Source: Pseudoflavonifractor sp. 524-17 | GTDB taxonomy: Bacteria; Bacillota; Clostridia; Oscillospirales; Oscillospiraceae | NCBI RefSeq assembly: GCF_009935845.1 | Contig: NZ_QWEK01000037.1 | Location: 1 to 35,333 of the forward strand | Length of the DNA stretch: 35,333 nt | Direction of reading: 5' to 3' | Shown: positions 1 through 35,333 of the stretch, one piece after another | How the letters are laid out: every line of letters starts with the position of its first letter | Position numbering within the stretch: the stretch's first letter is position 1 | The notes under the pieces: generated by a model | The model's database searches: none | Seen by the model: the letters and a program-made list of their open reading frames with translations, nothing else | Told to the model about the DNA's origin: nothing | Program-made: the position numbers and the translations under genes

Positions 1-1280
1 AGCCCGCGCCCGCGCCGGCCCAGGCGGACGCCGCTCCGTCCGCGCCCAGTCCGTCCGCGCCGCCCGCCGGCGGCGGGGCATCCAATCCCCAGCACGCCAA
101 GGAGAGCCTGATCAGCGTCAACCTGAGCAAGCTGGACCAGCTGGCCGCCGTGGTGGGCGAGATTGTCATTACCGAGTCCATGGTGACTTCCTCCCCCGAT
201 CTGCGCGGGCTCAATCTGGACTCCTTTTCCAAGTCCGCCCGGCAGCTGCGCAAGCTCACCGACGAGCTTCAGGATGTGTCCATGTCCCTGCGCATGGTCC
301 CTGTCTCCGCCACATTCCAGAAGATGAACCGCATCGTCCGGGATATGACCAAGAAGCTCAACAAGCGGGCCAAGCTCACTCTGATCGGTGAAACCACCGA
401 GGTGGACAAAACCATCGTGGACAGCATCGGCGATCCCATCATGCACATGATCCGCAACGCTATGGACCACGGCATTGAGGAAAACGAGGCCGACCGCATC
501 GCCGCCGGCAAGGACCCGGTGGGTGAAATCATCCTCTCCGCCCGGGACACCGGCAGTGAGGTCATCATTGAGATTCAGGATGACGGCCAGGGTGTAAACG
601 ATGAAAACGTACTGAAAAAGGCCATCAAAAACGGCTTGGCCTCCCCCGATGCGGAGTACTCCCACCGGGATATTCTCAACTTCCTCATGATGCCCGGATT
701 TTCCACCAATACTCAGGTCACAGAGTTCTCCGGCCGGGGCGTGGGCATGGATGTGGTACGCAAGGGTGTGGAGGAGCTGGGCGGCAGCGTCAGCATCACC
801 AGCGAGCTGGGCAAGGGCATGACCACCACCATGCGCATTCCCCTGACCATGGCCATTATGGACGGCATGGAGGTCTCCGTGGGCAACTCCATCTTCACCA
901 TCCCCATCAACAACATCCGCTCCAGCTTCAAGGTGAACGCCAAAGAGGTCATCCACGACTCCAGCCAGGGGGAGATCGTCAAGGTGCAGGACAGCTTCTA
1001 TCCCATTATCCGCGCCCGGGACCTCTACCGTCTCAATACTGGGTTTACCGCAATCGAAGAGGGCATCCTGCTCTGGCTGGAGGCCGGCGACTACTCCTAC
1101 TGCCTGTTTGTAGACGAGCTGCTGGGAGAGCAGCAGGTGGTGGTCAAGCAGCTTCCCAGCTATGTCAACAGCTACAACATCAAAAACTATGGCATCAACG
1201 GCTGTACGCTCCTGGGCGACGGCAGCATCAGCATCATTTTGGATGTGGCCAACCTCTATACGGCCGCGCGGGGCATGTAA
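1..1280 (+). CDS. cheA: Chemotaxis histidine kinase CheA (5' end missing)
   Basis: Cytoplasmic kinase that passes receptor signals by phosphate transfer to CheY and CheB. The frame is open from base 3, so the N-terminal phosphotransfer (P1) and CheY-binding (P2) domains lie outside the window. What remains starts with an Ala/Pro-rich linker, then the P3 dimerisation helices (LSKLDQLAAVVGEIVI). The P4 ATPase domain follows, with an N box (HMIRNAMDHGIE), G1 (DDGQGV) and G2 (SGRGVGMDVV). The last ~130 residues are the CheW-like P5 domain. The first internal ATG, at 168 or 180, is not a plausible start because the conserved P3 helix begins upstream of it. cheW follows after 24 bp with its own ribosome binding site, so they are probably cotranscribed. 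The family is certain; only the missing part is unknown. Confidence 0.97.
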   Translation, partial: PAPAPAQADAAPSAPSPSAPPAGGGASNPQHAKESLISVNLSKLDQLAAVVGEIVITESMVTSSPDLRGLNLDSFSKSARQLRKLTDELQDVSMSLRMVPVSATFQKMNRIVRDMTKKLNKRAKLTLIGETTEVDKTIVDSIGDPIMHMIRNAMDHGIEENEADRIAAGKDPVGEIILSARDTGSEVIIEIQDDGQGVNDENVLKKAIKNGLASPDAEYSHRDILNFLMMPGFSTNTQVTEFSGRGVGMDVVRKGVEELGGSVSITSELGKGMTTTMRIPLTMAIMDGMEVSVGNSIFTIPINNIRSSFKVNAKEVIHDSSQGEIVKVQDSFYPIIRARDLYRLNTGFTAIEEGILLWLEAGDYSYCLFVDELLGEQQVVVKQLPSYVNSYNIKNYGINGCTLLGDGSISIILDVANLYTAARGM

Positions 1281-1304
1281 GCCTGCAAAGGAGGAGTGGA
1301 ACAG

Positions 1305-1790
1305 ATGAACGAAGAGATCCTGTTTGCGAAGGAAGATGAACTGGACGCGCTCAGCGCCGCCCCGGCGGAAGAGATTGTCGATTCCAAAAAATATCTTATC
1401 TTCCTCACTGACGATCTGAAAATGGGGGTAGACGCCGAGTGTGTGGTAGAGATTATCAACAACCTTACCATCACCTATCTGCCCATGCTGCCTGAATATA
1501 TCCGCGGCATTATCAATCTCCGGGGACAGATGGTCCCCATTCTGGATATCCGCCTGCGCCTGGGCAAGGAGTCCACTGACGATTCCTTGGTTATTGTACT
1601 CAACCTGGAGGAGACTTATCTGGGCATCCTGGTAGACGCGGTGGATCAGATGATTGATATTCCCAAGTCCAACATTCTCCCCATGCCCTCCCACAGCGTT
1701 CAGCTGCTGGTTTCCGGCATGTGCTCCCTTCCCGACGGCTCCGGCACCATGATGGTGCTGGACTGCGAGCAGTTGATGCCCCATGATTAA
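1305..1790 (+). CDS. cheW: Chemotaxis coupling protein CheW
   Basis: Scaffold that links chemoreceptors to CheA in the membrane-associated signalling array. The product is 161 residues, one CheW/SH3-like fold preceded by ~25 acidic residues. The conserved core IIRG-type segment reads YIRGIINLRGQMVPILDIR, followed by the usual V-D-x-V-D-Q segment (VDAVDQMI). A GTG at 1296 would add three residues, but the AAAGGAGG at 1288-1294 lies ~10 bases before the ATG at 1305, so that ATG is chosen. The 3' end overlaps cheR by 8 bases, a sign of translational coupling inside cheA-cheW-cheR-cheB. Confidence 0.95.
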   Translation: MNEEILFAKEDELDALSAAPAEEIVDSKKYLIFLTDDLKMGVDAECVVEIINNLTITYLPMLPEYIRGIINLRGQMVPILDIRLRLGKESTDDSLVIVLNLEETYLGILVDAVDQMIDIPKSNILPMPSHSVQLLVSGMCSLPDGSGTMMVLDCEQLMPHD

Positions 1791-2622
1791 TCAGGAGAAG
1801 CCAGGGGACGGCGCTTTCTCCCCTATGACCATTTCAGAGGCCGATTTCAAACGGCTGGCCACCTTTATCCAGTCCAATTACGGAATCGACCTCTCCCAAA
1901 AGCGCCAGCTGATCACCGGGCGGCTGTCCACCTCCATCAAGCAGCGGGGATACAAGAGCTTTTCTGACTTTGTCAACCACCTGCTCAAGACCAAGGATGA
2001 GACGGAAGTCACCCTTCTGCTGGATAAGCTCACCACCAACTATACCTTTTTTATGCGGGAAAAGGACCATCTGGACTATTTCCGCAACAGTATCATCCCT
2101 GAGATCGTACGCCGCCACCAGCGGGACAAAATTCTGTCCATCTGGAGCGCCGGCTGCTCTACCGGGGAGGAGCCCTACAATATCTCCATGTACCTCTTCG
2201 ACTACCTAGGCTCCCAGGCCAATCAGTGGGACACGCGGCTGCTGGCCACCGACATCTCCAACCGTGCCCTTACCGCCGCCCGGCGGGGCATCTACGAGCT
2301 GCCGGACACCATTCCCCCCGAGTGGCGGAAGAAATACTTCGTGCCGGGGCCAAACGGGAGCTTTTCCGTCTCCCCCGCCATCAAGAACAACGTCATTTTC
2401 CAGCCCTTCAACCTTATGGACCCTATCCGCTTCCGCCGGAAATTTGACGTGATTTTCTGCCGGAATGTGATGATTTATTTCGATCAGCCCACCAAAGACG
2501 CACTGGTACAGCGTTTCTATGACGCGACGGTTCCCGGCGGCTATCTGCTGATCAGCTACTCGGAAAACCTGAGCCAGAACACCCCCTACCGGCGCCTGGC
2601 CCCGGCTACCTTCCAGAAATAG
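1783..2622 (+). CDS. cheR: Chemotaxis protein methyltransferase CheR
   Basis: Transfers methyl groups from S-adenosylmethionine to glutamates of chemoreceptors, opposing CheB. The 279-residue product has the N-terminal helical CheR domain (~15-70), the conserved TTNYTFFMRE segment near residue 85, the SAM-binding loop GCSTGEEPY (124-132), an acidic LATDIS motif (~154-159) and the late CRNVMIYFD motif (226-234). Length is normal for the family. The ATG at 1783 overlaps the cheW stop and has a weak ribosome site. ATG 1825 is an alternative start that would drop 14 poorly conserved residues. cheB follows after 23 bp. Confidence 0.95.
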   Translation: MINQEKPGDGAFSPMTISEADFKRLATFIQSNYGIDLSQKRQLITGRLSTSIKQRGYKSFSDFVNHLLKTKDETEVTLLLDKLTTNYTFFMREKDHLDYFRNSIIPEIVRRHQRDKILSIWSAGCSTGEEPYNISMYLFDYLGSQANQWDTRLLATDISNRALTAARRGIYELPDTIPPEWRKKYFVPGPNGSFSVSPAIKNNVIFQPFNLMDPIRFRRKFDVIFCRNVMIYFDQPTKDALVQRFYDATVPGGYLLISYSENLSQNTPYRRLAPATFQK

Positions 2623-2645
2623 GAAAGGAGGCGGTCCTCGCCGCT

Positions 2646-3692
2646 ATGGTATCCGCTCGTAAAATCCGCGTCATGGTGGTAGACGATTCAATGGTCGCCC
2701 GCAATCTTATTATCAAGGGCCTGTCCGCCAGCCCCAAGATTGAGATTGTTGGGTTTGCCATCAATGCCTTGGACGCGAAGAACAAACTGCCCCAGCTGAA
2801 GCCCGATGTAATGACCATGGACGTGGAGATGCCGGGCCTGAGCGGCATTGAGTTTCTCAAACAGTATCTCCCATCCCATCCCCTGCCGGTCATCTTGGTT
2901 TCTTCCCTGAATCTGAAGGTATTTGACGCCCTGGCCGCCGGCGCGGTGGACTTTGTCCGCAAGCCTGACGGCCAGGACAGCGTGGATTCGTTTATCACCG
3001 CCCTTACCCAGAAAATTGTCATTGCCTCCATCTCCAAGGTGCGCACCCTCCCCGTGTCCCCCGCCGTCTCCGCGCCCTTCTCTCCCGCCGCTCCTCTGGG
3101 GGGCGGGCTGGCCATGAGCCGGGTGCTGGTGGGCCTGGGCGCCTCCACCGGCGGCACTGAGGCCACGCTGGAGGTCATGAAGCGCCTGCCTGCGGATATC
3201 CCCGGCATGGTTATCGTCCAGCATATGCCCCCAGGTTTCACCAAGATGTACGCTGACCGGCTCAACCGCCTGTGCGCCATGGAGGTACGTGAGGCTAGGA
3301 ACGGAGACGAGATCCGCCCCGGTTTGGCCCTGGTGGCCCCGGCGGATCTCCAGGCCCGGGTGACCCGCATTGGAAACAAATACACCATCGCCTGCACCCC
3401 CGGAGAGAAAGTCAGCGGCCACCGCCCGTCGGTGGACGCCCTGTTCCACTCCATGGCGGAGGTCGTGCAGTGCAAAATGGTGGGCATCATCATGACGGGC
3501 ATGGGACAGGACGGCGCTGCCGGTTTGCTGGCCATGCGCCGGAAGGGCGCCTACACCATCGGTCAGGATAAGGATTCCTCGGTGGTCTATGGTATGCCGG
3601 GGGTGGCGCAAAAAATCGGCGCCGTGGCCATTCAGGCCTCCTGCGACAACATCGCCAACGTGCTAATCCGCCATTTGAAGACAATTACATGA
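2646..3692 (+). CDS. cheB: Protein-glutamate methylesterase/deamidase CheB
   Basis: Removes receptor methyl groups and deamidates receptor glutamines when phosphorylated by CheA. Domain order is receiver (5-125), a Pro/Ala/Ser linker (~133-155) and CheB methylesterase (160-345). Visible key residues are the acidic pocket VVDDS (11-15), phospho-acceptor Asp59 (MTMDVEMPG), Ser86/Ser87 and Lys106 in the receiver, and the catalytic triad Ser167 (GASTGG), His193 (VQHMPPG) and Asp289 (GMGQDG). Length 348 is typical. AAAGGAGG at 2624-2631 is 14 bases from the ATG, a little far. It is the last gene of the cheA unit, with a terminator straight after the stop. Confidence 0.97.
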   Translation: MVSARKIRVMVVDDSMVARNLIIKGLSASPKIEIVGFAINALDAKNKLPQLKPDVMTMDVEMPGLSGIEFLKQYLPSHPLPVILVSSLNLKVFDALAAGAVDFVRKPDGQDSVDSFITALTQKIVIASISKVRTLPVSPAVSAPFSPAAPLGGGLAMSRVLVGLGASTGGTEATLEVMKRLPADIPGMVIVQHMPPGFTKMYADRLNRLCAMEVREARNGDEIRPGLALVAPADLQARVTRIGNKYTIACTPGEKVSGHRPSVDALFHSMAEVVQCKMVGIIMTGMGQDGAAGLLAMRRKGAYTIGQDKDSSVVYGMPGVAQKIGAVAIQASCDNIANVLIRHLKTIT

Positions 3693-3703
3693 CCCTTTGT
3701 ACA

Positions 3704-3740
3704 AAAGCCCGGATCCTCCGTTATGGATTCGGGCTTTTTT
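3704..3740 (+). terminator. Rho-independent terminator after cheB
   Basis: A 13-base stem (AAAGCCCGGATCC with GGATTCGGGCTTT, one G-T pair) with an 8-base loop ends in a run of six T. It begins 12 bases after the cheB stop and separates the cheA unit from the flgM unit. Confidence 0.9.
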
Positions 3741-3793
3741 GTATACACTCTTCGTTAATCGCTAATCTTAGCAAAGAAACTTTTCCTTATTTC

Positions 3794-3820
3794 TTATCTT
3801 CCCGCCGTTTTTGCCGATAT
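3794..3820 (+). promoter_or_regulatory. Sigma-28 (SigD/FliA)-like promoter for the flgM operon
   Basis: GCCGATAT at 3813-3820 is a full match to the -10 element of the B. subtilis SigD consensus (TAAA-N15-GCCGATAT). At the proper 15-base spacing the -35 is TTAT, a weak match. The position, between the cheB terminator and flgM, and the late-class genes downstream fit control by the fliA product encoded in this window. Transcription would start near 3827, giving a leader of about 75 bases. Confidence 0.6.
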
Positions 3821-3902
3821 AAAAAGTGAGGTTTCTATGACTTCAACTTAGAATTCCACTTGGACTTCCCCTCCATTTGGATGAAAAAGGATGTGAAATA
3901 AA

Positions 3903-4217
3903 GTGCTGACTTCTTCTGGTTACGGTGCAATTTCCCCCATCGCGCCCAAGAAGGTCTACCGCGCCGGCAAAGAGCGCGGCGCCCTTGCACAGACTGCCTC
4001 GAGCCATAGTAAATACGACTGCGTTACGCTCTCTTCCGTACCCACGGGAGAAAGCCGCTTTCACATGGATATGGTAAGCCGGCTGTCTCAAGAGGTGCGT
4101 ACCGCCACCACCACCGGCGACATCCAGGCCCTCCGTCAGGCGGTGGCCTCCGGCGCGTATAAGCCTGACCCCATGGCCATCGCCGCGCGCATTCTCTTTT
4201 TGGGAGAGGAGGGCTGA
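3903..4217 (+). CDS. flgM: Anti-sigma-28 factor FlgM
   Basis: Holds sigma-28 (FliA) inactive until the hook-basal body is complete, then is exported. The 104-residue product has a flexible N-terminal half and the FlgM C-terminal helices, with the diagnostic ending GAYKPDPMAIAARIL (~87-101). GTG at 3903 is chosen as start: AAAAAGG at 3884-3890 lies 12 bases upstream and no in-frame ATG gives the full domain. It is the first gene of the late operon; flgN follows one base after the stop. Its transcription from a sigma-28-like promoter would form the usual negative feedback loop. Confidence 0.88.
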   Translation: MLTSSGYGAISPIAPKKVYRAGKERGALAQTASSHSKYDCVTLSSVPTGESRFHMDMVSRLSQEVRTATTTGDIQALRQAVASGAYKPDPMAIAARILFLGEEG

Positions 4218-4218
4218 T

Positions 4219-4698
4219 ATGGACCAACAACTCTATCTGACCTACCTGGAGCTGCTCAACGACGTGCGGGGCAGTCTGGACCGGCTCACCGAGCTGGCCC
4301 GGGAAAAGGTCGGCGTAGCCCGCAATGACAATCTGCTGGCTTTGGATGAGGTGCTCAAGCAGGAGCAGGCCATGTCTTTGGCCCTGCGGGGCCATGAGCA
4401 GAAGCGGCTCAAGCTGGCCGCCGGCCTCCAGCTGGAGCAGGTTCCCCTGGCCGATTTGGCCGCCCACTGTCCCCCGGATCTCCAGGCCCAGGCCACCCAG
4501 GCCGCCTTGGCGCTGAAGGAGAGCTACGCCGTCTATCGAAAAGAGGCGGACGCCGCCCGGCAGACTTTGGAGAGCCATTTGAAGGAGCTGGATAAGGTGA
4601 TTGAACAGATGGGCGGCGCACCCGTGGCCACCGGATCCGGCTACGCACCGCCTCAGGCGGAGCCGCCCCAGAATATGAAAACCGATTTTCGCGCCTGA
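4219..4698 (+). CDS. flgN: FlgN-family export chaperone for FlgK and FlgL
   Basis: Cytoplasmic chaperone that delivers the hook-filament junction proteins FlgK and FlgL to the export gate. The 159-residue product is almost wholly helical and Leu/Ala/Glu/Gln-rich, as in the FlgN family (B. subtilis YvyG), with a loose Pro/Gly-rich C-terminal tail (~135-159). A strong ribosome site (GAGGAGGG) lies at the end of flgM and the start is one base after its stop. The call rests on fold character and on the conserved order flgM-flgN-flgK-flgL; sequence identity in this family is low. Confidence 0.85.
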   Translation: MDQQLYLTYLELLNDVRGSLDRLTELAREKVGVARNDNLLALDEVLKQEQAMSLALRGHEQKRLKLAAGLQLEQVPLADLAAHCPPDLQAQATQAALALKESYAVYRKEADAARQTLESHLKELDKVIEQMGGAPVATGSGYAPPQAEPPQNMKTDFRA

Positions 4699-4715
4699 CC
4701 GCCACCCGGGTCAGG
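4694..4715 (+). other. Stem-loop over the flgN stop codon
   Basis: CCTGACC (4694-4700) and GGTCAGG (4709-4715) are perfect 7-base complements with an 8-base loop. The left arm contains the flgN stop codon. There is no T-run, so this is not a typical terminator. It could slow 3' decay or separate flgN from flgK expression, or be chance in GC-rich DNA. Confidence 0.35.
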
Positions 4716-4744
4716 GGGATACTGAGTAATAAGGAGTACGGCTT

Positions 4745-6748
4745 ATGAGCAATATGGGAACTTTCGGCGCCTTTACGCAGTCCCGGCTGGGCATCTACGC
4801 CGCTATGAAGGGACTGACCGTAACAGGCAATAACATTTCAAACATCAACACCCCGGGATACACCCGGCAGGTGGTGGATCAGGTCAGCCTGCGCACCGGC
4901 GGCGCGGACCGCTACCAGTCCAAGTACGGCGTGAAGGTGGGCAACGGCGCCCTGGTCACCGGCCTGTCCCAGATCCGGGACCCCTATCTGGACATCCGCT
5001 ACCGCACCGAAATGGCCGATGTGGGCTATCAGGACTCCACGCTGGGGGTGCTGGACAGCCTGGCCCATATTCTGGACGAGGTGGGCGACGGCGAAAAGGA
5101 CAACGGCATCATTCAAAACCAGCTCAACGACCTGTCCGACGCCCTGCGGGACCTGGGCCTCCACGCCGGCGAGGAGGAGTACGAGCGCCTGGTCCGGGTG
5201 TCCGCCAACAATCTGTGTACGCTGCTCAACGGCTACGCCGACAAGCTGGAGACCCTGAAAACCAACACGGAAAACGCCCTGCGGCAGGACATCAACGACA
5301 TCAATAACAAGCTCACCAGCATCCGGGACCTGAACGCCGCCATCCGCAAGAGCGAGATCCACGGAGACGACGCCCTGGAGATGCGGGACGAGCGCAACCG
5401 CCTCATCGACGAGCTGTCCCAGTATATGAAAATCGACGTCATCTACAGCTATGAGGACATCGGCGCCGGTCAGAAGGTGGAAAAGCTCACCATTAAGCTG
5501 GGGGACGCTAACCCAGACCCCAAGTCTGACACGGACCAGACTGTCCTGGTGGACGGCGTCTACTGCGCCCAGATTACCACGCCGAAGCAGGCAATGGAGG
5601 ACGATGGTGTAACCCCCAAAACGGATGCCAACGGCAATCCCATTTATTTAGATAAAAACGGCAATGAAGTTACCGACCCCAAGGACGCCTTGCAGGAGTT
5701 TAACGAGAACTACGACATCACGGTCTCCCGGCTGGAGGACTCCAAGGGCCGGGTACTCTACAACACGGATGATAATGGCAAGAAGATCCCCTCCAAGGCG
5801 GTAAAGCTGGATGACAACGACCTCCACGGCTCCATTCAGGCCGTTCGGGAGATGCTCACCGAAAAGGGTGAGTTCGCCAGCGAGAACGACCTGAAGACTG
5901 ACAAGAAGGCCACCATCAAGCGGGGCATTCCCTTCTACCAGAACTCCCTGGATCTGCTGGCCCGGCAGATCGCCAAGCAGTTTAATGACCTCAACGAGCA
6001 GTACAAGGTCAATGAGGACGGGTTCTATATTGATAAAGACACTAACGCTCCTATTGAACTTAACGGCAACCCAATCAAGGCGGATCACACCTTAACAAAG
6101 GATGAGCTCGCTCTTTTGAAACAGAAGGGTGTTATTGTCAGCCTGTTCAGCAACCGGGGCGACAGCGACGACATGAGCGGCATTACCGCCGGCAATATCT
6201 CCGTCTCCCAGAGCTGGTCCAACGGTTCCGCCCACGTTCTGCTCCGGGAAGAGCAGACCATTGCAGGCATGGAAGCGATTGCAGATGGAAAGTTCCCAAA
6301 GCCGGATGATCCCAAGCCGGACGATATCGAGCAGAGCACCCTGCCGGACAATGTCAACCACATGATCTCTCTGGTGGACAAGGAGCTGAAATACGATCCC
6401 CAGGATCTTTACAAAGACGCGGATGGCAACCTCCTCCCGGGTCTGGGTACCGATGATATACCCATCAGCACCCATCTCTTCAGCGGCTCCTTCCAGGAGA
6501 TGCTCAACGATATGTGTACCACCCTGGGCGACGCTCAGCGGGCCACAGGCACCTTGCTGACCACCTCTTATAACGCCTCTGTGGAGCTGAACACCAGCCG
6601 GGACTCGGTCTCCGGCGTGGACCTCAACGACGAGGCCATGAATATGATGCAGTACCAGAAAGCCTACACCGCCGCCTGCCGCATGATGACCGCCATTGAC
6701 GAAGCCATAGAGCGGCTCATCAGCAACACCGGCATCGCCGGCAGATAA
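4745..6748 (+). CDS. flgK: Flagellar hook-associated protein 1 FlgK (enlarged)
   Basis: First junction protein between hook and filament, exported through the flagellar type III gate. The N-terminus has the axial-family motif with NNISNINTPGYTRQ (~28-41). The C-terminus has SGVDLNDEAMNMMQYQKAY and a heptad helix, both needed for axial packing. At 667 residues it is much longer than B. subtilis FlgK (507). The extra length is in the surface domains: Asp/Asn/Gly-rich segments at roughly 280-320, 418-455 and 512-580 carry repeated turn-like strings such as ANGNPIYLDKNGNE and ELNGNPIKAD. Those segments look less GC-rich than the ends. Ribosome site AAGGAG (4731-4736) is 8 bases from the ATG. Confidence 0.95.
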   Translation: MSNMGTFGAFTQSRLGIYAAMKGLTVTGNNISNINTPGYTRQVVDQVSLRTGGADRYQSKYGVKVGNGALVTGLSQIRDPYLDIRYRTEMADVGYQDSTLGVLDSLAHILDEVGDGEKDNGIIQNQLNDLSDALRDLGLHAGEEEYERLVRVSANNLCTLLNGYADKLETLKTNTENALRQDINDINNKLTSIRDLNAAIRKSEIHGDDALEMRDERNRLIDELSQYMKIDVIYSYEDIGAGQKVEKLTIKLGDANPDPKSDTDQTVLVDGVYCAQITTPKQAMEDDGVTPKTDANGNPIYLDKNGNEVTDPKDALQEFNENYDITVSRLEDSKGRVLYNTDDNGKKIPSKAVKLDDNDLHGSIQAVREMLTEKGEFASENDLKTDKKATIKRGIPFYQNSLDLLARQIAKQFNDLNEQYKVNEDGFYIDKDTNAPIELNGNPIKADHTLTKDELALLKQKGVIVSLFSNRGDSDDMSGITAGNISVSQSWSNGSAHVLLREEQTIAGMEAIADGKFPKPDDPKPDDIEQSTLPDNVNHMISLVDKELKYDPQDLYKDADGNLLPGLGTDDIPISTHLFSGSFQEMLNDMCTTLGDAQRATGTLLTTSYNASVELNTSRDSVSGVDLNDEAMNMMQYQKAYTAACRMMTAIDEAIERLISNTGIAGR

Positions 6749-6760
6749 GGAGGGCACAGC

Positions 6761-8095
6761 ATGAGTATGATTCGATCCACCACCGGCGGCGTACTGCGCA
6801 GCTACCGTAGCAATCTGATGCACTCGTTTATCACGCTGAATAAGAGCCGGGACACGATGCTCACCCAGCGCAACTTCAACTCCTACGCCGAGGACCCGGC
6901 GGCGGCCTCCCGGGCGTTCCAGATGCGCCGCTCCCTCTCCCGGGTGGAATCCCAGTACTCCGTCAACAACGCCGTCTGGGCCAAGTACGACACCGGCTTC
7001 AGCGCCATCACCGGCGTACAGAACCTGGTCAAGAGCCGCAACGAGGGCGACAACGCCGTGGCCTGGGACGCCGTGCTGCGCACCCTCAACGACCCCAGCG
7101 GCGACAGCCGCACCGCCTTGGGCAAGGTTTTGAACCAGATCGCCGACACCGTGGTGCAGAATATGAACACCAAGTACGGCGAGACCTTCATCTTCGCCGG
7201 GGCGGACGGACTCAACGTCCCCTTCTCCTTTGACGCCAGCGGTAAACTGCTCTATCGGGGCGTCCCTGTGGACGCCGCTGTGCCGGATGTCCTGAAGGAC
7301 GCAGCTAGTGGCATTATCAAAGTGAATGCGCAGGGTGAAGTCGATCCGGCCGGAACCGATTACCTTAAAACCGCCGGCACCTCTGTCATCACCGTTGCTG
7401 ACTACAACCAAGCCGGCCCCGACGCTCCCAATGTACTGAAAAACGCAGATCAAACGCTTTACCAAGTAGACAAAGATGGGAAGCCCGATCCTGCCGGCGG
7501 CTATTATCTTGTTGTTGATAATCCTCCCGAGACCATCTCCCAGGCAGACTATGAGCAGGCCGGGAAAGACGTAGAAAAATTAAAGTATATGACCGAGAAA
7601 GAGGCCACCTTTGTGGACATCGGCCTGGGCATGAAGGAGAACGGCAATCAGCTCATTGAGTCCAGCGCCTTTAACTCCGCCCTCCAGGGCGTCACCTTCC
7701 TGGGCTACGGCGTGGACGATGAGGGCGACCCCAAGAATATTGTCTCCCTGCTGAAGAAGATGGGCGAGCTCTGCTCCACCTACAAGGACGAACCCTGGAC
7801 CACTGAGAACCAACACTACCAGGAGGTCAACCGTCTGGCAGGCAAGCTGGAAGACGCCATGAAAAGGCTGGACGCGGAGTACACCGACCTGTCCGCCGCC
7901 ACTGTGAAGGTGAAGAACAACGGCGAACTTCTGGAAGAGAGCGCCTATAACCTCCAGGAGCAGATCGCCGCGGAAGAGGACGTGAACATGGCCGAGGCTA
8001 TCTCCTCCTTTGTCTGGGCTCAGTACTGCTACAATGCCGCCTTGAAGGTGGGCAACAGCATTCTGTCCCAGAGCCTGATGGACTACCTCAGCTAA
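6761..8095 (+). CDS. flgL: Flagellar hook-associated protein 3 FlgL (enlarged)
   Basis: Second junction protein, between FlgK and flagellin. The flagellin-like N-terminal helix pair (MIRSTTGGVLRSYRSNL, then ~26-115) and C-terminal helix (~380-444) are both present. The protein is 444 residues against 298 in B. subtilis. Most of the difference is an inserted middle domain, which contains two related ~47-residue units at 175-221 and 223-270, both carrying DPAG and ending in ADY-x-QAG-x-D. The ribosome site AAGGAGGG overlaps the flgK stop, so the pair is tightly coupled. Confidence 0.94.
   Translation: MSMIRSTTGGVLRSYRSNLMHSFITLNKSRDTMLTQRNFNSYAEDPAAASRAFQMRRSLSRVESQYSVNNAVWAKYDTGFSAITGVQNLVKSRNEGDNAVAWDAVLRTLNDPSGDSRTALGKVLNQIADTVVQNMNTKYGETFIFAGADGLNVPFSFDASGKLLYRGVPVDAAVPDVLKDAASGIIKVNAQGEVDPAGTDYLKTAGTSVITVADYNQAGPDAPNVLKNADQTLYQVDKDGKPDPAGGYYLVVDNPPETISQADYEQAGKDVEKLKYMTEKEATFVDIGLGMKENGNQLIESSAFNSALQGVTFLGYGVDDEGDPKNIVSLLKKMGELCSTYKDEPWTTENQHYQEVNRLAGKLEDAMKRLDAEYTDLSAATVKVKNNGELLEESAYNLQEQIAAEEDVNMAEAISSFVWAQYCYNAALKVGNSILSQSLMDYLS
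7283..7570 (+). repeat. Two-copy coding repeat inside flgL
   Basis: Bases 7283-7423 and 7427-7570 encode two related units. They share VLK, a V-x-x-x-G-x-x-DPAG-x-x-YL core and ADY-x-QAG-x-D at the end. The nucleotide copies have diverged, so this is an old duplication. Codon choice and base composition look more AT-rich here than in the flanking flgL helices. Confidence 0.75.
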
Positions 8096-8142
8096 TTCGG
8101 TCTGACCCTGAACTTTATATAGAGAGGAGCGAAACGTGAGCG

Positions 8143-8745
8143 ATGTATCCCTTGATTGAAATCAAAACCATTCCCATTGAAATTGAGATGAAAGTCACCC
8201 ACTCCAAGCTGGAGCACACCCATGGCACCGCAGACCTGGAAATCTCCCGCGGAGAGGGCGGCCTGAGTATCCGCAGCCGGCCCATCCGGCTCCAGCTGGA
8301 CACCTTTGAGGCCCGCAACTCCATCACCCCCACCGCCGTCCGCTCCGTGGAGCAGTACGCGCAGCAGGGACAGCAGGCCGCCTATTCCGCCACCGCCACC
8401 TATGCCCAGCAGGGACAGCTGCTGCTCAACGCCAAAGTGGGCCAGGAGCTGATCACCCAGTTCGCCGCCGACGCCCAGCCCAAGCCCGCAGACGTAGGGC
8501 TCCAGTTCCTGCCCACCACCGGGCCGGAGATCGACTGGATCCCCGGCGAGCTGAACATCCGCTATGAGATGGATAAGCTGAACTTCGACTGGCGGATCAA
8601 TCAGGCACAGTTCGAGTTTACCCCCGGTGACATTGAGATCTCTGTCAAGCAGCAGCCCGACGTGATCATCAAATACGTAGGCGGCCCGCTCTATGTCCCC
8701 CCCTCTGCGGACCCGGACTACCAACCGGTGGATGTGCAGGCCTGA
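8143..8745 (+). CDS. DUF6470 (YviE-like) flagellar-operon protein
   Basis: A 200-residue protein of unknown function, matched to B. subtilis YviE by content and by place between flgL and fliW. No signal peptide or membrane segment is visible. The N-terminus is beta-like (YPLIEIKTIPIEIEM), the middle is Gln/Ala-rich (~62-95), and the C-terminal half is rich in Trp/Tyr with a Pro-rich end. Start ATG 8143 follows AGAGGAG (8123-8129) at 13 bases. The nearer GTG at 8136 is in another frame and stops after seven codons. fliW follows after 14 bases. Confidence 0.75.
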   Translation: MYPLIEIKTIPIEIEMKVTHSKLEHTHGTADLEISRGEGGLSIRSRPIRLQLDTFEARNSITPTAVRSVEQYAQQGQQAAYSATATYAQQGQLLLNAKVGQELITQFAADAQPKPADVGLQFLPTTGPEIDWIPGELNIRYEMDKLNFDWRINQAQFEFTPGDIEISVKQQPDVIIKYVGGPLYVPPSADPDYQPVDVQA

Positions 8746-8759
8746 CAGGAGGCATTATT

Positions 8760-9212
8760 TTGAAACTCCAGACCAAGTATTTTGGGGAAATCGACTGTGA
8801 GGCGGAGGAATTCCTCACCTTTCCCGTGGGCCTCTTCGGCTTTGAGGAGGAGCACAAATTTCTCCTCCTCCCCTTTGAGGGCAGCGGCGGGACGCTGCTC
8901 TGCCTCCAGAGCGCCGAAACCCCCTCTCTGGCCTTTGTGGTGATGGACCCTTTCTCCCTGTGCCCTGGCTATGCCCCCGCCCTCCAGCCCCAGGAGCTCA
9001 AGACCCTGGGCGTAAAGGAGGACGGAGACCTGGCTTTCTATGTGTTGTGTGTGGTGAAGACCCCGGTCTCCGACAGTACCGTCAATCTGAAATGCCCCGT
9101 GGCGGTCAATCCCGAAACCCGGGTATCCCGGCAGGTTATTTTAGACACCGACGCCTACCATATGCGCCACCTTCTGGCCGAGTTCGGCCGCGAGGAGGAC
9201 GCGCCATGCTGA
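8760..9212 (+). CDS. fliW: Flagellar assembly factor FliW
   Basis: Cytoplasmic protein that binds CsrA and relieves its block on flagellin translation; flagellin competes for FliW, giving homeostatic control. The 150-residue product shows the family pattern: YFGEIDCEAEEFLTFPVGLFGFEE at the N-terminus, F-V-V-M-D-P-F in the middle and LKCPVAVNPETR near residue 115. Start is TTG 8760, seven bases after ACAGGAGG (8746-8752). The stop overlaps the csrA start by 7 bases, so FliW and its partner CsrA are translationally coupled. Confidence 0.93.
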   Translation: MKLQTKYFGEIDCEAEEFLTFPVGLFGFEEEHKFLLLPFEGSGGTLLCLQSAETPSLAFVVMDPFSLCPGYAPALQPQELKTLGVKEDGDLAFYVLCVVKTPVSDSTVNLKCPVAVNPETRVSRQVILDTDAYHMRHLLAEFGREEDAPC

Positions 9213-9502
9213 TTTTACAGCGCCGGGCCGGTGAGTCGCTGGTCATCGGCGGCAACATCACCGTTTCTGTGGTCTCCATTGACGGCGTACGGGTGCGGCT
9301 GGCTATCTCCGCGCCGGAGGACGTATCTATTCTGCGCAGTGAGCTCATCACCGCCGCCACCGCCAACCGGGACTCCGCCATGGAGGAGGCCGCCCCCACC
9401 GAGCTGCTGGGCCTGCTGGGGAATGTATTAGAACATGGTCAGGAGGGGACTTCTCCCCTCTCGACGCATAAATCAAACCAGGAAAAGGAGGAAACATCAT
9501 GA
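9206..9502 (+). CDS. csrA: Carbon storage/translation regulator CsrA (divergent, extended)
   Basis: RNA-binding dimer that represses translation by covering GGA-containing ribosome sites, in Firmicutes chiefly that of flagellin mRNA. The start MLILQRRAGESLVIG and the R44 position (ILRSEL) are typical. The product is 98 residues rather than the usual 60-75, with a hydrophilic tail after ~residue 55. The normally conserved LGI-x-AP core reads LAISAP, and residue 5 is Gln instead of Ser/Thr. Ribosome site GAGGAGG (9192-9198) precedes ATG 9206 by seven bases. The stop overlaps the next gene as ATGA. Dimer fold should be kept; RNA affinity may differ. Confidence 0.88.
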   Translation: MLILQRRAGESLVIGGNITVSVVSIDGVRVRLAISAPEDVSILRSELITAATANRDSAMEEAAPTELLGLLGNVLEHGQEGTSPLSTHKSNQEKEETS

Positions 9503-9681
9503 TGGAGTCAATCGCCAGTATGGCGATGAGTATGAGCGCCGCCCAGTTCGCCACCAACTACTCTATGTCCGTCACCAAGAAGATGATGGACACCCAGGAG
9601 CTGGCCGGTCAGGAGCTGCTGCGTATGCTCCCCGCCACGCCCGCCCCCGCCAAGGGCCAGTATATCGACACTTACGCCTAA
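9499..9681 (+). CDS. YjfB-like putative motility protein
   Basis: A 60-residue protein resembling the small YjfB putative motility family. It has an N-terminal SIASMAMSMSAAQFATNYSMSV segment rich in Met, Ser and Ala, a helix with KKMMDTQELAGQELLRML, and a short Pro/Ala tail. No function is established. ATG 9499 follows AAAGGAGG by seven bases and overlaps the csrA stop by 4 bases. It is the last gene of the late flagellar operon, directly before a terminator, which supports a flagellum-linked role. Confidence 0.7.
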   Translation: MMESIASMAMSMSAAQFATNYSMSVTKKMMDTQELAGQELLRMLPATPAPAKGQYIDTYA

Positions 9682-9691
9682 GAAACTTATG

Positions 9692-9726
9692 AAAAGGGCC
9701 AGATCCATTTGGATCTGGCCCTTTTT
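9692..9726 (+). terminator. Rho-independent terminator of the flgM operon
   Basis: AAAAGGGCCAGATCC pairs perfectly with GGATCTGGCCCTTTT around a 4-base loop, followed by T residues. It starts 10 bases after the YjfB-like gene. Confidence 0.93.
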
Positions 9727-9785
9727 GTGTATGGAAGGGAATTTTTGGGTATTCTATAGTGAAACTACCTTTTGTGGAGGTCTCT

Positions 9786-11120
9786 ATGGAATTTTCCCAA
9801 TTCTGCGCCGCGCCCCCCGGGGCCTATGACAACTTAAAGCGGTACGTGGACGGCTGTGCCTGCCAAGGACGCAGCTACGAGTTCTCCCAGTGCCGGCTTC
9901 CCGCCGGGTGCGCCCCCCGCCAAGCCGCCCTTGGCTTCTGGCAGACTGTCCAGGGGGGCTACCTCCTCTACTTCAAGCCTGCGGTGTCCTATCAGGGGGA
10001 TAACCCCCAGCTGGCCCGCTTCTTCCAACAGGGCTCCCTCCAGCGCTTTGAGAGCTTCCCCGCCCTGGTGGCCTGCCTGCGGGGCCTGGAGGGGGCCCAG
10101 CCTGTTCCGGCGCCCCCGGAGCAAAGACAAGAGGCCCGCGGGCCGGAGCTCTTTCACCGGCTCAGCGCGGACCTGCAAGCCCAGGTTCTCGGCCAGCGGA
10201 CGGCAGTGGAGGCCGCCGCCTTCAAGCTCTGGGGGCATCTGGCCAAGCGGACCCCCGCCCGTCCCCTGTCTCTTATCTTCTATGGCCCCACCTGCGTGGG
10301 CAAGTCAGAGCTGGCCAAGGCAATCACACCGGCCCTCAACCGCCTGCCGGGGGAGAGACGCTACCAGCAGGTATGGACGGAGCTGAATTCCTTTACCCAG
10401 GCCCACTCGGTCTACCGTCTCACCGGCGCGCCCCCGGGTTATGTGGGATACGAGGATCAGCCGGTCTTTGCCGCCGTCCGGGACAACCCTTGCACCGTCT
10501 TCCTCTTCGACGAGCTGGACAAGGCCCACCCGGAGGTCTTGAAGGTCTTTATGTCCGTCCTGGACGAGGGGCGCTGTGCCGCCCACCGGGCCAGTGAACA
10601 GGGGGAGCGGGAGCTGGATTTCCGGCGGTGTATCTTCCTCTTCACCACCAACTATGATCTCTCCGCCCCTAATGTCCCCCGCCTGGGCTTCGCACCCCCT
10701 GAGCCGCCGCCGGCGGCCCGTGAGACCCCGATCCTCTCCCCGGGGCATGGGATTGCCCGGCGGCTGCTCGCCCGGGATGAGGCCGCCCGGCAGGCCCTCC
10801 TGCGCTTCGGCGTACTGCGGGAGATTGCCGGGCGGTTCAGCGGGCTCATTGGCTTTCAGTCCCTGGCCCCTGGGGATCGGGCTGCTGTCACCGAAAAGCA
10901 GATCATCGCCCTGGGCCAGGAATTCGGCCTGACCATCCGTCAGGTGGACCCCGCCATCGCCCAGGCCCTCACGCCGGAGGACGTCCTCTCCCTGCGCTCC
11001 ACCGCCGCCATTCTGGAGGGCGCCCTTACCCCCCTCTTTCTCGCCCACGCCGGCCGGGAAACAGCTTTCTGCCTCACCGGTACGGCGGAGCACCTGGAGC
11101 TCCTCCCCGCCGCCGGTTAG
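9786..11120 (+). CDS. Lone ClpB/ClpA D2-type AAA+ ATPase
   Basis: ATPase of unknown role; I do not recognise a named family. With ATG 9786 (GGAGG five bases upstream; GTG 9759 has none) it is 444 residues. Residues ~1-115 form an N-domain I cannot assign, with several Cys and aromatics. Then comes one AAA+ module like the second ring of ClpB: Walker A GPTCVGKS (167-174), a pore-loop motif GAPPGYVGY (214-222), Walker B VFLFDELDKAH (238-248) and sensor 1 FTTN (286-289). The C-terminal small domain is divergent and the usual sensor-2 Gly-Ala-Arg is not visible. No first AAA ring or ClpP-binding loop is seen. It follows the flagellar terminator and converges on the lipoprotein gene 8 bases away. 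Cytoplasmic remodelling of some target is inferred. Confidence 0.75.
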   Translation: MEFSQFCAAPPGAYDNLKRYVDGCACQGRSYEFSQCRLPAGCAPRQAALGFWQTVQGGYLLYFKPAVSYQGDNPQLARFFQQGSLQRFESFPALVACLRGLEGAQPVPAPPEQRQEARGPELFHRLSADLQAQVLGQRTAVEAAAFKLWGHLAKRTPARPLSLIFYGPTCVGKSELAKAITPALNRLPGERRYQQVWTELNSFTQAHSVYRLTGAPPGYVGYEDQPVFAAVRDNPCTVFLFDELDKAHPEVLKVFMSVLDEGRCAAHRASEQGERELDFRRCIFLFTTNYDLSAPNVPRLGFAPPEPPPAARETPILSPGHGIARRLLARDEAARQALLRFGVLREIAGRFSGLIGFQSLAPGDRAAVTEKQIIALGQEFGLTIRQVDPAIAQALTPEDVLSLRSTAAILEGALTPLFLAHAGRETAFCLTGTAEHLELLPAAG

Positions 11121-11128
11121 GACCCAGC

Positions 11129-11860
11129 TTACAGGTCCAGCTCGGTCACGTTCTTCTCACCCTCATTCACCTGGTAGACATGCAGCCCGTCGCTGGTCAT
11201 CAGGTAGATGCCCTGGAGGTCGTTGGTCTCCTCCGGATTGTCCTTGCTGTACACGTTCAAACGCAGGCAGGGGGCGCCGTCCACCATCACCGCTCCGTCC
11301 TGGATGTACACCTCATAGGCCTCCATGGAGCTGCCAGCCAGTCCCAGCACCGCCGGCGGCAGGCTGGAGAAGTAGTCCAGGGCCTCAATGGCGTCCATCC
11401 CCTCGGGCTGGGCGGTGATGGTCCCCTCCGCGGTCCCTGGGAGAATCGTACAGGTCCCCTCCGCCCAGCTCAGCTGGAGGGTGAGGAGGGTTCCCTCCTC
11501 CGTCCCGCTCTTCGCCAAGGTCACAGCGCCCTCCGCCGCGGTAAAGTCCGGCAGGTCTGACTGCATGAAGTCCTCATTGACCACACGGAAGCCATTCTCC
11601 TCCCCGGTCATCTGGGTGACATAGCCGGAGACCGTCCCACCCGCGTCGGAAAGGCCCTCATAGGTATAGGGATGGCTCTCCTCCTTCTGCTCCGCCAGCT
11701 TGACCTCCTCATCCTCCACCGTCAGGGCGGCAATGCTCTCCTCTCCGATGAGGTACGCCTCCGGCAGCTTTTCTTTCTCCTTGTCCTTCTTCTTTCCGCA
11801 CCCGGCCAGCAGGCAGACCAGGGCCATGGACAGGGCGGCAACTCTCATTTTCCCACTCAT
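11129..11860 (-). CDS. Putative lipoprotein
   Basis: Secreted lipid-anchored protein of unknown function. It has a basic start, a hydrophobic stretch and the lipobox LLAGC, so Cys after cleavage would be lipidated, followed by a Lys/Glu-rich spacer. The mature part (~210 residues) is acidic and beta-rich with no motif I recognise. ATG 11860 is chosen because GGAG (11871-11874) lies 10 bases upstream; a TTG at 11884 would add eight residues but has no ribosome site. It lies 48 bases after the FtsA-like gene on the same strand, so the two are probably cotranscribed. Its end faces the AAA+ gene with only 8 bases between and no visible terminator. Confidence 0.75.
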   Translation of the reverse strand: MSGKMRVAALSMALVCLLAGCGKKKDKEKEKLPEAYLIGEESIAALTVEDEEVKLAEQKEESHPYTYEGLSDAGGTVSGYVTQMTGEENGFRVVNEDFMQSDLPDFTAAEGAVTLAKSGTEEGTLLTLQLSWAEGTCTILPGTAEGTITAQPEGMDAIEALDYFSSLPPAVLGLAGSSMEAYEVYIQDGAVMVDGAPCLRLNVYSKDNPEETNDLQGIYLMTSDGLHVYQVNEGEKNVTELDL

Positions 11861-11908
11861 GCGCTCTAAACTCCAATTTTTCAAATTTTGAACAGGAACT
11901 GATATGCG

Positions 11909-13819
11909 TTAAACACACTGGATTACCACGGTATCCTGCTCCTTCACCTCATACTGGAAGCCCTCTTCCCGCCCGTTTACCGACAGCTGAACGGGCCGGT
12001 CCAGATGTTCAAAGTCGATACCGGAGTACTCCAGCAGATCCATCAAATAGTAGGGCATTCCGTTCTTCTTGGCCGGGATGGTCAAGGGCGCGCCGTTCAG
12101 CCGGATGTGCAGCGGCCGGAAGCCGGGGGCTGGCGCCACCGGGGCCGGCGCCGCCGTGTGGACGGGGACCGCGGGCTTAAAGGCCGGCGCGGGCGCCTTG
12201 GGCGCGGGGGCGGGCGGCGGAGGGGGCGGCTCAGGCGCCCGGCGCAGGGTGAGGATCACGTCCCCCTGACACAGAGGTGTCTCCATTGGTACCGCCTTGT
12301 TGTTGACCAGCGCCTGACCGGCAAAATCGGGGCCCAGCAGCTCGCCCAGGGTCTTGGCCGCCGGTGCGCCGTGCTTGGCCGGGACAAACTGGATCTGGTC
12401 GCCGGCGTGGATGATAGTGGACAGCCCCGCATCCGCCTCGTTCACCCGGAGGATGGCTGGCACCGCCGGCTCCCCCCGGAGCACCATATGCTTGCCGTCC
12501 AGGTTAATATTCAGGCTCTTTCCCCCTTTGCCCAGCATATCGGCATAGACATAGCCGTTCATCAGCAGAATATCCCGCAGGGTGAGCACACCGCTGCGGA
12601 ACAGCTTGGCCGGCTGGCCGTTGAGCAGCACCACATAGCTGTCGTTGAGCAGGCCCAGCCCCGCGGAGACGGCGATGCCCAGGGGGGTGGTGTACTCCGG
12701 GTTTTCCAGCTTCAGGTCGTCGGAAAAAGCGCTCATGGCGAAGTTGTTTCCCGCAATGGCCACCCGCTTCTCGTCCATCTCCAGGGCCTTGGCCACCTGC
12801 TCTCTCAGGCCGCGCAGCTTGCTCCCGCCGCCGGCCAGGAAGACCGCGGAGGGCGGTCCGCCGTTGATGCCGCACACCTGCTTGGCAATGGCCTCCGCCA
12901 GACGGGTGAGGGGCTTTTCAATGATGGCGGCCACCTCCTCCCGGGAGATAGGCTCCTCCACCCCCAGAATGTTCCGGTAGTGGATCTCCTCCTCCTCGCC
13001 CAAGGCCCGCTTGATCTGCTCCGCCGTCTTGAAGTCCACCAGCAGGGCCCGCATGATGGCCTCAGTAATCTCGTCCCCGGCCACGGTGGCCATGGTGTAC
13101 CCCACCACACTGCCCTCCTTGCACAGGGCGATATCCGTGGTCCCCGCGCCGATATCCACCAGCGCCAGATTCAGCAGCCGCAGCTCCGCAGGAATGGCGG
13201 CATTCATGGCGGCAATGGGCTCCAGGGTCATGCTGGCCACCTGGAGCCCCGCCCCCCGCATGGCAGCGTACAGGCTCTCCACCACCTCGCCCGGCAGAAA
13301 GGTGGCCACCACATCCGCCTCCGCCCGCTGCCCGTTGTGGAATTGCAGGTTAGCCAGGGGATAGTTGTCCAGCCGGTACTGGGCCACGGTATATCCTACC
13401 AGGAAGAACTGCCGCCGCTCCTCCTCATCGGTCTGGAGCGCCTCCTCTGCCACGGAGAGCGCTCCCGCCTCCAGACGGCTGATCTCCTCCGCTTCAATGG
13501 CCTGCTCTCCCGACAGCTCTATGGTAAAGCTGCCGCTCTGGGTGCGCAGGGCCCGGCCCGCCGCCGCCACACACACCCGCTCCAGCCGGACGCCCAGGCG
13601 TTCCTCCAGACGTCCGGTCACAGTGCGGGCCAGGGTCGATACCTGCCTGATGTCGTCAATCTGGCCGTCCATCATGGCCCGCTTTCCGTGCTCCGCCATC
13701 TCGATATCCAAAACCTTAAACCGGTCTCCCACCGTCCTGCCCACAACGCCTACAATACTGCGTGTGCCGATATCCAGCGCAAAGATCAGATCCTTTTCCT
13801 GGGCTTTATACTCTGCCAT
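11909..13819 (-). CDS. FtsA-like actin-fold ATPase with long C-terminal extension
   Basis: Member of the FtsA/PilM actin-like superfamily. Phosphate-1 motif ALDIGTRS (14-21), phosphate-2 VDIGAGTTDIA (221-231) and adenosine motif FLAGGGSKLRGL (327-338) are all present, with the SHS2-like insertion between. At 636 residues it is ~200 longer than E. coli FtsA (420). The extra part holds a small beta-rich region (~400-525) with two SLBB/ThiS-like stretches, a run of prolines (529-570) and a final ~70-residue beta domain. The FtsA membrane-targeting amphipathic helix is not obvious. No ftsZ or other dcw genes are nearby. A divergent FtsA paralogue is the best name; a division role is not shown. 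Ribosome site AAAAGGAG (13827-13834). Confidence 0.75.
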   Translation of the reverse strand: MAEYKAQEKDLIFALDIGTRSIVGVVGRTVGDRFKVLDIEMAEHGKRAMMDGQIDDIRQVSTLARTVTGRLEERLGVRLERVCVAAAGRALRTQSGSFTIELSGEQAIEAEEISRLEAGALSVAEEALQTDEEERRQFFLVGYTVAQYRLDNYPLANLQFHNGQRAEADVVATFLPGEVVESLYAAMRGAGLQVASMTLEPIAAMNAAIPAELRLLNLALVDIGAGTTDIALCKEGSVVGYTMATVAGDEITEAIMRALLVDFKTAEQIKRALGEEEEIHYRNILGVEEPISREEVAAIIEKPLTRLAEAIAKQVCGINGGPPSAVFLAGGGSKLRGLREQVAKALEMDEKRVAIAGNNFAMSAFSDDLKLENPEYTTPLGIAVSAGLGLLNDSYVVLLNGQPAKLFRSGVLTLRDILLMNGYVYADMLGKGGKSLNINLDGKHMVLRGEPAVPAILRVNEADAGLSTIIHAGDQIQFVPAKHGAPAAKTLGELLGPDFAGQALVNNKAVPMETPLCQGDVILTLRRAPEPPPPPPAPAPKAPAPAFKPAVPVHTAAPAPVAPAPGFRPLHIRLNGAPLTIPAKKNGMPYYLMDLLEYSGIDFEHLDRPVQLSVNGREEGFQYEVKEQDTVVIQCV

Positions 13820-13871
13820 ACAGCCGCTCCTTTTCTGTCCGTCACAGATGATAGTATTTTCTTAGAAACAC

Positions 13872-13916
13872 AAAATTGCCAGAAAGCGGTGCAGAATACC
13901 GCCTTCTGGCAATTTT
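13872..13916 (-). terminator. Long hairpin, probable terminator after the chemoreceptor gene
   Basis: AAAATTGCCAGAA (13872-13884) pairs perfectly with its complement at 13904-13916, and five inner bases (GCGGT/ACCGC) extend the stem past one mismatch to a 7-base loop. On the minus strand it ends in TTTTGTGTTT. It lies ~115 bases after the chemoreceptor stop and just ahead of the FtsA-like gene, so it would insulate the two. The 113 bases between stop and hairpin (13917-14029) show nothing I can assign. Confidence 0.7.
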
Positions 13917-14029
13917 AGCTGTGGCGGTCCTGCCTATAGGGGTCCCTTACGCCGCAGCAGGTCCGGCCTGAAACGATACACTGATTGACTGGGATTCAAC
14001 CCGGACATTCTGGGCCGCCCCCAGTGCTC

Positions 14030-15832
14030 TTAGTACTTGCTGAACGCACTCGACGCAGCCGGGTCTATGCTGTTGTCCACAACCTCGGCAGCGGCGGGCG
14101 ACTCATAGACCGGCTTATAGGGCGCCTGACTGGGCTTTCCATAGCTGCTGCTGTCGCTGCGCAGGGTAAAGCGGGCCATCAGCTCCTTCATCAGGGCGGC
14201 CTGGCTGGACAGCTCCTCACTGGCGGCGGCGGACTCCTCGCTGGTGGCGGAGTTGGTCTGCACCACGGAGGAGATCTGGTCGATGCCCTCGGTCACCTGG
14301 GCGATGGCTTCGGATTCCTCCTCTGCGGCCTTGCTGATCTCCTGGATGGCCGACACCACCAGGCTGGCGCGCTGGCTGGTGTCCTCCAGGGAGTCGGACA
14401 CCCGCTTGACGATATCGTTGCCGTCCTTCACGGAGTTGATGGAGCGGTCGATGAGATCCTTGGTCGCCTTGGCGGCCTGGTCGGACTTGGAGGCCAGGTT
14501 GCGCACCTCATCAGCCACAACGGCGAAGCCCTTACCGGCGGAACCCGCCCGGGCGGCCTCCACGGCGGCGTTCAGGGCCAGAATATTGGTCTGGAAAGCG
14601 ATATTCTCAATGGTGTCAATGATCTTGGCAATCTCAGCGGAGGACTCGGAGATCTTCTCCATGGCGGCGACCATCTTCTGCATGTGCTCAGAGCTTTCGG
14701 CCAGGCTCTGGCCGGCATTCTGGGTGTGAGTGGTGGCCTCTTCGCTGTTCTGGGCGTTCTTGCGGGAGTTGTTGGCGATCTCCGCGATGGTGGCGGACAG
14801 CTCCTCCACGGCGCTGGCCTGCTCGGTGGCGCCCTGAGCCAGGGCCTGGGCGCCGGTGGATACCTGCTCCGCGCCAGCGGACACCTGCTCGGCGCTCAGG
14901 TTAATCTGGGACAGGGTATCGGACAGGTTTCTGTTGATGACCCGGATAGACTTGAGCACGGCGCTCAGCTCGCCTACGTACATGCTTTCGTCCTTGGTAC
15001 GGCAGTTAAAGTTGCCGTTGCCCATCTCCTCCAGCAAATGGCACACATCGCTGATGACCTCGTCCAGCACCTTCTGGCTTGTCCGCAGGGCCTTGCTCAT
15101 ATCGCCCAGTTCGTTTTTGCTTTCAAAATCCACAGTGACATCAAAGTTGCCCTCACTGAATCCAATCAACGCCGCGCGCACCTGAGCCACAGGCTGGGCA
15201 ATGCTGCGGATAATCCGGGCGCTCATCAGCAGGATGTACGCTGTGGCAAACACCACCAGAACCACCACAAGGATGATAATAATGGTTACATTTCGGGCCT
15301 GCTCCTTGATGGTCTTGTTCTCCTCATTGGTCAGTGCGCTGCTCAGCTCCTCGGAAATGCTGGCCATGGTATTCAGCCGGGGCGTACAGGTCTCACGAAT
15401 CAGGGTGACAGCCTCCTCACCCCGGTTGTTGTCGATGGCGTCCTGAATTTCTGGAAGAACCGCTGCCCAATCCTCCAGAGCGTTGATGAAATCATTGATC
15501 CGGGTATCATTCAGGGGGTAGACTTCTCTCAGCTCCCGCACATTCACATCCAGATCCGCAAGTGCCTGATTACATTTGGCTTTTAGATCCGCATTGCCGG
15601 GATCCCCAGGACTCAGCGCCATATTGCGCACCGTACGGGCGGCAATATTCGCATTCAGGCGGCATTCTGTAATCAGCTGTGTGGCCCGGACCTCCCCGTT
15701 TATGATCCTCTGATAGTTGCTGCTCTGGCTGTTCAGCATAAACAGCGTGCAGATGACAATCACCAGAGAGATCAGAAGGGTTGAGCCAAATCCAAAGATC
15801 AGGCTTGTTCTGAGCTTCATGTTCTTGAGCAT
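14030..15832 (-). CDS. Methyl-accepting chemotaxis protein
   Basis: Membrane chemoreceptor feeding CheA through CheW/CheV. The 600-residue product has a first membrane helix at ~10-32 and a four-helix-bundle-type extracellular sensor at ~33-187. The second membrane helix (~190-212) is rich in Ile and Val, and a HAMP domain follows. The cytoplasmic coiled coil carries the conserved hairpin tip ([19 protein letters not shown], then [14 protein letters not shown]). The C-terminus has no CheR-docking pentapeptide of the NWETF type. Ligand unknown. ATG 15832 follows GGAGGAGG by seven bases. It is 85 bases downstream of the ABC ATPase gene on the same strand. Confidence 0.95.
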
Positions 15833-15917
15833 AACGGTTCCTCCTCCATTGTTACTGCATTGATTCTCCTGAGAGCTGATCCCTATCTTTACATGGCTTG
15901 ATTCGCAAAATCAACTC

Positions 15918-16622
15918 TTATGCCCCGTATCTTCCCTTTTCTACATCCCCAAAAATATGTCCGTCCACAATGGTCACCACTCTGCGCCGCATGATGTTGA
16001 CATACTGGCTGGCGTGGGTGGCCATAATGACCGTGGTTCCCCTTCGGTTTACCTCGTTGAGGAGAAGAAGCATATCCCAGATATTGTCGTCATCCAGGTT
16101 GGCGGTGATCTCATCCAGCACTAAAACCGGTGGGCTGTTGATCAGGGCTCTGGCCAGCTCCACCCGGCGGCACTCGCCGATGGACAGCTCTGCCGGATAC
16201 TTGCTCTCCACGCCGGACATCCCCACCAGCCCCAGGACCTTTTTGCTCTTCATCCGCAGATGCTTCCCCGTCTCCAGCTTTGTGCTGGCGATTCTGGCTG
16301 CCAGGGTCAGATTTTCCTCCACCGTCCGCTTGCGGATCAGAGTAGGCTCCTGCCAGACCTTTCCGAACATCAGGGACGCCCGGTTTTTGCTCCACTTCTT
16401 CATCCAGGTCAAATCATGTTCATCCAGATAAACCTTACCCCGATCCGGCTTTATCTTCCCGGTAATCAGGTCCAGAAGGGTACTTTTTCCCGCCCCGCTG
16501 CTGCCGATGACAAAAACAAACTCGCCCTGTTTGATTGTGAGATTCACATTCTCTACGCCAACTTCGTTTCGTCGCTCTACCTTATAATACTTTGAAACTC
16601 GTTCCAATGAGATCGTGGGCAT
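15918..16622 (-). CDS. FtsE-like ABC transporter ATP-binding protein
   Basis: Cytoplasmic ABC ATPase of 234 residues, closest in style to FtsE/LolD-type proteins. Walker A GSSGAGKST (40-48), Q-loop Gln91 (WQEP), signature LSIGECRRVELARAL (146-160; Ile replaces the usual second Gly-rich position), Walker B VLVLDE (166-171) and switch His203 are present. ATG 16622 is chosen from AGGAGAG just upstream; the frame stays open further but has no better site. No permease gene (ftsX or other) is adjacent, so its membrane partner is elsewhere. The FtsE identity is tentative because E-type signature residues also occur in MacB-like systems. Confidence 0.8.
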   Translation of the reverse strand: MPTISLERVSKYYKVERRNEVGVENVNLTIKQGEFVFVIGSSGAGKSTLLDLITGKIKPDRGKVYLDEHDLTWMKKWSKNRASLMFGKVWQEPTLIRKRTVEENLTLAARIASTKLETGKHLRMKSKKVLGLVGMSGVESKYPAELSIGECRRVELARALINSPPVLVLDEITANLDDDNIWDMLLLLNEVNRRGTTVIMATHASQYVNIMRRRVVTIVDGHIFGDVEKGRYGA

Positions 16623-16670
16623 AGTTCTCTCCTGTGCCTTATTATCAGATTTTTGAGTTTGCCTTCCCCG

Positions 16671-16698
16671 TTGCAAACCGCACCGATTCTGCTATAAT
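16671..16698 (+). promoter_or_regulatory. SigA-type promoter for the C39-like peptidase gene
   Basis: TTGCAA (16671-16676), a 16-base spacer and a perfect TATAAT (16693-16698), placed ~50 bases ahead of the TTG start at 16748. It lies in the divergent gap opposite the ABC ATPase gene. Confidence 0.65.
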
Positions 16699-16747
16699 AA
16701 GAAAAGAATGCAGTTTACAGCGCAGATGCGCGGCCGGAGGTGTATCG

Positions 16748-17641
16748 TTGAAAAAAAGATATATTGTGCTGATACTCATCCTGGCTCTGTTGTGCATTGG
16801 AGGTGTAGAGCTGGCCGCCTGCCGCCACTTTGCCCCGGAGCTCTATGAGCAGATCACCCGGCCGGTGGCCGTGTGCGTCAACCGGGTGCTGGGCGCCGCA
16901 TCTGCTCTGGGGCAGCAGGCATCCCAACTGGGGCAGCGGGCCTTGGCCCAAGCGTCCCAAGCGTGGGATGACTTCACCGCTCCCAAGGCTCCGCCCCCAG
17001 AAGAGGAGCTGGAATCCCAGCTGGCCGGCTCCCCCGCTCTGGAAAACGACACCCCCATCTCCGATCCCTCTATTACAGAGCTGATCGACCAGGACGGTCA
17101 GTCCATTTTGACGGGCGGTATCGTCGACATTGTCTACTTCAACCAGGGCGAGGCGCCCTGGGCGGAGCAGCCCTATGGCAGCGATCATATCGGCGGCTAC
17201 GGCTGCGGACCCGCCGCCATGGCCATGGCGGTGGCCAGCCTCACTGGTGAGGAGACCGACCCCGCCCTCATGGCGCAGTGGGCCGTGGACCACGGCTACT
17301 GGGCCCGCAGGAGCGGCTCTTACCTCTCCATCGTGGATGGGACCGCCAGCGCTTATGGTCTGGTGGCGGAGCCCCTGACCAACCGGACTACGGACGCGCT
17401 GATGGAGGCCCTCTTCTCCGGAAAAATTCTGGTCGCCCTTATGGGGCCGGGGCACTTTACCCAGCATGGGCACTTTATCCTGCTCCGGGGCGTCACGCTC
17501 AGCGGGGACATTTTGGTGGCAGACCCCAACAGCACGGAGCGCAGCCTCACCGTCTGGGATCCCCAGCTGATCCTGGACGAGCTCTCCACCAGCACCTCCA
17601 ACGGCGCCCCCCTGTGGACCCTCTGTGCGGCCCCAGGGTAA
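16748..17641 (+). CDS. Membrane-anchored C39-like cysteine peptidase domain protein
   Basis: Predicted extracytoplasmic papain-like enzyme. Residues 4-24 form a membrane segment ending in LAAC (22-25), which could serve either as an anchor or as a lipobox. A Gln/Ala helix and a Pro/Glu linker follow (~50-100). The peptidase_C39-like domain (~125-290) shows the catalytic Cys153 in GYGCGPAAMAM, His242 in HGHFILLRG and Asp259 in ADPNS. Start is TTG 16748, seven bases after GGAGG (16736-16740); the frame is open upstream but lacks a site. Substrate unknown: it is not fused to an ABC transporter, so a bacteriocin-processing role is unlikely, and cell-wall or protein cleavage is more plausible. Confidence 0.78.
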   Translation: MKKRYIVLILILALLCIGGVELAACRHFAPELYEQITRPVAVCVNRVLGAASALGQQASQLGQRALAQASQAWDDFTAPKAPPPEEELESQLAGSPALENDTPISDPSITELIDQDGQSILTGGIVDIVYFNQGEAPWAEQPYGSDHIGGYGCGPAAMAMAVASLTGEETDPALMAQWAVDHGYWARRSGSYLSIVDGTASAYGLVAEPLTNRTTDALMEALFSGKILVALMGPGHFTQHGHFILLRGVTLSGDILVADPNSTERSLTVWDPQLILDELSTSTSNGAPLWTLCAAPG

Positions 17642-17671
17642 CACGGCCCACCCGCCCGCTTACGTACTTTG

Positions 17672-17702
17672 GCATCGGCCCGGATTGATACCGGGCCGAT
17701 GC
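17672..17702. terminator. Bidirectional terminator between the peptidase gene and the fliT-like gene
   Basis: Perfect 12-base stem GCATCGGCCCGG / CCGGGCCGATGC with a 7-base loop between two converging genes. The T-run is short on both strands. Confidence 0.75.
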
Positions 17703-17707
17703 TCGTT

Positions 17708-18097
17708 TCATCTGTAAATCGACTTATCTCGGGTGAACTTCCAGCTGACCGCTTTGTCCAGCTCCAACACCTGATTCAGCCGCCTGCGGTTGGCGGCCAC
17801 CTGGTCCGCCAGGGGCTGTTCCTCCGGCGACTGGGCCGGGGCGCCCCGAATCAGGCCGTCCAGCCGGGCCGCCTGATCTGGGTCGCTGATGTCCCCCACC
17901 AAATCCCACATGGCCTGCTCCGTTGCCTCCAGCTTTTCAATGGGTTCCTGCCGCATGGCCATAAGCATCTCCACAGACACTGGGTCGCTACGGTCGATGG
18001 CCTCCGCCATCTGCCGGGAGAGATCCAGCACCTCGTTAAACAGATTGTTCATCCGCTTGGCCTGGACCAGCGCTTTCATCAAGCTATCTTGTGTCAT
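17708..18097 (-). CDS. FliT-like flagellar protein
   Basis: Probable export chaperone for the cap protein FliD. The 129-residue product is helical throughout, Met/Leu/Glu/Gln-rich, with no membrane segment. Identification rests on place (directly after fliD-fliS, as fliT in B. subtilis) and size, since FliT sequences are weakly conserved. ATG 18097 is four bases after the fliS stop, with GAAGGGTAGG upstream; the frame extends further but only by overlapping fliS. Last gene of the fliD operon. Confidence 0.65.
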   Translation of the reverse strand: MTQDSLMKALVQAKRMNNLFNEVLDLSRQMAEAIDRSDPVSVEMLMAMRQEPIEKLEATEQAMWDLVGDISDPDQAARLDGLIRGAPAQSPEEQPLADQVAANRRRLNQVLELDKAVSWKFTRDKSIYR

Positions 18098-18101
18098 ATG
18101 C

Positions 18102-18500
18102 CTACCCTTCAGCCCGGACTTCCTCCCGGCTGGCCTTCTCTGCCGCCCGGAAGGAGCCCCGCAGCTCGTCGGCCATGGTGCGCACCCGCTCCAGCTCGGT
18201 GGCATTGCGGCCCGCCTTCACCCGGTTCAGCTCGTAGCTGAAAAAATCGTACAACCGGGCCAGATCTCTGCCAATGGGGTACTGCCGGTCCAGTGTATCG
18301 TCCAGATAGCGGATGATCTCCAGACTCCGGTCCACAGAGGCGTCAAAAAGCGCATAGTCCGGCTTTTTCAGCGCCAGCTCGGCTCTGGTCAGCCGCTTGA
18401 CCAACTCATCATAGAGCAGCAAGAGCAGCTCTCCCTGGGTCATGGAGTTGATGGCCTGATCCTTTTGATCCTGATACCCCCGAAACCCCTTACTATCCAT
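18102..18500 (-). CDS. fliS: Flagellin export chaperone FliS
   Basis: Cytoplasmic chaperone that keeps flagellin unpolymerised before export and in Gram-positives also contacts FliW. The 132-residue product carries the family core: INSMTQGELLLLLYDELVKR (~17-36) and the ending ELNRVKAGRN with a helical tail. Lies 22 bases after fliD and 4 before the fliT-like gene. Confidence 0.93.
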   Translation of the reverse strand: MDSKGFRGYQDQKDQAINSMTQGELLLLLYDELVKRLTRAELALKKPDYALFDASVDRSLEIIRYLDDTLDRQYPIGRDLARLYDFFSYELNRVKAGRNATELERVRTMADELRGSFRAAEKASREEVRAEG

Positions 18501-18522
18501 TACTGACTCCTTTGTACCCTTC

Positions 18523-21000
18523 TTAGTAGCTGCTGCCGCCGCCCATGAGGCCCATCATCGCGGAACTCTGGGAGTTCATCTCGGCAATCAGCTGCTCCAG
18601 TCTGGAGAATTTGACGGTATAGCGGTCGATCTGGTCGGACATCTTGTTCTGCCAGCGCTCGATCTGCTTGTCGATGTTGTCCATCTGGCTCTTCAGGCTG
18701 TTGCTGTTCAGCGTGGTGGGCGCCTTTATGGAGCCCGCCCGGGTAACTAGGATACCCTTGGGCTCGCCGGTGGTCTTGCCGTAGGTTTCCAGCGGCGAGA
18801 GCAGGGACTTCATCAGGCCGTCAGAGGAGGAGCCGCTGTCCTTGCTCTTGGTAAACGCGTTCTTCACCTTATCCGGGTCGCTCTCCAGGGCGTTGCGCAG
18901 GGCTTTCTCATCCAGGCTGATGGTGGTCAGGCCGTTGGAGTAAGAAGTGCTGATGCCGATGCTGCGCAGATCCGCCCCGTCGGTACCGGCGGGAGAAATG
19001 GCGGAACGCAGCTTGCTGTACAGGCTGGACAGGTTGGAGTCGGCAAACAGGATGCCCTGCTTGGCCTTCTCCTCATAGGCCTTGATGGCGCTCTCCGACA
19101 TATCCGCCTTGTCGTCCTCTGTCAAGGGCTCATACCGGCTTTTGTCGGACTTGAGGGAGGGCTGGGTGGAGTAGGCCTCCTTGATTTCGGTGACCATGGC
19201 GTTGTAGTCCTCCACCATGCTCTTGATGGCGTCCACAATCTTGTCCGCGTCAGAGGAAGAGGTAAAGGTGACGGCCTCTGCGTCTGCCTTCAGGTTGTCG
19301 CCCTCATAGTTGAAGGTGCCCTTCAGGTTGATGGTCATGCCGTCCACCTCGAAGGAGTTGCCGCTGCGGCTGATATTCTCAAACTTTTTCCCGTTCACTT
19401 CCATGGACAGGATGGCGTCCTGACCTTCCGTAAGGTCGCCGCCGCTGAACAGCTTCGCGGCCAGGCCGTCGCCGAACTCAATCTTGCCGGCCGCGCCGTT
19501 CTCGCTGGCGGTGAACTGGAACTCGTTGGTGGTCTTGGAGTAGCTGACCTTCACGCCGGCGTCGGCGCTGCTGTTGATGGCGGTCATCACGCTCTCCAGG
19601 GCGGTCTCCTTGCTGAACTTGCCCACGGACACGCCGTTGACAGTGAAGTCGTGCAGGTAGTTGCCGTCCTTGTCCACCTGGTAGTACTTGCCGTTCTCGC
19701 CGTCGTAGCTTTTGGCCACCCGGTTGCCCTTGCTGTCCACGTAGTAGGTCTCGTCCTCGGTCTTGACCTCCCGGACCTCGCCCTCGGCCTCGATCATGGG
19801 GATCTGGCTCCAGTCAAAATCCTCTCCCAGCAGATCGCTCAGGGTTCTGCCGGTGTTGATATAGTTGGACGCGCCGATCTTGGGAAGACCCAGGGCCTCC
19901 GCCTGCCCGCTGGTCACACTGAGGGTGGAGCCCTCCGCCGCGCTCAGCTTCAGGCTGAACTTGCTGCCGGTGTCCGGATCGCTGTCGCCGATGCCGCCCA
20001 CGGTGATCTTGCCCTTGCCGAAGGCCTTGTCCAGGCTGTCCTGCACGCCCTGGAGGAACTGCTTGCCGGTCATGTCCTTGGTGTACTCCGGCAGAGTGAT
20101 CTCCTTGCTGACGCCGTTCAGGGTCACCTTCATGGTCTTGCCGGACAGATACTCTCCCCGGCTCTCGCTCTCGTCCACCAGCTTCTTATCGCCCACCGTC
20201 AGGGTGTCCGACTTTTCACTGGTGTCAATGCCCAGGGTGTCCTTAATCTTGCCGCTGGCGGACCCGATCGTTACGCTGTTGCCGGCGTTCAATTTGTCGG
20301 AGAATTGGATGTTGCCGTCCTTCACCTCTACGCCGATGACCTCGCTGAGCTTCTTGGTCTCGCCGCTGTTGGTGGTATAGTTCATCTCCGCCATCTTGTC
20401 CCGGATGCCCTGGGCCAGATCCTCCACGCTCTCGTAGAGGTCCGTGTCGCCGAAGTCCAGGTCAAATTCCTTGGCGCCGCCGTAGCTCAGGGTAATGCTG
20501 CCGGACACCAGGCTGCTCTTCTGGGTCTCCGCCAGATCCATCTCCGCGCCGGCGATGCTGCTGGCCAGATCGGTGCCCCCCAGAACACTGCCGCTCACCC
20601 GGTAGACGGCCGCCTTGGCCAGCTGCTTTACCCCCAGCAGCTGCACGTCACTGGAGGTCTTGCCGCTGGCGGTGACCTTGTCAGCATAGGTGCCGCTGGT
20701 GGTGGTCTTCACCGCGTTGTTGAAAAAGCTGCTGCTGAGCAGGTTGGTGCTGGAGGCGTAGGACGTGTACTTCTGGGTAAAATTCGCCATCTTGTCGATG
20801 ATGCTACGGTAGGCGTCCTGCTGCCACTCCACCTTGGTGCGCTTCTTATTCAGGCTGGAAATTTTCAGCTTAATACCCGCTACCGCATTTTCGATCATGG
20901 ACTCGGTATCCATGCCGCTGGCCAGGCCGGACAGCACATTCCGGTTTCCGTAGATGCTGCTCGCCGCGCCGCTGCTGCTTAAACTGCTGATCGATGCCAC
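18523..21000 (-). CDS. fliD: Flagellar filament cap protein FliD (enlarged)
   Basis: Cap that folds and inserts exported flagellin at the filament tip. FliD_N is at ~20-120 (GLASGMDTESMIENAVAG) and FliD_C at ~580-820, ending in the usual coiled coil (RYTVKFSRLEQLIAEMNSQS). The protein is 825 residues against 498 in B. subtilis. The extra mass lies in the middle and consists of repeated beta-rich modules plus a charged Tyr/Asp/Gly/Lys segment near residues 410-460. Start is GTG at 20998-21000, nine bases after AAAGGAG; an ATG one base off is out of frame. Expression is inferred from a sigma-28-like promoter at 21111-21137. Confidence 0.95.
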   Translation of the reverse strand: MASISSLSSSGAASSIYGNRNVLSGLASGMDTESMIENAVAGIKLKISSLNKKRTKVEWQQDAYRSIIDKMANFTQKYTSYASSTNLLSSSFFNNAVKTTTSGTYADKVTASGKTSSDVQLLGVKQLAKAAVYRVSGSVLGGTDLASSIAGAEMDLAETQKSSLVSGSITLSYGGAKEFDLDFGDTDLYESVEDLAQGIRDKMAEMNYTTNSGETKKLSEVIGVEVKDGNIQFSDKLNAGNSVTIGSASGKIKDTLGIDTSEKSDTLTVGDKKLVDESESRGEYLSGKTMKVTLNGVSKEITLPEYTKDMTGKQFLQGVQDSLDKAFGKGKITVGGIGDSDPDTGSKFSLKLSAAEGSTLSVTSGQAEALGLPKIGASNYINTGRTLSDLLGEDFDWSQIPMIEAEGEVREVKTEDETYYVDSKGNRVAKSYDGENGKYYQVDKDGNYLHDFTVNGVSVGKFSKETALESVMTAINSSADAGVKVSYSKTTNEFQFTASENGAAGKIEFGDGLAAKLFSGGDLTEGQDAILSMEVNGKKFENISRSGNSFEVDGMTINLKGTFNYEGDNLKADAEAVTFTSSSDADKIVDAIKSMVEDYNAMVTEIKEAYSTQPSLKSDKSRYEPLTEDDKADMSESAIKAYEEKAKQGILFADSNLSSLYSKLRSAISPAGTDGADLRSIGISTSYSNGLTTISLDEKALRNALESDPDKVKNAFTKSKDSGSSSDGLMKSLLSPLETYGKTTGEPKGILVTRAGSIKAPTTLNSNSLKSQMDNIDKQIERWQNKMSDQIDRYTVKFSRLEQLIAEMNSQSSAMMGLMGGGSSY

Positions 21001-21110
21001 ATTTGATCGCTCCTTTCCAAATCAAAGGCGGTCTTACGCTGTCTGCAAATCAAAAAATGATGAGAAGGGAAAAATTTATTGTTTTTTTTCTGCTCTTCCT
21101 CTATATTTTT

Positions 21111-21137
21111 TTATCGACCTGTAGTATATTAAAGTTA
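21111..21137 (-). promoter_or_regulatory. Sigma-28 (SigD/FliA)-like promoter for fliD-fliS-fliT
   Basis: Read on the minus strand: TAAC, exactly 15 bases, then GTCGATAA, against the SigD consensus TAAA-N15-GCCGATAT. The gap holds the start of fliD ~110 bases downstream and the divergent ParA-type gene. AT-rich DNA surrounds it. Confidence 0.55.
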
Positions 21138-21178
21138 AGAGTTTTCTCCGAGTTTTTGTTGTGAGGAGGGAATCGTCC

Positions 21179-21958
21179 TTGACACGGATCATCACTGTTA
21201 CAAACCAAAAAGGCGGGGTGGGAAAGACCACCACCGCCTCTGCCCTTGTGTGCGGGCTGCACCAGCGGGGCGCCCGGGTTTTGGGCATTGACCTGGACCC
21301 CCAAGGCAACCTGGGCTTCACTCTGGGACTGGACATTGGCTCCGCCAGCACAGTCTACGACGTCTTCAAGGGCACCTGTCCAATTGAGGACGCCATCGTC
21401 CCCACCAAGTACGGCGACGTGCTCCCGTCGGATATTATGCTCTCCGCCGCCGAGGTGGAATTTACCGCCCCCCGCCGGGAGTTTATTCTGGACCACCATC
21501 TGTCCATGGTCCGCTCCCGCTACGATTTTGTCATCATCGACACGCCCCCCGCCCTCAATGTGCTTACTGTTAACGCCTACGTGGCCTCTGACGGGCTGAT
21601 TGTCCCCATGGAGGCGGAGGTGCTCAGCCTGGTGGGCATCACCCAGCTGCAGGAGACCATTGAGACAGTGCGCAACTCCTTCAACCCGAATCTGAAGGTA
21701 CTGGGCATTCTGCTCAACAAGTTCAACCCCCGGCTCACCCTGTCCCGGGAGATCCTGGATCTGGCGGAGCAGGTGGCCCAGCAGCTGGACGGCCAGGTGT
21801 TTGAGTCCAAAATCCGCCGGGGGGTGGGCGTGGCCATGGCCCCCGCCCATGGACAGAGCGTCCTCACCTTCCAGCCCAAGTCCAAGCCCGCCCAGGATCT
21901 TATGGCGGTGGTGGATGTGGTGGCTGGTCCAGACTTCCCCGCGCCCAAAGAGCCCTGA
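21179..21958 (+). CDS. ParA/Soj-family partition-type ATPase
   Basis: Deviant Walker ATPase that uses nucleotide-dependent dimerisation on DNA or membrane to position cargo. The 259-residue product has KGGVGKTT (11-18), DLDPQGN (39-45) and the hydrophobic strand FVIIDTPPALN (~117-127), as in chromosome-type Soj. TTG 21179 is chosen because GAGGAGGG (21163-21170) lies eight bases before it; GTG 21161 would overlap that site. No parB gene or parS site is seen beside it. It lies in a flagellar region lacking flhG, so a role in placing flagella or receptor arrays is possible but only inferred. A repeat element starts six bases after its stop. Confidence 0.85.
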   Translation: MTRIITVTNQKGGVGKTTTASALVCGLHQRGARVLGIDLDPQGNLGFTLGLDIGSASTVYDVFKGTCPIEDAIVPTKYGDVLPSDIMLSAAEVEFTAPRREFILDHHLSMVRSRYDFVIIDTPPALNVLTVNAYVASDGLIVPMEAEVLSLVGITQLQETIETVRNSFNPNLKVLGILLNKFNPRLTLSREILDLAEQVAQQLDGQVFESKIRRGVGVAMAPAHGQSVLTFQPKSKPAQDLMAVVDVVAGPDFPAPKEP

Positions 21959-21964
21959 GCGTTT

Positions 21965-22126
21965 AGAGGCCTGTTCCGCATCTCCCCGCGCACGTCTTGA
22001 CGGCGGATTTGTTGTTTTGACCGTGTTGAAAATCCTTGCAACCGGCGGGATTGCTGCGGCTTTTGTCTTGCAGGGCAAAGAAATCCACTCGCCAATCCTG
22101 CACGTTGAGATCTGGAAACAGGCTCT
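21965..22126. repeat. Palindromic repeat element, copy 1 (162 bp)
   Basis: Ends are inverted repeats: TTAGAGGCCTGTT on the left and AACAGGCTCTAA on the right, with further partial pairing inward. The right arm (22048-22126) aligns along its length with the right arm of copy 2 (22958-23037), sharing CTTGCAGG, AAATCC, CAATCC and ACAGG-Y-TCT. No open frame of note. It fills most of the 212-base gap between the ParA and ComFB genes. Confidence 0.75.
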
Positions 22127-22170
22127 AACAGACCGCTTTTATCGTTTATCGTTATAAAGGAGAATGATTT

Positions 22171-22863
22171 ATGGCGACGAAAGACAGTAAATCCAACACC
22201 AGCAAAACGGCCCATGTGCTCAATCTGTTGAGCAAGAATCGTGAAACCCCGCCCCAGGACACCCCGGCTGCGGAAGAAAAGGAGGGGACTGCCTCCGCCG
22301 CGCCGGCCCCTGCCGCCCCTGTGCCCCCCATTCTCTCCTCTCTGGCTCCGGACGCCGAGGTCTCCGTGCAGATTAAAGGTGCGCTGGAGGAGGCGCTGGA
22401 AGACGAACTCATCGAGACCGCCCCGGAGGAGGCCGCTCCTGTCCTTCAAGCTGAGGAGACCGCCCCGCCTCAGCCGGAAGAGGCTGCCCCCGCGCCCCAG
22501 GCCGAGGAAACCGCCCCGCTTCAGCCGGAGGAGGCTGCCCCCGCGCCCCAGGCTGAATCTGATTTGGAGCCCGAACCGGAGGAGGGCGATCTTGACTTTA
22601 CCTATGTCAATGTGATGCAGACTCTGGTGGAAGAAAATGTAGAGAAGTATATGAAAACCTTTGGTCTGTGTCAGTGCCCCAGGTGCATCTCCGACGTAAA
22701 AGCCCTTACTTTGAACAATCTTCCCCCAAAATATGTGGTTATCCGCCCCGGCGAGATGGTACCCCGCATCACCGTCTACGAGGGACGCTACAGCGCGGCA
22801 GTCACCGCCCAGCTCCTGCACGCCTGCATGGCTGTTATGGAGAAGCCACACCACGACCGGTAG
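22171..22863 (+). CDS. ComFB-domain protein with Pro/Glu-rich N-terminal region
   Basis: The C-terminal ~85 residues match the late competence protein ComFB family: VNVMQTLVEENVEKYMKTF, then CQCPRC (Cys167, Cys169, Cys172), a D-V-K-A-L-T-L-N segment and LPPKYVV. ComFB proteins have been reported as cyclic dinucleotide receptors in cyanobacteria; B. subtilis ComFB itself has no settled role. The first ~140 residues are low-complexity, Ala/Pro/Glu-rich, with two exact-length 17-residue repeats (93-109, 110-126). Start ATG follows AAAGGAGA (22156-22162) by eight bases. It is bracketed by the two repeat elements and follows the ParA-type gene. No comF operon partners are present. Confidence 0.82.
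   Translation: MATKDSKSNTSKTAHVLNLLSKNRETPPQDTPAAEEKEGTASAAPAPAAPVPPILSSLAPDAEVSVQIKGALEEALEDELIETAPEEAAPVLQAEETAPPQPEEAAPAPQAEETAPLQPEEAAPAPQAESDLEPEPEEGDLDFTYVNVMQTLVEENVEKYMKTFGLCQCPRCISDVKALTLNNLPPKYVVIRPGEMVPRITVYEGRYSAAVTAQLLHACMAVMEKPHHDR
22447..22548 (+). repeat. 51-bp tandem repeat in the ComFB-domain gene
   Basis: Two adjoining 51-base copies (22447-22497 and 22498-22548) encode QAEETAP-x-QPEEAAPAP. They differ at only a few bases, so the duplication is recent and copy number may vary between strains. Confidence 0.85.
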
Positions 22864-22873
22864 TCCCAATATA

Positions 22874-23037
22874 AGAACCTGTATTCACAACCGCGGAACG
22901 CCGGCTGACCAGGTCTTCTGCCGGCCTGCCGCGGCAAACAAGCTTGAAATCCACAAAGGATTCCTGCGCTTGTTTGCCTTGCAGGACAACAAAATCCCTT
23001 GGCAATCCAGCATCCCCCGGTTATGAATACAGGTTCT
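22874..23037. repeat. Palindromic repeat element, copy 2 (164 bp)
   Basis: Outer inverted repeat: AGAACCTGTATTCA at the left end and its exact complement TGAATACAGGTTCT at the right end, with further imperfect pairing inward. Inside is a perfect 11-base inverted repeat GGCAAACAAGC (22933-22943) / GCTTGTTTGCC (22968-22978). It starts ten bases after the ComFB gene stop, in the same orientation as copy 1, and ends at the edge of the terminator. Confidence 0.78.
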
Positions 23038-23074
23038 AAAAATGGTTCGGCACCGCGGTGCCGAACCATTTTTT
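23038..23074. terminator. Bidirectional terminator between the ComFB gene and the EAL/HDOD gene
   Basis: Near-perfect palindrome (AAAATGGTTCGGCACCG with its complement, no spacer) with A-run and T-run on the two sides, between converging genes. Confidence 0.92.
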
Positions 23075-23086
23075 CAGTGTATTCTG

Positions 23087-24379
23087 TCAGGAAACCGGCT
23101 GTGCGTCCTCCTCCGCCTCCTTCAGCTGATTCGGATACGGATTGGTCAGCTGCTCCCACAGCATATTCACATTCTCCATGCAGATGAAATAGACGCTGGT
23201 GATCAGGTTGCTGGGAATGCCCAGCTCGTCGGCTAGGGTGGTAATCCGCTCCCAGTCCGCCGCCTCATAGCACAGCACCAGCTCGTACAGCTTGCCGCAC
23301 CGGCCCTCCCGGCGGAGCAGAGCGTTTTTGATCTCATCCACCACCGGTACCTCCGCCACAATTTCCTCCATTGAGGCGTCGATCAAGTAGTTCAGCGTGG
23401 AGAACATACCCATCAGGTACGCCTCCGCCTTGGAAATGGGCATATCCTTGGCGTAGTTCATCAGTTCGCTGCAGAAATTGGCCCGCATAAAGGACAGCTT
23501 GAGGAACTCCTCCGATTCCGTGTCAGTCTGGTTTTCCGCATTACTGGCGCTGAGCAGGTAGACCCACTGCTTCAGCTGTCCCAGACCCAACGTCATAACC
23601 GCCTGATGAATTGTACTCGCCCGGTGGCGCAGCGCAAAATAGACAGAGTTCGCCATCTTCAGCAGGCCATAAGTCAAGCTGGCGTCCGCGGCAATCAGCT
23701 GCTCGATCTCATCCACATTTGGCTCATCCCGGGTTACCGCCACCATCAGCCGGAAGAAGTTGCTCTGGAGGTAGGAACCGCTGTGGGCCTTGGTTGTCAG
23801 CTTCTCCGCCACATAGGGCCCCTCCACCGCGTCCGCCTTCATGGCAATCGCCTTCTGGTGCAGCTCCGCACTGTCGATGTTGGTCACAATACACTTTTTG
23901 TTCATGCTATGAGCAATTTCAATGATATTGCGCATGTTTACATCGGTGCATGTCTGAATATTGATTTTGATATAGTCGATGCTGTCCATCAGTGCCAGGT
24001 ACCGTGGGGCGAATTGGAACTCATTGACCGCGACCTTATATCCCTCCTGAGCAAACTGCTGTACAAACCGCATGGACAGCGGGTGGATAATCACGCTGTC
24101 GTCAATCTGGATTACCAACTCGTTCTTGTCGAACAGCTTAGGGGTCTTTTTCATCAGCAGCATGGTGGTAAAGGTCATAAAACTGAGGGAGCCCCTCAAC
24201 ACCTTCGTAGAATTTTGGGTCAGAAAATTGTAGATCGTGTCAGCGGCGGCAAATTCCGTGCTGGAAGTTCCCTTTTCCCCGCTGAACGCCTGGTTTTCAC
24301 CATGGTACAATATTTCATGCCCGATAATATGCCCTGTCACATCTTTAATGGGCTGCCGCACAATGTATTTGCTGCTCAT
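23087..24379 (-). CDS. Degenerate EAL plus HDOD signalling protein (YuxH-like)
   Basis: A 430-residue regulator with an N-terminal EAL-like fold (1-195) and a C-terminal HDOD domain (~200-400). The EAL signature is lost: the position reads EILYH, and other metal- and base-coordinating motifs are absent (e.g. VIQIDDSVI). Phosphodiesterase activity is therefore unlikely, and it may act as a protein-binding module. The HDOD part shows LIAADASLTYGLLKMANSVYF and the QAVMTLGLGQLKQW helix, without catalytic HD pairs. It lies 19 bases after cheV at the end of the fla/che block, which suggests a link between chemotaxis and wider signalling; the partner is unknown. Confidence 0.85.
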   Translation of the reverse strand: MSSKYIVRQPIKDVTGHIIGHEILYHGENQAFSGEKGTSSTEFAAADTIYNFLTQNSTKVLRGSLSFMTFTTMLLMKKTPKLFDKNELVIQIDDSVIIHPLSMRFVQQFAQEGYKVAVNEFQFAPRYLALMDSIDYIKINIQTCTDVNMRNIIEIAHSMNKKCIVTNIDSAELHQKAIAMKADAVEGPYVAEKLTTKAHSGSYLQSNFFRLMVAVTRDEPNVDEIEQLIAADASLTYGLLKMANSVYFALRHRASTIHQAVMTLGLGQLKQWVYLLSASNAENQTDTESEEFLKLSFMRANFCSELMNYAKDMPISKAEAYLMGMFSTLNYLIDASMEEIVAEVPVVDEIKNALLRREGRCGKLYELVLCYEAADWERITTLADELGIPSNLITSVYFICMENVNMLWEQLTNPYPNQLKEAEEDAQPVS

Positions 24380-24398
24380 AGCTGTCTCTCCTGCCTCC

Positions 24399-25334
24399 TC
24401 AGTCTTGGCCCTTTTCGCGCGCGATCAGATGGTCCATCACCCTGACCAGATGTCCGATTTCCGGCTTGCTCATCTGTTCGTCCGCGCCCAGTTCTCTGCC
24501 CTTACGGCGCATTTCTTCCGTAATCAGAGACGAGAAAATAATAACAGGAATTTTGCTGAACAGCTTGTCCTCTTTCACCAGCTTGGTCAGGCGGTGTCCA
24601 TCCATCTGGGGCATCTCGATATCGGTAATAATCAGCGCTGCCTTTTCCCGTACCTCCTCTATGCTCTTTCCCTGCATTCTCTGGAGGTAATTCCACAGCT
24701 CCTGGCCGTTGGAGAACATGGTGACATTGGCATAGCCGGACTTATGCAGCGCCTCTTCGATCATCTTGCTCAGCAGCAGGGAGTCTTCCGCCACCAGAAT
24801 GGGGGCCTCCTGCCGCTGTCTCGGGCCCAGCTGGTCAATCTCCGACATCTGGATCGTGGTTTCAGGGGCAATCTCGGCCACGATCTTCTCAAAGTCCAGA
24901 ATCGTCACCAACTCGCCATTGCACTGGGCAATGCCGGTGGCCACGCCCTCTTCCCCCCGGGACATGGTCTTATCCGGCTTTTGAATATCCTGCCACGAGA
25001 TCCGGCTGATGCCCACGACCGTATGGACCCGGAACGCGATATTCATCTTATTGAAGTTCGTGACAATAAACAGATCCTTTGCCCCCTTCTCGCAGGGGGC
25101 ACCCAGCAGATATCGCGGGAGATCCACCACCGTCAGAACGATATCCCGGGGCCTGAATATCCCTTCCACCGCAGGGTGGGCGTGAGGCATGAGCTTCACC
25201 GGTGCGGGCATCAGGATTTCCTTTACTTTCGCCACATTGATGCCGTACAGGTTGTCGTTGATGGTAAACTCCATCACTTCGATCTCATTGGTGCCTGATT
25301 CCAGCAAAATACCCCGTTTATCCTCTTCCAGCAT
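24399..25334 (-). CDS. cheV: Chemotaxis coupling/receiver protein CheV
   Basis: Second coupling protein, whose receiver adds phosphorylation-dependent adaptation. Domain order is CheW-like (~15-160) and receiver (~177-305). The acidic pocket AED (182-184), phospho-acceptor Asp238 (ITDIEMPQMDG), Ser269 region and Lys290 (MSKPE) are visible. Length 311 is normal. Lies between cheD (31 bases upstream) and the EAL/HDOD gene on the same strand. Confidence 0.95.
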   Translation of the reverse strand: MLEEDKRGILLESGTNEIEVMEFTINDNLYGINVAKVKEILMPAPVKLMPHAHPAVEGIFRPRDIVLTVVDLPRYLLGAPCEKGAKDLFIVTNFNKMNIAFRVHTVVGISRISWQDIQKPDKTMSRGEEGVATGIAQCNGELVTILDFEKIVAEIAPETTIQMSEIDQLGPRQRQEAPILVAEDSLLLSKMIEEALHKSGYANVTMFSNGQELWNYLQRMQGKSIEEVREKAALIITDIEMPQMDGHRLTKLVKEDKLFSKIPVIIFSSLITEEMRRKGRELGADEQMSKPEIGHLVRVMDHLIAREKGQD

Positions 25335-25365
25335 TGCGAAACACTCCCTTCACAAGTTGACTGTC

Positions 25366-25845
25366 TTAAATAATCAGCTCTGGTTTCCCGTAGCTTCGCA
25401 CACAGCCCAGCCCAGTGGATACGTCAAAGAGCAGGGTGCGGGCCACACAGCCCCCTGTATCCTCTTTCAGCAGCCGGATCCCCTCTTTTTTCAGATTCAG
25501 CCGCACGCTCTCAATGTTGCGCTGCCCAATATTCCCCAGCGAACCGCCGCTGACCTCAAACATTTTGGCCCCGCCCGCGATTTTCGCAGTAATGCGGGAA
25601 CGGCTGGCCCCCTTGGCCTCCATCTGCCGCAGGGTCTCCCGAATGCCTGTGTCGGCGTATTTCATGGTGTTCTTCCGCCCCGTCTCCATGTTCAACGGCA
25701 GCATGATATGGATCAAAGCGCCCAGCTTAATCACCGGGTCATACAGACAGATGCCAATACAGGAACCCAGCGCATAAGTAACCAACATACCAGCACCCTT
25801 TGCCATTTTCATGTCCGCAATACCGATTACCAGCTTATTCTCCAT
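25366..25845 (-). CDS. cheD: Chemoreceptor glutamine deamidase CheD
   Basis: Deamidates receptor glutamines and binds CheC, raising its CheY-P phosphatase activity. The 159-residue product shows the catalytic set Thr23, Cys29 (ALGSCIGICLYD) and His46 (GALIHIMLP), and the family C-terminal GGA-K-M-F and IGQRNIE segments. It starts two bases after the cheC stop, so the two partners are coupled in translation, as their interaction would favour. Confidence 0.96.
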   Translation of the reverse strand: MENKLVIGIADMKMAKGAGMLVTYALGSCIGICLYDPVIKLGALIHIMLPLNMETGRKNTMKYADTGIRETLRQMEAKGASRSRITAKIAGGAKMFEVSGGSLGNIGQRNIESVRLNLKKEGIRLLKEDTGGCVARTLLFDVSTGLGCVRSYGKPELII

Positions 25846-25847
25846 AG

Positions 25848-26465
25848 TTAGACGCCCAGCTTCCTCAATAAAGAATTTAGCGACCGGATATCCGGGGAGA
25901 GCAGGAGCCGGCAGGGCACCTTCTTGTTACGATAGACAAAATCTCCCCCGATTGTCATGATATAGTCCGACTGTCCGCCGTACTCCGCCATGGGCACCGC
26001 CAGAATGGCGCCCTGCATATCCACCGTAAAGGCAGGCACGGTCAGCTTCACATCGATCCCCGCCAGGCCGCTCAGCGCGTTGATAAAGGTGGAAATCATA
26101 ATATTGCCCACCTCTACCAGCACGGAGCTCTCCATCTCCTGAAGCTGGCTGTAGTCCTTAATGGTCTGCTGCAACATGCTGCTCAGCACCAGATTGATAA
26201 AGTCCAGCTGCTGGACTGACAGCATAATTCCGTTAATCTGTCCGCTCAGCTTCACCAGCACGCCGGCTGTGATCTCCTCCGGGCCGCCGATCCAATCCAG
26301 TGCCTCGTTATACTCCATAATGCGCACCTCAGGCAGCATAATGCGCACCTCACAGCCCAGCATCTGGGACAGGGCCGTGGCGGCGTTCCCCGTGCCGATG
26401 CTGCCCACCTCGCGCAGAGTATCCAGTTCCAGCGAGTTGAGCTCATCATAATTTTTAAGTTCCAT
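25848..26465 (-). CDS. cheC: CheY-P phosphatase CheC (one active site altered)
   Basis: Dephosphorylates CheY-P. The family carries two pseudo-symmetric sites, each E-x-x-N. Here the first reads E19-V-G-S22 (LREVGSIGTGNAATALS), with Ser replacing Asn, while the second is intact (E118-V-G-N121, LVEVGNIM). The rest of the 205-residue fold is normal. The base reading at 26391-26420 gives AGC for Ser22. Lies 14 bases after the flgG-like gene and 2 before cheD. Confidence 0.94.
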   Translation of the reverse strand: MELKNYDELNSLELDTLREVGSIGTGNAATALSQMLGCEVRIMLPEVRIMEYNEALDWIGGPEEITAGVLVKLSGQINGIMLSVQQLDFINLVLSSMLQQTIKDYSQLQEMESSVLVEVGNIMISTFINALSGLAGIDVKLTVPAFTVDMQGAILAVPMAEYGGQSDYIMTIGGDFVYRNKKVPCRLLLSPDIRSLNSLLRKLGV

Positions 26466-26479
26466 AGGGCTACCTCTCC

Positions 26480-27223
26480 TCAGCTGCGCAGACCGTTGAT
26501 GGTAGTCTCAATTTCATCTGACGTCTGCACGATTTTGAGCGCCAGACCATAAGCCCGCTGGGACTCGATGACCTTGGTCAGCTCCTCCGCAAGGTCTGTA
26601 TTGGAGCCCTCCAGCAGGCCCTGACGGAGCTTGCCGGAGCCAATCCAGAGATTTCCGTTTTTATCCACAGGCAGGTAGCGGCTGTTTGTCAGCTGCCCCA
26701 TGCCGTCGTAATTGCTGTAGTCAAAGATACCCACCGGATACTCCGCCTCCGGGTCAGTCACCCGGATAAGGCCGCCCTCCCGGCTCAGGACAAACCGCCC
26801 CTCCCCGTCGGACAGGTAGAATACGCTCTCTATGATCGGCTCGCCGTTCTCATCCAGATCCTGTCCCGGCTCCAGAAGCTCCGCCATGGTGAAGGCGCCG
26901 TTGCGGGTGAATGTGACGTCCCCTGTGGACAGGTCCACCAGGGCGAAAAAGCCGTCGCCGTCGATCATATAGTCCTGCTTGCGTCCGGTATTCTCCGAGG
27001 GGCCCTGCCGGAAATCTGTGGAGGTCATCAGCAGGCGGGTGCCCACGCCAGCGCTGACCTCCCTCTCAATTCCCTGCATGTTCTGGTACATCAGGGCGGT
27101 AAACCTGGCCTTGTCTGCCTTAAATCCAAAGGTGTTCACATTGGCGATGTTGTCTCCCTGGATGTTCAGCCGCCGCAGCTGCTGATGGGCGCCCACCGCG
27201 CCGATATAGAAGGATTGATTCAT
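26480..27223 (-). CDS. flgG: Flagellar rod protein FlgG-like (hook-basal body family)
   Basis: Axial protein of the distal rod. The N-terminal motif GDNIANVNTFGFKADK and the C-terminal LLEGSNTDLAEELTKVIESQRAY with a terminal amphipathic helix are typical of FlgF/FlgG. A central DGDGFFAL beta segment is also seen. At 247 residues it is close to FlgG (260) and FlhP. The second of two tandem rod genes, 18 bases after the first; naming FlgG versus FlgF rests mainly on the C-terminal motif. Confidence 0.82.
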   Translation of the reverse strand: MNQSFYIGAVGAHQQLRRLNIQGDNIANVNTFGFKADKARFTALMYQNMQGIEREVSAGVGTRLLMTSTDFRQGPSENTGRKQDYMIDGDGFFALVDLSTGDVTFTRNGAFTMAELLEPGQDLDENGEPIIESVFYLSDGEGRFVLSREGGLIRVTDPEAEYPVGIFDYSNYDGMGQLTNSRYLPVDKNGNLWIGSGKLRQGLLEGSNTDLAEELTKVIESQRAYGLALKIVQTSDEIETTINGLRS

Positions 27224-27241
27224 GTCCCTTTCACCACTCTC

Positions 27242-27991
27242 TTACAGCCGTCCCACATCGGTGGTGGCCTTTGTCATCAGCTGGTCGTAGATCTTCGCCG
27301 CCTGGGCCGCGCTTTGCAGGGCCCGCTGGCAGGTCAGCATCTCTGTCATCTGCCGCACCATGTCCACATTGGATCGCTCCAGGTATTTCCAATGAATCGT
27401 GGGCCGCTCCACCAGTGTGGCGTTCTCACCAGTGAAAATACCCTCGTCCTCGTGCTCCAGGGCGCCGTTGTCCTCAAAGGTAAACACACCCAGCTGGCCC
27501 ACCAGGACACCGGTCTCGGTGTAAATCTGTCCCCAGTTATCGGCCTCGATCTTGTCGGTGGACAGGCGGATGGGCTGGCTGTCCCGGCCCAGCACCCGGC
27601 CATGGCCCGGGAAGCAGAGGTATCCGTCGTCATCCAGAGAGAAGCTGCCCGCCCGGGTGTAAATGGTGCCGTTGTTCTCGGTCTGGACGGCAAAGAAGCC
27701 GTCTCCCTCAATGGCGAAGTCCAGCGGGATGCCGGTGGGTTCCGGGATGCCCTGATCATAGTTGGTGTAAATTTCGCTGGTGGCCCGGATATAGCTGATA
27801 TTGCCGATTCCGGTGTAGTCCTTGCGCTTGTTGCCCACCCGGTTGAACAGTACTTCGTCAAATGTGCTGGCCGTATACCGCTCTTCCTTGAAGCCGGCGG
27901 TGGAGATGTTAACCAAGTTATTGGACACCACGTTCAGGTTCCGCTGCTGGGTCAGCATTCCAGAGGTCAAATTATAAAACCCTTTATACAT
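27242..27991 (-). CDS. flgF: Flagellar rod protein FlgF-like (hook-basal body family)
   Basis: Axial rod protein, related to B. subtilis FlhO/FlhP. It begins MYKGFYNLTSGMLTQQRNL, then SNNLVNISTAGFKEER. The middle has EGDGFFAVQ, and the C-terminus has YLERSNVDMVRQMTEMLTCQRAL. Length 249. It follows fliA by three bases. The assignment to F rather than G is tentative; membership of the rod/hook family is secure. Confidence 0.8.
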   Translation of the reverse strand: MYKGFYNLTSGMLTQQRNLNVVSNNLVNISTAGFKEERYTASTFDEVLFNRVGNKRKDYTGIGNISYIRATSEIYTNYDQGIPEPTGIPLDFAIEGDGFFAVQTENNGTIYTRAGSFSLDDDGYLCFPGHGRVLGRDSQPIRLSTDKIEADNWGQIYTETGVLVGQLGVFTFEDNGALEHEDEGIFTGENATLVERPTIHWKYLERSNVDMVRQMTEMLTCQRALQSAAQAAKIYDQLMTKATTDVGRL

Positions 27992-27994
27992 GTT

Positions 27995-28867
27995 CTATCC
28001 CTTCTTCCGCTCTCTCAGGTCTTTTTGCGCTGGGGCGCCGTTGAGATACACCGTCATATAGTCGCGCAGCTTTTGAATGGCTCTGGCATGGATTTGGGAA
28101 ATCCGGGGCTTGCTTACATCCATTACCTGGGCAATTTCCTTCATGTGCAGGTTTTTTTCATAGTACAGGGAGAGTACGATCTGTTCGTTCTCCCGCAGAG
28201 TCTGGATTCCCTCGGCCAGCACCTGCTGCAGCTCCCGCTCCTGGAGCATGGTTTCCGGCTGGCCGTAGCTGTCCTCGGCCAAGACCTCAAAGCGGTAGCC
28301 GTCCGTATCCCGGGAATCCATCAGCGCGTCCAAGGAGAGAATGTTGCTCAGGGCCGCGCTGGCCGTATCCTTTTGATATTTCTCAATAGGGACGCCCAGC
28401 CGTTCCGCCACTTCACTGTCAGTGGGAAAATGCCCCAACTCAGCGGAGAGGACGGAAATGACCGCATCAATCTCCTTTGCCCTGCGCCGGATGTTCCGGG
28501 GCAGCCAATCCTGCTTGCGGGCCAAGTCAATCACCATGCCCCGGATCCGCTTTGACACATAGGTCTCGAACTTGATTCCCTTCTCCGGGTCAAATTTATC
28601 GATGGCGCCCAGAAGGGTAAGAATCCCCTCGTTGACAATGTCATCCACCTGGGCAAAGCCGCTGTACACCCCGCGAATTTGCAGGGCCGCGCTCTTAATC
28701 AGCCCCTCATACCGCAGCACCAGGGGCCATTTCAGCTCCATATCCCCTGTCTGCTTGTAGGCATTGAGGAGCTCTGGGGTACTCATGGCCTCGATTTCCT
28801 CCGGGGTATAGTGCTGTGCCGGGGCATTCTGGCCCTCCTGTCCGGTGTGCAAGGATTCCTCGCTCAT
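27995..28867 (-). CDS. fliA: Flagellar sigma factor FliA/SigD (sigma-28)
   Basis: Directs RNA polymerase to late flagellar and chemotaxis promoters, and is held by FlgM until the hook is built. The product is 290 residues with a ~25-residue unusual N-terminal extension. Region 2 spans ~50-125 (VDDIVNEGILTLLGAIDKFDP, FETYVSKRIRGMVIDLAR), region 3 ~130-170, and region 4 has a helix-turn-helix (MKEIAQVMDVSKPRISQIHARA). The start overlaps the flhA stop by four bases (ATGA). The two sigma-28-like promoters in this window are its expected targets. Confidence 0.94.
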   Translation of the reverse strand: MSEESLHTGQEGQNAPAQHYTPEEIEAMSTPELLNAYKQTGDMELKWPLVLRYEGLIKSAALQIRGVYSGFAQVDDIVNEGILTLLGAIDKFDPEKGIKFETYVSKRIRGMVIDLARKQDWLPRNIRRRAKEIDAVISVLSAELGHFPTDSEVAERLGVPIEKYQKDTASAALSNILSLDALMDSRDTDGYRFEVLAEDSYGQPETMLQERELQQVLAEGIQTLRENEQIVLSLYYEKNLHMKEIAQVMDVSKPRISQIHARAIQKLRDYMTVYLNGAPAQKDLRERKKG

Positions 28868-30969
28868 GTGCCCACCGCCCTCCGTTCCGCCCGGGCCGGG
28901 GCATCCAGGGTAATATTCCCCAGGGCCTGGATCTGGACGCTGCTGGTGATCTCATTGAAGGACAGGACATAGAGATTGGGGTAGAACTGGGTAATCATCT
29001 TGCTGAAATAGCCGCGGATGACCTGGCTGACCAGAATCACCGGGGTCTGGGACAGCTCGCCGAATTTCTTCATATGCTCCGACAGCTGAGAGATAATCTG
29101 CTGCATCAGGTCGGGGCCCATGGCCAGGTAGATGCCTTGGTCGTTCCGGGTCAGGGAGGCGATGATCTTCTTCTCCACCTCGGCGTCCAGGGTAATGACC
29201 CGCAGCTGTCCGTCCTCGCAGAAGCGGCGGGTGATGGTGCGGCTCAGCGCGCCGCGGACCTGCTCGGTAACCATGGTGATATCCCGGCCCTGACTCAGGG
29301 CGTCCACCGCTGTCTCCAGAATGGTGCCCAGGTCCTTGATGGGCACTCCTTCCTGGAGGAGATTGCGCAGAATCTTCTCCAGCGTGGCGTAGGAGACGAT
29401 ATTGGGCACTGCCTCCGCCACCAGCTCGGGTGAGGTGCGCTTCAGGTTTTCCACCAGCTGAATGGTCTCCGCCCGGTTGAGCAGTTCATAGGCGTGTTTT
29501 TTTACCGTCTCGCCCAGGTGGGTCAGCATCACCGACAGGGGGTCGATGACGGTGTAGCCGTAAATCTCCGCCATCTCCTTGTTCTCCGGCAGAATCCACC
29601 GGGAGGGAATGCCGTAGGCCGGCTCAATGGTCTCGATACCGTCAATCTCTCCCAGAGGCGCCGCCGGCTCCAAAGCCAGGTAGTAGTCCACCAGAATCTC
29701 ACCCCGGGCCACCTCTTCTCCCTTGATGCGGATCACATACTGGTTGGTGCCCAAAGAGGAGGAGTCGTGCAGGCGGATGGAGGGGAAGACGAAGCCCATA
29801 TCCTGGGCGTACTGCCGGCGGAAGATGACAATCCGGCTGATCAGCTTACCCCCGTGGGTCTCATCCACCATGGGAATCAGACTATAGCCAAACTCCATCT
29901 CAATGGGCTCCACCGCCAGCAGAGAGTAGACGTTGTTGATGTCCTTGTAGTAGTCGCTCTCGCTGGGCGCCGCCTCTGGCGGCACTTCGGCGGCCCGCTC
30001 CGCCGCCGCGGCCTCCACAGCCTTCTGCCGCTCCATCTGCCGGTCAGTGAACAGCCCGCCGGCCAGAAGGACAATGCCGCCAAGGCCCAGGGGGATGGTC
30101 GGCGTACCGGGAATGACGGACAGAAAAAGCAGGATAATGCCGGTAGCCATAATCGCCCTCGGCTGGGCCTTAAACTGAGACAGCACATCAATGTTCAGGC
30201 TGCCATCAGACACGGACCGGGTAACGATCATGCCGGTGGCCGTAGAAATCATCAGAGAGGGAATCTGGGACACCAGGCCGTCGCCAATGGTAAGGATACA
30301 GTAGCGGCTCATTACATCGCCGATACTGCCGCCGTTGACCACCATGCCGATGATAATACCGCCCACCAGGTTGATGATGGTGATGACGATGGACATGGTG
30401 GAGTCGCCCTTGACAATCTTTGTGGCGCCGTCCATGGCGCCGTAAAAATCCGCCTCTTTCTGGATTTTCTCCCGCCGGGTGCGGGCCTGCTGCTCATCGA
30501 TCAGGCCGGAGGACAAATCCGCGTCAATGGCCATCTGCTTGCCAGGCATGGCGTCCAGGGTGAAGCGGGCGGCCACCTCGGACACGCGCTCGGCGCCTTT
30601 GGTGATGACGATGAGCTGAACCAGTACAATGATAAAGAAGATGACGAAGCCCACTACAATATTACCTTGGGTAATGAGCTGTCCAAAGTTGCGGATCACA
30701 ACGCCGGGATCGCCGGTGGTGAGAATCATCCGGGTACTGGACACGTTCAGGCCCAGCCGGAACAGGGTTGTGATCAGCAGCAGCGAGGGGAAGATGGAAA
30801 ACTCCAGCGCGTCTGAGATATTCATGGTAATCATCAGGATCATGATGGACAACCCGATGTTGATCACCAGCAGAATGTCCAGAATCTGCGGCGGCAGGGG
30901 GATAAACAGGAACATGACCACGATCACAACAAACAACGCGATCGCGTTATCTAAAATACGTCTGAGCAA
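28864..30969 (-). CDS. flhA: Flagellar export gate protein FlhA
   Basis: Nonameric ring of the export gate. The N-terminal ~320 residues hold about eight membrane helices, with the conserved cytoplasmic loop RREKIQKEADFYGAMDGATK (~165-185). A linker of Ala/Glu follows (~325-345), then the large cytoplasmic domain that binds chaperone-substrate complexes. Length 701. Start TTG at 30967-30969 lies nine bases after AGGAGG. In B. subtilis flhF and flhG follow flhA; here fliA follows directly. Confidence 0.97.
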   Translation of the reverse strand: MLRRILDNAIALFVVIVVMFLFIPLPPQILDILLVINIGLSIMILMITMNISDALEFSIFPSLLLITTLFRLGLNVSSTRMILTTGDPGVVIRNFGQLITQGNIVVGFVIFFIIVLVQLIVITKGAERVSEVAARFTLDAMPGKQMAIDADLSSGLIDEQQARTRREKIQKEADFYGAMDGATKIVKGDSTMSIVITIINLVGGIIIGMVVNGGSIGDVMSRYCILTIGDGLVSQIPSLMISTATGMIVTRSVSDGSLNIDVLSQFKAQPRAIMATGIILLFLSVIPGTPTIPLGLGGIVLLAGGLFTDRQMERQKAVEAAAAERAAEVPPEAAPSESDYYKDINNVYSLLAVEPIEMEFGYSLIPMVDETHGGKLISRIVIFRRQYAQDMGFVFPSIRLHDSSSLGTNQYVIRIKGEEVARGEILVDYYLALEPAAPLGEIDGIETIEPAYGIPSRWILPENKEMAEIYGYTVIDPLSVMLTHLGETVKKHAYELLNRAETIQLVENLKRTSPELVAEAVPNIVSYATLEKILRNLLQEGVPIKDLGTILETAVDALSQGRDITMVTEQVRGALSRTITRRFCEDGQLRVITLDAEVEKKIIASLTRNDQGIYLAMGPDLMQQIISQLSEHMKKFGELSQTPVILVSQVIRGYFSKMITQFYPNLYVLSFNEITSSVQIQALGNITLDAPARAERRAVGT

Positions 30970-30999
30970 GGGTGGTCACCTCCTGGCGGACATACGCCA

Positions 31000-32073
31000 T
31001 TACTTCGTAACAATCTGTTTTTTCTCGTTCAGCTGGAAGATATACACCAGCACCTCGGCCACAGCGGCGTACAGCTCCGGCGGGATCTCCCGGTTCAGCT
31101 CAGCCTGGGCGTAAAGGGCCCGGGCCAGGGGGACATTCTCCAGCACCGCGATCTGGTGCTCCTGCGCGATTTGGACGATGCGCAGGGCCAGGGAATCCTG
31201 TCCCTTGGCCAGAACAATGGGGGCGCTGTCCCGGTCCGGCTTATAGCGCAGGGCCACAGCAAAGTGGGTCGGATTTCGGATAACCACGTCCGCCCCCGGC
31301 ACCTGCTGCATCATGCGGCTCTGGGCCCGGCGGCGCTGGATCTCCTTGATCTTCCCCTTGACCTGGGGGTCGCCTTCCATCTGTTTGTACTCTTCCTTGA
31401 TCTCCTGCTTGCTCATGCGCAGCTGCCGCTCATAGTCCCACCACTGGTAGAGGAAGTCCAGCGCGGCTAGGGCCACAAAGGCGATGGCAATCTGCATCAC
31501 CATGGCCAGGATGTTGTCCACCAGATGCAAGCAGGCGCTGGGCAGCTCGGTATAGAGGTACTTCGCGCTCTCCTGAAACATGCCCTTCAGGTTGAGGAAA
31601 ATAATCACCATCAAAAGGGTAATCTTCAAAATACCCTTCAGGGCCTCTACCACGCTTTTCAGAGAAAACAGCCGCTTGAACCCCTGCAGGGGGCTGATGC
31701 GGTTGAATTTGGGCTTGATGGACTCTCCGCTGACCAGAAAGCGGGTCTGGAGAAAGGTAGCCGCCGCAGCGCACAGCACCGTGACAAGAATCAGGGGAGC
31801 CACTGTCCGCAGCACCACCACCAGCGCCTCCACGGACAGCTTGCCCAGCAAGGTCTGGAACTGGCCTGCCGGCTGGGTGGCGGTCTCGAAGCAGTAGCTC
31901 AGAAACCGGGTCAGCTGCTCCACAAAGCTGCCGCCCAGGGCCCACATCATGGCGTAAGCTCCCAGCAGAGTGGCCACCGCCACCGCGTCCCGGCTGAGAA
32001 AGACGTTACCTTTCTTTCGTTCGTCCCGTCGTTTTTTTGGTGTTGCTTTTTCAGTTTTGGAACCTTCCGCCAA
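31000..32073 (-). CDS. flhB: Flagellar export switch protein FlhB
   Basis: Membrane protein that changes export from hook/rod to filament substrates after self-cleavage. Four membrane helices lie in ~30-215, followed by the cytoplasmic domain with the cleavage motif NPTH (267-270). The N-terminus is the usual basic KTEKATPKKRRDERKKGNV. Length 357. Start is TTG 32073, after an AAGGGGGGA ribosome site. Lies 30 bases before flhA. Confidence 0.97.
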   Translation of the reverse strand: MAEGSKTEKATPKKRRDERKKGNVFLSRDAVAVATLLGAYAMMWALGGSFVEQLTRFLSYCFETATQPAGQFQTLLGKLSVEALVVVLRTVAPLILVTVLCAAAATFLQTRFLVSGESIKPKFNRISPLQGFKRLFSLKSVVEALKGILKITLLMVIIFLNLKGMFQESAKYLYTELPSACLHLVDNILAMVMQIAIAFVALAALDFLYQWWDYERQLRMSKQEIKEEYKQMEGDPQVKGKIKEIQRRRAQSRMMQQVPGADVVIRNPTHFAVALRYKPDRDSAPIVLAKGQDSLALRIVQIAQEHQIAVLENVPLARALYAQAELNREIPPELYAAVAEVLVYIFQLNEKKQIVTK

Positions 32074-32112
32074 TGGTCTGTCCCCCCTTGGGCCGGCCGT
32101 GTTTCAGGTGCG

Positions 32113-32880
32113 CTACGGGCTGGTCAGCGCCAGAATCTCCCGCAGGCTGTCCAGCATCCGCGCCTCCACATGGAGCAAAAACTCACTAAAGGGGACAAGC
32201 AGTATAAAAAGCAGTCCCAGACCAATAATCACCTTCAGCTCAATGTTAATCGCAAACACATTGATCTGGGGGATTACCTTCATCAAAATGCCCATCCCCA
32301 CCTGGGCAATCAGCTCGGCCGCCAGAATGGGCATACACAGCTTCACGCCCAGCAGAGTACACTCCACAAAGAGCGCCAGCATGGCATTGTAGACCTGGTC
32401 CCCCAGGACGATTCTCCCAAAGGGCACAACATCGCCGGAGGTAAGCAGGATGCGCAGCAGGGTATGGTGTCCGTTGGCCGCGAAGAACAGCAGGGTCATC
32501 AGAATGTTCAGCAGCACGCCGGTTACAGACAGGTTCGCCTGGGCCCCTGCGTCGTAGATCTGGTTCATAGTCATACCCATCTGGGTGTCAATCATGCTCC
32601 CCGCCAGCTGGGGAATATAGAAAAAGAAGTTTACCACCAGTCCCAGCACAAAGCCCACCGCCAGCTCCAAAAGCAGCCGCCCGGCAAGCTCCATCAGCCC
32701 CGATGGGGCCTGCACCGTCTGGGTCGTAATCCCGCTGACAAAGAAAGCCAGGATTAGAATCAGGCCGCTGCGGAAAATACCTGGTACATTCCGGCGGCCC
32801 AAGATGGGGTTGAACGCGATGAACCCACTCATTCGGGCCAAGATATAGAGGAACAGGGTTAAACCGGACCAGTCAATCAT
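32113..32880 (-). CDS. fliR: Flagellar export protein FliR
   Basis: Export-gate channel subunit that assembles with FliP and FliQ in the inner membrane. The 255-residue product is strongly hydrophobic, with about six membrane helices, and has the conserved FLYILARMSGFIAFNPILGRR start and the QVGMGILMKVIPQINVF segment near residue 210. Lies 13 bases after fliQ and 39 before flhB. Confidence 0.95.
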   Translation of the reverse strand: MIDWSGLTLFLYILARMSGFIAFNPILGRRNVPGIFRSGLILILAFFVSGITTQTVQAPSGLMELAGRLLLELAVGFVLGLVVNFFFYIPQLAGSMIDTQMGMTMNQIYDAGAQANLSVTGVLLNILMTLLFFAANGHHTLLRILLTSGDVVPFGRIVLGDQVYNAMLALFVECTLLGVKLCMPILAAELIAQVGMGILMKVIPQINVFAINIELKVIIGLGLLFILLVPFSEFLLHVEARMLDSLREILALTSP

Positions 32881-32893
32881 GTTCTCTCCCTCT

Positions 32894-33154
32894 TCAGCCG
32901 GCCATCAGCTCAAAGAGCGCCCTGGTGTAATCCTGAAGCGTCTCCAGCATCCAGCCGCCCCCGACCAGCAGCACAGTCACCACCACCACCAGCTTCAGCA
33001 TGAAGGAGATGGTCTGTTCATGGATCTGGGTCACGGCCTGAAACACCGCCACCACCACGCCCACCAGCATACTGAGAATCAGCATAGGGCCGGCCAGCTT
33101 GATGGCCACCAGCACTGCGTCCCGCAGGATATCCATTACCTTTGAGGTATCCAT
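32894..33154 (-). CDS. fliQ: Flagellar export protein FliQ
   Basis: Small export-gate subunit: 86 residues with two membrane helices (~15-38 and ~50-72) joined by the conserved FQAVTQIHEQTISF loop. Lies 16 bases after fliP. Confidence 0.95.
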   Translation of the reverse strand: MDTSKVMDILRDAVLVAIKLAGPMLILSMLVGVVVAVFQAVTQIHEQTISFMLKLVVVVTVLLVGGGWMLETLQDYTRALFELMAG

Positions 33155-33170
33155 CCGCCGCTCCTTCCGT

Positions 33171-33839
33171 CTATTGTACGCCTCGCACCAGAGTTGAAAA
33201 CAGCAGCTCCCAGCCGTTGATAGAGATAAAGAGCAACAGCTTGAAGGGAGTGGAGATCATGGAGGGCGGCAGCATAATCATGCCCATGGACATCAGCGTG
33301 GAAGAGACCACCACGTCGATGAGCATAAAGGGAATGTAGAGCAAAAAGCCGATGACAAACGCCCGCTTCAGCTCACAGGTGGTAAACGCCGCGATGATAA
33401 TCCGCATAGGCAGCTCCGCCCGGGCGGCGTTCCCGTCCGCCGGCACATCGATATGGGCCAGGCCGCAGTACATCTCCAACGTGCTCCACTCGGTATTGTT
33501 CAGCATAAAATCCTTCAGCGGAACGGAGGCCCGCTCTACAAACTCCGACGCGCCGATCTCCTCTTCCACATAGGGGTCCCAGGCCTGGGTCTGGATCTGG
33601 CTGAATACCGGGCCCATGGTGAGCATGGTGAGGATAAGGGCCAACCCTACCAGCACCGTATTGGGCGGCGTCTGCTGGGTGCCCATTGCCGTGCGCAGGA
33701 AGGAGAACGAGATGATATACCGGGTAAAGGAGGTCATCATCACCAGCAGCGAGGGCACCAGGGCGATGAGCGTGGTCAGGAAGATAATCTCCAGCGCCTG
33801 GACACTGTCGCCGTTAATATTGATTAGGCCTTCCGGCAT
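33171..33839 (-). CDS. fliP: Flagellar export protein FliP
   Basis: Export-gate core subunit. The 222-residue product has the conserved FTRYIISFSFLRTAMGTQQTPPN segment (~38-60), a central loop, and the C-terminal FLLYIPFMLIDVVVSSTLMSMGMIMLPP. There is no cleavable signal peptide, in line with the short Bacillus form (221). Starts seven bases after fliO. Confidence 0.97.
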   Translation of the reverse strand: MPEGLININGDSVQALEIIFLTTLIALVPSLLVMMTSFTRYIISFSFLRTAMGTQQTPPNTVLVGLALILTMLTMGPVFSQIQTQAWDPYVEEEIGASEFVERASVPLKDFMLNNTEWSTLEMYCGLAHIDVPADGNAARAELPMRIIIAAFTTCELKRAFVIGFLLYIPFMLIDVVVSSTLMSMGMIMLPPSMISTPFKLLLFISINGWELLFSTLVRGVQ

Positions 33840-33846
33840 CTTCTGT

Positions 33847-34215
33847 TCACCTCTGCCTCTTTTGCTGAAGCACCTTGTTCAGCGACTCACGAAAACTGGG
33901 CAGGGCCGCCGGCTGCGGCGGCTGCGGCCAAGCCGCAGCCTCTTCCTGCGTAAATTCTGCCAGAGTGGATATCTCCGCCGGGGTAACTCCCAGAAGGAAA
34001 TACCGCTCCCCCACCTGGACCAGCATCAACAGCTGTTCCTTCCCCAGAGTCATCCGCGCCAGTACCTTCATCATCCCGGTATCCTGGGGGAATCCGAAGA
34101 CCCCCAGTCCCTTTCGGGAGGCCACATACTTGGTAAAGCAGTAGGCCAATCCTGCGATCAGGACAACGCAGATTACCATCCACAGCAGGGACAGCCATAG
34201 ACTAAGCTCTGGCAT
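33847..34215 (-). CDS. fliO: Flagellar export assembly protein FliO
   Basis: Helps FliP assemble. The 122-residue product has one N-terminal membrane helix (~7-28), then the FliO-type soluble domain with ARMTLGKEQLLMLVQVGERYFLLGVT (~53-78), and a Pro/Gln tail. Start lies six bases after the cheY stop. Low sequence conservation, but the place before fliPQR makes the call firm. Confidence 0.88.
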   Translation of the reverse strand: MPELSLWLSLLWMVICVVLIAGLAYCFTKYVASRKGLGVFGFPQDTGMMKVLARMTLGKEQLLMLVQVGERYFLLGVTPAEISTLAEFTQEEAAAWPQPPQPAALPSFRESLNKVLQQKRQR

Positions 34216-34221
34216 GAGCGG

Positions 34222-34590
34222 TTAAGGCGCTCCCAGAATTGAGTTTACGGTCTTCAGCACGCGGTCGGCCTTAAAGGGCTTGACGATGAAGTCCTTCGCG
34301 CCGGAGCGCACCGCGTCCATAACCATGCTCTCCTGGCCCATGGCGGAGCACATGACCACGTTGGCGTTTCCGTCCTTGGCGCGGATTGCCTTCAGCGCCT
34401 CCAGGCCGTCCATGTTGGGCATCGTGATATCCATGATGACCAGATCGGGGCCGATCTCGCCAAACTTCTCCACAGCGTCAGCGCCGTCCACCGCCTCAAA
34501 GAGCTCGGTGTACCCGTTCTTGCTCAGGGTATCCTTTATCATCTTGCGCATAAAAGCCGCGTCGTCCACCAGCAAAATTTTCTTAGCCAT
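34222..34590 (-). CDS. cheY: Chemotaxis response regulator CheY
   Basis: Single-domain receiver that binds the motor switch when phosphorylated by CheA. Acidic pocket Asp9/Asp10, phospho-acceptor Asp54 (VIMDITMPNMDG), Ser83 and Lys105 (VKPF) are in place. Length 122. It lies between fliY and fliO, the standard Bacillota position. AAAAGGATG supplies the ribosome site. The 117-base gap behind it (34591-34707) has a short palindrome CTAAATTTAG (34607-34616) and no clear terminator, so cotranscription with fliY is likely. Confidence 0.96.
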   Translation of the reverse strand: MAKKILLVDDAAFMRKMIKDTLSKNGYTELFEAVDGADAVEKFGEIGPDLVIMDITMPNMDGLEALKAIRAKDGNANVVMCSAMGQESMVMDAVRSGAKDFIVKPFKADRVLKTVNSILGAP

Positions 34591-34707
34591 GCTAAACCAT
34601 CCTTTTCTAAATTTAGTCTAGTCGCGTCTTGTATCTCACTGTCTCAGAGCAAGCGCTGGTTTTCCCCGCTGTACTCCTTAGAAGCAGGTGAAAACCGCCC
34701 TGTCCGC

Positions 34708-35333
34708 TTATTTTTTCACCAAAGTCTCCACACCGGGCTTCTGCACGATCTCCGTAATCCGAACACCGAAGTTGTCGTCGATAACCACTACATCTCCCCG
34801 GGCGATACACTTTCCGTTGACAAACAGGTCCACCTGGTCGCCGGCCAACTTATCCAGCACCACAAGGGAGCCGGTGGAAAAGCCAAGGATATCCTGCACC
34901 TTTCTCCGGGTGCGGCCAATCTCCACCGTCACCTGCAAGGGAACTTCCATAATCAGGTCCAGGTTTTGGGCCTGTTCCTTCCCCAGCTTTTCGGCGACAT
35001 CCATCTCCTGCATCGGCATAGGCTTGGTATTGATTACCTTGGGCTCCGGCGGCTGGGGCGCCTCCTGTGGCTGAGGCGGATAGGGGGGGTAGGGATAGTA
35101 CATAGGCGGATAGCCCATATAGCCGTTGGCAAAGGGCGCGCCCTCCATGCCAGACATGGGATAGGGCGGCATCTGGGGCGGCGTGCCGGGTGCACCGGCG
35201 ACCGGAGCGGTCCCTGCTGCCGGTGGATTTGGCGCAGGTTGAGGCGCGGGGGCAGGGGCGCTGCCCATCCCTGCCATCATCTTCTCGATCTCCTCCTGGC
35301 TGAGCTTGCCGCCGGAGGGGGCCGGTTCCGGGG
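34708..35333 (-). CDS. fliY: Flagellar motor switch protein FliY/FliN (5' end missing)
   Basis: C-ring protein. The visible 208 residues run off the window. They begin in a linker with LSQEEIEKMMAGM, a motif that in FliY/FliM N-termini binds CheY-P. A Pro/Tyr/Met/Gly-rich stretch (~60 residues) follows, then the FliN (SpoA) domain with LDLIMEVPLQVTVEIGRTRR and DVVVIDDNFGVRITEI. If the protein continues into a CheC-like phosphatase domain it is FliY; if it starts just outside it is a long FliN. The Ala/Pro residues before the motif favour FliY. Confidence 0.82.
   Translation of the reverse strand, partial: PEPAPSGGKLSQEEIEKMMAGMGSAPAPAPQPAPNPPAAGTAPVAGAPGTPPQMPPYPMSGMEGAPFANGYMGYPPMYYPYPPYPPQPQEAPQPPEPKVINTKPMPMQEMDVAEKLGKEQAQNLDLIMEVPLQVTVEIGRTRRKVQDILGFSTGSLVVLDKLAGDQVDLFVNGKCIARGDVVVIDDNFGVRITEIVQKPGVETLVKK

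Follow-up and report, generated by a model that had tools for sequence, protein, structure and literature searches.

Gene-less palindromic insertions around a ComFB gene and a probable MITE superfamily of Oscillospirales with one hairpin core and several kinds of ends

Described relatives and the elements of the window

MITEs are usually taken as the remains of one transposon each, defined by its ends, and they are usually grouped by the ends that they have in common with one insertion sequence (IS); it is usually the middle that is lost, while the ends are retained. ERIC/RU and Correia elements are intergenic repeats of 100-170 bp that resemble MITEs. Insertion sequences of the IS1031 group produce a 3-bp TNA target duplication. 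According to excerpts of the published accounts, members of the IS427 group are 832-865 bp long, mostly generate a 2-bp duplication and in some cases have two overlapping ORFs, and the IS5-group duplication is 4 bp (PMC3281130); a second excerpt gives bacterial IS5 duplications as ANT, not TNA (PMC4482050). QMITE2 of Coxiella is described, again in an excerpt, as having terminal inverted repeats (TIRs) of 23-29 bp and a core of 113-145 bp (PMC10969869).

The elements reported here are similar to bacterial MITEs such as QMITE2, as portrayed in that excerpt (PMC10969869), in being short and gene-less, in possessing TIRs and direct repeats, and in a predicted fold that takes in the whole element; here, however, the core is common across classes, the ends vary and many genera are involved. 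ERIC/RU and Correia elements are likewise MITE-like intergenic repeats, but of other bacterial groups. TIMEs, which are derived from Tn3, are likewise mosaic and non-autonomous with separable ends and core, but they hold on to one kind of end, 38 bp long and of Tn3 type, around a variable core (PMC4133298), the reverse of the pattern here. The window elements differ from the IS5 family in that they carry no transposase, and a literature search of open papers found no description of them.

The window, i.e., the whole stretch of 35,333 nucleotides analysed, is the entire contig C67 (NZ_QWEK01000037.1) of the 3.72-Mb draft genome of Pseudoflavonifractor sp. 524-17. A sequence-only reading had described a pair of related palindromes around a ComFB gene, each starting close to a stop codon. 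Both are present, and their bodies are refined here to 160 and 162 bp. Copy 1 (21966..22125, 160 bp, + strand) occupies the gap between the stop of a ParA-type ATPase gene (21161..21958, +, identified by Pfam) and the start of the ComFB-domain gene (22171..22863, +; Pfam PF10719, E 6e-16), and copy 2 (22875..23036, 162 bp, +) follows the ComFB stop and comes before a perfect 18-bp inverted repeat with a terminal T (23038..23073), which is likely a two-way terminator of the host. The closeness to stop codons also stands, with the ParA stop ending at 21958 and the ComFB stop at 22863. The convergent neighbour (23087-24379) encodes EAL and HDOD domains and adjoins a CheW-response regulator gene. 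As the earlier reading held, a transposase gene is absent from both copies, which are too short for one, and the adjoining called genes are ParA and ComFB.

Copy 2 is an intact class A MITE with ends GAACCTGTATTCACAACCG and GAACCTGTATTCATAACCG, whose TIRs are perfect over 13 bp and match at 18 of the first 19 bases, and it is flanked by a TAA target duplication on the left (22872..22874) and on the right (23037..23039). Copy 1 is a decayed MITE with class B ends, GAGGCCTGTTCC...GGAAACAGGCTC, and imperfect TIRs; its left flank, TTA (21963..21965), is a would-be target duplication, and the right flank differs (TAA, 22126..22128). A hairpin core of approximately 130 bp, common to elements with other ends, spans 22891..23020 (+) in copy 2, and its 105.9 bits with the core model R2 arise by construction because copy 2 belongs to R2. 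The corresponding conserved core of copy 1 (21982..22111, +), decayed and not included in R2, scores 48.5 bits with that model (E 4.6e-11).

Local alignment of the two copies gives a score of 49 against a dinucleotide-shuffle mean of 16.9 (z 12.8, reached by 0 of 1000 shuffles). The signal of kinship lies in the 79-base right arms (z 8.6, 0 of 1000 shuffles), with little in the left arms (z 2.4, reached by 24 of 1000), so that the arms do align better than shuffled sequence, the comparison named earlier as a possible refuter, clearly on the right and only weakly on the left. The earlier view of shared terminal repeats needs correction in that the two are kin but not equal: the ends of copy 1 are those of a sister class, B. 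Model R1 rests on 28 full-length class A elements, 10 of them from this genome and the others from relatives, and excludes copy 1; it gives copy 1 a score of 46.4 bits (genome-wide E 1.2e-8). A blastn search of its own genome with copy 1 returned no convincing second copy (best other E 0.5), and its placement is therefore owed to the covariance model and to class B relatives, not to blastn. Its local scores are 84 with the B element L273, 51 with the B element L268 and 49 with copy 2, and L268 scores higher with copy 2 (81) than it does with copy 1. As DNA, copy 2 forms a strong fold (z -7.7 against shuffles); the folding of copy 1 is not better than that of its shuffles (z -0.5).

Taken over all the evidence, the best explanation, which we hold with good confidence, is that gene-less MITE insertions and an order-wide superfamily, whose core would persist through transposase switching, lie behind this pair. 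Copies 1 and 2 would be two independent insertions of gene-less palindromic MITEs.

Copies, target duplications and placement

Model R1 yields at least 97 matches in the own genome, which collapse to at least 70 separate places; 61 of these reach E<=1e-3 and 55 reach E<=1e-5, and 28 are 155-175 bp long. All of these counts are lower bounds, as 150 of 1529 first-look candidates were scored, and both R1 and R2 hold sequences from genomes that were then searched, such matches arising by construction. A blastn search with copy 2 gives 84 matching pieces in the same genome. One near-identical pair differs at 2 of 162 aligned bases and by one gap, and some copies are shortened, the smallest being a palindrome of approximately 32 bp with little beyond the two ends. 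A separate size class of 214-218 bp has class A ends and extra inserted sequence (contigs C26, C46, C64 and C96 of genome G056; loci L169, L237, L239 and L252). In addition, a stretch of 3167 bp that includes one element is shared at 100% identity by contig C74 of the own genome (L003/L105), contig C70 of G056, which belongs to another genus (L060), and contig CANSQX010000070.1 of a metagenome-assembled genome (MAG) titled Flavonifractor (L261); C74, which holds one of the 70 places, may be a misbinned contig or a very recent transfer.

In a search at E<=1e-8, at least 18 of 300 family genomes, one being the own genome, contained class A elements, as did 0 of 5 further genomes of the same genus; this search and the corresponding class B search took at most 2 candidates per genome, so that their counts are lower bounds. 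Among the matches listed, the same ends are found on contigs titled Oscillibacter, Flavonifractor, Lawsonibacter, Angelakisella, Intestinimonas, Acutalibacter and others. The suggestion of a dispersed non-autonomous family is thus borne out by the places in the own genome, by target duplications and by further copies in relatives, and the genome-wide and relative searches disposed of the possibility, named earlier as a refuter, that there were no other copies.

Class A bodies start with GAACCTG and their flanks are mostly TNA. Identical flanking triplets (TAA, TTA or TGA) were observed in 20 of 29 full-length elements (one sequence being listed twice), and at 23 of 61 places in the own genome against 3, 1, 1 and 1 at control offsets, being absent at the other 38. 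They also accompany 52 of 74 end pairs no more than 260 bp apart on contigs fetched by end pattern; among the wider pairs, L199, L204 and L210 were read as enlarged or nested elements and the rest were judged from positions. L210 contains a B element nested in an A element, with TAA/TAA flanks of its own. On an IMG/VR viral contig (L265, 6116-6277), a class A element lies just 3′ of a tape-measure gene, with a tail-sheath gene nearby, which indicates that phages can carry these elements; collections of phage and plasmid records gave no blastn match to them. Defined ends, TNA duplications, the nested copy and the phage copy are marks of DDE-type transposition. Dispersed palindromes, a conserved hairpin with bulges and pairing at the DNA level would also suit elements of the REP/REPIN type, which a RAYT (Y1/HUH) transposase would mobilise in the form of single-stranded hairpins, but HUH transposition is not known to make target duplications, and these are present here. 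The unit of approximately 160 bp is likewise at odds with the 20-40 bp given for REPs in the excerpted source (PMC3733652), and we consider this origin extremely unlikely.

ComFB was found in 2 of 10 genomes of the genus, own included. In the other (G301, locus L299), the ParA stop is followed by two bases and then the ComFB start, neither element is present, and a terminator-like hairpin, read by eye, starts no more than 10 bases past the ComFB stop. The comparison of strains for empty sites proposed earlier thus produced one same-genus genome without either element at the orthologous locus; known from this one genome only, and with a ParA that is 62% identical, it represents absence at an orthologous locus, not a recent event. 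As a separate observation, many contigs of an Angelakisella-titled MAG (JAAWGY; L153, L157, L166, L181, L183, L192 and others) end 94-99 bp inside an element, as near-identical copies are expected to break assembly. Contigs of draft genomes do end inside these repeats, which can be masked or used to explain the breaks.

The 61 places at E<=1e-3, out of the 70, formed the placement set: 54 are intergenic, 6 lie in genes and 1 is at a contig edge, against a background of 95 kb in which 486 of 3711 TNA sites (13%) are non-coding. Gene calls were made with a home-made hexamer caller trained on 43 ORFs, which miscalled a minus-strand ORF over ComFB, and the neighbour call of copy 1 was replaced by hand. 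The tight spacing after stop codons had been taken to suggest an insertion rule, by which the elements would target sites just after stops, for example through a transposase attracted to terminating genes. Of the intergenic insertions, 10 of 54 are exactly at a stop codon and 21 of 40 have a facing stop no more than 15 bp away; with sites drawn at random from the TNA of these gaps, 10.28 and 17.5 would be expected, respectively (Monte Carlo p 0.64 and 0.09). Moreover, tandem, divergent and convergent gaps hold 32, 14 and 8 insertions, tracking a TNA supply of 266, 112 and 71, and the stops TAA and TGA are themselves TNA sites, which the duplication restores. Since positions and gap types match the random expectation for TNA sites in non-coding DNA, the rule is not supported, and targeting of stops is highly unlikely, even if a slight lean towards them may exist. 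The closeness to stops follows from the TNA target and from the survival of insertions in the short gaps of a genome that is approximately 90% coding. An annotation trap is thereby cleared, in that elements at stop codons need no targeting rule if the target is TNA.

Base pairing of the hairpin core

The sequence-only reading had also offered a structured 3′ UTR family and pointed to compensatory base changes as a check. Such changes are found: of the 48 consensus pairs in 28 elements, 27 have changed on both sides with the pair kept. Together with the strong hairpin of copy 2 (z -7.7) and a mild excess of elements oriented along the flanking genes in tandem gaps (24 along versus 13 against, n=37, at a score cut less strict than that of the placement count, n=54), they would be compatible with a structured RNA transcribed at 3′ ends as a terminator, stability element or regulator. 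The type of pairing speaks against it. Pairs were picked by Watson-Crick agreement only and wobble cells were then counted in 78 cores, which remained of 100 near-complete ones after dropping those more than 93% identical, the copies not being independent. The 78 cores and 34 pairs give 2624 cells, namely 2245 Watson-Crick, 71 G-U, 117 A-C and 191 other, and 28 of the 34 pairs have at least two Watson-Crick types. By pair, 13 have more G-U, 15 have more A-C and 6 are ties; 50 of the A-C cells sit in three pairs. In contrast, a control of 25 tRNAs from the same loci (300 cells) has 27 G-U versus 2 A-C, although its cut-off of at least 9 standard pairs out of 12 per tRNA favours it a little.

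As G-U does not exceed A-C, the pairing is strand-symmetric, and the conserved pairing looks to act at the DNA level. What stands of the earlier expectation is the pair-keeping changes, not an RNA-type signature. Rfam gave no match in the window at the gathering threshold, and a search of four loci at E<=1 gave two weak matches only, both outside the element of L111. In addition, 14 of 54 intergenic insertions are in divergent gaps, and an RNA gene is not expected to have target duplications. The RNA reading was rejected by the G-U/A-C test with its tRNA control, and on all counts a structured RNA family is very unlikely. The arms of the DNA hairpin could be kept alike either by selection on folded DNA or by hairpin-templated repair.

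End classes, transposases and the meaning of a common core

The core of approximately 130 bp is common to elements with differing terminal repeats, whose flanking duplications are apparently 2, 3 or 4 bp. Class B ends (GAGCCTGTTT...ATCTC) were found in L056/L268, L269, L273 and the nested copy of L210. A search of 300 family genomes with a B element matched at least 24, own included, in alignments that often cover only positions 24-148, and the ends left out of these alignments differ, forming classes C (GGAAACGCTGATTAAATC), D (GGCATCACCGCACAATT, flank CTAA) and E (GGGCACCTCTAAAAAC). Some class C copies have 4-bp flanks such as TTAG and TTAA; the C and D flanks were taken as the best match among lengths of 2-9 bp, and other C elements give other flanks or none. 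In the own genome, this core is also enclosed by three further kinds of ends, GAAGCTGTACCAATAGG (F), GGCCTTGTTTGAAAAATGTCAA (G) and GAGTCTGTTTCAAAACCGTCAAC (H), which brings that genome to five end classes (A, B, F, G and H) of the eight named overall. The flanks of most G and H copies share TA only, and those of A, B and F are TNA. The end classes were assigned by patterns, some labels being wrong, and the automatic end finder failed or erred for part of the loci. The elements L159 and L243 have hybrid A/B ends with TTA on both sides, and these matching flanks suggest that A and B ends work together; two further hybrid-ended candidates, L219 (TTA/TAA) and L245, have non-identical flanks, and neither L308 nor L320 is a true A/B hybrid.

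Among 394 genomes of the order, at least 145 have a match to the core model R2 at E<=1e-5, in 70 of 168 genera and 18 family labels, with rough E-values and at most 8 candidates taken per genome. Further end types appear in 30 R2 loci, in 21 of which the automatic end finder gave ends, some plainly wrong. In L057 (contig C9 of G266), the core match is flanked by a long repeat, AGTGTAGTGTATCACTGATAATC, possibly a further end type.

A common core of this kind could also be imagined as convergence, with several unrelated MITEs being brought together by palindrome shape, composition or one short motif; the intact elements are palindromes of approximately 160 bp, and cross-class mean core identity is modest (47-71%). 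Among the pairwise core-identity rows, B-G (77%) and B-H (95%) are in fact H rows because L111, a class H element, was labelled B, and A-B (84%) involves the hybrid L159. However, reversed loci, which keep composition and palindromes, give 0 matches to the core profile at E<=10, against 262 forward matches at E<=1e-5 (not all distinct, as they include overlapping loci and profile-building sequences). Copies of classes F, G and H are recovered by the class A model R1, with E-values from 3e-29 to 2e-9. The best B-C comparison has a core identity of 76% with 40% at the ends, and the best C-D comparison 84% with 56%, where random ends have a mean identity of 41% and a 95th percentile of 54%; a B element finds a C element by blastn at E 1e-23. 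When the apical motif is masked, a profile of 37 class A cores, run with lenient E-values against a set of 50 non-A cores, leaves 31 unmatched at E<=1e-3, as convergence on a short motif would have it, but still matches 19 at that level and 11 at E<=1e-5, with 0 of 50 for the reversed set. Of those 19, 9 or 10 are class G and 5 are class C. Convergence is thus left with little probability. The alignments point to arms that are also shared, certainly by classes A and G and by some of class C; the linkage of the other classes leans on the apical motif and stepwise similarity (B-C, C-D).

Transposases that might serve such ends were sought in several ways. In the relative G234, two elements, L075 (809 bp) and L078 (847 bp), both share TA at their flanks and enclose a PF13340 match that has one in-frame stop. 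Their ends are GAGTCTGTTTTAAAACCGTCAAAG, identical to class H at 21 of 23 bases, and GGGCTTGTTTGAAAAAT, identical to class G at 16 of 17, respectively; in L075, one end matches class H over 22 bases and the other over only 14. Judged from these alignments, class H and G ends resemble those of IS5-type insertion sequences in G234. In length and duplication, these two elements are like the IS427 group, and the 4-bp flanks of some classes resemble the 4-bp duplications of the IS5 group, as far as the excerpt describing both groups extends (PMC3281130). By analogy with the TNA duplication, classes A, B and F are assumed to belong with the IS1031 group, of which no corresponding IS was found. For the window copies, no autonomous partner, which would show GAACCTGTATTCA ends and TNA flanks, was found. 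The own genome has no PF13340 match and three PF01609 matches, none with class A or B ends. PF13340 matches in 17 genomes, end pairs in 20 own-genome stretches and end pairs in 118 GTDB and viral loci likewise yielded no IS bounded by ends of either class. Exact 13-base ends in 17 relatives, taken within any few kb, gave inward-facing pairs no more than 217 bp apart and no IS.

With convergence set aside, we return to gene-less MITEs of one superfamily, which are most likely moved in trans by IS5-superfamily (DDE) transposases. The family of the window copies inserts at TNA with a 3-bp duplication, and the core of the superfamily would persist by switching the mobilising transposase, as suggested by the combination of a shared core and differing ends. 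We infer that a change in one arm may be copied into the other by hairpin-templated repair, so that the two ends would evolve in concert. On the conserved apical motif, CTTGAAATACACAAAGTATTCCTGCG, selection probably acts in the form of folded DNA, its conservation being what suggests that the loop is read in that form. A bolder proposal, which we advance tentatively and regard as somewhat more likely to fail than to hold, is that one hairpin-DNA lineage persists across the order, keeping a core that folds as DNA and swapping its ends to suit the resident IS5-type transposase, with the palindrome changing both ends in step and the apical loop being recognised by a host factor or the transposase complex.

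Two MITE insertions such as those of the window are nothing unusual; the superfamily to which they belong is less commonplace. A core that is retained as the ends change would make the core the selected unit. If true, this would offer a natural system for studying by what means a non-autonomous parasite avoids being tied to a single transposase, and it would bear on why bacterial MITEs fold as long imperfect hairpins.
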